From Neobacillus sp. FSL H8-0543 (GTDB taxonomy: Bacteria; Bacillota; Bacilli; Bacillales; Cytobacillaceae), in the NCBI RefSeq assembly GCF_038592905.1, contig NZ_CP151943.1:1800501-1864500 (forward strand): DNA of 64,000 bases. Direction: 5' to 3'. The position numbers and the translations under genes are program-made. Shown in pieces: positions 1 to 64,000 of the stretch. Numbering within the stretch: the first letter of the stretch is position 1; each line of letters begins with the position of its first letter. Under the pieces are notes generated by a model that searched no databases, was not told the DNA's origin, and was given only the letters and a program-made list of their open reading frames with translations.

Positions 1-1
1 A

Positions 2-133
2 TTTGAAGATGCGGCAATCGCACCTGTTTACCAGGCTTCCAGAGCACAACTAATCTCACCAAAAGTTCAAGGAGTGTTCGTAAACCCATTCGGAGCAACC
101 TACGAATACAAATGGGCAGATGTAGCGGAATAA
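2..133 (+). CDS. C-terminal end of an OppA-type peptide-binding protein (partial)
   Basis: Only the last 43 codons are in the window; the frame is open from base 2 to the TAA at 131-133. The tail reads as the closing segment of solute-binding proteins of oligopeptide ABC importers, with the pattern AAIAPVYQ followed by VNPFGATYEYKWADV. In that family the segment packs on the second lobe of the extracellular lipoprotein that captures peptides for an Opp/Dpp permease. A strong terminator follows 47 bases later, so the gene is the last or only gene of its transcript. The start, signal peptide and any permease partners lie outside the window. The family call rests on this short tail alone. Confidence 0.7.
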   Translation, partial: FEDAAIAPVYQASRAQLISPKVQGVFVNPFGATYEYKWADVAE

Positions 134-180
134 AACCAAAGGCCTGGTTTTAGTTGCTTATCTGAGGTTACTTAAATGAA

Positions 181-232
181 AAGAGAGGGGGAAATACCAA
201 TTGGTATTTCCCCCTCTCTTCTATTTTATTTT
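181..232 (+). terminator. Rho-independent terminator of the upstream peptide-binding gene
   Basis: A perfect 20-bp palindrome (181-200 paired with 201-220) is followed by a T-rich tract to about 232. It isolates the peptide-binding gene from the polyamine operon downstream. Confidence 0.85.
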
Positions 233-311
233 CATTTTTTCTATTGCTACTATTTTTATATTCTGATAATATAAAATAGCGTTATTATTGGAAAGCATGT
301 ATTCTATAATC

Positions 312-512
312 CAGAGTCTTTGACCACTTCCATAATGAAGTTAAGGCAAAGGTACGCCGGTCAAATGCCGAATGGCAACTTTAGTTGCCTTATTGATTGA
401 GTTAAAAGCTCAAATTTTATAAGTTGGTTACTTTACAACCAGTGCAATGCACACAACTTGTGAAACGGTCAATAAGAGTAGTAAAAGTAAATTATTTGCT
501 ATATAGACTCTG
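312..512 (+). ncRNA. Candidate structured leader RNA (riboswitch-like), class unknown
   Basis: This 201-nt segment closes on itself: CAGAGTCT (312-319) is perfectly complementary to AGACTCTG (505-512). Inside are TTGACC (320-325) with GGTCAA (359-364, or the second copy at 467-472), ACTTC/GAAGT (326-330/337-341), GGCAAC/GTTGCC (374-379/384-389), TTGAG/CTCAA (397-401/409-413), and a nested arm AAGTT/AACTT (421-425/455-459) holding GTGC/GCAC (442-445/449-452). It therefore folds as a closed multi-stem junction typical of aptamers. Bases 448-457 can instead pair with 645-654, the 5' arm of the downstream terminator. Possible promoters are TTATTA-17-TATAAT (282-310) and TTGCTA-17-TAATAT (244-272). 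I recognise none of the common signature motifs (T-box, S-box, lysine, cobalamin, M-box). Confidence 0.5.
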
Positions 513-637
513 ATCTTTTGATGATATTAAATGAATATTATAGAGCTTCCTTACATAAGTCCCTAGGACCTTTTGGTAGTAGTATACATATTTTTTTTGG
601 TATACTTACGCTTTTTTAATATTGATAAAGATATCTA

Positions 638-681
638 AGCAAGTGTTGTGCGCAATTATGCGCTTTGCACTTGCTTTTTTT
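638..681 (+). terminator. Terminator/attenuator hairpin ahead of the carboxyspermidine operon
   Basis: AAGCAAGTG (638-646) pairs with CACTTGCTT (668-676), with an inner TGCGCA/TGCGC stem, and a T-run follows to about 680. It lies only about 40 bases before the first gene and downstream of the structured leader, with no gene between. That is the placement of a transcription attenuator rather than of an ordinary gene-end terminator. Confidence 0.65.
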
Positions 682-717
682 GTTGTAAAAAATCAATTTA
701 GTTAGGAGATAAAGGGA

Positions 718-1953
718 ATGGGAAAAGCACTTATTATTGGCTGCGGCGGGGTGGCTTCCGTAGCCATACAGAAATGTGTTCAAAACAGTGAGGTATTTGA
801 AGAGATTTGTATCGCAAGTCGTACAAAGTCAAAATGTGATGACTTAAAAGCAAAACTAGACGGCGGCAAAACGAAAATTACAACGGCACAAGTGGATGCA
901 AACAATGTTGATGAACTAATTGCTTTAATTGAAGAGGTAAAACCGGATATTGTGATGAACTTAGCTCTTCCATATCAAGATTTAACCATTATGGATGCAT
1001 GCCTGGCAACAAAAACAAACTATATGGATACTGCAAACTATGAGCCGGAAGAGACGGCAAAATTTGAATATAAATGGCAATGGGACTACCGCGAGCGCTT
1101 CGAAAAGGCTGGAATTACAGCACTTTTAGGTAGCGGCTTTGACCCGGGTGTAACTGGGGTATTCTCTGCCTATGCATTGAAACATTATTTTGATGAAATT
1201 GAATATATCGATATTCTTGACTGTAATGGCGGAGATCATGGTTATCCATTTGCAACCAACTTCAACCCTGAAATCAATATCCGTGAAGTTTCTGCAAACG
1301 GAAGGTATTGGGAAAACGGCGAATGGATCGAGACGGAGCCAATGGAAATCAAACGCGTTTACAACTTCGCGGAAGTTGGCGAGAAAGATATGTATTTGCT
1401 CTATCACGAAGAGCTTGAATCTCTTGCTCAAAACATCCCAGGGATTAAGCGTATCCGTTTCTTCATGACCTTTGGCCAAAGCTATATTACTCACTTAAAG
1501 GCCCTTGAAAATGTAGGAATGACTAGCATCGAGCCAATTGAATTCGAAGGAAAACAGATTATCCCGCTTCAGTTCTTGAAAGCTGTATTACCAGATCCAG
1601 CATCACTTGGACCAAGGACAGTCGGAAAAACAAACATCGGCTGTATCTTCCAAGGAAAAAAGGATGGAAAGCCGAAAACTTATTATGTCTACAATATTTG
1701 TGACCATCAGGAATGCTATAAAGAAGTCGGTTCACAAGCCATTTCTTATACAACAGGTGTTCCTGCGATGATCGGTGCCATGATGGTGATGACCGGAAAA
1801 TGGAATAAACCGGGTGTATACAATATTGAGGAATTTAATCCGGATCCGTTTATGGAAGAATTGAATAAATGGGGACTTCCATGGGTTGAAGACTTTAATC
1901 CTGTACTTGTTGATGAGCCAGTTAAAGAAAAAGAGTTGGAGCTCGTTCGATAA
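718..1953 (+). CDS. Carboxynorspermidine/carboxyspermidine dehydrogenase (saccharopine dehydrogenase family)
   Basis: This 411-residue protein has an N-terminal Rossmann motif (LIIGCGGVAS, residues 5-14) and the saccharopine-dehydrogenase fold. In the known pathway this enzyme reductively condenses aspartate beta-semialdehyde with putrescine (or diaminopropane) to carboxyspermidine (or carboxynorspermidine) using NADPH, in the cytoplasm. Motifs such as LLGSGFDPGVTGVF near residue 140 fit this branch rather than lysine-pathway LYS9. GGAG precedes the ATG by 12 bases. The next gene starts one base after its stop and encodes the matching decarboxylase, so the two form an operon. The structured leader and attenuator upstream suggest control at transcription elongation. 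Whether the product is spermidine, norspermidine or homospermidine cannot be read from sequence. Confidence 0.88.
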   Translation: MGKALIIGCGGVASVAIQKCVQNSEVFEEICIASRTKSKCDDLKAKLDGGKTKITTAQVDANNVDELIALIEEVKPDIVMNLALPYQDLTIMDACLATKTNYMDTANYEPEETAKFEYKWQWDYRERFEKAGITALLGSGFDPGVTGVFSAYALKHYFDEIEYIDILDCNGGDHGYPFATNFNPEINIREVSANGRYWENGEWIETEPMEIKRVYNFAEVGEKDMYLLYHEELESLAQNIPGIKRIRFFMTFGQSYITHLKALENVGMTSIEPIEFEGKQIIPLQFLKAVLPDPASLGPRTVGKTNIGCIFQGKKDGKPKTYYVYNICDHQECYKEVGSQAISYTTGVPAMIGAMMVMTGKWNKPGVYNIEEFNPDPFMEELNKWGLPWVEDFNPVLVDEPVKEKELELVR

Positions 1954-1954
1954 G

Positions 1955-3082
1955 ATGAAGTTCGAAGAATTACCAACACCATGTTATGTAGTCGATGAAG
2001 AGTTAATTGAGAAAAATCTTAAAATCCTAAACGGCGTCATGAAGCGGACAGGAGCTAAGATTGTTTTGGCACAAAAGGCTTTTTCGATGACAACAATGTA
2101 CCCCCTCATTGGAGAATATTTAAGTGGAACAACAGCAAGCGGCTTATACGAGGCGCGTCTTGGTTACGAGGAAATGGGCAAAGAGAATCATGTCTTTGCC
2201 CCTGCCTATCGTGAAGAGGAAATCGACGAAATTATCTCTATTTGCGATCATATCATCTTTAATTCCTTCTCACAGCTAGAAAAATTTAAGGATAAAGCAT
2301 TAAAAGCTGGCAGGAAAGTGGGCTTGCGTATTAATCCTGAATGCTCCACACAAGTCGGCCATGCTATTTATGACCCCTGTTCACCCGGATCTAGGTTTGG
2401 TGTAACAAAAGAGCATTTTCGTCCCGATATGCTTGTTGGCGTTTCAGGGCTGCATTTTCATACACTTTGCCAGCAAAACTCTGATGACCTAGAGACAACT
2501 CTTAATGCAGTTGAAGAAAAGTTCGGGCCATGGCTATCACAAATGGAGTGGATCAACTTTGGCGGCGGTCATCATATCACACAAGAAGATTATGATATCC
2601 CGCGGCTAGAAAACTGTATTAAGAAAATGCAGGATAAATACGGTTTAGAAGTATATCTTGAGCCGGGAGAAGCCATTGCCCTCAATGCAGGTTATTTGGT
2701 TACTTCTGTCCTTGATCTCCATCAAAACGGTATGGAGATTGCGATTCTTGACACTTCAGCCACCTGTCATATGCCGGACGTATTAGAAATGCCTTATCGT
2801 CCGCCTCTTTTTGGATCTGGAGAAGCAGGTGAGAAGCCATTTAGCTATCGGCTTGGCGGGCAAACCTGCCTGGCAGGCGATGTCATCGGAGATTATTCTT
2901 TTGATCAGCCCCTAAAGAGCGGTGATCGATTAGTTTTTGGTGACATGGCGATTTATACGATGGTCAAAAACACCACTTTTAACGGCATGCCTTTACCGGC
3001 AATCGTTGTTCAAGACAAAGATGGAGATTGTCATATTGTGCACCAATTTAGCTACCAGGATTTTAAAATGAGACTAGCTTAA
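1955..3082 (+). CDS. nspC: Carboxynorspermidine/carboxyspermidine decarboxylase
   Basis: This is a 375-residue PLP-dependent decarboxylase of the alanine-racemase-fold (fold III) group. The N-terminal LPTPCYVVDE and the AQKAFSM segment, which carries the PLP lysine, are typical of NspC. Later the protein has GLHFHTLCQQN, the glycine loop NFGGGHH, and LEPGEAI. It removes CO2 from the carboxypolyamine made by the preceding enzyme, giving spermidine or norspermidine. A longer frame is open from 1886, but the ATG at 1955 gives the family-standard N-terminus and sits one base after the upstream stop, which implies translational coupling. A terminator follows at 3121. This S-adenosylmethionine-independent route is an alternative to SpeD/SpeE; no speD or speE is visible here. 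Confidence 0.9.
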   Translation: MKFEELPTPCYVVDEELIEKNLKILNGVMKRTGAKIVLAQKAFSMTTMYPLIGEYLSGTTASGLYEARLGYEEMGKENHVFAPAYREEEIDEIISICDHIIFNSFSQLEKFKDKALKAGRKVGLRINPECSTQVGHAIYDPCSPGSRFGVTKEHFRPDMLVGVSGLHFHTLCQQNSDDLETTLNAVEEKFGPWLSQMEWINFGGGHHITQEDYDIPRLENCIKKMQDKYGLEVYLEPGEAIALNAGYLVTSVLDLHQNGMEIAILDTSATCHMPDVLEMPYRPPLFGSGEAGEKPFSYRLGGQTCLAGDVIGDYSFDQPLKSGDRLVFGDMAIYTMVKNTTFNGMPLPAIVVQDKDGDCHIVHQFSYQDFKMRLA

Positions 3083-3120
3083 AGAATAGAGGATATGTAC
3101 CGAAGCAACTCCCGAAGTGA

Positions 3121-3155
3121 AAAAACCAGATTCTCAATCACGAATCTGGTTTTTT
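3121..3155 (+). terminator. Terminator of the carboxyspermidine operon
   Basis: AAAAACCAGATTC (3121-3133) pairs with GAATCTGGTTTTT (3142-3154) around an 8-base loop and ends in a T-run. Confidence 0.85.
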
Positions 3156-3263
3156 ATAAAAGATGAATAGTCCGAATTTTTCACTAAAACTTAATATTTA
3201 AATAAAATATTATCGATATTAATAAGATATAATATAAACAAACTGGAAAAAGAAGATGATATT

Positions 3264-3515
3264 TTGTTATGTAAAAGCCTAGAGTTTAGGAATGCTGTTG
3301 GACAGAAGATTAAAATTATCGATATCCCAGTATTAGAAAAAAACAATCGATTCTATTTTATGATCCAAGTTCGATTACAACTATTTATTTCAATTTTTTA
3401 TACTAAACCGCAACCCAAAAGCTGCTATTCCTTCCGGGAATATCTGAAACGAAAAATGAGTTGGCCTGACTTCAAGGAATTATATAGAATTCTAGAGTTT
3501 AGACATAATGCTTAA
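3264..3515 (+). CDS. Short hypothetical open frame, possibly not a gene
   Basis: An 83-codon frame between two terminators. I recognise no domain. There is no convincing ribosome binding site before the start at 3264, and the frame extends upstream without a better start. The ends of the peptide carry two near copies of one motif, SLEFRNA near the N-terminus and ILEFRHNA at the C-terminus; at DNA level these are CTAGAGTTTAG at about 3280 and 3491. This suggests a degenerate duplication or a fragment of a lost gene. The terminator at 3571-3619 would suit it if it is transcribed. Confidence 0.2.
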   Translation: MLCKSLEFRNAVGQKIKIIDIPVLEKNNRFYFMIQVRLQLFISIFYTKPQPKSCYSFREYLKRKMSWPDFKELYRILEFRHNA

Positions 3516-3570
3516 CTTTCTAAATGTTTTTCATCTATAAAACCTTATATACTCAATGGGATGTTCCAAC

Positions 3571-3619
3571 AAAGGGTCTGACCTCTCAGCAAAAACATCG
3601 AGAGATCAGACCCTTTTTG
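3571..3619 (+). terminator. Hairpin with T-run between a small frame and mqo
   Basis: AAAGGGTCTGACCTCTC pairs with GAGAGATCAGACCCTTT with one bulge, around an A-rich loop, and is followed by TTTTT on the plus strand. On the minus strand the tail is less U-rich, but it could also stop mqo transcription, which arrives from the other side. Confidence 0.65.
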
Positions 3620-3730
3620 GACATTTAATTTGTTCTATTAAATATTTCTAGCTGCCTAATAAACGTTCCGGATAGAGCAGATTGTCCATTGATAAAAATG
3701 TTCCTTACATTTATTACTTATATGGATGGA

Positions 3731-5230
3731 TTAACTATAAACCAGCTCTTTTTCTTTTAGACTAAGTGTTTCTGCTGTTGAGGTATGGATTTCGCGCAGA
3801 AGCTCCGGGTTTTTCATTAGTGACTTGCCAAACGAAGGAATCATTTCTTTGATTTTCGGTTCCCATTCTTTCATACGTTCTGGGAAACATTTTCGGATGA
3901 CCTCAAGCATCACGTGAACGGCTGTTGACGCACCTGGAGAAGCTCCTAGTAAAGCTGCAATCGTGCCATCTGCTCCACAAATTACTTCCGTACCAAATTG
4001 AAGCGTACCTTTACCAGCTTCCGTATCTTTTATTACTTGCACACGTTGGCCGGCAACGATTAAATCCCAATCCTCAGCGATAGCGTTTGGGATAAACTCC
4101 CTGAGCTCTTCCATGCGCTGTTCTTTCGATGCTATCACCTGCTGAATCAGGTATTTTGTCAATGACATCTCTTTGGCACCCGCTGCCAGCATCGTCAAGA
4201 CATTATTCGGTTTGACGGAAGTGACCAAATCAAGCATGGAACCGGTTTTTAGAAACTTTGGCGAGAAGCCTGCAAACGGTCCAAACAGCAATGATTTTTG
4301 ATTATCGATAAATCTTGTGTCAAGATGAGGAACAGACATTGGCGGTGCTCCAACCTTCGCTTTGCCATATACCTTCGCATGATGCTGGGCGACAACATCT
4401 GGATTGTTACATACCATGAAAAGTCCGCTTACCGGGAATCCTCCGATATGCTTTGACTCAGGAATACCGGTCTTTTGCAGTAAAGACAGACTTCCTCCCC
4501 CGCCTCCGATAAAGACGAATTTCGCTGTATGGTGTTTGACCGTACCGCTAAAAAGATTCTGCACCTTCAAATCCCACATGCCATCGCTCGTCCGTTTAAT
4601 ATCATTAACACTATGATTATAGTTTATGAGGACATCTTTATTCTCTAAATGGTCAAATAACTTGCGCGTTAAAGCACCAAAGTTAACATCCGTGCCAGAG
4701 TCGATATTGGTTGCCGCGATTGGTTCATTCCACTTGCGGCCTTCCATAATAAGCGGCATCCATTCCATCAGTTTTTCCGGATCATCGGAAAACTCCATCC
4801 CTTGGAATAGCGGATTTTTTGACATCGCTTCAAACCGTTTCTTTAAAAATGCTACATTTTGTTCCCCTAGAACTAAGCTCATATGGGGCAATTGTCTGAT
4901 AAAGTCCTGCGGGTTATCTAACAGCTTGCTTTTTAAAAGGTACGACCAAAACTGCATGGAAACCTGGAACTGTTCATTTATATTGATCGCTTTACTAATA
5001 TCTACAGATCCATCCGGTTTTTCAACCGTGTAGTTAAGCTCGCACAAGGCTGCATGCCCTGTTCCTGCATTATTCCATTCGTTCGAGCTTTCCTCCCCGG
5101 CGTTTTCAAGCTTCTCAAACACCTTAATTTCCCATTCCGGCACTAATTTTTTCAAGATTGTCCCTAATGTCGCACTCATGATTCCAGCACCAATTAATAT
5201 AACGTCTGTTTTCGTTTCACTGTTGCTCAT
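3731..5230 (-). CDS. mqo: Malate:quinone oxidoreductase
   Basis: This 499-residue FAD enzyme, the usual Mqo length, oxidises malate to oxaloacetate and passes electrons to menaquinone at the membrane, a route parallel to soluble malate dehydrogenase in the TCA cycle. The FAD-binding motif [13 protein letters not shown] is near the N-terminus. Downstream are the family-specific [28 protein letters not shown] and, near the C-terminus, [16 protein letters not shown]. The frame is open upstream to 5305, but the ATG at 5230 starts the conserved protein and has AAAAGG at good distance. The gene stands alone, divergent from a TetR regulator. Confidence 0.95.
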
Positions 5231-5529
5231 TTTTATCAACCTTTTCTCTTGAATTTGCAGTAAAGATATAAGCGCACACACCAAGCTAAGACTTGGCCAA
5301 GTCACACAGCTTTTCTGTATACAATATTTAAAGATTATAATATTAACTATTATAAGACAATTGTAAATTATTTAAAAGTTTGTAGATTGGGAGAATTCCA
5401 TCCTGGAGGAGAAAGAGTACATAGGCATTAAACCTTAGATAAATAAATTAGTCGTACTACATGAACATTGTACCTAAAGTTATTTATTCGAAATTTAGTA
5501 CTAAAACAACCACATCTTTAAATAGACTA

Positions 5530-5567
5530 ATTATATATCACTTGATACATATCACTGAATATATAAT
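5530..5567 (+). promoter_or_regulatory. Inverted repeat, likely TetR autoregulatory operator
   Basis: ATTATATAT (5530-5538) is mirrored by ATATATAAT (5559-5567), ending a few bases before the GGAG of the tetR-like gene. A smaller palindrome TGATA-CA-TATCA (about 5543-5554) lies in the middle. Palindromes at this position are usual binding sites for TetR-family self-repression. The A/T-rich composition makes a chance palindrome possible. Confidence 0.4.
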
Positions 5568-5580
5568 AAAGGAGTTTAGC

Positions 5581-6156
5581 ATGGCACCGAAACAAAAGTT
5601 TACTAAACAGGAGATTATTATCGCAGCATTTGATCTTGCTAAAGATAAAGGATTAGATTCCATCACAATTAGAAACGTAGCTCAAAAGCTAGGAAGCTCC
5701 ATAGCACCCATTTACGTAAATTTTAACAATATCGATGAACTGATACAGGAAGTAGTAAAAAAAGCATTTGAGGTTTCAAGACAGATGCTAATGGAGCAGA
5801 AATCAGGTCATCCATTCCGAGATATCGGAATTGCTAGTCTTAGATTTGCGAAAGAATATAGTGTACTTTATAGAGATTTGATAATCAAAAATAACCCTCA
5901 TATGAAATACGAAAACGAAAACATTTACATTGTTATTGAACAAATGAAAAAGGATCCAATGTTGTCTCATTTTTCTGATGAAGAATTGAAGACGATTTTA
6001 TTCAAAATGCAAACGTTCCAAACTGGTCTTTCTGTTATGGTAGCAAATAAATTACTTCCAGAGGATTGTGATGAAAAGTTGATTGAGATTTTGGACAGCA
6101 CAGCAGCGGATATTATCGCTGCTGCTCATTTAAGAAATAACGGGTCGTTAGCGTGA
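5581..6156 (+). CDS. TetR/AcrR-family transcriptional regulator
   Basis: This 191-residue protein has an N-terminal TetR helix-turn-helix: FTKQEIIIAAFDLA starts helix 1 and ITIRNVAQKLGSS is the recognition region (residues 7-45). An alpha-helical ligand domain follows. The frame is open from 5461, but the ATG at 5581 starts the typical N-terminus and has AAAGGAG at spacing 8. The short-chain dehydrogenase starts 24 bases after its stop and is probably co-transcribed, so the regulator likely represses its own operon in response to that enzyme's substrate. The substrate is unknown. Confidence 0.85.
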   Translation: MAPKQKFTKQEIIIAAFDLAKDKGLDSITIRNVAQKLGSSIAPIYVNFNNIDELIQEVVKKAFEVSRQMLMEQKSGHPFRDIGIASLRFAKEYSVLYRDLIIKNNPHMKYENENIYIVIEQMKKDPMLSHFSDEELKTILFKMQTFQTGLSVMVANKLLPEDCDEKLIEILDSTAADIIAAAHLRNNGSLA

Positions 6157-6180
6157 TAATCATAAAGGAGGTAGGATTTT

Positions 6181-7149
6181 ATGCAAAACAGAAATGTTAT
6201 TATTACGGGTGCCAATTCTGGAATAGGTAAAGCCTCAGCACTTAAATTTGCCACAGAGGGATACAACATTATTATGGCTTGTAGGGATATGGTGTTTAGT
6301 AGAAACGTCCAAAAAGAAATTATCGATATCTCTAAGAATAAAAATGTCTATTTAATGCAAGTGGATATGTCTTCGTTTAATTCCATCCGTACATTTTGCT
6401 CAGAATACAAAAGTAAATTTGAAAAAGTGGATATATTAATCCATAACGCAGCTTATTTTAATCATGGTGAAAAATATCAACTTAGTCCCGATCATATTGA
6501 GCTGACTTTTGCTACGAATGTATTTGGGCCTTTTTTGATGACGACATTATTATTGGATCACCTAAAAAAATCTGATGAACCTAAAATCTTTCATGCAGGT
6601 AGTAATATCATTAAGCATTTTTTTGACTTGAAAACCAAAATAATTTTTGATAACCTACAAGGCGAATTCAAGGATAGTAGATCCCATAGTGTGTATAAAA
6701 TGTATTGCCAATCTAAAATGGCATTATTGATGCTCACATTTAAAATGGCTGAAATGTTTAAAGATGATGGGATCAAAGTAAATGCATTACAAATCAATGG
6801 TGCAAAAATGTCAAAGCGAATGATAAAAAAAGTCAAACCTTGGTGGCGACCAATCACGTGGGTGCAAAATTTATTTATTCCACCAACTTCATATATGGCC
6901 AATAACTATTTTGAAATATGCACCTCCGATACATTTCAACATGTAACCGGAAAGCTTTTCAACGATAAATTAGAAATTATGCAAGTGGCCCCTAATGAAT
7001 ATCCTGGTTTTTTCAAACAAGTAAAACGTGTCCTCGGTTCCAGTTTCTATCCCACATATGCAAATAAGAAAGACGTTATGGACCAACTATGGGAGTTAAG
7101 TATTGAGTTAACTAACGACCATTCTATCCACTCCACCTTAAAATCTTGA
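6181..7149 (+). CDS. Short-chain dehydrogenase/reductase, retinol-dehydrogenase-like
   Basis: This 322-residue NAD(P)-dependent SDR has the nucleotide-binding motif TGANSGIGKAS at residues 10-20, the structural NAA (IHNAAYF), and the catalytic YxxxK as YCQSK in KMYCQSKMALL. Its length and the segment around the active site resemble retinol dehydrogenase/WWOX-like SDRs more than fatty-acid FabG types. AAAGGAGG stands before the ATG. It pairs with the TetR regulator just upstream and ends at a strong hairpin terminator, so the two form a small self-contained stress or detoxification operon. The substrate is unknown. Confidence 0.85.
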   Translation: MQNRNVIITGANSGIGKASALKFATEGYNIIMACRDMVFSRNVQKEIIDISKNKNVYLMQVDMSSFNSIRTFCSEYKSKFEKVDILIHNAAYFNHGEKYQLSPDHIELTFATNVFGPFLMTTLLLDHLKKSDEPKIFHAGSNIIKHFFDLKTKIIFDNLQGEFKDSRSHSVYKMYCQSKMALLMLTFKMAEMFKDDGIKVNALQINGAKMSKRMIKKVKPWWRPITWVQNLFIPPTSYMANNYFEICTSDTFQHVTGKLFNDKLEIMQVAPNEYPGFFKQVKRVLGSSFYPTYANKKDVMDQLWELSIELTNDHSIHSTLKS

Positions 7150-7201
7150 AGTTTTCTAAGTAAGATCTATATACCAATACTGCATCTACTGTTTAGTCAT
7201 T

Positions 7202-7248
7202 ATAAGAAATAGTCGGTATGCACCATTCACTATTTCTTATTATTTCTC
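7202..7248 (+). terminator. Terminator after the SDR gene, possibly bidirectional
   Basis: A perfect 12-bp stem, ATAAGAAATAGT (7202-7213) with ACTATTTCTTAT (7229-7240), is followed by a T-rich tail. It separates the plus-strand SDR from the converging germination operon. Confidence 0.75.
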
Positions 7249-7289
7249 CTTCGATTTCACTTGTATCCTTTGAAATATTTTAAAGAAGC

Positions 7290-8381
7290 CTATAGACTTG
7301 CCGCAAGTTTTTTTCGAATACTTCCAACAATCCAAAGCAACAGAGGGATTCCAACCATATTAATAGGTAATACATAATAAACCCAATACGTTTTCATATA
7401 GCCAAAGGTGTACGAAGGATTTGGAACAAACATGGCTATTGCGAAAAAAAGGGGTGCTGCAAACCAAACCATTTTACGCCAGTCTTTTATCTTGAACAAT
7501 TGAGAGGTTCCATAACAAACCAAAAAGAAATATAGTGCCAACTTGATAAAAGCGCTAAGAATCCAGACTAACACGGCAATAATTTCTAAGTTTTGGATAA
7601 AGTCCATTACTGATATGTAGCTAACCATATCAAAAGCAGGGTGGCGCAGTTTAGAGGATATCTCTGGTCCAAAAGTCAGTAAAACCGCTACAGCAACGGA
7701 ACTACAGATAATACCACTCAAAACAATCCCCCATACTGCGCTCTTTGTTGCCTTATTCGGCTCATTCATAAACGAAACGAGCATTAGCATCATAACTGAC
7801 TCTCCAAAGAAAGCCAGTGGTGTTAATGCTCCATTCCAAATTGGAAGTATTCCCGTATCTACAAAAACTGGGAGAAAATTGTTAACATCAAAATCTTTAA
7901 TCGATAAAATCGTCATTAAGGCTACGGAAAGAATTATAATAGGACCGAATACTTCGCTGCACCGTCCAATACCTTCAATCCCTCCCAAATAAGTTACGTA
8001 AATGAGTAACAAAAGCACAGTTACATAAAAGATCCACGGTGGCGTGGAAGGAAGAAGAATGGTAATCGTAAAATCGGCAAATTCCCTTAATATGTTGCCG
8101 ATTACAGAATACCATTGAATGAAATAAATAATTACACAGGCTGTTCCAAGCCACTTTCCCAAAATAAGTTTACTAAATTCAACTAATGAACAACTAGGAT
8201 GAAGCAAGGCGGTTTTAGTGGCAACATACACAATCAGTATCCCCAAAAGGCTTGCAATCAAGTAAGCAATCCAAACATCTTGCTTGGCGTTCTGCATTAC
8301 TGGACTAATTGTAAGTAAGATTACATTTCCCGTTTCAAAAGTGAACATCAGCCAAAATATTTGAAGTCCTGAAAGTTTCAT
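7290..8381 (-). CDS. gerAB: Spore germination receptor B subunit (GerAB/endospore permease)
   Basis: This 363-residue integral membrane protein has about ten hydrophobic segments and belongs to the APC-like GerAB family. In Bacillus spores it sits in the inner membrane and binds the germinant as part of the A-B-C receptor. The N-terminus (SGLQIFWLMFTFETGN) is characteristic. The ATG overlaps the gerAC stop by four bases (ATGA), so the two are translationally coupled. It is the last gene of an A-C-B ordered operon. The germinant cannot be predicted from sequence. Confidence 0.93.
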   Translation of the reverse strand: MKLSGLQIFWLMFTFETGNVILLTISPVMQNAKQDVWIAYLIASLLGILIVYVATKTALLHPSCSLVEFSKLILGKWLGTACVIIYFIQWYSVIGNILREFADFTITILLPSTPPWIFYVTVLLLLIYVTYLGGIEGIGRCSEVFGPIIILSVALMTILSIKDFDVNNFLPVFVDTGILPIWNGALTPLAFFGESVMMLMLVSFMNEPNKATKSAVWGIVLSGIICSSVAVAVLLTFGPEISSKLRHPAFDMVSYISVMDFIQNLEIIAVLVWILSAFIKLALYFFLVCYGTSQLFKIKDWRKMVWFAAPLFFAIAMFVPNPSYTFGYMKTYWVYYVLPINMVGIPLLLWIVGSIRKKLAASL

Positions 8382-9583
8382 TTTTCTATCTCACTTTCCT
8401 TAAACAATAGAGATGGTCCTTCATTTCCAATACGTTTAATCTTGACTCTTGCTCTTACATTAATGTTTGTTTCAGAAAATGTTTGATCCCAATTCGTCTT
8501 TAATCTCTTCCACCGAATGGGATTCTTGCGATGAATAGCTTCGCCAAAACCAAAGATATCTATACCATATTCTTTTTGTACTTTTGTAATGGTTTGTTTA
8601 ACTTGCTTTTGCACCTCTTTTTCAAACTCCATTTCAAGTAACTTAAGATTTTTGGTATTCATCATATTTAAACCTGAATTGCTTTCTGAGAGAGTTCCCT
8701 CGCCAACCAAGGTAACAGTGAAACTGGGCTTTTCATTTTTACCGAAATTCGGTTCTATTTTGCTGTTAATCTTTGTTAATTTCAAACTCGAATTTGCACC
8801 ACCTTTTTTAATGCTGATGGTTTTTTTTTTAAGAATTCCCATTACCCAAAGTGTATTCTTGTTTCCTTCATCGTTTAGAAACCCAAGTAATTTAAGGTTT
8901 TTATCAAACAGGCTGACTCCAGCTAAACGCAAAACCTTAGGGTTAGGAGAATCCTCTTTGCCTGTTTCCCCCTCAAGGGAGTCGCTAATTTCTATAGAAG
9001 GGATGGACGGACGAATACCGTCAAGGTTTGCAGCGATAAGGAACTTTAAATAAGCTGTATCTCCCCTTCCACCACTTTGCCGGTGTTCTTTTAACGTGGC
9101 AATAGCAGGAGGTTTCTCTAATGGGTTAGCTAGTTTAATGATTTCTTTTGCTTTACCTCCCTTTACCACAAACACATCTGAACGAAGGCTGACATCTGGG
9201 GTTCGATTATTAATATCAAACTTTTTTTTGAGACCGCTGGTGGCAAATTCCTCACCAATAAAGATAATGCGACGATGACCAAAATATGCCTCCCTAGGCA
9301 GCTTTGTCTGTATGTTATCTAGGGCTTCTTCTACATTCTTCCCTATGGCAGAAACCGTAAAAAAACCTTTTCCAGTAGCCCCACCGCCACCGCCTCCGCC
9401 TCCGCCTTGGGTTTGTACATTAGAAGGAATGACGATTTGCCCGCTAATTTCGACACCACCATTTTCAGCTAAATCCCAGCCTGTTGCCAGCCAAATGGCT
9501 CTGTCATTTAATTCCTTACGATCCCAACAGCCTGTGATGAATAGTAAGGAGAAGCATACCGCAAAACTTAAAACTGTTTTCAT
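8378..9583 (-). CDS. gerAC: Spore germination receptor C subunit, Ger(x)C lipoprotein
   Basis: This 401-residue lipoprotein has a signal peptide (VLSFAVCFSLLF) with lipobox ITGC, followed by WDRKELND, the hallmark of Ger(x)C proteins. It is anchored on the outer face of the spore inner membrane and is required for receptor function. The ATG at 9583 overlaps the gerAA stop as TAATG, and a GGGGGGAG site precedes it; the open frame upstream to 9646 is inside gerAA. An oddity is an uninterrupted run of nine glycines (about residues 59-67) in the N-terminal domain, which may be a slippage-prone loop insertion. Confidence 0.93.
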   Translation of the reverse strand: MKTVLSFAVCFSLLFITGCWDRKELNDRAIWLATGWDLAENGGVEISGQIVIPSNVQTQGGGGGGGGGATGKGFFTVSAIGKNVEEALDNIQTKLPREAYFGHRRIIFIGEEFATSGLKKKFDINNRTPDVSLRSDVFVVKGGKAKEIIKLANPLEKPPAIATLKEHRQSGGRGDTAYLKFLIAANLDGIRPSIPSIEISDSLEGETGKEDSPNPKVLRLAGVSLFDKNLKLLGFLNDEGNKNTLWVMGILKKKTISIKKGGANSSLKLTKINSKIEPNFGKNEKPSFTVTLVGEGTLSESNSGLNMMNTKNLKLLEMEFEKEVQKQVKQTITKVQKEYGIDIFGFGEAIHRKNPIRWKRLKTNWDQTFSETNINVRARVKIKRIGNEGPSLLFKESEIEK

Positions 9584-11160
9584 TACTCTCTCCCCCCTTT
9601 TTGGGAAGTTGGCTTTTGCCCGGAAGGGGTCCGCTGTTTTTTCCATCCCAATGTGAATATCGGTCCATATCGGTTACTCCATCTTGGTGACCGTAATAGC
9701 ACATCTTTTAAGTCTCCCGGAATTTGCGGGGCCACTGGGTTAAAATACGGAACCCCGAAAGAGCGAAGGTTCACAAGGTGAATGATTAACACAATAAAGC
9801 CGATGACGATACCGTACAAGCCGAACATTCCTGCTAAAATGAGCATCGGAAACCTAACAAGCCGCAATGCCGTTCCGAGGTTGTACCTTGGGATGGAAAA
9901 GGAAGCAATTCCGGTTGTCGCTACAATAATCACCGTTGTAGATGAGACAATTCCTGCTTGTACCGCAGCTTGTCCAACGACAAGTGCTCCGACAATACTA
10001 ACGGCTGAGCCTACCGCTTTTGGCAGACGGATCCCCGCTTCCCGCAGCCCCTCAAACACTAACTCCATAAGCAGCGCTTCAATAATGGTGGGGAATGGAA
10101 CGCCATCCCGGGCAGCTGCGATACTGATAAGAAGGGTAGTCGGAATGAGTTTAGGGTGAAAGGTGACCAAGGCGACATAAATAGAGGGTAAAAACATTGT
10201 AATATTAAACAAGAAATAACGGATGAATCGAATAAAGGAAGTGTAAATAAACCGTTCATAGTAGTCTTCCACCGCTTGTAGTCCGTTCCAAAAAGTCATT
10301 GGAACAATAAGAGCAAACGGAGTGTTATCGACCAGTATCGCAACTTTCCCTTCTAACAGGTTTGCTATTACAATATCTGGCCGTTCCGTATTTTGAATTT
10401 GCGGGAACGGAGAATAAGGAGCGTCTTCAATAAATTCTTCAATATACGCTGATTCCAGGATCCCGTCAATTTGAATCCGGCTAAGTCTTGTTCGGACTTC
10501 ATCCAATAGCGCTTCTGTAGCAAGTCCCTCGATATAAGCGATTGCTACATCAGTTTGTGAAAGCTCGCCTATACTCATGGACTCTAGTTTAAGCCTTGTA
10601 CTGCGGATTCTTTTTCTTAATAGGGCTGTGTTTGTCCTTAATGACTCTGTAAACCCGTCCCTCGGACCCCGAATCGAAACCTCGCTCGATGGCTCCTCAA
10701 CACTTCTTTTTTCTGATCCCTGCAAACTCGCAATTAATGCCTTTGCTTCCCCCTCCACTAATACCCCTAGATTTCCTTTTAAAATTTCATCTACTAGTTT
10801 GCCTAATTCAGAAATTGTCTTAACAGGAGTGGCAGCTAAGAGCTGATGTTCAATAAATTGCCCAAGTGTGCCACCTTTATTCAAACCATTTGGCAGCCCT
10901 TGAAACATCAATGGATTTAATAGTAATATGTCAAGTGTTTTCGTGTCGGTTAACCCTTCTAAATAAAACAATAGAATTTTAGGTTCCCCATTTATCTGGA
11001 TAGGTCGAATCGTAAAATCTGAGCAATTTTGAAATAGATTCTTTAAAATTTGTTCATTTATGGAAAGGTTGGAACATAGGTTTTCAGTCTGAACTTCGGA
11101 AGGTAGTACAGTCTTTTTTTTTATCTTCTGTTTTACCTGTCGTTTACCGTACTTGAACAT
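9583..11160 (-). CDS. gerAA: Spore germination receptor A subunit (GerAA)
   Basis: This 525-residue protein has a soluble N-terminal domain of about 275 residues followed by four to six membrane segments. Conserved GerA features include SIGELSQTDVAIAYIEG and PFPQIQNTERPD, then FALIVPMTFWNGLQAVEDYYERF at the start of the membrane part. It forms the oligomeric, ion-channel-like part of the germinant receptor in the spore inner membrane. The ATG at 11160 has AAAGGAG at spacing 9; the in-frame start at 11193 lacks a ribosome site. It is the first gene of the gerAA-gerAC-gerAB operon, which in relatives is expressed in the forespore under sigma G. I could not pick out a convincing sigma G promoter. 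Confidence 0.94.
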   Translation of the reverse strand: MFKYGKRQVKQKIKKKTVLPSEVQTENLCSNLSINEQILKNLFQNCSDFTIRPIQINGEPKILLFYLEGLTDTKTLDILLLNPLMFQGLPNGLNKGGTLGQFIEHQLLAATPVKTISELGKLVDEILKGNLGVLVEGEAKALIASLQGSEKRSVEEPSSEVSIRGPRDGFTESLRTNTALLRKRIRSTRLKLESMSIGELSQTDVAIAYIEGLATEALLDEVRTRLSRIQIDGILESAYIEEFIEDAPYSPFPQIQNTERPDIVIANLLEGKVAILVDNTPFALIVPMTFWNGLQAVEDYYERFIYTSFIRFIRYFLFNITMFLPSIYVALVTFHPKLIPTTLLISIAAARDGVPFPTIIEALLMELVFEGLREAGIRLPKAVGSAVSIVGALVVGQAAVQAGIVSSTTVIIVATTGIASFSIPRYNLGTALRLVRFPMLILAGMFGLYGIVIGFIVLIIHLVNLRSFGVPYFNPVAPQIPGDLKDVLLRSPRWSNRYGPIFTLGWKKQRTPSGQKPTSQKGGRE

Positions 11161-11330
11161 ATGAGGACACTCCTTTGAAGATATTTTTTCCATTTAGGAG
11201 ATGTTGTATGCACTTGTTCAGACTTTAAGAGGAACCTGTCTTTCTCCTATCTATCATTAATCTCTTTTGAGTAGCCTTTATTTAGTCATTCAGTATAAAT
11301 AAATAATCAAAAGATACCTTAATAAGTTAC

Positions 11331-11366
11331 AAAAAAGCTACCCTCAAATGAATAAAGGATAGCTTT
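11331..11366 (-). terminator. Terminator of the YczE-like gene
   Basis: AAAGCTACCCT (11334-11344) pairs with AGGATAGCTTT (11356-11366); read on the minus strand it ends in TTTTTT. It begins immediately after the stop codon at 11367. Confidence 0.8.
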
Positions 11367-11990
11367 CTATGCTGCAAGTTTTTGGTTTTTACTTTTATCA
11401 AGTAAATACTTTAGCAGTTTTTTACATCGCGGTAAGGAAAAGCCCACGATCGGGCCCAAGAAAAAGGCAATGATTACCGTTCCAACCCCTACTGGGCCAC
11501 CTAATGCCCAACCGAGAATGAGAACAAGCACTTCCATTCCATTACGAACCCATTGTAAACTCCATCCTGTTTTGTCTACAATCATGATCATGATACTATC
11601 TCGAGGTCCAGAACCCAAATCCGCCGAAACATAGAGTCCAATTCCAAAACCTAATAGAACAACACCTATGACATAGGAAACTACTGCTCCTATGAAACTA
11701 TCGATACTTGGCAAAAGCCATAAAAAGAAATCCATAAAAATACCAAGTAACAGCATATTTAAAAACGCACCTATTTTAGGCAGCTTTTTCGTTGCAATCG
11801 AGGCAGCAGTTAACAAGAGGAATCCTATGATTATAGACCATGTGCCAATTGTTAGCCCCAGCTTCAGAAACATTCCATAATGAAACACATCCCAAGGACC
11901 GATTCCTAATAACTCGCCTTCAATCGTTAAAGCCGCACCAAATGCTAAAACAAGCATTCCTAAAACAAAAAACGACCAGCGAAGAACCAT
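11367..11990 (-). CDS. YczE/YitT-like integral membrane protein
   Basis: This 207-residue protein has about five transmembrane segments. GELLGIGPWDVFHYG and YVSADLGSGPRDSIMI, two related halves with the G-x-GP-D pattern, mark the YczE family. In Bacillus yczE lies next to sfp, and its biochemical role is poorly known. Here there is no antibiotic-synthesis neighbour and the gene has its own terminator. The ATG at 11990 is preceded by GGTGAG at close spacing. Function beyond membrane transport or sensing is not inferable. Confidence 0.75.
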   Translation of the reverse strand: MVLRWSFFVLGMLVLAFGAALTIEGELLGIGPWDVFHYGMFLKLGLTIGTWSIIIGFLLLTAASIATKKLPKIGAFLNMLLLGIFMDFFLWLLPSIDSFIGAVVSYVIGVVLLGFGIGLYVSADLGSGPRDSIMIMIVDKTGWSLQWVRNGMEVLVLILGWALGGPVGVGTVIIAFFLGPIVGFSLPRCKKLLKYLLDKSKNQKLAA

Positions 11991-12091
11991 TCTTTCTCAC
12001 CATTTCCCCTCTAATCTCAAAACTTTTCACCTGACCACTATACCATACCAATTATTGCGTCAACCATAAAAACTAAATGGAAATGATAGAA

Positions 12092-12172
12092 ACAAGGGGA
12101 CGGATCTGCTGGTTTTTTTGCTAGAAGCGAAATGAGGCACCATTAACTGCTCTCTGCAAAAAACATCCAAAC
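12092..12172. repeat. Degenerate GGGGACGG-type palindromic repeat
   Basis: Contains GGGGACGGATCTGCTGG followed by a T-run, matching the left arm of a dispersed element seen at 14019, 27879, 31556, 33484, 33928 and 60271. The right arm is decayed. Confidence 0.5.
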
Positions 12173-12179
12173 GATTAAA

Positions 12180-12797
12180 TTAAATTCTTTCTTTTATTTT
12201 TCCAATCACTGTCTTATAGAAGTTGATTTCATGAGGTACGAATTGGTCCCTGCCAACATAATTTTCAAAAAAAATCTTATCGCCATTCTTCCCCATTTCA
12301 AATCCTCTTATCTTAACTGATTCTCTCTCACCAAACCAAAGTTCAACAAAGTGGTTAAACTCTACTCTTACAATCCCTGCTACTTCGTCTTGAAGCGTAA
12401 AGTCTTCGAAGGATTTTTCACTTTTGTATAAAAATGAGTGGGCTAATTCTTTATCTATAAAATCATCTGTTATGACACAATAATCAATGATCCCCAATGG
12501 AAGTAACTCCTCAAAGGAAACATCGATCCCAACCTCTTCTTTAATTTCTCTTACACCGTCTTGAACGGTTTCATCAGCCAATAGATGCCCTGCAGCTGTA
12601 ATATCTAACAGATTCGGATAGTCGCGTTTGGTTTGACTGCGAAGCTGTAAATATATATAATCAGTGCCCTCTTCTTTATGAGTAAACCAACAATGAAAGG
12701 TTTCGTGCCAATAACCGAATCTATGTACTTCTTCACGAGTGGCAACTCCTATAGGATTCCTGTCATCATCAAAAATTTTTAATTGTTCCGTTTGCAC
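12180..12797 (-). CDS. NUDIX hydrolase, isopentenyl-diphosphate-isomerase-like branch
   Basis: This 205-residue NUDIX protein starts at a GTG with AAGGGGGG before it. The N-terminus, with LKIFDDDRNPIGVATREEVH and FHCWFTH, matches the IDI/YfcD-like NUDIX branch, whose members hydrolyse uncertain nucleotide-type diphosphates. The NUDIX box is GHLLADETVQDGVREIKEEVGI; counting gives six rather than seven residues between the first Glu and the Arg-Glu pair, one fewer than the canonical spacing. The catalytic REIKEE core is intact. The gene stands alone between repeats. The substrate is unknown. Confidence 0.82.
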   Translation of the reverse strand: MQTEQLKIFDDDRNPIGVATREEVHRFGYWHETFHCWFTHKEEGTDYIYLQLRSQTKRDYPNLLDITAAGHLLADETVQDGVREIKEEVGIDVSFEELLPLGIIDYCVITDDFIDKELAHSFLYKSEKSFEDFTLQDEVAGIVRVEFNHFVELWFGERESVKIRGFEMGKNGDKIFFENYVGRDQFVPHEINFYKTVIGKIKERI

Positions 12798-12931
12798 ATA
12801 TTTCCCCCCTTAAGCCTTCGTCTTACTTCTAAAAATAGCTATCAAATACGAGCTATTAAACTTTCACTACATTGTTGAAATTATCGCTCTTTTTTAAATT
12901 TCAGAAAATCTAAGACATTACCGGCATTTTT

Positions 12932-13996
12932 TTAAATTAATGAAATCTTAAATTCCTCTATTAAATCCTTAAATGCTGGTCGGATATTGCCATCTCGCCC
13001 AACGACTGCCTCGGCGGTCACTAAGGAATTCAAAACGGCTTCTTCTGTCGCTTCTCCTACCGCTCTAAAAGCCAAGTCCATATCTTCTTCATGAATCGTT
13101 GGGAGGGAGAGAAGTTGTTCTGGTTTTTCATGTGGAATTTTCGTTGCAGTTGAAAACCCGATAACGACCTCTCCACTTCCCGTTGTAATAATCGAACCTG
13201 TTCGGGATAAACCTGTAACGGATCGTTTGATGATTCTGTTTAGCTGTCTCTCTGAAACCGGGAGATCGGTGGCAACGATAATCATCACAGACCCTTTATC
13301 CTCTTCCTTATAAGACTGGAGGATTGCTTCCTTTAAATCTTCTCCGACTGCTTTTCCGTTAACCCTAAGATCACTTAAAATCCCAAAATTCGAAAGGACA
13401 AGAACGCCAATCTTGTACGTGCCATGCTCCATTTTCATGATTCGAGAGGAAGAGCCAATCCCCCCTTTCAGAGAGTAGCAAAGCATACCCGTACCCGCGC
13501 CAACACTTCCTTCTTGGAATTCAAACGAGGTATTTTCAAGTGCTTGCTGAATATGTTCTGGCTTCACAAACTTTTCCCTTACATCATTTAATAACATATC
13601 ATTGCATTCCCCAACGATTGGGTTAACTGTTCCAGTGGTTCGCCCGATTTCAGGGTTACGAGCTAACATATAGTCGATCAACGTATCCACTGCTGTCCCG
13701 ACATTTAAAGTGTTTGTTAAAAGAATAGGTGTCTCCAAGGTACCTAATTCTTTCATTTGAATCGTTCCCATTGTTTTGCCAAATCCGTTAATGACATGGC
13801 TGGAGGCGATCAGCTTCTCTCGAAAGGTATTTCCTTGATGTGGCAAAATCGCTGTGACTCCTGTTTGCATGCTGTTCTGGCTCAGTGTCACATGGCCGAC
13901 GGTCACTCCCTCTACATCTGTAATCGCATTATAATATCCCGGCTCCAAACGACCGATTTTCACTCCATAATCACGTATCCTTTTTTGATTGAACAT
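12932..13996 (-). CDS. P1/S58-family peptidase (DmpA/BapA-like L-aminopeptidase)
   Basis: This 354-residue Ntn-hydrolase-like peptidase contains IRDYGVKIGRLEPGYYNAITDV near the N-terminus, GSVGAGTGM in the middle, and KGGIGSSSR at the expected self-cleavage site, where a Gly-Ser bond is cut to expose the Ser nucleophile. Members cleave N-terminal amino acids or beta-amino peptides in the cytoplasm. RBS AAAGGAG stands at good spacing before the ATG at 13996. It is a single gene, flanked upstream by a GGGGACGG repeat. The substrate range cannot be read from sequence. Confidence 0.88.
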   Translation of the reverse strand: MFNQKRIRDYGVKIGRLEPGYYNAITDVEGVTVGHVTLSQNSMQTGVTAILPHQGNTFREKLIASSHVINGFGKTMGTIQMKELGTLETPILLTNTLNVGTAVDTLIDYMLARNPEIGRTTGTVNPIVGECNDMLLNDVREKFVKPEHIQQALENTSFEFQEGSVGAGTGMLCYSLKGGIGSSSRIMKMEHGTYKIGVLVLSNFGILSDLRVNGKAVGEDLKEAILQSYKEEDKGSVMIIVATDLPVSERQLNRIIKRSVTGLSRTGSIITTGSGEVVIGFSTATKIPHEKPEQLLSLPTIHEEDMDLAFRAVGEATEEAVLNSLVTAEAVVGRDGNIRPAFKDLIEEFKISLI

Positions 13997-14018
13997 ATAA
14001 AATCTCCTTTATGTGTAC

Positions 14019-14061
14019 TACGGGGACGGTTCTCCTGGCTTTTTTTTCGTGCCAGAACCCC
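14019..14061. repeat. GGGGACGG-type palindromic (REP-like) repeat
   Basis: ACGGGGACGGTTCTCCTGGC, a T8 loop and GCCAGAACCCC form a hairpin, the clearest copy of the dispersed element in the window. Confidence 0.65.
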
Positions 14062-14156
14062 ACAAGATGCACGAATAATTTCATACTTGCCATTAATAAC
14101 TAAAAAAACGACAGATAACTGTCGTTCGTTCGTATTTCTTTTTCTAAAAAAATCAC

Positions 14157-14627
14157 TCAATCTCTTTCCTTAGCTCTCTGTGTATCTCTAATGTTCTTTT
14201 GAACGGTAATCGCCGCAAATAAACTAAGAACAAATGCCATCCCATAAAATCCCTTTTCGCTTAAGTCAATGCTTCCTGCATTGTAAAGTCCGATACCCAT
14301 TAATGAAATAGAAATAACAAGAGCCAGCCAACTAATTCCATAGTAAATATTCGTAACAGGGATTCCCTCGTCTTTATCTCTTACTGCTTTTTGTAGTGAT
14401 ACCGCTGCATAAAGTCCGAAAATTAAAACGGAAAAGTAATATCCCTTTTCGTTCAATTGCATCGATGCATTAAATAAGCCAATGAGATAGGCCGTAACAC
14501 CTACTAATAACGCTGCCCATGAAGCCCCAATAAAAGCTGGAGTCGGTTCTCCCTCTTTTCTTTCTACCTTTATTTTTGGTTCATTTCGCTTTCCTTTATC
14601 TAATAAAACCTCATGATCATTAGACAT
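14157..14627 (-). CDS. YiaA/YiaB-domain inner membrane protein
   Basis: This 156-residue protein has a charged N-terminus of about 30 residues followed by two copies of the two-helix YiaAB module. Each copy follows the pattern SWAAL...YLIGLFNA, then NEKGYYFSV, then VQKAVRD or VQKNIRD. The duplicated module is the family's standard form, with four membrane helices in total. RBS GGGGGAG precedes the ATG at 14627. The function is unknown in all homologues I know. Bases 14628-14883 upstream hold no other recognisable feature. Confidence 0.8.
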   Translation of the reverse strand: MSNDHEVLLDKGKRNEPKIKVERKEGEPTPAFIGASWAALLVGVTAYLIGLFNASMQLNEKGYYFSVLIFGLYAAVSLQKAVRDKDEGIPVTNIYYGISWLALVISISLMGIGLYNAGSIDLSEKGFYGMAFVLSLFAAITVQKNIRDTQRAKERD

Positions 14628-14883
14628 TAAATGTTTCTCCCCCGTCTTTTGATATTAAAATGGATCACCAGTTACACTAAGGTGCTCTACATAGTTCTAT
14701 TATATAGAATTTTCTTACAAATAATAGATATTTTTTCTTCATCTTCAAATTGGGTTTCTGGCTAGGTAATCCACGGCGCGGTTATGCTGCTTCATTCAGA
14801 CAGGCTTTTGGTTTTATATAACTATTTCTTGGTTTTATTAGAGCAACCGTTACTTTATTTACAGCTTATTTCACAATTGCACA

Positions 14884-14920
14884 CAAAAAAGAATCTCTTC
14901 AAATTATGAACAGAGTTTCT
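14884..14920 (-). terminator. Terminator of the DUF2325 gene
   Basis: Read on the minus strand, AAAGAAACTCT pairs with AGAGATTCTTT with one mismatch and runs into TTTTTT. It starts just after the stop at 14923. Confidence 0.75.
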
Positions 14921-14922
14921 TT

Positions 14923-16482
14923 TTATTCTATAAGCCATTTATAGATTTCTACTGTTGTTTTTTCTATATTACTTTGTCCATTTAAATAATATAAAGGTGT
15001 TTTTATTTGGTTCAATTCTTTCATAATTTTTTTATAAAAAGAATGCGCAAAAACAGATGTATTGATAAAAACTGCGTCTACTCGTTTTATTATTGAAATA
15101 TCTCGATTTTTCTCATCTACTTCAAAAAACTCTATTGTTGGTAAATGCTCCTTTAATTTAACTTGCCAACTTGGCGAACCTCCAAAAATGACAATTCTCT
15201 TTGAATGAATCAAATCAAACATGTTTTTTAAAGGAGGCGCCTTTTCTAAATCAGTCTTTTCTTCACGATACACCATATTTCTGAGCGCATGAACTTCAGT
15301 AGTATAATCATCCATCGTATTAATTTGCTGCTCTAGTTGACGTATTTTTGCTTGTGCCAGATAAAGTTCGCTTGTTACTCCTTCAAATTCCCTCTGTTGT
15401 CTTGTAAAAATAGATTCCCATTCCAATCGTTTTCGTGATAACTGGATTTCTTGTTCTTTTAATTGGGCTTCCTTAGATTTCATTTCAAAGTAAAAATCAT
15501 ATTTTGAATGGTCTAAATATAGATATTTTGTATCTCGATACAGGGAACCTAGACATTTAAGATAGAGACAGGTAATAAAAAATAAATCTTGATCCTCTTT
15601 AGATATGTAATTATATTTTTGGGCATATAGAACTTCCAAAAAAACCATATCTAAGTCGTATTTCGTTAACGGTATTTGTTCTGTTGCATCTAACTCATGA
15701 ATTTTAAGTGTTTTAAGCCAACCGCCTAAAGCGCCGATATATTTTGCAGGAGAATCTTGAAACACCCTTTTCTCTGCCTGCTCTGTAGGACAATTCGGAT
15801 CTGAGTAGTAAATTCTTTGCAAGTTATCACTAATTAAATACTCCAATAATGTCCCTAATGAAGTGAACCGTGGGTTTTTTGGTATGTTGTATTTCTGGTA
15901 TAAAAAAGTAATCTCTTCCTTGTATTTTTCTATCATATCCTTGGAAAAAATGACCTTTTGCAATTTAATCTCATTTAGCGTTGTATGTAATACATTTTGA
16001 AAAGATTTCCACGCAACATTATTCGTATTGAATGATTTATCTTCTTTAACACACAGAAACCACAAGACAATATTTTGATTAATCAGTTCAATCTCTTTCA
16101 CCATTTCCCTCTTTTTTCTACTTGAAAAAGTTCGCATAAAGTGTTCGAAATCAATATATGAATGTTGTTGTAGATATTGATAGACAAATTTGTATCCTTT
16201 TTTGATTAGCTGTTCCACTTGAGCAAAATTATTGTTTTGTTCAGACCAAGCAACGATCCCTGCCACTTGCCTAATTCTTTCTTCGCTATAAGTAGAGTAC
16301 AAAGAAAATAATGGATTCTCCATTAATCCACTTCTTTTATACGCCTCATAATATTCCCATTCCTTTTTACGGTAAATAGTTTCAATAAACGGATGTAAAT
16401 AGGAATTTCCACCTAATGCAATGATTAAAAATTGGTTTAATAGGATTGATTCTTGTGGTAGATTCTCTATTTGATACGCCAT
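14923..16482 (-). CDS. Large coiled-coil protein with C-terminal DUF2325 domain
   Basis: This 519-residue protein has three parts. Residues 1-335 are a helical region I do not recognise. Residues about 335-400 form a charged coiled coil (EMKSKEAQLKEQEIQLSRKR onward). The last 90 residues are a DUF2325 domain, starting RIVIFGGSPSW and containing VDAVFINTSVFAHSFYKKIM. The C-terminal domain looks like a compact Rossmann-type nucleotide or ligand fold; in known genomes DUF2325 also occurs as a stand-alone protein of about 100 residues. RBS GAGGTGAAAGG precedes the ATG. The gene is divergent from the tungstate-binding gene and alone in its transcript. Base composition is more A/T-rich than its neighbours. 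The function is unknown; it may be a sensor or scaffold. Confidence 0.7.
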   Translation of the reverse strand: MAYQIENLPQESILLNQFLIIALGGNSYLHPFIETIYRKKEWEYYEAYKRSGLMENPLFSLYSTYSEERIRQVAGIVAWSEQNNNFAQVEQLIKKGYKFVYQYLQQHSYIDFEHFMRTFSSRKKREMVKEIELINQNIVLWFLCVKEDKSFNTNNVAWKSFQNVLHTTLNEIKLQKVIFSKDMIEKYKEEITFLYQKYNIPKNPRFTSLGTLLEYLISDNLQRIYYSDPNCPTEQAEKRVFQDSPAKYIGALGGWLKTLKIHELDATEQIPLTKYDLDMVFLEVLYAQKYNYISKEDQDLFFITCLYLKCLGSLYRDTKYLYLDHSKYDFYFEMKSKEAQLKEQEIQLSRKRLEWESIFTRQQREFEGVTSELYLAQAKIRQLEQQINTMDDYTTEVHALRNMVYREEKTDLEKAPPLKNMFDLIHSKRIVIFGGSPSWQVKLKEHLPTIEFFEVDEKNRDISIIKRVDAVFINTSVFAHSFYKKIMKELNQIKTPLYYLNGQSNIEKTTVEIYKWLIE

Positions 16483-16593
16483 CGTCCTTTCACCTCAATT
16501 ATTGGGACTTTTTAATAAATATATTTATAGTGTAGTTAAGCTAATTTCATCATTTTTACTGTATTTAGTAAATAATACCACAGCATCGTTCAC

Positions 16594-16635
16594 AAAAACT
16601 TAACAAAACTTAACGAAACTAAACAAAACTTAACG
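16594..16635 (+). repeat. Short tandem AAAACTTAAC repeats upstream of the tungstate-binding gene
   Basis: Four consecutive copies with period about 10-11: three of AAACTTAAC and one variant AAACTAAAC. About one helical turn per copy, just upstream of the Fnr-like box, suggests iterons for a DNA-binding protein or intrinsic DNA curvature. Confidence 0.45.
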
Positions 16636-16638
16636 AAT

Positions 16639-16682
16639 TGTGATAAAAATCATATGTATTACTTATTTACACTAACTATAAT
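16639..16682 (+). promoter_or_regulatory. Candidate Fnr-activated promoter
   Basis: TGTGA-N6-TCATA (16639-16654) resembles the Bacillus Fnr box TGTGA-N6-TCACA with one mismatch. A perfect -10 TATAAT lies at 16677-16682, but the -35 position (ATGTAT) is poor. The box is centred about 42 bases before the predicted start near 16689, which is the standard class II activator position. Confidence 0.5.
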
Positions 16683-16756
16683 AGGGCTATCGAAATAGTA
16701 AGGAGGTAACTTTACTATTTCAATGAAAGAGAAAACTACATAACGGAGGAAACAAC

Positions 16757-17620
16757 ATGCCAAAAAATCGTTATCTATCCTTTTTATTTGCCTTCATGCT
16801 TCTGTTTTTAGCAGCATGTGGGAACACAGAAACAAAAGATGCAGCAAAGGATAAAGAGGTTGCACCGAAAGCAGAACCAACTGAATTGATTCTTGCTACT
16901 ACAACAAGTACTCAAGACAGTGGCTTACTTGATGTATTACTCCCAATCTTCGAAGAAGAAAACAATGTTAAAGTTAAAACGATTGCTGTTGGAACGGGTC
17001 AAGCATTAGAAATGGGAACAAAAGGGGAAGCAGACGTACTATTAGTACATGCCCCTAAGTCTGAAGAAGAAATCGTTGCCAGTGGTGACGCGATCAACCG
17101 TAAACGTGTCATGTATAATGACTTTGTATTGGTTGGACCAAAGGATAATCCAGCTGATGTAAGCGGAGAAGACATTGTTGCCGCATTCAAAAAGATCTCT
17201 GAAGTAAAAGCAAATTTTATTACTAGAGGAGATGACTCTGGTACTCACAAAAAGGAACTAGGCATTTGGACTTCTGCTGCTATTACACCAGAAGGTGACA
17301 CATATATCTCAACTGGTCAAGGTATGGGAGCTTCTTTACAGATTGCGAATGAGAAATCTGGTTATATCTTAACAGACCGTGCTACTTGGCTTGCACAAGA
17401 GAAAAACTTAACAAACCTTCAAATTGTTGTTGAGGGTGGGAAAGACCTAATGAATATTTACCATGTAATGCAAGTGAATTCTGAAAAACATGATATGGTA
17501 AACAGCAAAGACGCAGAAAAGTTTGTTGAATTTATGATTAACAGCAAAACACAAGAAGAAATCGAGAAGTTCGGGAAAGAAGAATTTGGTCAATCTCTAT
17601 TTATTAGTTATACAGAATAA
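16757..17620 (+). CDS. Tungstate/molybdate-type ABC importer substrate-binding lipoprotein (TupA-like)
   Basis: This 287-residue lipoprotein has a signal peptide with lipobox LAAC at about residues 19-22. The mature protein opens with LILATTTSTQDSGLLDVLLP, the signature of TupA/WtpA-like tungstate-binding proteins, and contains FITRGDDSGTHKKE and the GQGMGASLQIANEK loop that hold the oxyanion. It should capture tungstate outside the membrane for a TupBC permease. No permease or ATPase gene follows: a terminator starts at the stop codon, so the protein is an orphan here. RBS ACGGAGGAAAC. A candidate Fnr promoter upstream suggests anaerobic induction. Confidence 0.87.
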   Translation: MPKNRYLSFLFAFMLLFLAACGNTETKDAAKDKEVAPKAEPTELILATTTSTQDSGLLDVLLPIFEEENNVKVKTIAVGTGQALEMGTKGEADVLLVHAPKSEEEIVASGDAINRKRVMYNDFVLVGPKDNPADVSGEDIVAAFKKISEVKANFITRGDDSGTHKKELGIWTSAAITPEGDTYISTGQGMGASLQIANEKSGYILTDRATWLAQEKNLTNLQIVVEGGKDLMNIYHVMQVNSEKHDMVNSKDAEKFVEFMINSKTQEEIEKFGKEEFGQSLFISYTE

Positions 17621-17660
17621 GTTAAAGGAAGGTCCTTTTTGAAGGGACCTTCCTTTAACT
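17621..17660 (+). terminator. Strong terminator after the tungstate-binding gene, likely bidirectional
   Basis: GTTAAAGGAAGGTCC and GGACCTTCCTTTAAC form a 15-bp perfect stem between converging genes. It blocks read-through to any plus-strand transport genes. Confidence 0.85.
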
Positions 17661-17669
17661 TAAAATGAT

Positions 17670-18572
17670 TTATTTTAATATATCATCAATGGAATTTGTC
17701 ACATGAATTGACCGTGGTTGATAGTCAGAGACATATGTGACTGCCCCTTGACCGCCAAGGTAAAAGGCGGTTTCAGTTTGCTTTTCAGCAAATTGATCCA
17801 ATCTCCGTAGCAGTTGAGAATCTGTTTCAAAGGGTAAGGTGGTTGTAGCAGACAACAGAACCATATTTGGCTTTAATTTGCTTACCAATGTTTCAATTGA
17901 CCCTGGGGCTGGAGAAGCCCCAATTAATTGAGTTTTCCACCCCTTCATCATGAAACGCAAAAGGATCAGATGCAATGGTATCTCATGATATTCATGTGGC
18001 AGACAGGCTCCGAGAACAAATGGAGCAGATTCTCGATAGTGATAATTTCGTCGAATTTGAATCAAGAAATCCCTTACAACTAGGCTTGATACGGATTCCT
18101 GATATTCACTCCACTCATCATTCTCCCACTTTCTCCCTACCTCTTTTAAAAAAGGAAGCACGATACCGGTTAAAAAACTTTCGAGACCTACATGATGATA
18201 GGCTTGTTTTAAGATAAAATTTATTTCGATTTCATCACAGTGACTGCCTTTTTCTAGAAGCCGAAAAACATACTCATTCCACTGCTCATAATTAGAGGTT
18301 TCTTCCTTCGGTAATGGTACTTCAGGGTCTTCTTCAGACTCTTTTACAAGAAGAATAGATTTTTTTAGCGAATGACCTTGTTCCGAAAGTAACTTGATTT
18401 TCAAGAGCATTTTAACATCCTCTTGACTATAGATTCTATAACCATTTTCCAAACGTTTCGGTTGAATAATTCCATAACGTTCTTCCCATTTTCTAATCAC
18501 TTGTTTCGATAATCCAGTCATGTCTGCGACTTGTTGAATCGAAAATAACCCATTTTTATGAGATTGAATCAT
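17670..18572 (-). CDS. MerR-family regulator with B12-binding-like C-terminal domain
   Basis: This 300-residue protein has a MerR HTH at residues 9-75 (SIQQVADMTGLSKQVIRKWE). It then has the four-helix and Rossmann module seen in CarH/LitR photoreceptors and MerR-type cobalamin regulators. The Wx9EH cobalamin-capping motif is present as W149-x9-E159-S160, so its His is replaced. The lower-ligand motif DxHxxG reads EYHEIP, keeping His196 but changing the flanking residues. Cobalamin binding is therefore possible but altered. The ATG at 18572 has AAGGGG at spacing 9; upstream starts in the frame lack a site. It is divergent from an FtsX-type ABC transporter, its likely target. Confidence 0.82.
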   Translation of the reverse strand: MIQSHKNGLFSIQQVADMTGLSKQVIRKWEERYGIIQPKRLENGYRIYSQEDVKMLLKIKLLSEQGHSLKKSILLVKESEEDPEVPLPKEETSNYEQWNEYVFRLLEKGSHCDEIEINFILKQAYHHVGLESFLTGIVLPFLKEVGRKWENDEWSEYQESVSSLVVRDFLIQIRRNYHYRESAPFVLGACLPHEYHEIPLHLILLRFMMKGWKTQLIGASPAPGSIETLVSKLKPNMVLLSATTTLPFETDSQLLRRLDQFAEKQTETAFYLGGQGAVTYVSDYQPRSIHVTNSIDDILK

Positions 18573-18606
18573 CCTTTTCATCCCCTTAGTAACTGTCCAA
18601 ATCCAC

Positions 18607-18647
18607 ATAAGTATTATAAGTATAACCAATCCCTATTTTTCGTACAA
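18607..18647 (-). promoter_or_regulatory. Promoter of the MerR-type gene with a direct repeat
   Basis: On the minus strand TTGTAC (18642-18647), 17 bases, then TATACT (18619-18624). The downstream part overlaps a direct repeat of ATAAGTAT (18607-18614 and 18616-18623), suggesting autoregulation. Confidence 0.5.
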
Positions 18648-18663
18648 CGTTATCACCACAAAC

Positions 18664-18780
18664 ATTATACAAAGATTAAAATCGTACGATATCCTTTATA
18701 ATTAATCCGAACATTTGTATAATCTTTTTTATATTTTATTATACAAGGGTTTGACAAAACAAGTTATTATGATTAATAAT
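18664..18780 (+). promoter_or_regulatory. Operator region and promoter of the ABC transporter operon
   Basis: Three copies of a 9-mer lie here: ATTATACAA at 18664-18672, its complement TTGTATAAT at 18715-18723, and ATTATACAA at 18738-18746; the last two form an inverted repeat with a 14-base spacer. A perfect palindrome ATCGTACGAT is at 18681-18690. A sigma A promoter follows: TTGACA (18751-18756), 17 bases, TAATAA (18774-18779). The TATACA core recalls the TnTACA half-sites reported for CarH-type regulators (from memory). Confidence 0.55.
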
Positions 18781-18819
18781 AGTGTTAATTATAATTTTAA
18801 GATCTATAAAGGGAGTGAA

Positions 18820-19890
18820 ATGGTGTATTTAGCATGGCAAGAAATTAAAAAAAATAAACTTCGTTTTACCTTGATTACGGGGATTTTAATGCTCGTTTCC
18901 TATCTTGTATTTTTTCTCTCTGGACTTGCAACGGGTCTCGCAAGTCTGAATAGGGAGGCGGTTGATAAATGGGACGCAACAGCTATTATCCTTACCAAGG
19001 AATCAGATAAAAGCTTGTACCAATCATTCATGTCGATTGATCATCTAAAAGACATTGATGCAAAAAAAACGGCAGTCATCGGTCAGCTAAACGCAATTGC
19101 TAGTAACAGCGACAATAAGCAAAACATCTCACTCTTCGGTATCAACAAAGAAGAATTTCTTATGCCAAATGTGACGGGAGGTAGGTCTTTTGAAAAAGAA
19201 AATGAGGTTATTGCTGATGATTCACTGAAAGACAAGGGATTCAATTTAGGTGATAAATTATCCTTATCCTCCAGTGACCAATATCTAACTATTGTTGGAT
19301 TTACAGACTCTGCTCGTTTTAATGCTGCACCTGTTCTCTATGCAAACCTTTCAACCTTCCATCAAGTCAAATTCGGTGAGGCAGCTGAACAGAATAAAGA
19401 TCAAATTAACGGGATTGTTGTTCAGGATGATTCTATTTCGTCTCTTACCCAAAAGGATGAGCTGGAGGCACTTGAAATTGAATCATTCATTGAAAGTTTG
19501 CCTGGCTATACTGAACAAAAACTTACGTTAAATTTCATGATTTACTTTCTCTTTGGTATTTCATCTATCATTGTAGCTATTTTCTTGTATGTGTTGACCG
19601 TGCAGAAGATAGGCATATTCGGGGTTATGAAGGCTCAAGGGATTTCCAGCTCCTATTTATCCTGGTCGGTTGTGGCACAAACCTTTATTTTAGCGTTAAT
19701 TGGGACGGCACTTGGATTTGTCTTAACACTCATTTCAGGAGCTTTTTTACCAGCAGCCGTTCCTGTTTCGTTTGATCTGACGTTGATGGCATTCTATGGG
19801 TTAATCCTGATGGCTGTCGCAACTGCCGGTGCCGTCTTCTCAGTTTTAACGATTGTTCGAATTGACCCACTGAAAGCGATTGGAGGCTAA
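18820..19890 (+). CDS. FtsX-type ABC transporter permease (HrtB/MacB-like)
   Basis: This 356-residue protein has an N-terminal membrane helix (about residues 14-40), an extracytoplasmic domain of about 200 residues and three C-terminal helices, the one-plus-three topology of FtsX/MacB permeases. The size matches HrtB-like permeases used for heme or toxic-compound export. Translation is taken from the ATG at 18820, which follows GGGAGTGAA; the upstream open frame lacks a site. The ATPase gene starts four bases after its stop. Control is probably by the divergent MerR/B12-domain protein. The substrate is not inferable. Confidence 0.85.
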   Translation: MVYLAWQEIKKNKLRFTLITGILMLVSYLVFFLSGLATGLASLNREAVDKWDATAIILTKESDKSLYQSFMSIDHLKDIDAKKTAVIGQLNAIASNSDNKQNISLFGINKEEFLMPNVTGGRSFEKENEVIADDSLKDKGFNLGDKLSLSSSDQYLTIVGFTDSARFNAAPVLYANLSTFHQVKFGEAAEQNKDQINGIVVQDDSISSLTQKDELEALEIESFIESLPGYTEQKLTLNFMIYFLFGISSIIVAIFLYVLTVQKIGIFGVMKAQGISSSYLSWSVVAQTFILALIGTALGFVLTLISGAFLPAAVPVSFDLTLMAFYGLILMAVATAGAVFSVLTIVRIDPLKAIGG

Positions 19891-19893
19891 AAC

Positions 19894-20607
19894 ATGGCAG
19901 TATTACAATTACATCAAGTTAAGAAGAGCTACGGAAGCGATCATAAGAAGGTTGACGCCTTAAAGGAAACAGATTTTCTTGCCGACCGTGGGGAGCTGAT
20001 TGCAATAATTGGTCCGTCGGGGTCTGGAAAAAGCACCTTTCTTACCATTGTCGGTGGATTATTATCACCAACCTCAGGTGACGTAGTAATCAATGGGCAA
20101 AACTTAACCTCATTGAATGAAAAAGAACGGTCACAAATCCGACTCAAGGAAATCGGATTTGTGTTACAGGCATCAAACTTGGTACCCTTTCTGTCAGTGG
20201 CCAATCAATTGAAGCTATTGGACAAAGTGAAAAAGGGAAACATGTCGAAAGCGGAGCGAAATCAACTTTATGAGGATTTGGACATTTGTGACTTACTCTT
20301 AAAATATCCCTCCGACTTATCTGGCGGGCAACGCCAGCGTGTAGCAATTGCTAAGGCTCTGTATAGCAATCCTTCAATTATTTTGGCTGATGAGCCCACA
20401 GCCTCACTTGACTCCGAACGTGCCTATGAAGTCATGGAGCTCTTGAAAAAAGTAACGAAGCAGAAGAAAACAACAACCATTGTGGTGACGCATGATACTA
20501 GACTTGTGGACTACTGTGACAAAGTTTATCAAATGACAGATGGTGTCCTTTCAGCAATAGAAACACAGGCTAAGAAGCCACATAAAGAAGCCTCCGTAAA
20601 TTATTAA
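19894..20607 (+). CDS. ABC transporter ATPase subunit (LolD/HrtA type)
   Basis: This 237-residue nucleotide-binding protein has Walker A GPSGSGKS (residues 38-45), signature LSGGQRQRVAIAKAL, Walker B IILADEPTASLD, and the switch His in VVTHD. It belongs to the MacB/LolD class that partners FtsX-type permeases in mechanotransmission or export rather than classical import. It lies four bases after the permease gene and ends at a terminator, so this is a two-gene transporter operon. Confidence 0.93.
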   Translation: MAVLQLHQVKKSYGSDHKKVDALKETDFLADRGELIAIIGPSGSGKSTFLTIVGGLLSPTSGDVVINGQNLTSLNEKERSQIRLKEIGFVLQASNLVPFLSVANQLKLLDKVKKGNMSKAERNQLYEDLDICDLLLKYPSDLSGGQRQRVAIAKALYSNPSIILADEPTASLDSERAYEVMELLKKVTKQKKTTTIVVTHDTRLVDYCDKVYQMTDGVLSAIETQAKKPHKEASVNY

Positions 20608-20670
20608 CGTGTTCCGTTTTGAGGTGGGATTTTTAAAATGACACCTTAATTAACGTAAAAATTGGCAAGT

Positions 20671-20717
20671 AAAAAAAGGGGAAGTCTCTTCTAAAATGAG
20701 ATTTCCCCTTTTTTTAT
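20671..20717 (+). terminator. Terminator of the ABC transporter operon
   Basis: AAAAAAAGGGGAA and TTCCCCTTTTTTT, with inner TCTC/GAGA, form a long stem ending in a T-run. Confidence 0.88.
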
Positions 20718-20901
20718 CTAGGATTGTAAGTTAGGTCGAAGCGTTTACCGAGCCGTGTCATGCCTTGATAGACGATGGTTTTTTGCTTTTAACTACGAGT
20801 ATTCTTACAAGTATATTAAATAACCGTATTGAAATAATACCGTTTCTTTTTATATTGGCTATGTTAAAGGTTATTGTTGATACTATTAATTTTAAGAAAA
20901 T

Positions 20902-21091
20902 AAATAGACGGAGAAATTCCGCCAATTTGGTAAAAAGCATTAAAAATAGCCTAAATAGACGGAAAAATTCCGCCTATTTATATAAAAAACATAAAAAGGC
21001 GGGAATTTGCACAGCATAACCGGAAAATCTCCGCTTATATTCCACGAAACGAGCTCCATTTTTCAAATAACCGGAAAATCTCCGCTTATTT
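20902..21091. repeat. Cluster of four CGGA...TCCG palindromic repeats
   Basis: Four imperfect palindromes of 23-27 bp lie at 20902-20928, 20953-20979, 21016-21038 and 21066-21090. They follow the pattern ATAgaCGGAaAAaTTCCGCcTAT (first two) or ATAACCGGAAAATCTCCGCTTAT (last two). They look like small REP-like elements duplicated in place. A 255-base open frame over them (20765-21019) has no ribosome site and is partly composed of repeat sequence; I do not call it a gene. Confidence 0.7.
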
Positions 21092-21108
21092 TACTTTCGC
21101 TGGTTATT

Positions 21109-21152
21109 TAAGCGCAAATCAACAGACAAGTTTAACAAAGCCTTTATATTAA
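21109..21152. repeat. Right-end fragment of the hairpin repeat seen at 28598-28754
   Basis: AGCGCAAATCAACAGACAAG followed by TTTAACAAAGCCTTTAT matches the right end and flank of the longer repeat at about 28715-28752 with two differences. Only the right arm is present here. Confidence 0.6.
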
Positions 21153-21200
21153 AAAGGCAATGCTTAAACTCATAATCACTTGGGTTTTAACTGGCATTGC
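21150..21200 (-). terminator. Terminator of the WYL regulator gene
   Basis: On the minus strand GCAATGC (21194-21200) pairs with GCATTGC (21157-21163), with an inner TTAAAAC/GTTTAA stem, and is followed by TTTTT. Confidence 0.65.
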
Positions 21201-22163
21201 TTATGGGCAGAATAGGCCTAATCTCTTTTGTAAATCTTCGTAAATTTCTACTGGCATTTCCTTGACATTGATATCTTCACCTAGGAAAAGTAGCCAATTG
21301 GTTATTTCCGTTAACTCTTCGGGATTATTTACATTGATAAAAGTCTTTAGAATGGCTGTAGCTTGGTAAGGGTTTGTATAGGAAATAGAAACTTTTAAAG
21401 GCTGGTATTTCTTAAACTGGGCAATTGCCTTAGGGCCAAGTTCAAGGATAAGGTTGATGACTGCTTCCTGCTTACTTATTTTTTCTAAAATCACTTTCTT
21501 ACTCAATCTATCGTTTGTTGGGTAAGGTTTGACATTGGTGAGATGGTCGACATGAAAAATCTGCTTCTTTTCTTCCTTTAAGTTAAATCCTTCAATCAGC
21601 CAAAGGCTTTTTTCACGATAAAGATGCAAGAGATAAATGGGATAAGACTTTGCACCCTTCTCTCCATTGATAGTAATCAATAAATATCTATCCATAAGCA
21701 GGAGTTGGATGAGTTTTTCTAACATCGGATGGGGGAGGTCTGACAGGTCAAGCAGGTCAGGGTTATTCGGGTTGGTCCCTTCAAATAGCAGGATTTGATT
21801 TAATAGAACAAGGTCATCTTGCTGGTTTTCTGAGATGAGGCCTAGTAACTTTTCAGCTAAAGACTGGCGACTTTTTAGATAGGGGAGCTGTTGGTTTCTT
21901 GTTGCCATAAAGGCAATAAAAAGGGCTTTGACCTCATTATCGGTAAAGCGAACATCAGGGAGGACAGAATTGTGCATGACAGAATACCCCCCATCCCTTC
22001 CAACTTCAGCAACAAGCGGCATCCCCATCGCTTCAATTTCTCTAATATCTCTAATCGCTGTCGAACGAGAGATGTTAAATTCCTGCATGATTTCAGAAAT
22101 CGTAAAGTGGGAACGGTTGTTGATATAGCGCATGATGATATTAATCCGTTCAACTTTTTTCAT
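21201..22163 (-). CDS. DeoR-type HTH / WYL-domain transcriptional regulator
   Basis: This 320-residue protein has an N-terminal winged helix (MKKVERINIIMRYINNRSHF, then ISRSTAIRDIREIEAMGMPL) and a C-terminal WYL-like ligand domain with LYREKSLWLIEGFN. Relatives (YafY/PafC-like) sense small ligands or DNA fragments. GGAGG stands before the ATG at 22163. It is divergent from the GyrI-like gene at 22280 with a gap of about 115 bases, so it probably controls that pair of genes. Confidence 0.85.
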   Translation of the reverse strand: MKKVERINIIMRYINNRSHFTISEIMQEFNISRSTAIRDIREIEAMGMPLVAEVGRDGGYSVMHNSVLPDVRFTDNEVKALFIAFMATRNQQLPYLKSRQSLAEKLLGLISENQQDDLVLLNQILLFEGTNPNNPDLLDLSDLPHPMLEKLIQLLLMDRYLLITINGEKGAKSYPIYLLHLYREKSLWLIEGFNLKEEKKQIFHVDHLTNVKPYPTNDRLSKKVILEKISKQEAVINLILELGPKAIAQFKKYQPLKVSISYTNPYQATAILKTFINVNNPEELTEITNWLLFLGEDINVKEMPVEIYEDLQKRLGLFCP

Positions 22164-22279
22164 TCAGCTACGCACCTCCTAAACAGTATCACTTTTTGAC
22201 ATGATTTAAAGTTATTATAAACATATCAAGTGAAATGACAAAGCATTTGATTCATTTTAAAAAAAGGAAGGTATTGAAT

Positions 22280-22759
22280 ATGACAAATTATACCCTAGAA
22301 GAAAAAGACAGCTTTACCGTTTTAGGATTTGGAACGGAGCTTACGAGCCATTACACAGACTACGCTGGCATAACAAAGGAAAAAGCAGACTTTTGGCAGG
22401 CAGTCAAACAAGATGGAACGCTTGATACTCTAAAATCCGTAGCTGCAAATGACTATATTTTCACCGTAAACGAAGCGGTAAATAACAAGATGATGCATTA
22501 TGCCGGCGTCCTGACAGAGAAAACTTTACCAGAAGCAACCAGAGTGATCGAATTTCCTAAAGGAGAATACCTCGTTGTTAAAGGGGAAGCGAAATCTACT
22601 GAAGAGTTGAGTAATACGCTTACTGGTATTGCCTTTGGTCAAGTCTTGCCAGAAGCAAAGGATTTTGCCTATGTTGGCGGGCCAAATGCAACGGTTGAGA
22701 TGGGAGAGCGCGACGGCTTAGTATTTGGTGAAGTATGGATTCCTGTTGTAAGGAAATAA
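22280..22759 (+). CDS. GyrI-like / AraC-type effector-binding domain protein
   Basis: This 159-residue stand-alone protein belongs to the GyrI-like small-molecule-binding superfamily (the effector domain of AraC/BmrR-type regulators). Recognisable patterns are the N-terminal strand FTVLGFGTELT, the middle YIFTVNEAVNNKMMHYAGV, and the C-terminal GERDGLVFGEVWIPV. Such proteins bind lipophilic or cationic compounds in the cytoplasm. The ATG at 22280 has AAGGAAGG; the open frame upstream from 22235 has no site. It is divergent from a WYL regulator and 16-22 bases upstream of an unknown gene, probably in one transcript. Confidence 0.75.
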   Translation: MTNYTLEEKDSFTVLGFGTELTSHYTDYAGITKEKADFWQAVKQDGTLDTLKSVAANDYIFTVNEAVNNKMMHYAGVLTEKTLPEATRVIEFPKGEYLVVKGEAKSTEELSNTLTGIAFGQVLPEAKDFAYVGGPNATVEMGERDGLVFGEVWIPVVRK

Positions 22760-22775
22760 AGAAATAAAAGGATGG

Positions 22776-23249
22776 ATGGAAATGTCCTATATCGTTGATT
22801 TTAAAAATGTTTCTACGATTGGTTTAGAGTCTTCACCAGTAGCAGAGGCGTTAGCAGGTTTACGCGCGAATGAAGCTCGTTACTTTATGAACAAATATAA
22901 GCATGAATTTACGGTTGTACCAGCTAGTGAAAGCCTAGAGACCCTTAACTATGTAAACGAAATTTTGAAAAAAGAACGTGATATTGAGTTTGCGGCCAAA
23001 CCGTTAGAAACGTCTCGTTTTCAAGTGGAAAATATCAAAATTGCCTACGTCTTTTATGAGGATGGTCTTTCGGTCAACGTCATGTATACGGTTGATGACC
23101 CTAAGCCGAAGCGGGCCGTTGGTTTTAAGCTTTCTGAGGGTATGGAAGTACCAATGGAGTTAGAAGGGAAGTTTAAGTTTGCAAGGCAGAAGTCTAAACT
23201 GGCTGGAACCATTCGGGGCTCGTATTTTGTCATTAAAGGAGAATATTAA
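22776..23249 (+). CDS. Hypothetical protein co-transcribed with the GyrI-like gene
   Basis: A 157-residue soluble protein I do not recognise; it has alternating strands and helices and no signal peptide or membrane segment. Two start codons are close, ATG at 22776 and ATG at 22782; the site AAAAGGATGG fits the second slightly better. It follows the GyrI-like gene by 16 bases and ends at a terminator, which implies a two-gene operon opposite the WYL regulator. The C-terminal half (GFKLSEGMEVPMELEGKFKF) ends in a strand-rich KLAGTIRGSYFVIKGEY, possibly a small-ligand or SOUL/GyrI-type fold, but this is a guess. Confidence 0.7.
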   Translation: MEMSYIVDFKNVSTIGLESSPVAEALAGLRANEARYFMNKYKHEFTVVPASESLETLNYVNEILKKERDIEFAAKPLETSRFQVENIKIAYVFYEDGLSVNVMYTVDDPKPKRAVGFKLSEGMEVPMELEGKFKFARQKSKLAGTIRGSYFVIKGEY

Positions 23250-23288
23250 AGTAAGCAAAGGCAATGTTCATCTTGGTATTTAAATAAC

Positions 23289-23338
23289 AAAACAGCACTT
23301 CTCCATCAAATGTGGGTGAGTGCTGTTTTATTTTTTTG
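23289..23338 (+). terminator. Terminator of the GyrI-like operon
   Basis: AAAACAGCACT and AGTGCTGTTTT form an 11-bp stem around a 19-base loop, followed by ATTTTTTT. Confidence 0.85.
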
Positions 23339-23382
23339 CAAAAACTTCATTTACTTATGATAGGATCATCGTGATGAAGATC

Positions 23383-24075
23383 CTAATATCCGAAAATAGC
23401 TACATTCTGATTTTGCAACACAAAATGATTATTCAACCATCCTAAAGTATTCAAAACATATCCTAAAGAATCTGCATTATATCTTCCTGCAATTTTTTGA
23501 TAGGCCAATAGCTCATAAACTTTATTTGAATCAAAATCTACTGGATACAAGCCACTTAAAGGATTAACAAAACCAGTAATAGGACTTTTCAGATTTCCAT
23601 TTTCGTCATATATTTCATTTAAATACTGAGCACCTTTTGTTGATATGTCTATGATGTACTTTTTATTGTTGCTCTTGCTGACAACTTCAACCTTGAAATT
23701 ATCATGATAAGTGACCACATATTGGTAATGCTCATTAAATACATTAAAATCAAATATCAATTGTGCTGTATTTTCCAAAAAGGAATAAATATAATGGTAC
23801 ATGATTCCACCACTACCACCAGTAGCAATACTTATTAAAATATCATCTACTCCATTCTTGGTAAAATCCCCTAAGAATATAGTAGGATTATAGCCTGCAT
23901 TTTCACGAAGTAGAACACTTTTTACCGATCCAGTTCTTCCATCTTGAACGTGCAAGGTAATATTCTGAGTAAATGGACTAGCTGGGGTCTTTATCCCTGT
24001 CAAATAGACATTATCTGGTACTCTATCCCCAGTTACATCACCGCTTGCAAACGATACAATAATTGGCTGATTCAT
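23383..24075 (-). CDS. FG-GAP/VCBS-like repeat protein, possible spore-associated
   Basis: This 230-residue protein has FG-GAP-like calcium-loop repeats: SFASGDVTGDRVPDNVYL near the N-terminus, LGDFTKNGVDDILISI at about residue 68, and VDFDSNKVYELLAYQ near residue 178. There is no signal peptide. Similar single-gene proteins in Bacillus are sometimes listed as spore coat components, but I cannot confirm this from sequence. RBS GGGGG stands eight bases before the ATG. The gene is monocistronic. Both flanks carry the related string TTACTTATGATA (23351 and 24193), which suggests that the gene moved or was duplicated with its borders. Confidence 0.65.
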   Translation of the reverse strand: MNQPIIVSFASGDVTGDRVPDNVYLTGIKTPASPFTQNITLHVQDGRTGSVKSVLLRENAGYNPTIFLGDFTKNGVDDILISIATGGSGGIMYHYIYSFLENTAQLIFDFNVFNEHYQYVVTYHDNFKVEVVSKSNNKKYIIDISTKGAQYLNEIYDENGNLKSPITGFVNPLSGLYPVDFDSNKVYELLAYQKIAGRYNADSLGYVLNTLGWLNNHFVLQNQNVAIFGY

Positions 24076-24276
24076 AGGATCCCCCGCACTTTTTTTGTCC
24101 CTACACTCTATGTAAATTTAACCATAGAAGAGTTTGTACAGAAAAAATACGTTCACGATTTAAATATTAATATTTTCTCCATTGATAAAAAATCTCACTT
24201 ACTTATGATAAGGTTCACCGCACCATAAACTAGACGGCATGAAGGACTGTTTTATTAAATTATACAAACATTCCTT

Positions 24277-26112
24277 CTACAAAGCACTTTTCCCTCGGAT
24301 GTTAAACTGACTGTCATACATCTCAAAGTAGAATCCTTTATTCTCTAGGAGTTCTTGATGTGTTCCCGATTCGATGATTTCCCCTTGATGAATGACAAAG
24401 ATGCGATCGGCGTTTTCAATGGTTTTCAAGCGGTGGGCAATGACAAAACTCGTTCGCCCTTCCGTTAACATGTTGATTCCCTTTTGAATTTCGATTTCAG
24501 TATTGGTATCGACACTAGATGTCGCTTCATCAAGAATCAATATATCAGAATCGGCTAAAATCGCCCGCGCAATCGCCAGTAATTGACGCTGCCCCTGGCT
24601 TAAATTCGATCCGCCCGACGTAAGTTTCGTATGATAGCCTTCAGGCAAATGCTTTATATAGCGGTGGGCCGATGCCATCTTTGCCGCAGCCACAACTTCT
24701 TCATCTGTTGCTTTCAACCGTCCATAGCGGATATTTTCCATAATCGTTCCCGAAAACAAGAACGTGTCCTGAAGCACGACTCCGATTTTTTTCCGCAGCG
24801 CGCTTAATTGATAATCACGGATATCAAGGCCATCCACCCTTATTTCGCCAGCGGTCACATCATAAAACCTCATCAACAAATTAATAATCGTTGTCTTCCC
24901 CGACCCTGTCGGACCAACAAGAGCAATTTTCTCACCTGGTCGAACTTGAAAATCTATATTTTTTAAAATCGGCTTATCCTCCTCATACCCAAAGTGGACA
25001 TGGGAAAATTCAACCTCGCCTTTAAAGGAATCTGCGACAATCGCATTCTCTTTATCTAGCAAATCTGGCGTCTCATCCATAATTTCAAACACACGCTCCG
25101 CACCAGCAATCGCCGACTGAAACAGGTTCAATAAATTAGAAAGCTGGTTAATCGGGCGAAAAAATTGTCGCGAGTAGGTAACAAAGGCAGCAATAATTCC
25201 AACCGTTGCCAGCCCCTCAACCGTCATTACCGCCCCAATCGCAATCACAAAACCAAGCCCTAAATTGTTAATAAAGTTATTAACGGGACCCATAAATCCA
25301 GAAACCGTATCGGCCGTCATCGCTGAGTGGCGCAGCCGTTCATTGACCTCCGAAAACTGCCGGTTCATTTTCTCTTCCTTTCCAAAAAGAGTGACGACCT
25401 CATTTCCAGTAATCGCTTCTTCAACAAATCCGTTTAATTCACCCAAATCTCGTTGTCTTTTAATAAACGCACTGCTGCTATGGGTAATTATTTTTTTCGT
25501 CGTAAAAATCATCAGTGGAATCACCAGCAGCGTCACAATCGCCAGCACCCAATTAAGGGAAAACATCGCAATCGCGACGCCTGAAACCATTAATACAGAA
25601 GAAAAGATTTGAATGACACTTTGGCTTAACGCCTGATTCAAGCTCTCAATGTCATTCGTAACCCGACTCATCAAATCCCCATGTGTCCGTTTATCAAAAA
25701 ATCGTAACGATAGGGTTTGAAACTTATCAAATAAATCCTGGCGCAATTTCCGAATCGTTTGTAAGGATACACGAACCATCATAAAAGTTTGCAACCAAGT
25801 AAACACAGCGGTTGCGACGTAAACAAGTGCAAGTAACCCTAAGAACCGGATCGTTCCAGGGATATCCTTCGGAATGATATACTCGTCAATGATGACGCCA
25901 ATCATATACGGTCCGAGAATCCCCAGCAGCGTCGAGAGAATCACAAAAATAATCGAGGCCACCAAAGCCACTTTTTGCTTCTCCATATATAACCAAATCC
26001 GTTTAATTGTTCCCTTCCAATCTCTCGCCTTTACAACAGGTCCGCTAAATCCCCTCGGACCTCGCGCGCGATTGATAATATTGGGATTCGTTTGTGTAGA
26101 AGGTTTACTCAT
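24277..26112 (-). CDS. Heterodimeric ABC exporter, canonical-ATPase subunit (YfiC-like)
   Basis: This 611-residue half-transporter has six membrane helices (about residues 45-330) and an ATPase domain with Walker A GPTGSGKTT, Walker B ILILDEATSSVD with the catalytic Glu, and switch His in VIAHRL. Its signature motif is LSQGQ instead of LSGGQ. In heterodimeric exporters the subunit with the intact Walker B/His pairs with a partner carrying the canonical signature, as seen here. It overlaps the upstream gene by four bases (ATGA). It probably exports a drug or lipid under control of the PadR repressor two genes upstream. Confidence 0.92.
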   Translation of the reverse strand: MSKPSTQTNPNIINRARGPRGFSGPVVKARDWKGTIKRIWLYMEKQKVALVASIIFVILSTLLGILGPYMIGVIIDEYIIPKDIPGTIRFLGLLALVYVATAVFTWLQTFMMVRVSLQTIRKLRQDLFDKFQTLSLRFFDKRTHGDLMSRVTNDIESLNQALSQSVIQIFSSVLMVSGVAIAMFSLNWVLAIVTLLVIPLMIFTTKKIITHSSSAFIKRQRDLGELNGFVEEAITGNEVVTLFGKEEKMNRQFSEVNERLRHSAMTADTVSGFMGPVNNFINNLGLGFVIAIGAVMTVEGLATVGIIAAFVTYSRQFFRPINQLSNLLNLFQSAIAGAERVFEIMDETPDLLDKENAIVADSFKGEVEFSHVHFGYEEDKPILKNIDFQVRPGEKIALVGPTGSGKTTIINLLMRFYDVTAGEIRVDGLDIRDYQLSALRKKIGVVLQDTFLFSGTIMENIRYGRLKATDEEVVAAAKMASAHRYIKHLPEGYHTKLTSGGSNLSQGQRQLLAIARAILADSDILILDEATSSVDTNTEIEIQKGINMLTEGRTSFVIAHRLKTIENADRIFVIHQGEIIESGTHQELLENKGFYFEMYDSQFNIRGKSAL

Positions 26113-27848
26113 CCTAATTTAACCTCCCTTCCACTTTGTAAAAAATAAAGATCACGATATAGTTTGCTTTTTCCAAGCAATTCTTCATGTGTCCCACTCG
26201 CTTCGATTTTTCCATCCTCCATAACCACAATTTGATCCGCGTCGATAATCGAGGATATTTTGGATGAAATAATAAATACCGTCGTATCGGAGTAGTCGTT
26301 TCTTAATGCCTGCTGTACCGCTGATTCTGACAACGCATCAATCGCCGAAGTCGAATCATCCAGGACTAAAATCCGTGGTTTGCGGATAAACGCACGCGCC
26401 ATCGATAACCGCTGTCTCTGCCCTCCCGATAAATTCGTTGCTCCCTGCATCAGAGGGTGGGCAAATCGTTCATCCAGCCTATCGATAAATTCACTCGCAG
26501 AAGCCGATTGTGCTGCTTGTTCTAGGTCGTTGGTTGTTGCCTCTTCTTTCCCGAACGAAAGATTATCCTCAACCGTCCCAGAAAACAACGTCGCCTTTTG
26601 CGGAACAAACCCAATCGCTGTCCGTAATTTTTCAAGCGGTAAATCCTTTAGGTTGACTCCATCGATGGAAATATCTCCAGAATCCGGGTCATACAGGCGG
26701 GGAATCAGTTTGACGAGCGTGGATTTCCCACTCCCGGTTGCCCCAATAATCCCAACGGTTTGACCAGCATTAGCTTTAAACGAAATGTTTTTAAGAACAT
26801 ACTCACCATTTTTGCTATAGCTGAAATTGACCTCTCTAAATTCCACTTCGCCCCTGATGTCAGCCCTCGGGGACGGTTGAGCTGGTTCCTTAATCTCAAT
26901 TTCTGTTTCAAGCACCTGAACCACTCGTTTTGCAGATGTAAACGAACGGGCAATCTGCATTAACACATGGCTGCTGCTCATTAAACCATTCATCATAATG
27001 TTTAAGTAATTAATAAACGCTAAAATCACCCCGACTTGAAGTGTCCCTTCATTTACCTTGATTACTCCCATCCAAAGTCCGGCAATGATCCCGAGATTAA
27101 CAATAAACATCATAATCGGCATCAGTGTTAAAATCAGTTGCTCCGCGGTCATATTCCGTTTCATCAGCGTATCATTGACCATTTTAAAATGGTTCTTTTC
27201 ATAATCCTGGCGATCAAAGGCCTTGATGACACGAATACCTGCCAACATTTCTTGAAGCTTGGTGTTCACCTGATCCATTGCTTTTTGCACATGAGAAAAA
27301 AGCTTACCTGATTGGGCTGAAAAATAATAGATAAACGCAATCAGAATCGGAATCGACACGAGCAACACCGGAAACAACTCCCGTGCTGTAAACCAAACAA
27401 TCGCTACCGAACCGATAAACAGCAAGGGACCCCTAACAAATACACGCAAGGTCATAATGACCGCCGATTGGATGGTTGCGATATCATTGGTTACAATCGT
27501 GATTAATTTTCCTGTACCAAAGGCATCTGTATTTTGATTCGAAAATTGTTCCGTCTTCTTAAATACATCACGGCGAATATCGGTGGCAAAATGAACAGCC
27601 GACTTTGCTGCATAAATCGAACTCCCTGCCCCGCCAATTAAACCCACAAAGGCGCTCAGCAGCATGAAAAGCCCCAGTTTTATCACATAACCGTTATCCT
27701 GATTGGCAATCCCGTTATCAATCATCTTCTGCATAATCGTCGGCTGCAAAAGATCCATCGCCACCTCAATACACATCAACAGTGGTCCTAAAATGGCAAA
27801 TAATCGGTATGGCTTCATATAGTGTAGTAATTTTTTCATAGCTCTCAT
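26109..27848 (-). CDS. Heterodimeric ABC exporter, degenerate-ATPase subunit (YfiB-like)
   Basis: This 579-residue half-transporter has six membrane helices and an ATPase domain with Walker A GATGSGKST and canonical signature LSGGQRQRLS. Two catalytic positions are altered: Walker B reads ILVLDDSTSAID, with Asp in place of the catalytic Glu, and the H-loop reads FIISSKIS, with Ser in place of His. One composite ATP site should therefore be non-hydrolytic, the known arrangement of BmrCD/TM287-288-type exporters. The ATG at 27848 follows AAGGGG. A GGGGACGG-type repeat sits between it and the PadR gene. Confidence 0.92.
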   Translation of the reverse strand: MRAMKKLLHYMKPYRLFAILGPLLMCIEVAMDLLQPTIMQKMIDNGIANQDNGYVIKLGLFMLLSAFVGLIGGAGSSIYAAKSAVHFATDIRRDVFKKTEQFSNQNTDAFGTGKLITIVTNDIATIQSAVIMTLRVFVRGPLLFIGSVAIVWFTARELFPVLLVSIPILIAFIYYFSAQSGKLFSHVQKAMDQVNTKLQEMLAGIRVIKAFDRQDYEKNHFKMVNDTLMKRNMTAEQLILTLMPIMMFIVNLGIIAGLWMGVIKVNEGTLQVGVILAFINYLNIMMNGLMSSSHVLMQIARSFTSAKRVVQVLETEIEIKEPAQPSPRADIRGEVEFREVNFSYSKNGEYVLKNISFKANAGQTVGIIGATGSGKSTLVKLIPRLYDPDSGDISIDGVNLKDLPLEKLRTAIGFVPQKATLFSGTVEDNLSFGKEEATTNDLEQAAQSASASEFIDRLDERFAHPLMQGATNLSGGQRQRLSMARAFIRKPRILVLDDSTSAIDALSESAVQQALRNDYSDTTVFIISSKISSIIDADQIVVMEDGKIEASGTHEELLGKSKLYRDLYFLQSGREVKLG

Positions 27849-27878
27849 CGTTTTTCCCCTTACTTTTGTTCTGTACCA

Positions 27879-27959
27879 CGGGGTCTAGTTGTGCCACGGC
27901 GGGCGGTTCGGGTGGCCTTTTTTTGGTTAGTGCCGCTAGAACCGTCCGTCCCCTGGTCT
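27879..27959. repeat. GGGGACGG-type palindromic repeat between padR-like and ABC genes
   Basis: Left arm CACGGGGTC...GGGCGGTTC and right arm GAACCGTCCGTCCCCTGG flank a T-rich loop. It lies inside the PadR-ABC operon, so it is transcribed and could modulate read-through. Confidence 0.6.
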
Positions 27960-27962
27960 CAT

Positions 27963-28409
27963 CTATTTATTTAACCTGCTGGTCATTTCTTCGACAATGG
28001 CAATAAGTTCACGTACACTTTCTGGATTCCCCCGTGCTTGTTTCATTGCTTTATGCAGTTCCTTTTCCCACCGGTCCACTGCCTCTCTAAGCTGCACCGA
28101 CTCCTTGGAATTCCTCCATACCATTCTCTCTTTCCATTCAGACCAAAAATCGCCTTCCGTATGTTTTTCCACTATCCGCTCTTTTCCACTGTCCGTGAGA
28201 GAATAAACCTTTTTATCCGATCCCATATCCAACTCTATCAAACTCTGATCCAATAACTCTTGAAGCGCGGGATAAACCGTACCCGCACTTGCCGTATACG
28301 CGCCACTTGAACGCTCCTCCAGCTCCTTCATAATTTGATAGCCATGCATTGGTCCTTCCTTCAACAAATTCAAAATCGCAAACTGAACAAACCCTCTTCT
28401 TTTTTTCAT
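27963..28409 (-). CDS. PadR-family transcriptional regulator
   Basis: This 148-residue protein has the PadR winged helix: GFVQFAILNLLKEGPMHGYQ, then IMKELEERSSGAYTASAGTVYPALQ at residues 5-50. The C-terminus is a coiled dimerisation helix (about residues 85-147). PadR proteins repress transporters or detoxification genes until they bind a lipophilic ligand. RBS AGGAGTG precedes the ATG at 28409. It is the first gene of an operon with the two ABC exporter genes, and its promoter carries a perfect inverted repeat over the -10 box, fitting autorepression. Confidence 0.9.
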   Translation of the reverse strand: MKKRRGFVQFAILNLLKEGPMHGYQIMKELEERSSGAYTASAGTVYPALQELLDQSLIELDMGSDKKVYSLTDSGKERIVEKHTEGDFWSEWKERMVWRNSKESVQLREAVDRWEKELHKAMKQARGNPESVRELIAIVEEMTSRLNK

Positions 28410-28424
28410 ACAATCACTCCTAAA

Positions 28425-28464
28425 ATATATCGATAATTATAATCGATATATCGTTTTGTTACAA
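28425..28464 (-). promoter_or_regulatory. Promoter with PadR-type operator over the -10 box
   Basis: On the minus strand TTGTAA (28459-28464), 17 bases, TATAAT (28436-28441). A 10-bp inverted repeat, ATATATCGAT (28425-28434) and ATCGATATAT (28442-28451), brackets the -10 exactly, so bound repressor would block RNA polymerase. Confidence 0.75.
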
Positions 28465-28597
28465 TCGTAATGATGCCGTGAAAAATTTGATACCTCTACG
28501 AAACCTTGTTATCATCAGAGCAAGAATGAGTATTTAGTGTGTAGAGTCGTGTAGTTTTTTGGGGCTGAGTTTAAGGATACTGTTGATTTTAAGAACC

Positions 28598-28754
28598 TGT
28601 TGATTGGAGCGGAAGGTGCTTGACTCCTGCGGGATGAACGAGCTGAGTGAGACCCCACAGGTGCGAAGCTGTAAGGAGGCTCACGGGCGAGCCCGCGGAA
28701 AGCATAGCACCTGGAGCGCAAATCAACAGCCAAGTTTAACACAGCCTTTATTTA
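28598..28754. repeat. Long structured intergenic repeat of Bacillaceae type
   Basis: The ends CTGTTGATT (28598-28606) and AATCAACAG (28721-28729) pair perfectly, as do AGGTGCT (28614-28620) and AGCACCT (about 28706-28712). The interior is GC-rich with ACTCCTGCGGGA and CACGGGCGAGCCCGCGG. I recall closely similar sequences (GGAGCGGAAGGTGC...CCTGGAGCG) dispersed in many Bacillus genomes. The conserved right flank runs to the ribosome site of the next gene, and a right-end fragment recurs at 21109-21152. Confidence 0.7.
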
Positions 28755-28769
28755 AAAGGAGGAAAAGTG

Positions 28770-29342
28770 ATGTCAAATACTCTAAAACGGAGAAAAGTAA
28801 TTTTAGACTTAGCAGTAACTTTAGATGGCTTCATTGAAGGGAAAAATGGAGAAGTTGATTGGTGCATTATGGATCCTGATATGGGGTTTACTCAATTCTT
28901 GAATCAAATTGACACTATTTTATATGGTAGAAAAAGCTACGATTTATGGGGAAAGTATATTCCAAACACCGAGGACTCTGATAGTGACAAAGAAATGTGG
29001 AATATCGTTCACAGTAAGAAGAAATATGTATTTTCGAGAACGCAACAAGCGACAGATAATGGGGTAAGTTTCATAAATGAAAATATCCTTGAGGAAGTTA
29101 ATAAGTTAAGGAGCCAGCCTGGCAAAGACATCTGGCTCTATGGCGGAGCCAGTCTCATTACAACTTTTATCAATTTAGGGCTAGTTGATGAATTTAGATT
29201 ATCTGTTCATCCTGTTATTTTGGGAGAAGGAAAACCGTTGTTTGTTGATATAAAACAGCGGTTGAAATTAAAATTGGTTCATACACGAACTTTCTCCTCT
29301 GGTGTTGTGCAGCTAATCTATCATGGGAATGGTGATGAATAG
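28770..29342 (+). CDS. Dihydrofolate-reductase-like protein (RibD C-terminal domain, YyaP-like)
   Basis: This 190-residue protein has the RibD_C/DHFR-like fold: VILDLAVTLDGFIEGKNGEVDW at the N-terminus, TILYGRKSYDLWG in the middle, and DIWLYGGASLITTFINLGLVDEF, then HPVILGEGKPLF at the C-terminus. Stand-alone members are presumed NADPH-dependent reductases of unknown substrate. The ATG at 28770 follows AAAGGAGG; the GTG one codon earlier is unlikely. The ribosome site abuts the structured repeat at 28598-28754, so the repeat forms part of the 5' leader if transcription starts upstream of it. Confidence 0.85.
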   Translation: MSNTLKRRKVILDLAVTLDGFIEGKNGEVDWCIMDPDMGFTQFLNQIDTILYGRKSYDLWGKYIPNTEDSDSDKEMWNIVHSKKKYVFSRTQQATDNGVSFINENILEEVNKLRSQPGKDIWLYGGASLITTFINLGLVDEFRLSVHPVILGEGKPLFVDIKQRLKLKLVHTRTFSSGVVQLIYHGNGDE

Positions 29343-29408
29343 GCTATTATTAAAATTTACCTATTTACTAGCAGGCGGTGTCGATATGATATGTGGCAGG
29401 TAATCAGG

Positions 29409-29840
29409 CGATGAGGACCTGTTTCATCGACCCAAATCGTTCGGGCTCTTGAAGTTCGGGCGATGAGGACCTGTTTCATCGACCCAAACCGTTCGGGCTC
29501 TTTGGTTTCGGGCGATGAAGACCCGTTTCATCGACCCAAACCGTTCCGGCTCTAAAGGTTCGGTCGATGAGGACCCGTTTCATCGACCCAAACCGTTTCG
29601 GCTCTAGAGGTTCGGGCGATGAGGACCTGTTTCATCGACCCAAACCGTTCGGGCTCTGGAGGTTCGGTCGATGAGATGCTGTTTCATCGACCCAAACCGT
29701 TCTGCCTCTGTAGGTTCGGTCGATGAGATGCTGTTTCATCGACCCAAACCGTTCGGGCTCTGGAGGTTCGGTCGATGAGATGCTGTTTCATCGACCCAAA
29801 CCGTTCAGTCACTTTGGTTTCGGGCGATGGAGGACCCGTT
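29409..29840. repeat. 52-bp tandem repeat array (about eight and a third units), hairpin-forming
   Basis: CGATGA recurs at 29409, 29461, 29513, 29565, 29617, 29669, 29721 and 29773, with a partial unit at 29825, an exact 52-base period. Each unit has GGTCGATGA (or GGGCGATGA), a 9-base loop and TCATCGACC, a stem of up to 9 bp, then CAAACCGTTCGGGCTC. Variation is scattered over the whole unit, so there is no conserved-repeat/variable-spacer split as in CRISPR. The period is not a multiple of three, which argues against a coding repeat. It lies between two converging genes. Confidence 0.9.
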
Positions 29841-29874
29841 TTAGAAAGAGACACCAGAGCAGTCCCCTTGGTTT

Positions 29875-30783
29875 TTATTCATACAAAGACCGCCAAAGAT
29901 AGAAGGTTGCGTACGCCTGCCAACTATTCCAATCCGATGCCAATTCTCTTATTTCCTCTATAGTCGGTTTACGCTCAAGTCCTAATTGAAGCTTTAATGC
30001 ATTATGTAGACCGACATCCGCTATTGGAAAAGCAGCAGGATGATGTAAGCATTTCATCATCACATAATCTGCCGTCCATGCGCCAACACCTCTGATTGCC
30101 GTTAAAGTTCTATGTACTAGCTGATACTCTTGCTGTTGAAGTAAATCCTCTTTGGTTAACTGACCGCTTGTCATGGCTTGTGCAATTCCTATCACATATT
30201 CGGCCTTTCTCACAGAAAATTGAAGTTCCCTTAAATCGGAAACCTCTATGGAAGCAATTTTTTCATAGGTTGGGAAAAACCAGAAGGTTTGCCCTTTAAA
30301 AGTTTGACATTCTCCGAACTGTTCCACAAATCGTTTCTTTAAGGTATAAGCAAAGGTTAAATTAATTTGCTGGCCGATAATCGCCCAGGTGAGAGCTTCG
30401 AATAAATCCGGAATACACATGATCCGTAGACCGTAATATTTATCAGCTATTGATGCTAGAACCCTATCCTGACGGGCCATTTGATAAAAGGCTCCCAGTT
30501 CTTGGTCGAGATCAAACCATTCCCATACATATTCAGCTACTCCTCCAAGAACACTTTTAGATGGGGTATGGATAGGGAATTCTACATGAATGGACTGAGA
30601 AGTACTTCCTATTTTTAAAAGAATTAATTCTCCGTTTATTTTTACCAGTTTATACAAATATCCAGCTCTTATTTGATGCAGTATTTCATTCTCTGACCTT
30701 CCTAAAAACACTAAACACTCGTTAAAATTGAATTCCTTCGGTGGAATAATCTCAATCGATAACCCGTGGTCCATCCAATTCAT
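29875..30783 (-). CDS. alkA: DNA-3-methyladenine glycosylase II
   Basis: This 302-residue base-excision repair enzyme removes alkylated purines from DNA. It has an N-terminal AlkA-type domain (SIEIIPPKEFNFNECLVFL). The helix-hairpin-helix is at about residues 220-250 (LTAIRGVGAWTADYVMMKCL), followed by the catalytic Asp in FPIADVGLHNAL. The length matches Bacillus AlkA. RBS AAAGGAG precedes the ATG. The gene converges on the 52-bp repeat array, whose last degraded unit ends about 35 bases beyond the stop codon. It is monocistronic. Confidence 0.9.
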   Translation of the reverse strand: MNWMDHGLSIEIIPPKEFNFNECLVFLGRSENEILHQIRAGYLYKLVKINGELILLKIGSTSQSIHVEFPIHTPSKSVLGGVAEYVWEWFDLDQELGAFYQMARQDRVLASIADKYYGLRIMCIPDLFEALTWAIIGQQINLTFAYTLKKRFVEQFGECQTFKGQTFWFFPTYEKIASIEVSDLRELQFSVRKAEYVIGIAQAMTSGQLTKEDLLQQQEYQLVHRTLTAIRGVGAWTADYVMMKCLHHPAAFPIADVGLHNALKLQLGLERKPTIEEIRELASDWNSWQAYATFYLWRSLYE

Positions 30784-30919
30784 TGTCGTGACTCCTTTCC
30801 TATTAGCGTTCGATATTCACAGGGTGAACAATTTTTCAACCGGCGAAATACCTCTTTCTATATTTTATAAATGTTTAGCAAATACTAGATACATCTTGTT
30901 TTCTGATGGAGTGATTTGA

Positions 30920-31549
30920 GTGTCACGTAAAAAAAGAAGTCCGATACATTTTTTCTTGTTATTTATTGTTATGCTTGTTCTTATTTGGGCCCTGATTAAA
31001 CCTGAGGAAGGTTATAGGGTCTTATTGATGGAGGTTTCACCTTCAGTATTAGTTTTAATATTCCTGATATCAAGATACAATCATTTTCGGCTTACCACTG
31101 TATCCTACGTCATTATTGCCGTTCTTGTCATTTTAACGTTTATAGGAGGGCATTATTCTTATGCTAAAGTTCCTCTCTTTACATGGATCAAAGATTATTT
31201 TGATTTACAAAGGAACCACTATGATCGGTTTGGTCATTTTCTTAAGGGGATGATGGTCATCGTTATTATAGAGATATTATTAAGGAAAACAGTTTTATTG
31301 AAAAGTAAAACGACAAATTTTATTGCTCTATGTATAACACTAGCAATCGGGGCTTTCTACGAAATCATTGAGTGGGCAAGTACAAAAATAGGAAAAGAAG
31401 GGAAAGCCACAAAAGATTTTTTAGGCATGCAAGGAGACATATGGGATTCCCAGAAGGATATGACACTTTTATTAGCGGGTTCCATTCTATCGCTTTTTTT
31501 CTTCACAAAGATCCTTTATAAAGGATTGGAAAAACTAGATAATGAGTAG
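30920..31549 (+). CDS. DUF2238/YjdF-family membrane protein
   Basis: This 209-residue protein has about six membrane helices. RNHYDRFGHFLKG and the C-terminal AFYEIIEWASTKIG and LGMQGDIWDSQKDM are signatures of the DUF2238 (YjdF) family. The conserved acidic and His residues in the helices (DRFGH, YEIIEW, DxWDSQKD) suggest metal or substrate handling within the membrane, but no function is established to my knowledge. The start is GTG at 30920 with GGAGTG upstream. A repeat and then a candidate small RNA follow. Confidence 0.82.
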   Translation: MSRKKRSPIHFFLLFIVMLVLIWALIKPEEGYRVLLMEVSPSVLVLIFLISRYNHFRLTTVSYVIIAVLVILTFIGGHYSYAKVPLFTWIKDYFDLQRNHYDRFGHFLKGMMVIVIIEILLRKTVLLKSKTTNFIALCITLAIGAFYEIIEWASTKIGKEGKATKDFLGMQGDIWDSQKDMTLLLAGSILSLFFFTKILYKGLEKLDNE

Positions 31550-31555
31550 GTAAAG

Positions 31556-31627
31556 ACCAGGTGGACGATTCTGCTGCTTCATCACCGAAAGCGCAGTGAC
31601 TCACGAGAACAGTCCCTCTGGTTTTTT
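31556..31627. repeat. Degenerate GGGGACGG-type repeat
   Basis: GGTGGACGATTCTGCTG on the left and GAGAACAGTCCCTCTGG on the right match the arms of the dispersed element with several changes. Confidence 0.5.
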
Positions 31628-31685
31628 AATATAACCTTACACTTTTATTCATAGTTTGTTCACATTAACGGGTTATGATGTGTAT

Positions 31686-31772
31686 GTGAAGAGGACAGTA
31701 AGCCTCCTTTCATAACTCCCCTTTATTTCAATAAATAGATTGATTCGGCCCCAGTGGCCGAATTTTTTTTTG
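31686..31772 (+). ncRNA. Candidate small regulatory RNA, copy A
   Basis: A -10 TATGAT (31674-31679) preceded by the block GTTCAxxxTxACxGG predicts a start near 31686. The transcript would carry GCCTCC and ACTCCCCTTT, C-rich single-stranded motifs able to pair with Shine-Dalgarno sequences, and end at a terminator ATTCGGCC-CCAGT-GGCCGAAT plus T9 (31743-31771). No open frame fits. The same layout and much of the same sequence recur at 35038-35126. Confidence 0.6.
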
Positions 31773-31794
31773 CTATTGATGCACAGGGACTGCT

Positions 31795-32736
31795 CTAACC
31801 CAGACTCTCTATAATCCTCAACTTTTCTTTCTGATTAATCTCTAACTCTATCTTTTTTTCCTCCAATTGAGCATTTAATTTCATCAGAATATTGTTCACT
31901 TTCTCGTGGTGACTGATTGTTTCTTCCAAGGATTGTTTGATTTTCTCTTGAACCATAAAATCCACGATGAATCCATCAAAAAAGAAATCCGCAAACCTAA
32001 GCATTTCTGAGATATCAACCTCCAGATGCGCTTGTTCTTGAACATCTAATAGCTCCTTTTGAAAATGACGCATATTCGTTTGTGCATGATGAAGTGCGTC
32101 TTCAGCTTCATCAATATGCTGGTGTTTAACCAGACCAGTGATTGTCCCACCTCCAAACATATCTAAGGTCCCCCAAGTGCTCGCTTCCTCAAGAGAGTCG
32201 CTTGCATCCACAAGTGCATCCCTGACACGTTCCCCAGCAGTAATCGCCTCCTCAAGCTCAACAATATAGGCCTTATGCTTCCCTTCCTGCCCACTCAAAT
32301 CAAACAATGCCGCCGCAAAAGGCGAGGCACTCGATTTAATCATTGCTTCTTTTTGTAATAGAAGTTGTTGATACTCAGATTCAGTATTTTGCAGATTTGC
32401 GAGGTTATTTTCGAGCCCCAAGATCGCCTCATCTATTTCTCTTTTCGTTTTCTCGGCTTCTTCCAGTTTGTGCTGCGCTGCAACCATCTCTTGTTTTTCT
32501 TTTGTTAACTTTTCATCCTTCTTACCCGTTAATGTGGCGAATAAGTTCGTTAAACTGACACTCTCTAGCTTTTCAACCTCCTTCTGCTCTGAGTGGAACT
32601 GGACTCGCAGCTGAGAAAGCCTCTCCTCAATCGTCTCTAACTCCCGCTTAAAATCCGCGAGCTGCATCTCATACTTATCCTTCTTTCGCAGATTCCCTTG
32701 AATCTCAACCAGCCTTGTATTAATTTCAGTATACAT
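31795..32736 (-). CDS. Coiled-coil protein of unknown function
   Basis: This 313-residue, highly charged helical protein has two long coiled-coil stretches (about residues 5-130 and 180-310). They are separated by the conserved-looking block ASTWGTLDMFGGGTITGLVKHQ. There is no signal peptide or membrane segment, so it is probably a cytoplasmic scaffold or filament-like protein. The frame is open upstream to 32820, but the ATG at 32736 has GGGAGAG at suitable spacing. I do not recognise the family. It is monocistronic, and its stop lies about 20 bases from the terminator of the converging small RNA. Confidence 0.7.
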   Translation of the reverse strand: MYTEINTRLVEIQGNLRKKDKYEMQLADFKRELETIEERLSQLRVQFHSEQKEVEKLESVSLTNLFATLTGKKDEKLTKEKQEMVAAQHKLEEAEKTKREIDEAILGLENNLANLQNTESEYQQLLLQKEAMIKSSASPFAAALFDLSGQEGKHKAYIVELEEAITAGERVRDALVDASDSLEEASTWGTLDMFGGGTITGLVKHQHIDEAEDALHHAQTNMRHFQKELLDVQEQAHLEVDISEMLRFADFFFDGFIVDFMVQEKIKQSLEETISHHEKVNNILMKLNAQLEEKKIELEINQKEKLRIIESLG

Positions 32737-32999
32737 ACCGACTCTCCCAACCCTTCTCTTTTTCTTACCTACGTAAAAATTGGAAAAAGGTTTCAAAAAC
32801 CAAAACTCAAAGAGGCACAATTACTTCCCCAAAATGTCATTTTCCCTTCCAAATTTGATTTTTGAAGACCAATTTCGGTTTTTCAGCTGACTTTTCACTT
32901 CAAAATTGATTTTGTGAGATTCGATGAGACTTACCTTTCGAGGTATGGTTAGGCTACCTAGGAAAAACCGGAAGCGCGCTGTCCCGAAAGGGTTCACAA

Positions 33000-33479
33000 G
33001 TGGAAAGCTTTGAGCAATTTGCCAAACAGTATGAGCCGATGATTCATAAGATCATCCGCGCACTACACATTTATAAAAACCAGGATCAATTTTATCAAAC
33101 TGGTTTAATTGGACTTTGGGAGGCGAAGGACTTATTTGATAAGAGAAAGGGCAACTTCACCAATTATGCTTATACGTATATTAAGGGGAAAATCTTAACG
33201 GAGATGTTCCGCGAAAATAAGCGTAATGACAGATATATCGTTCCAAAGGAGGAATATTGGGAAACGATCGAGGATTCGGAGTCCCAACAGCCACTCGAAG
33301 CCGAACTGCTGCTATCTTATTGTCAGAACTTAACTGAAAAAGAAACGAAATGGGTAGTGGCTGCTTGTCTTGACGATATATCGGTAAGGCAACTGGCAGA
33401 AAAAGAAAAAGTAACCCTATCCGCTGTAAAACAATGGCGGAGCAGTGCCCTAAGAAAATTGCGCGGGTCACTTCATTAA
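33000..33479 (+). CDS. Small sigma-70-family RNA polymerase sigma factor
   Basis: This 159-residue protein has sigma region 2 at residues 3-75 (FYQTGLIGLWEAKDLFDKRK, then FTNYAYTYIKGKILTEMFRE) and a region 4 HTH at about 110-157 (ISVRQLAEKEKVTLSAVKQW, then RSSALRKLR). It lacks region 1 and region 3. The start is GTG with AAAGGG upstream. No anti-sigma gene is adjacent, which is unusual for an ECF-type factor. The next gene downstream (LCP protein, about 530 bases away) may or may not be a target. Confidence 0.82.
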   Translation: MESFEQFAKQYEPMIHKIIRALHIYKNQDQFYQTGLIGLWEAKDLFDKRKGNFTNYAYTYIKGKILTEMFRENKRNDRYIVPKEEYWETIEDSESQQPLEAELLLSYCQNLTEKETKWVVAACLDDISVRQLAEKEKVTLSAVKQWRSSALRKLRGSLH

Positions 33480-33483
33480 ATAA

Positions 33484-33548
33484 GCCATGGGGATGGTTCC
33501 ACTTGCCTCATCCAGAAGGCCAAAAGAGCCACCAGAACCATTCCTCTG
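33484..33548. repeat. Degenerate GGGGACGG-type repeat after the sigma gene
   Basis: TGGGGATGGTTCCACTTGCC on the left and ACCAGAACCATTCCTCTGG on the right form a long imperfect palindrome just after the sigma-factor stop; it may serve as a weak terminator. Confidence 0.5.
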
Positions 33549-33927
33549 GTCCATTTTTCCCTAAATTTGCTATGATTGTTTCTTTTTTTATCGCCTTAAA
33601 TTCCTTTGGTGTAATCATCTTTTTCATGGTCCTATTTGATAAATAAGACCATACTTCGCCAAAATTATCTTTTTTTCTTCAGGATACTACTAGTCTGAAC
33701 GGACTATTTGCTACCATTGCAACATTGCCTAATACATAATTCGACGGAATCCACTGGTGTCGCAACCTTTTTCCCCTTCTCCATGGTCATATACAGAAAA
33801 TTACTGTTGTGGTATATTAATAGTAAATTTTGAATTTAGTGTAAATTACATAAAACATCGTTCTGATTTCGTCTATTTTTCACCTCTAGATCAAGCTTAT
33901 AAGAGTTTCTTACTTCACGAAATGAGA
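33549..33927. other. Gene-free stretch
   Basis: About 380 bases without a supportable gene. Short frames exist but none has a ribosome site or recognisable product. I see no convincing promoter for the LCP gene here. Confidence 0.6.
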
Positions 33928-33984
33928 CAAGGGGACGGTTCCCAGATGGCCAATAGAACCAGGAGAATCGTCCCCCAGGTCGAA
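33928..33984. repeat. GGGGACGG-type repeat in the LCP gene leader
   Basis: AAGGGGACGGTTCCCAGATGG on the left and AACCAGGAGAATCGTCCCCC on the right form an imperfect hairpin ending about 10 bases before the ribosome site of the LCP gene, so it should lie in the mRNA leader. Confidence 0.6.
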
Positions 33985-34012
33985 GAAATTTGTATTTTTG
34001 GAGGAGTTACTG

Positions 34013-34945
34013 ATGCGGGTGCAAAAGAAGAAGAAGAGCAGAAGATGGCTTAAGATAACGGGGATTGCCCTCCTTGTTATGGTGGCTTCTGTTGGGATTT
34101 ATGCTTATTCTGTTTATCATTCATTAACATCTGCCGTGGAGACGATGCACGAACCGATAGATTGGAAACCGTCCAAAAAGCGGGCTGAACCGGTTGTCCT
34201 GGAGAAAAAAGAGCCCTTTTCCGTTTTAATGCTAGGCGTAGATGAGCGTGAAGGCGACAAGGGCCGCTCCGATACGATTATAGTTTTAACGGTTAATCCA
34301 AACACGAATTCAGTAAAAATGCTCAGCATTCCTAGGGATACCCGGACTGAGATTATCGGTAGAGGTGCGGATGATAAAATAAACCACGCCTATGCCTTTG
34401 GCGGCGTACCGATGGCAATGGAAACAGTCCAAAACTTCCTTGATATTCCGTTAGATTATTATGTCCAAATTAATATGGAAGGTTTTGAGGAAATTGTCGA
34501 TGCAGTCGGAGGTGTAACCCTTCAGAACGATTTAGCTTTTTCAGTAGGTAATACTGTCAACTTTCCGCTCGGTGAAATCACTCTCGACGGCGAAGAGGCA
34601 TTGCATTATTCAAGAATGAGATACGAAGACCCCCGCGGTGACTTTGGACGTCAAACTAGGCAGCGCCAAATTATTCAAGCCGTCATTCAAAAAGGTGCGA
34701 GCGTGGCAAGCTTAACGAACTTTTCGAGCATTTTCACCGCCCTTGGCAACAATATCAAAACAAATCTAACCTTTGACCAAATGGTGGATATTCAAAAAAA
34801 TTATAAAGTAGCCGGAAAAAGTATTCAACAGATGGAAATAAAATCACAAGGTCAATTAATCAGTGATATTTACTATGGCATTGTTTCAGAAGAAGAACAG
34901 CTTCGTGTCCAAAGTGAATTAAAAACCCATCTAGAATTACAATAA
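34013..34945 (+). CDS. LytR-CpsA-Psr (LCP) family cell-wall glycopolymer transferase
   Basis: This 310-residue protein has a basic N-terminus, one membrane helix (about residues 15-35) and an extracellular LCP domain with MLGVDEREGDKGRSDTIIV, IPRDTRTEI, and DKINHAYAFGG; the Arg and Asp residues that bind pyrophosphate are present. LCP enzymes transfer teichoic acid or other glycopolymers from undecaprenyl carriers to peptidoglycan. The ATG at 34013 follows GGAGGAG; a TTG at 33998 in the same frame overlaps that site and is rejected. A candidate small RNA follows 90 bases downstream. Confidence 0.92.
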   Translation: MRVQKKKKSRRWLKITGIALLVMVASVGIYAYSVYHSLTSAVETMHEPIDWKPSKKRAEPVVLEKKEPFSVLMLGVDEREGDKGRSDTIIVLTVNPNTNSVKMLSIPRDTRTEIIGRGADDKINHAYAFGGVPMAMETVQNFLDIPLDYYVQINMEGFEEIVDAVGGVTLQNDLAFSVGNTVNFPLGEITLDGEEALHYSRMRYEDPRGDFGRQTRQRQIIQAVIQKGASVASLTNFSSIFTALGNNIKTNLTFDQMVDIQKNYKVAGKSIQQMEIKSQGQLISDIYYGIVSEEEQLRVQSELKTHLELQ

Positions 34946-35037
34946 TCAGGCCATTTAGAGAAATCCAAAATAAAAAAATAATAGTACTTTACACAATTAT
35001 TAATTGTTTGTTCATAGTCACAGGCTATGATCATTAT

Positions 35038-35126
35038 ATGAAGAAGAAAGCTATTTTCTCCTTATATCAAGACCTTTCCTATATATATATATGTTTATGA
35101 TTCGGCTAAAAGGTCGAATCTTTTTT
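35038..35126 (+). ncRNA. Candidate small regulatory RNA, copy B
   Basis: The promoter is TTGTTT-16-TATGAT (-10 at 35026-35031), with the same GTTCAxxxTxACxGGxTATGAT block as copy A and the same downstream TATxTGAAGAxGA. The body has TTCTCCTT and ACCTTTCC, C/U-rich motifs as in copy A. It ends at GATTCGGCT-AAA-AGGTCGAATC with a T-run (35099-35126). The match to copy A extends from promoter to terminator with a diverged middle, so the two are paralogous transcription units. Confidence 0.6.
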
Positions 35127-35140
35127 GCCGTACTAAAGGT

Positions 35141-35177
35141 AAAAAAAAGAGGATACCTTTGAAGATATCATCCTTTT
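35141..35177 (-). terminator. Terminator of the GcvP-like/ABC operon
   Basis: On the minus strand AAAAGGATGATA pairs with TATCCTCTTTT (one bulge) and runs into TTTTTTTT. It lies about 130 bases after the last permease gene and converges on small RNA copy B. Confidence 0.6.
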
Positions 35178-35308
35178 CCATATAAAACCTAATATGAAAA
35201 TTTTTATCCTAGTGACGAGTCTTAAATATATTTTTGACCCATTTCATCGGATAACATCCAAATCTTTTCCTAATCTGTAACTACAAGATGGGGGGGGTTC
35301 ATTTATTA

Positions 35309-36139
35309 TTATTCTTTTACCGCTCCACCTAAAATCCCAGAAATAAAGTGCTTTTGCAGCAATAGGAAAAAGATCATGATTGGGATTGTAGATAAAGTGG
35401 TTCCTAACATTAACTGCCCATAATCGATTCGTGCCATTCCGATTAAACTGGATAATGCAACCGGCAATGTAAACATTTCTTTTGAATTTAACGTAATAAG
35501 CGGCCAGAGTAGGCTATTCCATTGGGACATAAATAAAAAAATAGCAACGGCAGCCATAGCTGGTCTTGTTACAGGAAAAATAACCGTAAAGAATATTTTT
35601 AATTCCCCTGCCCCATCCACTCGGGAAGCCTCAATAATCGAGTCTGGAATCGACTTCATATTCTGTCTCATTAAGTAAATCGCAAAAGGGGAAGCAAGCG
35701 TTGGTAAAATGATTGCTTGATAGGTATTTAACCAATTAAAGGTAACCATCATTTCAAACAAAGGAATTAATGTCACCTGAGAAGGAATCATCAATGTGCA
35801 TAATATAATGAAGAAAAGCAGGTTCTTTCCCTTAAATTTAAATTTCGCAAAGGCGTACCCAGCCATTGAACTAATAAGCGTACTAAGCAATGTATAAACA
35901 AGGGCAATAAATAATGAATTCCAAAAAATCTTGGCAAACCCTAATGACTCATTCAGAGATTGAAAGTTCTTTGCTAAGTAATCACCTGGAAGAAGTTTAG
36001 GTGGTAAACGAAATATCTCTCCTGATGGAAGGGTTGAACCAACGAGCATCCAATAAAACGGTGCAATTGATAAGACCACACCCGCAATTAATAAACAATA
36101 AATCCCTACTTTTGAGGATATTTTCTTAGAATGTATCAT
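35309..36139 (-). CDS. Carbohydrate ABC transporter permease (MalG type)
   Basis: This 276-residue permease has six helices and the cytoplasmic EAA loop ASRVDGAGELKIFFTVIFPV near residue 180. The MalG-type C-terminus ends in FISGILGGAVKE. It pairs with the MalF-type gene just upstream, which it overlaps by one base (TAATG). It should import an oligosaccharide or polyol delivered by the binding proteins of this operon. As in most CUT1 systems the ATPase is not encoded here and is presumably a shared MsmX-type protein elsewhere. Confidence 0.92.
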   Translation of the reverse strand: MIHSKKISSKVGIYCLLIAGVVLSIAPFYWMLVGSTLPSGEIFRLPPKLLPGDYLAKNFQSLNESLGFAKIFWNSLFIALVYTLLSTLISSMAGYAFAKFKFKGKNLLFFIILCTLMIPSQVTLIPLFEMMVTFNWLNTYQAIILPTLASPFAIYLMRQNMKSIPDSIIEASRVDGAGELKIFFTVIFPVTRPAMAAVAIFLFMSQWNSLLWPLITLNSKEMFTLPVALSSLIGMARIDYGQLMLGTTLSTIPIMIFFLLLQKHFISGILGGAVKE

Positions 36140-37056
36140 TAATCATCACCTACCAGTTTCATCTGAACCCATGAAATGATTGCCGTTATTATGACAAGAA
36201 CATAAGCAATCGCGGATGCATAACCAAAGTCGAAAAATTTAAAGCCTGCTTCATATAAATAAAGCGTAATCGTCATCGTGGCATTATTAGGTCCACCTTG
36301 AGTCAAAATGAATGCCTCGTCAAATAGCTGGAGGGTTCCGATTGTTGACATGACAACAGTAAAAATAAATACAGGTTTTAATTGAGGGATCGTGATCATG
36401 AAAAATTGCTTTATTTTACTTGCTCCATCAATACTTGCCGCTTCATATAATTCAGATGGAATGTTCTGTAAACCAGCTAAAAAAATCACCATATTATATC
36501 CGGTCCATCTCCACGTCATAACAAGGATGACAGAAACCTTCGCCCAAAATGGGGTTGTTAACCAGGGGATGGGTTCAATACCGACGAAGGATAATAAATA
36601 GTTGACGAGCCCAAAATGCTCATCTAATAGAATCATAAAAACAATTGACGCAGCAACAAGCGCTGTGATCGCAGGCATAAAATAAGAGATTCGAAAAAAC
36701 GCCTTTCCTTTTAACATAGAAGAGTGGAGCCCCACTGCAATCAGTAAGGAAAGAAAGAGCATGATTGGAACTTGGACAATCAGTATTTGAAAGGTATTTA
36801 AAAGAGATTTATAGAAAACGGGATCTTGGAATAATCGTGAATAATTGGCTAAACCCACAAACGATTTCTCCAAACCACGTACCTCTTGAAAGCTCAAGAT
36901 AAACGAAAAAATCACAGGATATACGGTAAAAATTAAAATGAGTAAAAATGCAGGCGCGATAAAAACATATGGGACATTTTTAGGAGTTAATAAACTTGTT
37001 CTCGTTTTAACTTGTAGATTTGTTTTGGTGTTTACAACCTTTTCTGTTTGCTCCAA
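36139..37056 (-). CDS. Carbohydrate ABC transporter permease (MalF type)
   Basis: This CUT1 permease has about 305 residues with a cytoplasmic N-terminus and six helices; its EAA loop is EAASIDGASKIKQFFMITIP. The frame is open up to 37116, but that ATG lies inside a strong intercistronic hairpin without a ribosome site. I choose the TTG at 37056 with AGGAAGGTGG before it; GTG at 37065 is an alternative. The gene forms a unit with the MalG-type permease after it and the binding protein before it. Confidence 0.88.
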   Translation of the reverse strand: MEQTEKVVNTKTNLQVKTRTSLLTPKNVPYVFIAPAFLLILIFTVYPVIFSFILSFQEVRGLEKSFVGLANYSRLFQDPVFYKSLLNTFQILIVQVPIMLFLSLLIAVGLHSSMLKGKAFFRISYFMPAITALVAASIVFMILLDEHFGLVNYLLSFVGIEPIPWLTTPFWAKVSVILVMTWRWTGYNMVIFLAGLQNIPSELYEAASIDGASKIKQFFMITIPQLKPVFIFTVVMSTIGTLQLFDEAFILTQGGPNNATMTITLYLYEAGFKFFDFGYASAIAYVLVIITAIISWVQMKLVGDD

Positions 37057-37095
37057 CCGATCCACCTTCCTAACTTCAATAGATTTTAGAATAAG

Positions 37096-37126
37096 AGAGC
37101 TGAGGAAAGTTGGCACACTCAGCTCT
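37096..37126 (-). other. Intercistronic hairpin between binding-protein and permease genes
   Basis: AGAGCTGAG (37096-37104) and CTCAGCTCT (37118-37126) form a 9-bp perfect stem just after the binding-protein stop, with no long U-run. Hairpins at this site commonly stabilise the binding-protein mRNA relative to the permeases. Confidence 0.6.
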
Positions 37127-37141
37127 TTAGCACTCTAAAGT

Positions 37142-38437
37142 CTATTTTTTTATTTCATTTTCTAATTGTTTTTGGGCATCCTTTAATCCGGATTCAACCG
37201 ATTTGTTTTCAAGTAAAATAGCTGCCTGTGCATTACTCATAAGACTGCTGGCTTTTGCAAAGTTTTCGTTTACGTTAATTTGTGGCACTTGATCAACAAT
37301 ATCAGCAAACTTTTTGAAAATCGGACTATTATTAAAGTACTCGCTAGTAGCAGTAAACTTTGGATCGCTGTACGTTTCTTTCAAGGATGGGAAAAGGCCA
37401 TACTTTTCAAATCCTACCAGTTGGGATTCTTGATCTGTTGTAAAGAATTCTACAAAGGCATAGGCAGCAGATTGATTTTTGCTTGATGAAGGAATCAACA
37501 CAGATGATCCTCCTACGTTCGCATATCTTGCGCCGCCTTCTTCAAAGCTTGGCAGATAAAATACATCCCATTTTCCTTTTAAATCTGGGGCTTGGTCCAT
37601 GATGGAGCCTGCATACCAGACACCATATGGAACGGTGGCAACACTTCCATTTACAGTTGCGGTTACAATTCCATCCCAACCTTTATTGTTTAGGATTAAA
37701 TCCTCGTCATTAAGCTTTTTGATTACTTCCATGGCTTGGATAGCTTCCTTGGATTGCAGTGCGATTTTCCCGTCCTTATCAAAATAAGAAAGTCCTTGCT
37801 GCTGCATCATCATTTGGAAGACACCGTCATAGCTCGGTATATCAATGGGTAATAGCTGCGCACCAGTAGCTTCTTTTATTTTCTTCCCTGCTGCAATATA
37901 GTCATCCCATGTTTGAATGGAATTTGGATCAATTTTTGCTTTTTCAAAGAAATCTACTCGGTAGAACATTCCTGCAGGACCAATATCCCATGGAGCAGCG
38001 ATGAAATCCCCGTCTTTATTCTGAACAGCGGCGACCTTAGCTGGATTGAATGAATCTTTATATTGGTCATACCCAAGCTTGTCCAAATTTACAAATCCCT
38101 CAGGAAATTGGTGCAAGTATCCAGGAATACGTTCATCCTCCATTAACACAACATCTGGTAATCCTGAACCTCGTGCTGCCAGGCCAACTGTTACTTTATC
38201 GTATAAATCGGAGCTATTAAAATCCTCCACTACCACTTCTACATCAGGATACTTCTTCTGAAACCCCTCAACTGCTGCTTCCATAGTTGCTGCTGCAACA
38301 TCCCAGCCCCATACGGTTATCTTCCCTGCTGGATTTTTTGAATCTCCCGTTTCCTTCTCATCCCCCGCTGATTTATTGGAACAAGCGGATAGCATTAGCA
38401 GAATCATCACTAGCATAATTGACATGTACTTTTTCAT
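37142..38437 (-). CDS. Sugar ABC transporter substrate-binding lipoprotein
   Basis: This 431-residue lipoprotein has a signal peptide MKKYMSIMLVMILLMLSAC with the lipobox Cys at residue 19. The mature part is a MalE-type cluster B binding protein (ITVWGWDVAAATMEAAVEGF, PDVVLMEDERIPG, WDDYIAAGKKI). It should deliver a carbohydrate to the two permeases just downstream. The ATG at 38437 follows GGGGG; an upstream TTG in frame overlaps that site. It is clearly different from the two other binding proteins in the window (42365 and 55371), which resemble each other. Confidence 0.92.
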   Translation of the reverse strand: MKKYMSIMLVMILLMLSACSNKSAGDEKETGDSKNPAGKITVWGWDVAAATMEAAVEGFQKKYPDVEVVVEDFNSSDLYDKVTVGLAARGSGLPDVVLMEDERIPGYLHQFPEGFVNLDKLGYDQYKDSFNPAKVAAVQNKDGDFIAAPWDIGPAGMFYRVDFFEKAKIDPNSIQTWDDYIAAGKKIKEATGAQLLPIDIPSYDGVFQMMMQQQGLSYFDKDGKIALQSKEAIQAMEVIKKLNDEDLILNNKGWDGIVTATVNGSVATVPYGVWYAGSIMDQAPDLKGKWDVFYLPSFEEGGARYANVGGSSVLIPSSSKNQSAAYAFVEFFTTDQESQLVGFEKYGLFPSLKETYSDPKFTATSEYFNNSPIFKKFADIVDQVPQINVNENFAKASSLMSNAQAAILLENKSVESGLKDAQKQLENEIKK

Positions 38438-38477
38438 TTTTATGACCCCCAATTTTTTTGAAAAAACGCCGTATTCC

Positions 38478-40052
38478 CTAGTTAACTAGATCATATGCTT
38501 CTGTTTTTTTAAGGTAAGTTCTCCAGGTGATGCACCACTTCTCTGGATTATCCAAATAATCTTGTTCGTCAATTTTGTGTATTGTACTAGTATGCGGAGC
38601 ACTTTTGACGATTTCTGGGTTTTCATAGGCTTCATTGGAAATTTGCTCTAATGCGTTAATATATTCATCTAAATCCTCTTTTGAATAAGACTCTGTGGGC
38701 TCTAAGGTGAACGGTTGTTTCACGATATACGGATGGTGGCTGGTCCAGTAATGGAGACCAAAATCAGTCATTCTTAACTGAATATCCTCTGTTGTTACCC
38801 CGGTTTCCTTTGTTAACTGCTCCCAGCTATAACGGACCTGCTCAAGGCGGTGTCCTTTGACATAGGGTGCACCTGCCCCACGAATCGCTAAAACCTTGTG
38901 ATACATATAGTTATTGTTTAACACGGCTGTTTTTGCTACTTCCTTAAGGCCGCCTGCTCCAAGGGCACGAATCCAGGCATAGGCACGCAATACTGTTTGA
39001 GCTACACCATGGAAAGAACGAACCTTACCAATTGAATGCTCTAAATCGTGCTGAAGTGAATATTTACCCTCCTTATAGTCAACAATTGGTGCTGGCAAGA
39101 ACTCTTTCAATGCTGCTGTCACACCAAGTGCACCCGTTGCAGGTCCCCCGCACATATGCGGGGCTGCAAAGGTTTTGTGAAGATTAAAGAAACACATATC
39201 AAAGCCCGCTTCCTTTGCTCTTGTGATTCCTAAGAGGCCATTCGCATTCGCCTGATCGTAAAAGCAAAGACCGCCTGCCTGGTGAACAATATCTGTAAAC
39301 TCTTTTATTTTCGGATTAAAAATGCCCGTATCCTCTGGGTTTGCCACTACAAATCCTGCTGTTCTCTCCGACACTACGGCTTTTAACTTTTCAATATCAG
39401 GAAAGCCATTCTCATCCGGATGCAAGGTAATAATTTTATAGCCTTTTACGGCTGCCGTTGCCGCCTGCGATGGGTGAGAGAAAATCGTCGTAATGATTTC
39501 ATCCCGCTGATCTCCTTCGTCTTTTTGTTCATGGTATTTTCTTACGATTGATGCCATTGCAAACAGTGCTTGTGTTCCACTGCTTGGCTGGAAGGAGAAA
39601 TAATCCATCCCCGAAATTTCTCTCATACATAAGTCCAGCTTGTAGAAAATTTCAAGCATTCCTTGAACGGTATCTTCATTCTGTAATGGATGAAGCTCCA
39701 TCATCTTCGGATCTCGAACTAACAACTCGTTTATTCTTGGAATGTACTTCATCGTACAGGTTCCTTGTCCGATTTCTACATTAAAATCCGAACCAAGGGT
39801 TTCTTGAGAAAGTCTTAGATAATGTCTTAATACCCGTGCTTGACCAATTTCAGGGAGATTTGGCTTACTCCTTCTCTGCATTGCTACTGGAATGGCCGAT
39901 GTTCCATCTCCTACGGCTAATGCAATTTTGTCATTTACCGGCGGTAGCTCTACACCCTTTTCCCCTGGCTGATGGAGTTCAAAAATAATCGGTTCATTCC
40001 ATTTTGCTTGGTGAAAATCCCGGGTCTTTTTTGTTCGTTGAATCCTTTTCAT
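38478..40052 (-). CDS. GcvPB-like PLP enzyme (glycine dehydrogenase subunit 2 paralogue)
   Basis: This 524-residue protein is homologous to the C-terminal half of the glycine cleavage P-protein. The PLP lysine is Lys293 in NLHKTFAAPH, with Asp266 in CFYDQAN. Several loops that are nearly invariant in true GcvPB differ: the usual LGSCTMKYNP is QGTCTMKYIP, QPAAGAHGE is QPSSGTQAL, AHGTNPASA is SHPSQAATA, and the glycine-rich PHGGGGPG is PHMCGGPA. It is encoded 26 bases after the GcvPA-like subunit, in an operon with an SDR and sugar-type ABC transporters, without gcvT, gcvH or lpd. The substrate may be an amino acid other than glycine. RBS GAGGAG. Confidence 0.85.
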   Translation of the reverse strand: MKRIQRTKKTRDFHQAKWNEPIIFELHQPGEKGVELPPVNDKIALAVGDGTSAIPVAMQRRSKPNLPEIGQARVLRHYLRLSQETLGSDFNVEIGQGTCTMKYIPRINELLVRDPKMMELHPLQNEDTVQGMLEIFYKLDLCMREISGMDYFSFQPSSGTQALFAMASIVRKYHEQKDEGDQRDEIITTIFSHPSQAATAAVKGYKIITLHPDENGFPDIEKLKAVVSERTAGFVVANPEDTGIFNPKIKEFTDIVHQAGGLCFYDQANANGLLGITRAKEAGFDMCFFNLHKTFAAPHMCGGPATGALGVTAALKEFLPAPIVDYKEGKYSLQHDLEHSIGKVRSFHGVAQTVLRAYAWIRALGAGGLKEVAKTAVLNNNYMYHKVLAIRGAGAPYVKGHRLEQVRYSWEQLTKETGVTTEDIQLRMTDFGLHYWTSHHPYIVKQPFTLEPTESYSKEDLDEYINALEQISNEAYENPEIVKSAPHTSTIHKIDEQDYLDNPEKWCITWRTYLKKTEAYDLVN

Positions 40053-40078
40053 GTCTGAATGCTCCTCTCTTCTATTGA

Positions 40079-41467
40079 TTATTTCGCTAAAATATCCTTA
40101 ATGGCTTGAACTAACTGGTCAATATCTTCTTTCGTATGAACCTCGGTTACACAAAATAATGCTGATTGACCAAACTCAGGAAACTCAAGTGAAAGGTCTT
40201 TTCCACCGAAAATCTCCTTTTTTAACAGTTCTTGATTAATTTGTTCAACTGAATAGCCGGTTTGATTAAAATCAACGATAAATTCTTTAAAAAATGATGA
40301 ATGTAAACGTGATCCTGTTACACCAGCAATTTGATTCAATTCTTGAGCAGCATACTGGCTATTTTGCATAATGGTTTGGCCTACTTCCTGCATCCCATTT
40401 GGACCAAGTAAGGCCAAATAGACCCCGGCTGTGATACCCCATAATGCCGTCTGCGTTCCAACAGATTCTTTCCCATTTTCCCTTTGAGCAAATGAAGTCC
40501 GTTCATATGCCACATCTCCGAACCCATATTCTCCTTCTTTTACCGTAGGGACAATACCAAACAATCGCGATGGATACTCATTGACAACTTTCAGATCATT
40601 ATGTGAGGCAATGAAGCCTGCCTGACCGCCACTGAAATTCATATGCATGCCTAGTGGCTGCAGGTCTCCACAAACAATATCAGCTCCATAATGACTTGGT
40701 GGTGCAAGTACGCCAAGAGAAATCGGGTCAACCCCAACTACCATCAGTGTTTCGTTTGCCTTTAATAGAGTAGAAATCTCTGTTCCTTGCGCCTCAATAA
40801 ATCCAAGGTAGGATGGATTTTCAAAATATAGGGCCGCAACATCTTCTGTTAATTTTTCTTGTAAATCTGCTAAGTCCATTGCTCCTGATTTCGTATCAAA
40901 TTGAACAAATTCAAATTCTAATTCCGGAGTTCCGTAGTTGATGATAATTTTCATTCGTTCGGATGCAACGGTTTTGGCTAATAGGACTTTTTTCCTCCCG
41001 GTGATACGGGCTGCCATTCTAATTGATGTAGCTGCCGCCTGCCCCCAATCAAAGGTTGGAACATTCACAACATCCATATCTACTAATTCAGCTAGTAAAC
41101 TTTGATACTCATAAAGCGCCTGAAAACGTCCATGGTCCTCGTACGGTTCCCCCGCATAGGCCGTTAAAAATTCTGAACGCTGATTAATTTCATCACAAAC
41201 TGCTGGGATAAAGTGCTGCCAGCAGCCAGCTCCTAGGAAATTCAAATATTCCTTTGCACTTGTATTCTTATTTAGAATTCCTTCAATATGTCGTCTAAGC
41301 TCGTACTCCGTTAATGCTGGCGGCAGTTTTAGATCTTCTTTAAGCTGTAGCTCCTCCGGGATACCAGAGTATAGTTCCATAATGGATTTGGCGCCGATCA
41401 CCTTTAGCATCTGGGCTTGTACTTCTGGCACCATATTTGGAATATAAGGGTGTACCTTTTGTGACAT
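40079..41467 (-). CDS. GcvPA-like PLP-fold enzyme (glycine dehydrogenase subunit 1 paralogue)
   Basis: This 462-residue protein is homologous to the N-terminal half of the glycine cleavage P-protein. It opens as GcvPA does (HPYIPNMVPEVQAQMLKVIG) and keeps NFLGAGCWQHFIPAV. The canonical PYQPEISQG loop is AGEPYEDHG (residues 105-113), and NASMYDGxTAxAEA is NVPTFDWGQAAATS (135-148). These changes map to the substrate and carrier face, so the lipoyl-H-protein reaction may be lost. RBS AAGGAGG. It forms an obligate pair with the GcvPB-like gene. Automatic pipelines would call it gcvPA; I treat it as a diverged paralogue. Confidence 0.85.
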   Translation of the reverse strand: MSQKVHPYIPNMVPEVQAQMLKVIGAKSIMELYSGIPEELQLKEDLKLPPALTEYELRRHIEGILNKNTSAKEYLNFLGAGCWQHFIPAVCDEINQRSEFLTAYAGEPYEDHGRFQALYEYQSLLAELVDMDVVNVPTFDWGQAAATSIRMAARITGRKKVLLAKTVASERMKIIINYGTPELEFEFVQFDTKSGAMDLADLQEKLTEDVAALYFENPSYLGFIEAQGTEISTLLKANETLMVVGVDPISLGVLAPPSHYGADIVCGDLQPLGMHMNFSGGQAGFIASHNDLKVVNEYPSRLFGIVPTVKEGEYGFGDVAYERTSFAQRENGKESVGTQTALWGITAGVYLALLGPNGMQEVGQTIMQNSQYAAQELNQIAGVTGSRLHSSFFKEFIVDFNQTGYSVEQINQELLKKEIFGGKDLSLEFPEFGQSALFCVTEVHTKEDIDQLVQAIKDILAK

Positions 41468-41526
41468 GAAAATTACCTCCTTGTAGTTTGAACAGATTAA
41501 TGGTTAATTTCCAATTTTGCAAAAAA

Positions 41527-42306
41527 TCAGGCTAAACCGCCGCCATCAACTATTAAGTTTGTACCTGTTACCCACGCTGACAAGTCACTTGCAAGGAATA
41601 GTACTCCCTTGGCAATATCCCTTGGCGTTCCAAGTCTTTCTAACGGTCGACCTTTTGCAGAGGATACTAAAAAATCATCCTCTTTCAACTGTAATTGCTT
41701 CGCTTCATCCCGTAATAACGGAGTATCAGTATCGCCTGGACAAATACAGTTCACACGGATATTTTGCGGGCCATGGTCAATCGCCATTGCCTTTGTTAAA
41801 TTCACCACTCCAGCTTTGGCCGCACAATAAGCAGCTGCCTGGTCTCCACCTTTTATTCCCCATCCAGAGCCCGTATTAATGATACTTCCACCGCCGCCTC
41901 TAGCCATTAGAGGAATTAAATATTTAGAAAGGAGATAAATTCCTTTTAAGGATACATCAATGACTAAATCCCAATCAGACTCCTCTAAATCAACTACCGT
42001 TTTTCTCCTGATAACACCTGCATTGTTAAAAAGGACATCGATGGTACCGTAATTTTTTTCGATATGATCTCTTACGGCGATACAATCGGTTCCATTACTT
42101 ACATCACATCGTAAGAATTCCGCACTATATTCTTTCCTCTGTAATTCAGCCACGGCCTTTTGACCGTTTTCTGGATTAATATCTACCATAATTACCTTAG
42201 CACCAATTTCAGCCAAAAGTGTTGCAGTAGCTAGTCCAATCCCTGATGCCCCACCTGTTACCACACATACCTTATCCTCTAAACCGAAATAATCTTGAGT
42301 TATCAT
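41527..42306 (-). CDS. SDR-family NAD(P)-dependent alcohol dehydrogenase
   Basis: This 259-residue classical SDR has the cofactor motif TGGASGIG (about residues 17-24), NNAG, catalytic Ser in INTGSGWG, the YxxxK motif as YCAAK, and the PGxxxT loop. Asp at the end of strand 2 (VIMVDIN) favours NAD over NADP. Similar enzymes oxidise sugar or polyol hydroxyls. It lies between a binding-protein gene and the GcvP-like pair, with short gaps and RBS AGGAGG, so it probably acts on the imported compound before or after the PLP enzymes. Confidence 0.9.
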   Translation of the reverse strand: MITQDYFGLEDKVCVVTGGASGIGLATATLLAEIGAKVIMVDINPENGQKAVAELQRKEYSAEFLRCDVSNGTDCIAVRDHIEKNYGTIDVLFNNAGVIRRKTVVDLEESDWDLVIDVSLKGIYLLSKYLIPLMARGGGGSIINTGSGWGIKGGDQAAAYCAAKAGVVNLTKAMAIDHGPQNIRVNCICPGDTDTPLLRDEAKQLQLKEDDFLVSSAKGRPLERLGTPRDIAKGVLFLASDLSAWVTGTNLIVDGGGLA

Positions 42307-42364
42307 CTTAAAACCTCCTGAATAAATTAATTTAATTTATAGTAGAAAATCGTTAAACCCTTTT

Positions 42365-43630
42365 TTACTGCCCCATATATTTCTCGGAATCGCTAACGGC
42401 ATTATTTAATAATTCTTTCGCATCCTGCTCCAGCAGGATGGCATTTATTGCTGACGATAAATTCCGATTGATTTCATCCCAATTTTTAGTCAGTAGATAC
42501 GCTGGTGTCGCATTCGATCTTTCTAGCATTTTGTAAAATGGTCCAATTAATGGGTCTTGATCTGTTTTCAGATCTTTCACCATACTGATGCGAACAGGTA
42601 AATCAGCTGTTCTCATTTTTATTGCCTCTGGGGAAGAGAAAAATTTCACAAATTCCCATGCTAAATCTTTATTTTTTGAATCCTTCGCAATTGAAACCGC
42701 CGAAGCAGAAATAACTCCTCTTACTTCTTTTCCTTTAAATGCAGGCATTTCTACTGTTCCAAAGTTTACCTTAGCCTTTTTAAACTCCTCCAAGGGCCAA
42801 ATTCCGCTTTCCCACATCGCAATCCTGCCTGCCTCAAAAACCTCTTCCCCACTTTGTTGATTTTTACCGCCAACAAGGACTGCGCTTTTTTGCTTGACCA
42901 TGTCTGCAAATATTTCTATCGATTCTATGGTTTCTGGGCTATTCATATAGCTTTCGAGTTTCTTTCCATCCTCACTAATGAAGCTTGAGCCATTACTCCA
43001 AACAATGCCTTGAAGGTCATACGTATCTGGTTCTGGTCTTACCCCAAACCCATACTGCTCCATAGCAGGATTAGATAATTTCTTTGCCACACTCTTAAAG
43101 TCATCCCATGTCCATCCATCCTGTGGGTAGGGAATACCCGCTGCATCAAATAAATCCTTGTTATAATAAACCACCCTTGTTGTAAAACCGGCTGGCATAC
43201 CATACAGTTTTCGATACATCGTCGAATAGTTAAAGAGACCTTGGTAAAAATCATTCAAATCAATAGTGGGGTCTTTTTTAATAAAATTGTCAAGGGGTTC
43301 AAGTGATTGAAAATAGGATGGATAATTCCACATATACATGACATCTGGCGGATTTTTCGCACCAAATGCTGCAGCCAGCTTTTGGTCAAATTCATCACCA
43401 TAGGCTTCCATCTGCACCTTTATAAATGGATGTTTTTCTTCAAATTTTCTAGCTATTTTCTCTTGAATATTTAAGGCTTCTCCCGAGTCCCAGGTTGCAA
43501 AACGAAGAACGATTTTTTCGCTTTCTTCCTTCCCTGTTTGATCTGCTCTGCTGCTAGATTGCTTGTTTGAACAGGCAGTCAAAACGAATAGTAAAATAAG
43601 TGCTAGAAAAATGATCCTAAATTTCTTCAT
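42365..43630 (-). CDS. Sugar ABC transporter substrate-binding lipoprotein, paralogue of the 55.4-kb one
   Basis: This 421-residue lipoprotein has its lipobox at LTAC. Its sequence runs parallel to the binding protein at 55371-56606: FATWDSGE/FATWDVGD, MYMWNYPSYFQSLEPLD/MYMWNYPQYKDALEPLD, RVVYYNKDLFDAAGIPYPQD/HVVYYNKDLFDAKGLEYPQA. It has no adjacent permeases of its own: the permeases of this operon follow a different binding protein. It may therefore dock on the 53.5-55.2 kb permeases or act as a second receptor. It is the first gene of its operon, with a cre-overlapped promoter. Confidence 0.92.
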   Translation of the reverse strand: MKKFRIIFLALILLFVLTACSNKQSSSRADQTGKEESEKIVLRFATWDSGEALNIQEKIARKFEEKHPFIKVQMEAYGDEFDQKLAAAFGAKNPPDVMYMWNYPSYFQSLEPLDNFIKKDPTIDLNDFYQGLFNYSTMYRKLYGMPAGFTTRVVYYNKDLFDAAGIPYPQDGWTWDDFKSVAKKLSNPAMEQYGFGVRPEPDTYDLQGIVWSNGSSFISEDGKKLESYMNSPETIESIEIFADMVKQKSAVLVGGKNQQSGEEVFEAGRIAMWESGIWPLEEFKKAKVNFGTVEMPAFKGKEVRGVISASAVSIAKDSKNKDLAWEFVKFFSSPEAIKMRTADLPVRISMVKDLKTDQDPLIGPFYKMLERSNATPAYLLTKNWDEINRNLSSAINAILLEQDAKELLNNAVSDSEKYMGQ

Positions 43631-43660
43631 TAATAGTTCCTCTTTTTCCTATTAAATAGT

Positions 43661-43702
43661 AGAAACCGCTTTCATTATAACTTGAATGAAAGCGGTCTAG
43701 AA
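43661..43702 (-). promoter_or_regulatory. Operon promoter with cre-like site and inverted repeat
   Basis: On the minus strand a -10 TATAAT (43674-43679) has a weak -35 (TTCTAG, 43697-43702). The site TGAAAGCGGTTTCT (43661-43674) matches the cre consensus at every fixed base except the last and covers the predicted start, so CcpA repression is expected. The same bases form a 12-bp inverted repeat (ACCGCTTTCATT/AATGAAAGCGGT), which may also act as a weak terminator for the response-regulator gene. Confidence 0.6.
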
Positions 43703-43773
43703 CTTACTATCAGCTTATACTTTTTGTATATTTGTTTGAATTTTCCCTAAATTGTGAACGGTAGGGAAATTTG

Positions 43774-44916
43774 TTAGCTCACATTCTGCTTTTTGTTTTG
43801 TCGATATTCTGATGGAGTTTTACCCATACATTTTTTAAACCATTTGCTGAAATATTTTCCATCCTGAATGCCTATTTTTTCGCCAATTTCTTGTAAAGGA
43901 AGGGAAGTATTTTCAAGAAGTTCACACGCAGCTTTGACTTTCAGCTTTTCCATAAAGGTGATAAAGCTTTCCCCAATAGTCTTTTTAAACATAGTACTAA
44001 AATGACTCCGGCTTAAGCCCACTTCATTTGCAATATAGCTAGATGAAAAAGATTGATCTAAATCCTCGATAATGATTTGAACAGCCTTGCGAATCGGGAA
44101 TGGCCAATCCTCCATCGAAAACTTAAATTGTTTTTCAAATTTGAACCTGCGATAAAGATTTGTCACTCCATCCATCCATTCTTTCATTCCTCGATTTGGG
44201 CCATAATCCTTCCAACGAATAGAGGAATCAATATGTCTAGCCTCAACTAGAAGATGTTCAAAATCCGCTTTTGACCCTTCTTGGATAAAAATAAACGCTT
44301 GATCCTGCCCGCAAGAAATCTTCGCAAAGTGTTTTTCCCCACAAGACAGTTTCTTATCAAAATTTTCGTTGTTATTTAGTCCGTTAATTAAATAAATATA
44401 ATAGGGATTTTCCATCCAATTCCACTCATTAGCAAACAACTCCCCTGCTAACGCGGGAAAGGAACTTTCAAAGTCACATAACCATCCATAGAATTCCTTT
44501 GATAGTTCGGTTGAATCATAGGAATTCTGGGTATTGGCATGATTAATTTCAGCTTCAATGCGTCCAAGGTATTCTTCAAATTGTTGGTCTTCAAAGGCTG
44601 TTTTCAAAATATAACCTGAAGCACCAATATTCATTCCCTCCTGCGCAAAAGTGAAGTCTCGATGGCAGCTCAGCAATAATATTTTCGTAGCTGGGGAATT
44701 CTGTTTTATGTTTCTAGCAAGCTCCATTCCATTCATTTCAGGCATGACAATATCTGTGATTACTAGTTCGGGAGAATGCTGTAGAAAGAGCTCCAAAGCT
44801 TTTTGCCCGTTAGGTGCATCAGCAATGACCTCCATCCCAAATTTCCCCCAGTCGACCGTTGAGATTAGTCCTTTTCTAACAATGAGTTCATCATCTGCAA
44901 TTAATACCTTTATCAT
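43774..44916 (-). CDS. YesN-type response regulator with AraC DNA-binding domain
   Basis: This 380-residue protein has a CheY-like receiver at residues 1-120, with acidic pocket DDE, phosphorylatable Asp55 in VITDIVMPEMNG, and a conserved Lys near 104 (GYILKTA). A linker and a C-terminal AraC HTH pair (about 275-375, GLSRSHFSTMFKKTIGESF and EIGEKIGIQDGKYFSKWFKK) follow. It is the partner of the sensor kinase five bases upstream. Such pairs switch on adjacent sugar-uptake genes; the operon starting at 43630 is the natural target. The ATG at 44916 follows AAAGGAG. Confidence 0.92.
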   Translation of the reverse strand: MIKVLIADDELIVRKGLISTVDWGKFGMEVIADAPNGQKALELFLQHSPELVITDIVMPEMNGMELARNIKQNSPATKILLLSCHRDFTFAQEGMNIGASGYILKTAFEDQQFEEYLGRIEAEINHANTQNSYDSTELSKEFYGWLCDFESSFPALAGELFANEWNWMENPYYIYLINGLNNNENFDKKLSCGEKHFAKISCGQDQAFIFIQEGSKADFEHLLVEARHIDSSIRWKDYGPNRGMKEWMDGVTNLYRRFKFEKQFKFSMEDWPFPIRKAVQIIIEDLDQSFSSSYIANEVGLSRSHFSTMFKKTIGESFITFMEKLKVKAACELLENTSLPLQEIGEKIGIQDGKYFSKWFKKCMGKTPSEYRQNKKQNVS

Positions 44917-44921
44917 TAACG

Positions 44922-46628
44922 TTATCTCCTTTTTGGCCATTTAATGCTAAAGATTGTTTTCATGCCCACAACTGATTCGATAGATAAGCCATACTCATTT
45001 CCAAAGTGAAGCCTTACCCGTTGATTGACATTATAAACACCGATTCCCCTTCCATTTTCACCCTGATGTTTCGGGTTGAGAAGCTTTTCAATCGTTTCTT
45101 TATTCATTCCTTTGCCATTATCGGTTAAGGTAAGTTCTAGATATTCAGGTTTCACGCTAGCAACTAGCTCAATTCTTCCTTGACCATCCTCAAAAGCATG
45201 GAAAAAGATATTTTCAAACAATGGCTGGAGGGTCATCCTAGGGATTAAATAGTCCAAGCATTCCGAATGAATCATTTCTATATATTCAAATGTTTGGCCA
45301 TACCGTATCTCTTGAACCTTCAAGTAATGCTTGATCGTCTGGAGTTCCTTTTTTAACGGAATTAACTCATCAGCAAAATTTAAATTTTCATGCAGAACCT
45401 CAGTTAAATGGTAGATCATCTCTTGCACTTCCTTTGCTCCTAAGAGCCTTGCTTTCCATTGGATTGAGTTTAAGGTGTTAAATAATAAATGAGGGTTAAT
45501 TTGATAATGAAAAGCCTTTAACTCTGCTTGCCTTTTTAACCGTTCGGTCAAGCTGATTTTCTCGATTAACTCTTTAATTTGATTGACCATATCATTAAAG
45601 CTTTGAGATAAAATTCCTAATTCATCCGTAGTAGTAACCGCTATCTGTGTATCTAAGTTTCCTTCACTGACTCGCTTCATCGAGGAATTTAGACTTTTAA
45701 TTCCCTTTGTCAGCGGAACAGAAAAAACAATTGCCAGTAGGGATACAAGTATAATTGAAAATAAAATAGCTGCTATCGTATAACGTAAAATCACATTTGA
45801 TGATTGATAATAATATTCTTGAGGAATGCGAACATGGATATCCCATCCATAGGCATCAAAGTGGTTATTCCAGATAATATCTGATGTCAATTCCTTCGGT
45901 GTCTTTTTTGTCTTATAGACCACCTGGTTCTGACCATTTCTAAGGGTGATAGAAGAGTGAAGCTTATTTTCTAGAAAACCAATATAAGAGAACAGCTCCT
46001 CCGCATTTGTTTCTATTAAAAGCTTACTTCCTTTCAATACCCCAAAATCACTTTCAATTGGAAAAACAAGTCCGATAATTTTTTCATCTTTATTACCAGT
46101 GTAATAATGGTCAGAATTATAAAAACCTATCCAGTGATCTCCTTGTTTTAAGCGATTAATCTCTTTCCAAAAAGGCTTTTGAAAGAGCTTATGTATATCT
46201 AAGCGACTATTTCCATAATAATAGCCTGTATTGGTAATTAAATAGATTCCCTTTGTGTCATAGGTTTTATGTGCCTCTAAATATCTTTCAAAGTTTTTGA
46301 TTTCAATAAACCCTGTATACGTTCTAGGGATTTCCTCCTGTAATATCACCAAAGTTGGATCCGATAAATACTGATTAATATCCTTCGAAATGACATACAT
46401 AAGCTCAAATATATTTTCAATTTGTTTATCAAGTTGAGAAACAGCAAATTGCTCATAATCATTAAATTGTTTGTTCACAATTTCAGAAGACTTTCCATAT
46501 GATAGGAATCCAAATAATAATAATGGAAACACAGCAACTATGAGGAAAAACAACACCATTTTCGTACGAATGCTCCGGAAAGAATAGTTTTTAATTTTTG
46601 CTGAAAGTTTTTTCAAAGTTCTCCTCAC
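44922..46628 (-). CDS. YesM-type sensor histidine kinase
   Basis: This membrane kinase of about 568 residues has a helix near residue 25, an extracellular sensing region to about 275, a second helix, a HAMP domain (KGIKSLNSSMKRVSEGNLDT), and a His_kinase/HATPase region. The phospho-His lies in FHYQINPHLLFNTLNS, and the N and G boxes are LTDNGKGM and GRGIGVYN. I chose the GTG at 46628, which has AGGTG at spacing 6; GTG at 46637 and TTG at 46616 are alternatives. It is co-transcribed with the response regulator. The ligand may be a binding protein or a sugar. Confidence 0.9.
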   Translation of the reverse strand: MRRTLKKLSAKIKNYSFRSIRTKMVLFFLIVAVFPLLLFGFLSYGKSSEIVNKQFNDYEQFAVSQLDKQIENIFELMYVISKDINQYLSDPTLVILQEEIPRTYTGFIEIKNFERYLEAHKTYDTKGIYLITNTGYYYGNSRLDIHKLFQKPFWKEINRLKQGDHWIGFYNSDHYYTGNKDEKIIGLVFPIESDFGVLKGSKLLIETNAEELFSYIGFLENKLHSSITLRNGQNQVVYKTKKTPKELTSDIIWNNHFDAYGWDIHVRIPQEYYYQSSNVILRYTIAAILFSIILVSLLAIVFSVPLTKGIKSLNSSMKRVSEGNLDTQIAVTTTDELGILSQSFNDMVNQIKELIEKISLTERLKRQAELKAFHYQINPHLLFNTLNSIQWKARLLGAKEVQEMIYHLTEVLHENLNFADELIPLKKELQTIKHYLKVQEIRYGQTFEYIEMIHSECLDYLIPRMTLQPLFENIFFHAFEDGQGRIELVASVKPEYLELTLTDNGKGMNKETIEKLLNPKHQGENGRGIGVYNVNQRVRLHFGNEYGLSIESVVGMKTIFSIKWPKRR

Positions 46629-46658
46629 TCGATTCACCTAAAATAATATATGGTACAA

Positions 46659-46685
46659 GAAAAAAGAGGGGGTCACAGCACCCCC
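46659..46685 (-). terminator. Terminator after the LacI-type gene
   Basis: GGGGGT-GCTGTG-ACCCCC on the minus strand is followed by TCTTTTTT. It closes the lac-type operon just before the two-component genes; with only about 30 bases left before the kinase start, some read-through probably drives the kinase. Confidence 0.75.
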
Positions 46686-46693
46686 ACATGACA

Positions 46694-48611
<1,918 letters not shown>

Positions 48612-50294
48612 TTAATCCCCCCTCACTTTATCGCTTAAAAGCAATAAAAATACACTCGATGTCCAGGTAAAGGATGTATCCACTAACCCCTTGCCATTAA
48701 TCGGATCAAAGTTTTCCGCCATCCCCCCCACTAAGGTAAGATCGAGGAACTTATCACGCAAGCGATTTCCAGCCTCTACGTAGCCATTCTTTTTTAACGC
48801 ATCGATAAAGAGATACGTAACGGGAGCCCAAATCGGACCAAGCCAATACCCATTTTCCTGATATAAATTACTCGTTAAACTCTCGGTAGCTAAGCCATAG
48901 GCTGTTTCAAAGTTTGCTTCAAGGTCAGATACTAAGGAATCCATGACACTTTTATTAAATCGATAGCCAATGATGACTGGAAGACGCAAAATTAAACTGG
49001 TTCGAATCTCTATTTTTTCACTATTCTTACCAACGCGTCCGTAAAAACCTTGCTCATCATAAAGTCTCTCTAATAGAAGAGTAAACAGGCTGTCTGCTTT
49101 CTCTTTAAATTTTATCGCTTCCTCATTTTCACCCAAAGCTTCTGCAAAGGAGGAGAGGATATCATTCGTACGAATGAAGAAACTAGCCAGGTCGGGTGCT
49201 TCGACAGGCATTCCGACATGAAATAACGATCCATTATCCCAACCTGAATCATTTCCATGTTTATAGTGTGGCAGCCTGCCCTGATAGGTGCGATAGTCAT
49301 CAAAATAGTTCATTACTTTTTTTGTAGACTCATAGACCGTTCTTAAGCGTTGCTCAACCTTAAAGTAATCATTTTTTTCCATTAACTGTTCATAAATGTA
49401 TGCAAAAACAGGGGGCTTAATACAGTTGTACGAGATGAATTTATCATTCACAAAATCTGGATAGACACCAGACTCATCTTGAGTATCCATAAAAATCTTT
49501 AATTGGGCATAGGCGAGTTCAGGGTACTTTTCCCCTAAATTCAAGGCGTTAAAACAGTTATCCCAAGACCAAATATTATACATCCAAAGCTTCGACATAT
49601 ACATCGCATAATCCTTTAGTACACCATCAGGATGGACGATGCTCGACCAAGTAATATACGCTGCCTTCTCCAAGGAAGGCAGATATTTAGCCTCTGTCTT
49701 TCCCGGATTCATAGACTGAAACCATTCCTTATAAAGCCGTTCTACTTGTTCTTTTCCTTGGCTAAAAGGAAGGTATTCCTTTTTTTGATAGACCGTTCGA
49801 TAGCTTTCGAGGACAAAGTGTCCATTACTCATCCGCATATCGATAAAATCATTGCCGATAATATTCCAAGGTGCCTCAACGGACATGTCACCAGTCAGGT
49901 TCAGAATCATTACCTTTAATTCCTTAGGATAGATGTGGTATTCGTACATCCCATCTTCCAATTCCATTAAGGAATCATACTTTCCCTTTGTTGCTCTCAA
50001 TCTAAATTCTACATCTTGCACGTCAATATGAAGTTCATCTTCCTCAGAGATGATCATTTCCACAACAGGTTCAGGATCATCTTTTAAACAGAAGGTTAAG
50101 GATACCTCTGAAGCCTGTACTTCAAATTCCCTTTCCACACCGTCTTTTACTAGTTCTATCTTGAAAAGTTTTGATGGGGCATCATCGCCGCCATGAACGT
50201 CTCGAATATATACTTCCTCTGAATCCTTTTCTTGTGAGATGCAAAAATAGGATCCAAATCTGGAAAAAGGTATTTCTTTAATGTCTAATTTCAT
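48612..50294 (-). CDS. Glycoside hydrolase with (alpha/alpha)6 catalytic domain (GH63/MGH1-like)
   Basis: This 560-residue protein has an N-terminal beta-sandwich of about 190 residues and a C-terminal (alpha/alpha)6 barrel. Barrel motifs are NIWSWDNCFNALNL, KPPVFAYIYEQL, HGNDSGWDNGSLF and YWLGPIWAPVTYLFIDA, found in GH63/GH37/MGH1-like glucosidases and mannosylglycerate hydrolases. There is no signal peptide, so it is intracellular. It sits between lacZ and an EamA transporter, indicating joint breakdown of a mixed-linkage oligosaccharide: LacZ would remove a beta-galactosyl end and this enzyme an alpha-linked unit. The ATG at 50294 follows AAAGGAG. Confidence 0.85.
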   Translation of the reverse strand: MKLDIKEIPFSRFGSYFCISQEKDSEEVYIRDVHGGDDAPSKLFKIELVKDGVEREFEVQASEVSLTFCLKDDPEPVVEMIISEEDELHIDVQDVEFRLRATKGKYDSLMELEDGMYEYHIYPKELKVMILNLTGDMSVEAPWNIIGNDFIDMRMSNGHFVLESYRTVYQKKEYLPFSQGKEQVERLYKEWFQSMNPGKTEAKYLPSLEKAAYITWSSIVHPDGVLKDYAMYMSKLWMYNIWSWDNCFNALNLGEKYPELAYAQLKIFMDTQDESGVYPDFVNDKFISYNCIKPPVFAYIYEQLMEKNDYFKVEQRLRTVYESTKKVMNYFDDYRTYQGRLPHYKHGNDSGWDNGSLFHVGMPVEAPDLASFFIRTNDILSSFAEALGENEEAIKFKEKADSLFTLLLERLYDEQGFYGRVGKNSEKIEIRTSLILRLPVIIGYRFNKSVMDSLVSDLEANFETAYGLATESLTSNLYQENGYWLGPIWAPVTYLFIDALKKNGYVEAGNRLRDKFLDLTLVGGMAENFDPINGKGLVDTSFTWTSSVFLLLLSDKVRGD

Positions 50295-50342
50295 CCTTTT
50301 CTCCTTTACTCTGCTTTGCAACTTTTTAATAATTTCAAATAA

Positions 50343-50358
50343 GCAGGGTTTCCCCTGC
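50343..50358 (-). other. Small intercistronic hairpin between lacZ and the glycosidase gene
   Basis: GCAGGG-TTTC-CCCTGC forms a compact 6-bp stem in a 100-base gap, without a U-run. It may be an mRNA processing or protection site. Confidence 0.4.
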
Positions 50359-50393
50359 CTATCACATTTTATCCAGAATGGTAAGGTTTCACT

Positions 50394-53474
<3,081 letters not shown>

Positions 53475-53477
53475 TTA

Positions 53478-54299
53478 TTACTTAATTGAGCCGCTAATTC
53501 CCTCAACAATATATTTCTGCGCAAACGCAAAAACAATGACTGGCGGAATGATCATGACGAGTGTCATTGCCATAATTGGGATAATTTGCAGCTCATGGAC
53601 TCCTTGGAAGGATGCTAAACCAAGTGCCATCGTATATTTAGCTTGATCATTTAAATAAATAAGTGGACCTAAGTAGTCATTCCACACCAAAATGATATTT
53701 AATACGGCAATCAATGTTAAAGGTGCCTTCATTATAGGAAGGAAAATTTTATAAAAAATTTGGAACTCATTGGCTCCATCAATTCTGGCCGCATTCTCTA
53801 AATCCTTTGGAATATTCATTAAAAACTGCCGTAACAAAAAGATATTGTATGCAGAACCAAAGAAGGCAGGAACGATTAATGGCTTTAATGTATTGATCCA
53901 GCCAAACAAGTTAAACTCCATATAAAGTGGAATCATCGTAACATCCCATGGAATCATCATGGTTGATAGGAGCAGGATAAAGAGAATATTCTTGTATTTA
54001 AAGTCGTACCTGGCAAAGCCATAGGCAACTAAAGAACAGGAAATAACCTGGCCGATTGTCGTTAGCACTGTTACAATCATCGAGTTCTTAAAATACGTTC
54101 CAAAAGGCTGGCTATTCCAGGCATCAATGAAATTACTAACTAAGAAGGAATCAGGGATAAATCTTGGCGGGTAACTAAAAACTTCCGATTCAGACTTGAG
54201 TGAAGTGATTAACGCCCAGATAAAAGGAAATAAGAAGTAAAGTGAAAAAATAACAAGAATGGTATAAACGATGATTTTAAATCTCCTTGAAAGCTTCAT
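53478..54299 (-). CDS. Carbohydrate ABC transporter permease (MalG type)
   Basis: This 273-residue permease has six helices, the EAA loop NAARIDGANEFQIFYKIFLP and the C-terminus YIVEGISGSIK. Its ATG overlaps the preceding permease stop (TAATG). It is part of the galactoside importer with the MalF-type partner and the binding protein at 55371; the ATPase is not encoded here. Confidence 0.93.
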   Translation of the reverse strand: MKLSRRFKIIVYTILVIFSLYFLFPFIWALITSLKSESEVFSYPPRFIPDSFLVSNFIDAWNSQPFGTYFKNSMIVTVLTTIGQVISCSLVAYGFARYDFKYKNILFILLLSTMMIPWDVTMIPLYMEFNLFGWINTLKPLIVPAFFGSAYNIFLLRQFLMNIPKDLENAARIDGANEFQIFYKIFLPIMKAPLTLIAVLNIILVWNDYLGPLIYLNDQAKYTMALGLASFQGVHELQIIPIMAMTLVMIIPPVIVFAFAQKYIVEGISGSIK

Positions 54300-55234
54300 T
54301 ACTTTTTACCTCCTTTTCTTTCCCTTTTAACCTCAGCCTCATAGAATACCCATGCAGAGGATGATTTAAAGATTAATAATGTTAGTAGCAGGATGATGAT
54401 AAACATAAACCATGCGTTTGCACTTGCATAACCCAGTTCATGGTGTTTAAAGGCATTGTTATAGACAAATAATCCATAAAAATAAGTAGATTTTAATGGT
54501 CCGCCGCCGGTTAACAGCAGCACTAACGTTAATTGCTGTAAGGCTGCAATAACGGATGTAATCACATTAAATAGAATCGTTGGTGTAATGGTAGGAATCG
54601 TAATACTAATAAATTGTCTGATAGGCCCCGCTCCATCAATGGATGCAGCCTCATACATTTCTTTCGGTATTCCTTTAATATCTGTATAGAAAATCAGCAT
54701 CATCGTCCCTACTCCCCAGGCACTTGCGATGACAATAATAAAAATGGCCCACGTAGGATCAATCAGCCAGCTTGGTCCTTCGATACCAAGCAAAGAGAGT
54801 ATATAGTTTAGAACGCCGTACTCTGTGTTAAACATCCAACCCCAAATAATCGACACTGCAACGCCCGATACAACTGCCGGTAAATAAAAGATCGTCCTGA
54901 ATATCTTAATCCCTTTGACTGGCTGTGTAATAAGAAGTGCGAGCACCAAGGCAACGAAGAGGTTTAATGGAACAAAGATTAACGCAAACTTTAACGTGAT
55001 TCCCAGAGAATTATAGAACTGAGGGTCAGCTGTAAACATCTTAGTAAAGTTGTCTATTCCGATAAACTTCGCTTCACCTGCAATAGGCCAATCAAACAAA
55101 CTCATCACTAATGAAAAAGCTAAAGGCCCCAATGTAAACACTAGAAACCCAATGATCCAAGGCAAGATAAATAAATATGGCACTCTTTTACGGACTAATG
55201 TGAATTTCTGTTGTTTTTTCTTTTTAGTAAACAT
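54299..55234 (-). CDS. Carbohydrate ABC transporter permease (MalF type)
   Basis: This 311-residue permease has a basic cytoplasmic N-terminus (KKKKQQK), six helices and the EAA loop EAASIDGAGPIRQFISITIP. The ATG at 55234 has AGAGGG at good spacing; the frame upstream to 55285 has no site. It is separated from the binding-protein gene by a long hairpin that probably lowers permease expression relative to the binding protein. Confidence 0.92.
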   Translation of the reverse strand: MFTKKKKQQKFTLVRKRVPYLFILPWIIGFLVFTLGPLAFSLVMSLFDWPIAGEAKFIGIDNFTKMFTADPQFYNSLGITLKFALIFVPLNLFVALVLALLITQPVKGIKIFRTIFYLPAVVSGVAVSIIWGWMFNTEYGVLNYILSLLGIEGPSWLIDPTWAIFIIVIASAWGVGTMMLIFYTDIKGIPKEMYEAASIDGAGPIRQFISITIPTITPTILFNVITSVIAALQQLTLVLLLTGGGPLKSTYFYGLFVYNNAFKHHELGYASANAWFMFIIILLLTLLIFKSSSAWVFYEAEVKRERKGGKK

Positions 55235-55306
55235 AAATTTCCCTCTTAATTGGTTTGACCTTTTGAAAAATGAGATGACTATCATTGTTGTTTAATTTCA
55301 GCACAT

Positions 55307-55357
55307 AGTAGAAAATGAGAATATATCCCGTTTTCCTGGATACACTCTCATTCTACT
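55307..55357 (-). other. Long intercistronic hairpin between binding-protein and permease genes
   Basis: AGTAGAAAATGAGAATATATCC (55307-55328) is largely complementary to GGATACACTCTCATTCTACT (55338-55357), about 18 pairs with two mismatches, and no U-run follows. It has the same position and presumed role as the hairpin at 37096. Confidence 0.65.
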
Positions 55358-55370
55358 CAATCAAAAAACT

Positions 55371-56606
55371 CTACTTGACTACACTATTTAAAGCTTCTTC
55401 AGGCTCAAATCGTGTACTTGGGTTAAATATTTGTTCAAAGGTTAAACTCAAATCCTCTGATAACTTGCTCCAGTCATCAATAATAAATGATGTTGGTGTG
55501 TATCCTTCACTTTGTTCCAGCATCGAGTAAAATACCTGTTTAATTGGATCCTCTTGAAGTTTTTCCGACTCAACCACACTCTTTAGGACTGGAAGTTCAA
55601 AGGAAATTCTTTCTTTATTTGCCTGTTCACCTGTCCAAAACTCCATAAATTTAAAAGCAGCTTCTTTATTCTTGGAATCCTTCGACATAGCAATACCAGA
55701 AGAACTAACAATACTTGCACCAGGGTTAACTCCAAATCCTGGGATTTCAACTACACCGTAATTAATTCCAGCTTCTTCAAAGGCGGTAAGGTACCAAGCA
55801 CCGTTAATAAACATACCTACCTTGCCTGATTTCATTTCAGTGTCGCCCCAGCCTTCTGTTGTTATCGCAATTTCCTTTTCCAACATATCTTGGAACATAG
55901 TAAATGTTTCAATTGATTTGTCTGAATTCAGGTTACCATCTAAATTCCCTTTACTATCTACATAGGAAGCACCATTGCCCCATAAATACATTTCAAAATC
56001 GTATGGATCCGGCTGTCCTGGGAAGGCAAAACCTGTGATTTTCTTATCTTTATCTGTCAGCTTCTTTGCTGTCTCCTGAAGATCATCCCATGTCCAGCCA
56101 GCTTGTGGGTATTCCAGCCCTTTTGCATCAAATAAATCTTTATTATAGTAAACAACATGCGTCGTATAACCTACTGGAAGTCCGTAAATATCCCCATCCA
56201 CGGAGTTATAATTCCATAATGTTTCATAGAAATTACTCTTATACTCTTCGCCTCTATCTTTTATATAAGAATCGAGTGGCTCCAAAGCATCCTTATATTG
56301 AGGGTAATTCCACATATACATGATATCTGGAGCATCCTTCGCTCCGATACCTGCCGTGATTTTAGTGTCATATTCCCCACCGTAAGCCTCTAAAACTACT
56401 TCTATATCAGAATTCTCTGTATTGAATTGATCAATTAGCTTTTGCTGCAACTCAACATCATCACCAACATCCCAAGTCGCAAATCTGATCGTATTCTTTC
56501 CATCTTTAGCTGTTTCCCCGTTCGAACCTTTTGAGCTACATGCTGATAAAAGTAACATGGTTATGATAGTAAAAAGAAAAAATAGTTTCGTTTTAGATAA
56601 CCTCAT
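55371..56606 (-). CDS. Sugar ABC transporter substrate-binding lipoprotein (galactoside operon)
   Basis: This 411-residue lipoprotein has its lipobox at LSAC near residue 23. The mature protein is a cluster B sugar-binding protein (RFATWDVGDD, DIMYMWNYPQY, GYTTHVVYYNKDLFDAKGLE). It is the first gene of the lac-type operon, followed by its two permeases, LacZ, a glycosidase, EamA and LacI. It is paralogous to the binding protein at 42365. RBS GGGGG precedes the ATG. Expression should depend on the LacI-type repressor and CcpA. Confidence 0.93.
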   Translation of the reverse strand: MRLSKTKLFFLFTIITMLLLSACSSKGSNGETAKDGKNTIRFATWDVGDDVELQQKLIDQFNTENSDIEVVLEAYGGEYDTKITAGIGAKDAPDIMYMWNYPQYKDALEPLDSYIKDRGEEYKSNFYETLWNYNSVDGDIYGLPVGYTTHVVYYNKDLFDAKGLEYPQAGWTWDDLQETAKKLTDKDKKITGFAFPGQPDPYDFEMYLWGNGASYVDSKGNLDGNLNSDKSIETFTMFQDMLEKEIAITTEGWGDTEMKSGKVGMFINGAWYLTAFEEAGINYGVVEIPGFGVNPGASIVSSSGIAMSKDSKNKEAAFKFMEFWTGEQANKERISFELPVLKSVVESEKLQEDPIKQVFYSMLEQSEGYTPTSFIIDDWSKLSEDLSLTFEQIFNPSTRFEPEEALNSVVK

Positions 56607-56635
56607 ATTGTTGCCCCCTAGTAGTTTATAGGATT

Positions 56636-56690
56636 AGTATAATTGCATTTTTACTAAAAGTAAATGCTTTCATTACGGTTTTTACTAAAA
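56636..56690 (-). promoter_or_regulatory. Lac-type operon promoter with LacI-like operator and cre-like site
   Basis: On the minus strand the -35 is TTTACT (56659-56664) and the -10 TATACT (56636-56641) with a 17-base spacer. A perfect palindrome TTTACT-AAA-AGTAAA (56650-56664) covers the -35, and a half copy TTTACTAAAA lies at 56681-56690. A cre-like site TGAAAGCATTTACT (56659-56672) overlaps both. Repressor and CcpA would compete with RNA polymerase for the same bases. Confidence 0.6.
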
Positions 56691-56691
56691 T

Positions 56692-57029
56692 ATTTATCAT
56701 TAATTTAAAATTATCAGATAAAACAACGTGGTGAATTTCACCAAGAAGGACGGGGGAGGTCCTTCTGCTATTTCTTGTATTCACTCCTTGGTCAATTGTA
56801 GGAGCTTGTCGAAGAAAAACGTCTTTACGGTTACAGATTTCTCCAATTATCTCATCTGCTATTTGATATCCTAAAAGATATTATTGTTATTTTCTCACCT
56901 CGGAATCCTACCATATTTATGCTGGTAATAACCCCATTTCTTCTATAATAATTAAGGCGTTTTCAATTCTAGTAATTTAAATATATCTAGACATTCATAA
57001 AGATAATCTATAAAGAGGGAGTGGATTTC
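56692..57029. other. Gene-free stretch with two small palindromes
   Basis: No gene is supportable. GGTGAA-T-TTCACC (56730-56742) is a 13-bp palindrome, and AGAAGGAC/GTCCTTCT (56744-56766) forms a hairpin around a G-rich loop with a weakly T-rich tail. These could be an operator and a weak terminator. Confidence 0.45.
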
Positions 57030-57140
57030 ATGGACGAGCACGGAAATTTCTCTACAGGATTAATATGGGGCACTTCGTTAAGTATTCCTTTATGGATTGC
57101 GTTTTTCGGCTGGATAAAGATCATCGTTAATTTATTATGA
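57030..57140 (+). CDS. 36-residue putative membrane peptide
   Basis: Reading from the ATG at 57030 to TGA at 57138 gives MDEHGNFSTGLIWGTSLSIP followed by a hydrophobic stretch ending FFGWIKIIVNLL. A strong site GAGGGAGTGG lies at correct spacing. The peptide has a polar N-terminus and one transmembrane segment with a helix-breaking Pro. Many Bacillus small membrane proteins look like this, so I consider it real; its function is unknown. It stands alone, converging on the LRR protein's terminator. Confidence 0.6.
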   Translation: MDEHGNFSTGLIWGTSLSIPLWIAFFGWIKIIVNLL

Positions 57141-57201
57141 ATGTTTATTTATGCGAACCAACCTATTACCTCGAACGGCGGGGTGATTTTCTTTTTTCCA
57201 G

Positions 57202-57236
57202 ATAAAAACAAACCACCCTTAATGGATGGCTTGTTT
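57202..57236 (-). terminator. Terminator of the LRR surface protein gene
   Basis: On the minus strand AAACAAGCCATCC pairs with GGGTGGTTTGTTT using two G-U pairs, around an ATTAA loop, and runs into TTTTTATC. Confidence 0.8.
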
Positions 57237-57312
57237 CTTATATAACTCTTCACTTTTCACGAAACAGCGCGGTTTTTTAATTTTAAAGCAAGATAACCTT
57301 CACTTGCTATCT

Positions 57313-60165
57313 CTATTTACCTAATTTTCTCCGTTTGACAACAAAGAAAATAATTCCAGCCGCAACAATTCCAAATCCAATAACTAACAGGTTATAGCTG
57401 TTAGTTGCTGTGTTTGGTAAGCTGCTTCCTGGTTTTTGTCCTTCATTTTTATCAGGAGTCGAACCATTTTCCGTTACTTGACCATCTGGAGTCTTATCTT
57501 CTCCAACAGGATCAGTCCCTTCACCTGATTCATCCGTTCCATCTCCAGGTTCATCTTCACCTGCAGCCGTAGTGACAACGGTTGTTCCGTAAATGACACG
57601 TTCAAATTCCTCGTTTAATCCAACGATTTCAATCTTATACTCCGTATCCGGAGAAAGATCCGTTAAGATATAGGAAGACTCCTCTAAATCCGTTGCTACT
57701 TCCTCACCATCTACTATGATAAAGTAGCGGTAATCCTCGTAGCCATCCTTCGTAACAGGCTCCCAGCTCAATTCAATAGAATTCTCGGTTACTTGATCGA
57801 CGGAAATATCGAGATATTCATACATGACCGTGACCCCATTAGCTTCCAATTTCTCAATTACAGAAAGAGCTTCAGAACCTTCCGTTAAATCAAGGCGATT
57901 CTTCATTAGTAGGACAACTTGTAAATTCTCTAATGTTAGTAAACTTGATATATCTTCAATTTCATTAAAGCCGATGTTAAGAAATTCAATATTCAAGCCT
58001 GTCAACGGAGTAATATCCTCTATTTTATTCCCTTGCAAGAACAGCATCATAAGCTTTGAAAAAGAAGATAGAATACGAATATCCTTTATTTCATTGTCAT
58101 CCAGTATTAACGATTCCAGGTTGGTTAACGCACCTAAACCTGAAATGTCTGACAGTTGATTATCACTTAACGATAAAAAGAGTAAATTGGATAACCCAGT
58201 TATTGGCTTAAGATTACGAATCGAGTTAGAATCCAGCACCAATACCTGAAGATTGATTGCCAACTCTAATCCGTCGAGCTCCTCAATCCCCCGGTCTGTA
58301 GCATCCAAGCTTGTTAAAACACTCATATCACTCTCGTATAAATCACGTGAGTAAATATGCAAGGAATCACGTACCGCTTCTTCCAGAGCCAGGTCCTTAA
58401 ACTGAACAATCTCACCAGCTGGTACAGGCAGTGTGCTCACATAAGAATAAGCACTTCCCCAAACAAAACCAGCTTCATCGACAGCATCTACCCTAATCTC
58501 GTATTCTATCAATGACTCAAGACCCGTTAACTCATAAAAATTTTCACCAACTGGAATTTCTGTCACGAACTCACCATTAAGGTAAAGCTGATACCCGCTT
58601 ATGAGATCAGCCACTCCTGGGAAACTAAATTCGACTCCAATCGAATTTTCGGTAACTTCCCGAATGAATATTTCGTAGGTTTCAGAACCCCAATCAACCG
58701 TAACACCTGCTTCGATAAGGTCTTTTAATACCTCAAAATCCTCTGAACCCTTTGAAAAGTCAAGACCGTCGTTACCGTATAACGTCACATAAGTGAGTTT
58801 CGGAAGTTCAGTAAGGACTTGAATATCTTCAACTTGATTAAAGGCCAAGAACAAGTTCTCAAGGTTAACTAACATCCTTAAATCATCAAGACTCGTAACT
58901 AAATTCTCATCTAAATCTAGATGCACTAAATTTGTCAGGTTCGCAAGCGGTGAGAGATCTTCAATCTGGTTACCATAAAGCATAAGCTCAACAAGATTGA
59001 CAGCTAACTCAAGACCTGATAAATCCGTAATCTCAGCAAAGCTGGCATCTAAAGAAGTCAACTTTTCCATATCATCTGTGTAAAGGTCACGATGATTGAT
59101 TTTTAATTGATTTTTGATCGCATTTTTTAGATTTTCATCAGCAAAAGTAACGACTTCGCCTGTTGGAATCGCTGATGTAGTGACATCTGCACTTACGGAC
59201 TCAGTTGTTCCATCCTTGTAGAAGTAGTCTACTCTTACCTGGTATAACGTTTCAGGCGATAATTCTGAAAACGTATAAGTCGTAGTGTATGGATCGGTAA
59301 TTTCATCAACGAACTCGCCATTTAAATAAACAAGGTATTTTTTTACTCCTTTGGAATCGTAAGGACCATCCCACCCGATTGAAATAGATTGATCCGTTGT
59401 TCCTTCAATCTGGATCATCTTTTTCAGTACCATTTGATCGTCAGGCAACACGATTTCAATAGGATTTGTTACATAATCCTTCCCGCTCTCAATGGTGAAA
59501 TCAACTCTAATCTCTTCACCTGTTGAGTAGTTTTCAGTAAACAAACTGTAAGTTCCTGCTGGAAGTTCGATGTCACGGGACTCAGATTCGGAGTTTACAA
59601 AAAAGCCTTCCTCATCCAAATACCCATAATAACTCACTTCAGAACCCTCTTCGTTAACACCCTCAATGAAAAAAACAAAATCCAAAGGAATATTTCCTTG
59701 GTCTGTCACCACTTTGATATTTGTTGTGACGACATCTGCATCAGTGGCCTCTGCCGTGTTAATTTGAACATCATTTGCTTGTCCAACAAAAGTATGTTCC
59801 ATCGGCGCACTAACTACTTTTTCACCCGTGGATGGGTAGGCAGCAATTTCGTATGTATACAAAGTATTTCTTTCGACATCTTGATCTTCGTAGGAATACC
59901 TTCTTACATTGTCTTCAGCCGATTCATTTAATAGGACTGGCTCAATGTTCACTGCTTCACCATTTTTGATTAATTCGTAGTTTGTTAGTTCTTCTCCCTC
60001 GTCATTCGCCACTTGCCAAACAAGAACAGTAGAGTTCTGTTTCTCCGTAACATCCAATAAATCCAACCCTAAAGCAGCATAGGTCTTCAAACTAGCAAAC
60101 GGACTAAACAACGAAAATAATAATACGAGTACGATAGAAAAATGAATCCCTTTTCGATTGCGCAA
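57313..60165 (-). CDS. Sortase-anchored internalin-like surface protein with Fn3 and leucine-rich repeats
   Basis: This 950-residue secreted protein has a signal peptide (residues 1-30), two N-terminal beta-sandwich/Fn3-like regions (about 35-245), Fn3 (250-333), LRR block 1 (340-505), Fn3 (508-590), LRR block 2 (595-785), Fn3 (790-870), an acidic Gly/Glu/Asp linker, the sorting signal LPNTA at 916-920, a membrane helix and tail KRRKLGK. The two LRR-Fn3 units are clearly duplicated (RDLYTDDMEKLTSLDA against RDLYESDMSVLTSLDA). LPNTA, rather than LPxTG, is the substrate type of class D/SrtC-like Bacillus sortases. The start is TTG with AGGAGGAG. No sortase gene is in the window. Confidence 0.9.
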   Translation of the reverse strand: MRNRKGIHFSIVLVLLFSLFSPFASLKTYAALGLDLLDVTEKQNSTVLVWQVANDEGEELTNYELIKNGEAVNIEPVLLNESAEDNVRRYSYEDQDVERNTLYTYEIAAYPSTGEKVVSAPMEHTFVGQANDVQINTAEATDADVVTTNIKVVTDQGNIPLDFVFFIEGVNEEGSEVSYYGYLDEEGFFVNSESESRDIELPAGTYSLFTENYSTGEEIRVDFTIESGKDYVTNPIEIVLPDDQMVLKKMIQIEGTTDQSISIGWDGPYDSKGVKKYLVYLNGEFVDEITDPYTTTYTFSELSPETLYQVRVDYFYKDGTTESVSADVTTSAIPTGEVVTFADENLKNAIKNQLKINHRDLYTDDMEKLTSLDASFAEITDLSGLELAVNLVELMLYGNQIEDLSPLANLTNLVHLDLDENLVTSLDDLRMLVNLENLFLAFNQVEDIQVLTELPKLTYVTLYGNDGLDFSKGSEDFEVLKDLIEAGVTVDWGSETYEIFIREVTENSIGVEFSFPGVADLISGYQLYLNGEFVTEIPVGENFYELTGLESLIEYEIRVDAVDEAGFVWGSAYSYVSTLPVPAGEIVQFKDLALEEAVRDSLHIYSRDLYESDMSVLTSLDATDRGIEELDGLELAINLQVLVLDSNSIRNLKPITGLSNLLFLSLSDNQLSDISGLGALTNLESLILDDNEIKDIRILSSFSKLMMLFLQGNKIEDITPLTGLNIEFLNIGFNEIEDISSLLTLENLQVVLLMKNRLDLTEGSEALSVIEKLEANGVTVMYEYLDISVDQVTENSIELSWEPVTKDGYEDYRYFIIVDGEEVATDLEESSYILTDLSPDTEYKIEIVGLNEEFERVIYGTTVVTTAAGEDEPGDGTDESGEGTDPVGEDKTPDGQVTENGSTPDKNEGQKPGSSLPNTATNSYNLLVIGFGIVAAGIIFFVVKRRKLGK

Positions 60166-60270
60166 ACCTTCTCCTCCTAAAAAAAGATTACTAGCAAAAT
60201 AATTATATACCGCCGCAGTGCCATTTAATAGCAGATTTTTCTAAAATTTTACATGTTTCGTTTTCCTAAA

Positions 60271-60410
60271 GAAAGGTGCCAGAGGGGCAGTTCCACTGGC
60301 TTTTCACTGGTTCAGTGCCAAGGGGGCTGATCCACCGGCTTTTCTCCAGTTCACGAATCTGTCATGATTCGGCTAACAGAACCACTCCAAGGTTTTTCCA
60401 CGGTTTTTTC
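60271..60410. repeat. Cluster of three degraded GGGGACGG-type repeats
   Basis: GTGCCAGAGGGGCAGTTCC...CTGGC, GTGCCAAGGGGGCTGATCC...CCGGC and CTAACAGAACCACTCC...GG appear in succession between the LRR protein and the multicopper oxidase; they are diverged copies of the dispersed element. They fill most of this 310-base gene-free gap. Confidence 0.5.
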
Positions 60411-60420
60411 GGAATTTGGT

Positions 60421-60465
60421 CAAAAAAAAAGAACTAGCTCTTTCTCCCGAGTCTAGTCCTTTTAA
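60421..60465 (-). terminator. Terminator of the multicopper oxidase gene
   Basis: On the minus strand AGGACTAGACTC pairs with GAGCTAGTTCT (one bulge, one G-U) and runs into nine T's. Confidence 0.8.
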
Positions 60466-60476
60466 AATCATCTTTA

Positions 60477-61952
60477 TTAATGTTGCTCATGCTCCTGATA
60501 TTCACTACCACCTTTAGGCAGTTCCATTGGTATTTGTGATTCTGTCCCAGGTTCGACAAGCAAAAATTGGCCCATCATCCCATCATCTTCATGCTTTAAT
60601 AGGTGGCAATGATACATAAGCGGGGTATTAGGGTCAGGGTAGTCCCCAAATTCCACAGCAAGTCTAACCGTTGAGCCATTAGGAATATACACGGTATCTT
60701 TTCTGCCTCTTTCATATTCTGCAGGCTGTTTATCGTTTACGTCCAATACGCGGAACGCCGCATTATGAATGTGGAAATTATGAGACCAGCCAAAATTATT
60801 AATGATCCAAATTTCCTTGGTGCCCGCTGGAACAACCTCATCAATTCGATACATGTCCATCTTTTTATCATTAATCATTGATTCCATCGTCATTTTGAAT
60901 TCCCTTACCGTAGCACCCTCTGGAGCCTCAATTGGAGCTACACTAGAAAGCTGTCCGGCTATTGGAGTTGACTCTGTTAATTGATCAGCTGCAACAATTT
61001 TCAACAAATCGAATTCACCGTTTTCAATACCCGCACCGCTGCTGTAGCTGTGGAGAATCGTTTCCTCGCCAGGCTCAAATTCAACAACAATCTCGGCACG
61101 TTCTCCGGGACTTAATAGGAAACGGTCCATTGTGACTGGCGCTTGCAGGAGGCCGGCATCATTTGCCACAAGTTTAAAAGAACGGTCATCAGCAAAGCCA
61201 AAATTATACGCTCTCGCATTCGAACCATTAAGCAGTCGAAAGCGAACTTGATTTTCCGTCACTTTAAGAAACGGGTCATGCGTTCCATTCACAAGTATTT
61301 CATCGCCTAGCAATCCAAAGGTCGTATCGTCATTCTCTGATAGCTTCCCATCACTAGTAAACAGCTTATCTTGTACAATGAGTGGGATATCATTGACACC
61401 ATAATCAGAAGGCAATTTTTTGGAATCTTCATCTTCTATTATAAACATGCCCGCAAGTCCCCGATAAACATGTTGGGCTGTATTTCCGTGCAAGTGAGGA
61501 TGGTACCAGGTAGTGGCCGACGGTTGGTCGATTGTCCAATGGGGTGTCCACGTTTCTCCCGCTTCAATCATTTGATGCGGTCCTCCGTCCATCACTGCCG
61601 GCAATTTCATCCCATGCCAGTGCAAGGTTGAGGTCTCCGGCAAATTATTTACAACATCAAGGGCTACTTTGTCACCACGAGAAACCCTAACGGTCGGACC
61701 GAGATAGGAACCATTAACACCCCATGTCTCAGCTTTTTTTCCAGGCAAAAACTCTGTCGTTCCTGTTTGCATCGTTAAGGTAAAATGTTTTGTGCCATCA
61801 GGTCCAACTGTAGGTTCGACAAGCTCTGGGATGTTTAATGGATTCTCAAAGTCTAGCTTCCCAACATTTGTCACTTTTTTATCCCCACAGCCAGTCAATC
61901 CAATAAAAAATAATATAAATATCGGGATAATAAATTTATTATATGATTTCAA
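60477..61952 (-). CDS. Multicopper oxidase lipoprotein
   Basis: This 491-residue enzyme has an N-terminal lipobox (IGLTGC). All four copper-binding His clusters are visible: TLHWHG, YHPHLHG, HNFHIH, and MYHCHLLKHED with the type 1 Cys. Three cupredoxin domains are expected. It oxidises metal ions or phenolics while reducing O2 to water; anchored outside the cell it could serve in copper or manganese handling. CotA-type spore coat laccases are related but lack a lipobox. Starts with TTG; the ribosome site is modest (GGAAG 12 bases away, GAAGAA closer). Monocistronic. Confidence 0.92.
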   Translation of the reverse strand: MKSYNKFIIPIFILFFIGLTGCGDKKVTNVGKLDFENPLNIPELVEPTVGPDGTKHFTLTMQTGTTEFLPGKKAETWGVNGSYLGPTVRVSRGDKVALDVVNNLPETSTLHWHGMKLPAVMDGGPHQMIEAGETWTPHWTIDQPSATTWYHPHLHGNTAQHVYRGLAGMFIIEDEDSKKLPSDYGVNDIPLIVQDKLFTSDGKLSENDDTTFGLLGDEILVNGTHDPFLKVTENQVRFRLLNGSNARAYNFGFADDRSFKLVANDAGLLQAPVTMDRFLLSPGERAEIVVEFEPGEETILHSYSSGAGIENGEFDLLKIVAADQLTESTPIAGQLSSVAPIEAPEGATVREFKMTMESMINDKKMDMYRIDEVVPAGTKEIWIINNFGWSHNFHIHNAAFRVLDVNDKQPAEYERGRKDTVYIPNGSTVRLAVEFGDYPDPNTPLMYHCHLLKHEDDGMMGQFLLVEPGTESQIPMELPKGGSEYQEHEQH

Positions 61953-62092
61953 TTTCTTCTTTTACTTCCTTTCAAAATAGGATTCTGCAGCATCTCTTAT
62001 TATATAAATAATAGAACTCACATTTTAGATTCTCCCAATCAATGGTAAACAGGAATTAGGAAAAATTCAAATAGGAGCCCAGGAGACCATTC

Positions 62093-62125
62093 TAAAAAAA
62101 GACAAGGAGTTCAGCCCCCTTGTCC
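62093..62125 (-). terminator. Terminator of the GGDEF-EAL gene
   Basis: On the minus strand GACAAGGGGG pairs with CTCCTTGTC around CTGAA and runs into TTTTTTT. Remnants of GGGGACGG-type repeats surround it (about 62075-62200). Confidence 0.7.
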
Positions 62126-62224
62126 CATTCTCTATTTCCAATAGTTAGCGAAAGCTCAAAAAGCCATAAGAACCTGCCCCTTGGTCTTTCAAAAAGTCTA
62201 ATCCATACCTCAGATTTGCCGAGT

Positions 62225-64000
62225 TCAACCTTTTTTCCATGAATTTGAATGAGGGCCAAAAGATCCACGTAATGGACCATCAAGATCAATATCGAAGGAC
62301 TTTCGTCTATTTTCAATATCGATATTTTCGTCTGTGTTAGGAATTTCTGGGATTACAGTTTTTCCATTCCGCAAGAGGGAAGCAAACTCTTCAGCTGGGA
62401 CAGGTTTAGAAAATAAATACCCTTGAACCGTATCGCAATTGTACTCCTTCAATATTTCCAGTTGCTCTACCGTTTCTACACCTTCAGCAACAACATCCAT
62501 ATTTAGATGTTGGGCTAAATCGATTATAGTTTTTGTAATAAAATTTGAGCCTTCAACATCGGTTCTACTTAAATCATTAATAAAAGATTGATCAATTTTT
62601 AAGGTGTCAATTCTCCCTTTAAATCTTTTTAAGTAGGAGAGCGAAGAATATCCTGTCCCAAAGTCATCCAATGAAATACGAATTCCAATCTTTCTTATTC
62701 CATCTAAAACAGAGAAAACCACCTTCTCATTTTCTAAAAGGAATGTTTCCGTTATTTCGACTTCTAAGTATTTAGGGTCGAGCTTAGTGTCAGCTAATAT
62801 TCCCTTAATATTTTCGAGTAGATCTTTTTCTAAGAAGCGATGAGCCGAGAGATTGATGGACACTGGAATCAATGGTAGGCCAGCATCCTGCCATGCTTTA
62901 TTCTGGATACAGGCCATTTTTTTAATCCATTTTCCGATTTCTAGAATGATCCCCGTTTCTTCTGCTATCGGAATAAACTCACCAGGTGAGACAACCCCCC
63001 ACTGAGGATGATTCCAACGAATCAGGGCTTCGGCACCAATAATTTGATTGGTGATCGTACAAATTTTGGGTTGATAATATAATTCTAATTGATTTAATTC
63101 TAATGCTCTTCTGAGATCTGACTCCAAGGTAAATATTCGATAGGATTCCGCATCTATCGAAGGAGTATAAAAGTGGTAAGTGTTCTTTCCTTTGTCCTTC
63201 GCTTTGTATAGGGCGGAATCTGCATGCTTTATGATGGTTTCAACGTCTTCCCCGTCATTTGGAAAAACACTGATCCCAATACTTGCTGTTATGAAAAGTT
63301 CATAATCTTCAACAGGAAGAGGATCCTCTAATGATTTAATGATTTCCTTTGAAAAATCAATAATCCTGTCAACACTGGAAATATTAGGTAATATTAAAGC
63401 GAATTCATCTCCGCCAAGACGTGCAAGAACATCATGATCACGAATAAGCCCTTTTAATCTTAATGAAATTTGTTTGAGTAACTTATCTCCAATGGGATGA
63501 CCAAGAGTATCATTGATATATTTAAAGCGATCCAAATCTAAATACAGGACTGCTGACTTTTGCTGTAACTTTTGACTAGTCACTAATGTTTGTTCTAATT
63601 TTTCCTGGAATAACCTTCTGTTCGGTAGGTCTGTTAAAGCATCATGATAGGCTAAATATTTATTTAAATCCTCTGCTTTTTTCCGTGCTGTAACATCTTG
63701 AATCGTTCCAATAACCGTAGGTCTATTATTTTCAAGGTACACCTTTTTTGAATGGGATTCTATATCGATTAGAGTCCCATCCTTCCTAATGATTCTAAAA
63801 GAATGATTGACACCATCATCCCCATTCATTAAGTAATGCCAAATGGATTTCTGACTGAGTTGGTCATCTGGATGAATATAATCCCAAATATTCAATTCAC
63901 TGTTGAATTTTGAACCTAAAATTTGAAAAAATTTAGGATTCCCATAGCTTATTTGTCCGTTTTGTTCAAGAATAAACACTCCAATGAAAGCTTGTTCGAT
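62225..64000 (-). CDS. PAS-GGDEF-EAL cyclic-di-GMP enzyme (N-terminus outside the window)
   Basis: The last 591 residues are present; the frame is open through base 64000, where it encodes IEQAFIGVF of a PAS domain, so the gene continues beyond the edge. The order is PAS (to about 95 residues into the visible part, FRIIRKDGTLIDIESHSKKV), GGDEF (DLDRFKYINDTLGH and an intact RLGGDEFALIL), then EAL (IIGAEALIRWNHP, EITETFLL, DDFGTGYSSL, VVAEGVET). Both the diguanylate cyclase and phosphodiesterase motifs look catalytically intact. It makes or breaks c-di-GMP in response to the PAS signal. A terminator follows. Confidence 0.93.
   Translation of the reverse strand: MEQAFIGVFILEQNGQISYGNPKFFQILGSKFNSELNIWDYIHPDDQLSQKSIWHYLMNGDDGVNHSFRIIRKDGTLIDIESHSKKVYLENNRPTVIGTIQDVTARKKAEDLNKYLAYHDALTDLPNRRLFQEKLEQTLVTSQKLQQKSAVLYLDLDRFKYINDTLGHPIGDKLLKQISLRLKGLIRDHDVLARLGGDEFALILPNISSVDRIIDFSKEIIKSLEDPLPVEDYELFITASIGISVFPNDGEDVETIIKHADSALYKAKDKGKNTYHFYTPSIDAESYRIFTLESDLRRALELNQLELYYQPKICTITNQIIGAEALIRWNHPQWGVVSPGEFIPIAEETGIILEIGKWIKKMACIQNKAWQDAGLPLIPVSINLSAHRFLEKDLLENIKGILADTKLDPKYLEVEITETFLLENEKVVFSVLDGIRKIGIRISLDDFGTGYSSLSYLKRFKGRIDTLKIDQSFINDLSRTDVEGSNFITKTIIDLAQHLNMDVVAEGVETVEQLEILKEYNCDTVQGYLFSKPVPAEEFASLLRNGKTVIPEIPNTDENIDIENRRKSFDIDLDGPLRGSFGPHSNSWKKG

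Follow-up and report, generated by a model that had tools for sequence, protein, structure and literature searches.

Polyamines are universal, and their binding to RNA is loose. The lysine riboswitch, a large transcription-attenuating OFF riboswitch, combines a branched aptamer, a strand common to aptamer and antiterminator, a terminator, and downstream genes for biosynthesis and import; the leader RNA described here, termed the polyamine RNA, resembles it in these respects, but no Rfam riboswitch family matches it. One experimentally supported bacterial class of spermidine riboswitch was found in a literature search, consisting of rare variants of the SAM-I riboswitch (Salvail et al. 2023, PMC10853860). 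According to the accessible text of that report, these variants lie before speE, speB, speD and ldcC and act as OFF switches for spermidine, a setting and a behaviour like those found or proposed for the polyamine RNA, and the authors expect more classes; whereas their aptamer is SAM-I-like, the polyamine RNA has another helix layout and spans ~210 nt. SAM-I itself had no match up to E 10 in the leader of the window (the whole 64,000-nt stretch of Neobacillus sp. FSL H8-0543 DNA that was analysed), nor any at gathering in 20 relatives. The odc1 and potE motifs are candidate RNA elements near polyamine genes (PMC8632094); as far as the accessible text of this source goes, they differ from the polyamine RNA in that odc1 consists of a single extended hairpin with pseudoknot, and potE precedes an antiporter gene and is without an obvious expression platform.

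A fragment of the polyamine RNA is already in print from pneumococcus, where the transcript SN20, listed with a length of 318 nt and with "yes" for both start site and terminator, maps between SP0915 and SP0916 (PMC2887815) and F59/srn235 was placed at the same site (PMC3395615); no cis function is assigned in the accessible text of either report. The corresponding Rfam family, RF02440 (SpF59_sRNA, "ldcC RNA", 54 nt), is alike in that its 54 positions match the part of the polyamine RNA formed by helices P2 to P4, but it is modelled as a 54-nt Streptococcus sRNA, with no aptamer, switch or wider range. The literature search, outside which most subscription journals and supplements lay, returned no description of a class combining this fold with these genes, and none stands in the accessible text of PMC10043782, PMC4387999, PMC2965389, PMC9397018, PMC12826042, PMC11109978, PMC6429828 or PMC9971707. 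The riboswitch-like attenuator is thus familiar by kind and the pneumococcal fragment by sequence; the fold and gene set appear to be new as a class, no description having been found.

The leader RNA of the Neobacillus locus

The preliminary description, made from the letters of the window, had placed a closed multi-stem RNA and an attenuator-like terminator before the first gene of a polyamine operon. The features of this locus are listed below in window coordinates; R1 is a covariance model built from 30 sequences (alignment A1), from which the window copy is absent, and A2 is an alignment of 72 sequences made with MAFFT.

308..513, + strand: aptamer-like core, match to the 213-position model R1 (198 bits, E 1.7e-44 genome-wide)
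312..319, + strand: 5' strand of the outer helix P0, eight perfect pairs with 505-512 (−12.8 kcal/mol; CAGAGUCU/AGACUCUG)
320..364, + strand: P2 (320-325/359-364), P3 (326-330/337-341) and P4 (345-347/356-358), overlapping the RF02440 match at 321-371
374..389, + strand: hairpin P5, GGCAAC/GUUGCC, with both-side changes in 6/6 pairs among 72 sequences
391..474, + strand: P6 (391-397/468-474), enclosing P7 to P10 according to the fold and A2; within it P7 (398-401/409-412), P8 (417-425/455-463), P9 (426-429/437-440) and P10 (442-445/449-452)
448..461, + strand: putative switching strand, made of the P10 3' arm and P8 3' strand; antiterminator half pairing with 639-654
491..499, + strand: 3' strand of P1, orphaned by deletion of its 5' partner in the window copy
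505..512, + strand: 3' strand of P0, of which 507-511 (ACUCU) alternatively pairs with 475-479 (P11, AGAGU)
638..681, + strand: intrinsic terminator (stem 638-676, U tract 675-681, −21.5 kcal/mol), its 5' arm being the other antiterminator half
718..1953, + strand: carboxy(nor)spermidine synthase, saccharopine-dehydrogenase-like, the first gene putatively controlled (NF043000 at 412.7 bits, not reaching its cut-off of 800; PF03435 and PF16653 above cut-off)
1955..3082, + strand: nspC, carboxynorspermidine decarboxylase (TIGR01047 above its cut-off at 502.4 bits, scored on the longer frame 1886-3079)

The multi-stem RNA closed by 312-319/505-512 is present as first described and far stabler than shuffled sequences, the 401-nt leader folding at −109.3 kcal/mol (z = −6.1) with 0/100 shuffles as stable, and the R1 match at 308-513 is the sole one in a search of the whole host genome. 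The closing helix had been named P1; its eight perfect pairs are there, but it is a conserved outer helix (P0) and not P1. The terminator lies near the first gene as described, ending 36 nt before the ATG at 718. Nine of ten positions pair between 448-457 and 645-654, as claimed, and the best duplex between the aptamer and terminator regions includes 448-461/639-654, with 13 pairs. In Bacillaceae leaders the span from core to terminator (for example window 523-632) holds complementary pieces, recognised by eye and reading approximately GAUAUA..AAUAUUA..AGC with GCU..UAAUAUU..UAUAUC, which point to one more long-range helix, located between aptamer and terminator.

Upstream, positions 181-220 form a very strong, near-symmetrical terminator-like hairpin of 18 pairs between the preceding gene and the leader, which probably keeps transcription from upstream out of the leader. 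Promoter-like sites with at least 9/12 sigma-70 consensus positions were seen in 93 of 138 upstream stretches from the set of loci, against 54.7 expected from shuffles, and sites with at least 11/12 in 40; where at least 10/12 was reached (62 stretches), most sites end ~25-58 nt before the core. The best site of the window scores 8/12, and no good promoter was seen upstream of its leader.

At gathering, Rfam gave no match in the 64-kb window, in keeping with the earlier remark that the RNA had been matched to no known class; that remark needs amending in so far as RF02440 matches 321-371 with 34.9 bits (E 1.2e-4), just missing its cut-off of 37.2. It was the only notable one among six matches in a loose search of positions 200-730, the others having E values of 4-9. 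Across 20 related loci RF02440 was the only Rfam family matching the element at gathering, above its cut-off in 17 and below it in L096, L112 and L129; among 14 control genomes it was found in Lactococcus lactis only. A known family at an unrelated position had been held to speak against a new polyamine attenuator. The sole telling match, RF02440, instead precedes SP0916 in pneumococcus, which we take to be a decarboxylase gene, and its consensus leads us to expect a full-length element in streptococci.

The relatives carry an extra helix, P1, inside P0, with strands AGCAGAUAAU/AUUAUUUGCU. Compared with, for example, L049, the window lacks ~16 nt between GAGUCUUU and GACC, by which the 5' strand of P1 is gone; the P1 duplex reaches −0.9 kcal/mol in the window and at least −5.3 in each of the remaining 70 sequences, so that among the 71 compared the loss is confined to the window copy. 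No repeats were found around window positions 270-330. By its sequence, the window copy belongs to the family but has suffered damage to its inner closing helix; P0 closes the RNA instead, and the copy may be weakened, constitutive or less responsive than the copies of its relatives. Its R1 score, the lowest of 59 copies (198 bits; next 220), and the restriction of the P1 loss to this one copy make it conceivable that it is broken altogether, the deletion having rendered it insensitive to ligand, but this is rather doubtful given that P0 is whole at eight pairs and the antiterminator/terminator pair is whole as well.

Distribution and gene association

The RNA occurs in many families across Bacillota. 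A blastn search with 312-520 detected one copy each in 59 of 150 related genomes, the same 59 that were found with R1, many of the sequences refound having trained this model. Across the phylum, 19 of 398 genomes were matched by RF02440, including one false positive, and 24 of 398 by R1, including the window's own genome and six new ones. The RF02440 match at L069 (E 0.008) was rejected: it lies inside a coding frame that by eye resembles biotin carboxylase, in a genome without an R1 match. A pattern scan of named genomes yielded at least 119 stretches, giving at least 80 loci, and R1 matched 87/87 sources tested, 80 of them chosen by the pattern; named hosts include Faecalibacterium, Paenibacillus, Acetobacterium and Neobacillus. 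A tandem riboswitch considered for L157, where R1 matches twice, was discarded because the sequence is one RNA with a long insert; this copy (5837-6189) carries the insert in its P8-P10 region and lies before a potA gene. In L051 the strand opposite to the polyamine RNA carries a c-di-GMP-I riboswitch (2514-2605) about 1 kb away.

Family profiles bore out the proposal that the operon downstream is devoted to polyamines, with the synthase at 718-1953 followed by nspC at 1955-3082, the start of which was taken as the ATG at 1955, 1 nt beyond the synthase stop codon. The association holds well beyond the window: in all 145 distinct loci, the window included, the next gene after the RNA is one of polyamine synthesis or import, at a distance of 80-470 nt (median 204). 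The synthase comes first in 62 loci, the AdoMet decarboxylase gene speD in 44, an Orn/Lys/Arg-type decarboxylase in 25 and the spermidine/putrescine importer gene potA in 14, as labelled by tblastn with one query per gene type, family scans confirming the identities in examples. The 80 pattern-scan loci, 78 of which have downstream DNA, were chosen by the RNA pattern alone, with their genes unseen. The count of 145 leaves out L122 and L125 (71 and 0 nt downstream), L068 to L087 (loci already present, or L069) and six duplicates among 151 rows, and it includes seven loci whose core is cut by the locus end (L094, L113, L117, L130, L133, L140 and L165). One operon has, in this order, speD (TIGR03331), an Orn/Lys/Arg decarboxylase gene (PF01276), speE, speB, the synthase gene and nspC; here the synthase scores below the curated cut-off and the decarboxylase has no NCBIfam match at 1e-20. 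At one potA locus, a potB-like permease gene comes next.

Among the 150 related genomes, RNA and synthase occur together in 59, the synthase alone in 4, the RNA alone in none and neither in 87 (p=2e-37). Against the association stand G061, G073, G085 and G103, which have a synthase (75-83% identity) without the RNA; G018 and G089 carry a second synthase copy, yet a single RNA match per genome. In G096 and G112 the RNA lies kilobases away from the synthase gene, and a speD-like frame, judged by eye, follows the leader of G096 (L035). Six loci (L009 and L013 to L017) have ~80-90 nt more than the window between terminator and synthase gene; this extra DNA, in which hairpin-like inverted repeats are visible by eye, may stem from small mobile elements or form a second hairpin.

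Taken at its Rfam name, SpF59 sRNA, the RNA would act in trans and stand beside polyamine genes by chance, and short pneumococcal transcripts were detected according to the accessible text of PMC2887815 and PMC3395615. A terminated leader would, however, give a short transcript too, and the position and orientation of the RNA are fixed before polyamine genes at 145/145 loci, by which this reading is rejected as very improbable.

Covariation and mutually exclusive pairing

The preliminary description had looked to homologous leaders and to covariation in its stems for confirmation; leaders were found in many families, and most of the stems covary. In A1, both-side changes affect 21/63 pairs (68 cells against 19.8 shuffled), and in A2 they affect 28/63 pairs (260 cells against 67.8 shuffled, a value reached in 0/500 shuffles), with 93.7% of A2 cells able to pair and 34-43% when the partner is slid. 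Within A2, all pairs of P3 and P5 covary, as do all five pairs counted in P10, though the latter form in just 65-82% of cells. Variation in P6 and P11 is slight or absent, and in P8, the putative switching helix, one pair of nine shows both-side changes, so that the alignment says little or nothing for or against these three helices. For P1, native duplexes gave −8.64 against −6.14 for permuted ones, 0/5000 permutations being as good (71 of the 72 sequences, L032 left out; relatedness ignored). The corresponding values for P0 were −8.71 and −7.90 (0/2000; 136 other loci; relatedness ignored), the signal being weaker within L002-L050 alone, where 49/2000 permutations were as good. P11 (AGAGU/ACUCU) is invariant in 72/72 sequences (A2 columns 349-353/382-386; window 475-479/507-511) and would either form a pseudoknot with P1 or be a competitor of P0; the 3' strand may choose between the closing helix (P0/P1) and this invariant local hairpin, which would amount to a built-in pseudoknot or switch.

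An intrinsic terminator was recognised by a fixed rule at 135/145 loci (10/145 failing), compared with 17/145 for reverse complements and 21/145 for shuffles. The best partner of the terminator 5' arm within the core, taken as a 28-nt stretch, includes the P8 3' strand at 104 of 126 loci (of the 145) against ~14% expected. Native duplexes between aptamer and terminator gave −13.92 and permuted ones −12.70, with 0/5000 as good (119 unique pairs from 132 usable of 151; relatedness ignored). These results agree with the proposal that terminator and antiterminator exclude each other. For the pairing of 448-457 with 645-654, the predicted coevolution is seen over the whole set and outside the Bacillaceae-type set (0/5000; 76 pairs), but only weakly among Bacillaceae-type loci (189/5000 as good; 43 pairs); among potA loci the signal is weak as well (87/5000; 10 pairs). 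In L118 and L132 the aptamer reads CUGUG instead of CUUGUG and the terminator foot CAG instead of CAAG, matched changes that are suggestive of co-change between aptamer and terminator; the duplexes of these two loci are middling, 39 and 40 of 119 partners being better.

Attenuators governed by a protein, a tRNA or a leader peptide, with no direct sensing of a metabolite, do exist, and such control is an alternative to the putative direct binding by the polyamine leader. No T-box match was obtained in the window at gathering or in the leader up to E 10, and the only match to a protein-binding leader, L20_leader, is at chance level (13.8 bits against a cut-off of 58.7, E 6.7). A leader peptide could draw on possible TTG and GTG starts of short frames conserved in invariant segments; among start triplets kept in 80% of the 72 rows there are five TTG columns and one GTG column and no ATG column, but the frames they would open are short, and most are not constant in length, while just 2, 1 and 0 of 130 cores have frames that stay open from end to end. 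The leader-peptide reading keeps some probability but is not favoured, and the size of the RNA (~200 nt) and its long joining segments, invariant across many families, are typical of large aptamers and make the whole group of such attenuators improbable.

A candidate riboswitch for polyamine supply

A conserved structured aptamer in the 5' leader and a mutually exclusive expression platform, two marks of a riboswitch beside the predicted direct, selective and protein-free binding of a metabolite, both emerge from sequence comparison, and the comparative tests that were run favour the attenuator riboswitch of the preliminary description. The leader is probably an OFF riboswitch that senses a metabolite and controls polyamine supply by attenuating transcription, with spermidine as the most likely metabolite; small-molecule binding, the identity of the ligand and the OFF direction are what we infer here from the fold, the pairing and the genes. 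With ligand bound, the branched aptamer (P0/P1 to P10) would keep the P8 3' strand and P10 in their own helices, leaving the terminator 5' arm free, so that the terminator would form and transcription would stop before the polyamine gene. If no ligand is bound, the terminator 5' arm would be taken up in pairing with the P8/P10 strand, allowing transcription to continue. The OFF direction fits the control of biosynthesis and import genes.

The element is found with genes for two routes of spermidine synthesis as well as with an importer, the shared theme being spermidine supply, and spermidine is the best single guess since it is common to speD, the carboxyspermidine enzymes and the importer. 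The same attenuator could respond to another polyamine or precursor, namely putrescine, agmatine, cadaverine, norspermidine or carboxyspermidine. The Orn/Lys/Arg-type decarboxylase that comes first in 25/145 loci (PF01276 in the example) yields a diamine or agmatine and not spermidine, and PotABCD-type systems import putrescine too; these decarboxylase contexts keep precursors among the possible ligands. Pathway knowledge points the other way, speD providing the aminopropyl step and synthase and nspC the carboxy route, with spermidine as their sole common end product, and a signal other than spermidine is accordingly rated unlikely.

It is on balance likely that the polyamine RNA, a candidate spermidine riboswitch, constitutes a second natural class of this kind, with a fold unrelated to that of the SAM-I-derived one, old, widespread in Bacillota and controlling both synthesis routes as well as import. 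In contrast to the rare SAM-I variants, it is common, being present in 24 of 398 genomes across the phylum. It would give the pneumococcal "sRNA" a new meaning as a segment of a riboswitch leader, and it makes direct tests of the candidate riboswitch possible.
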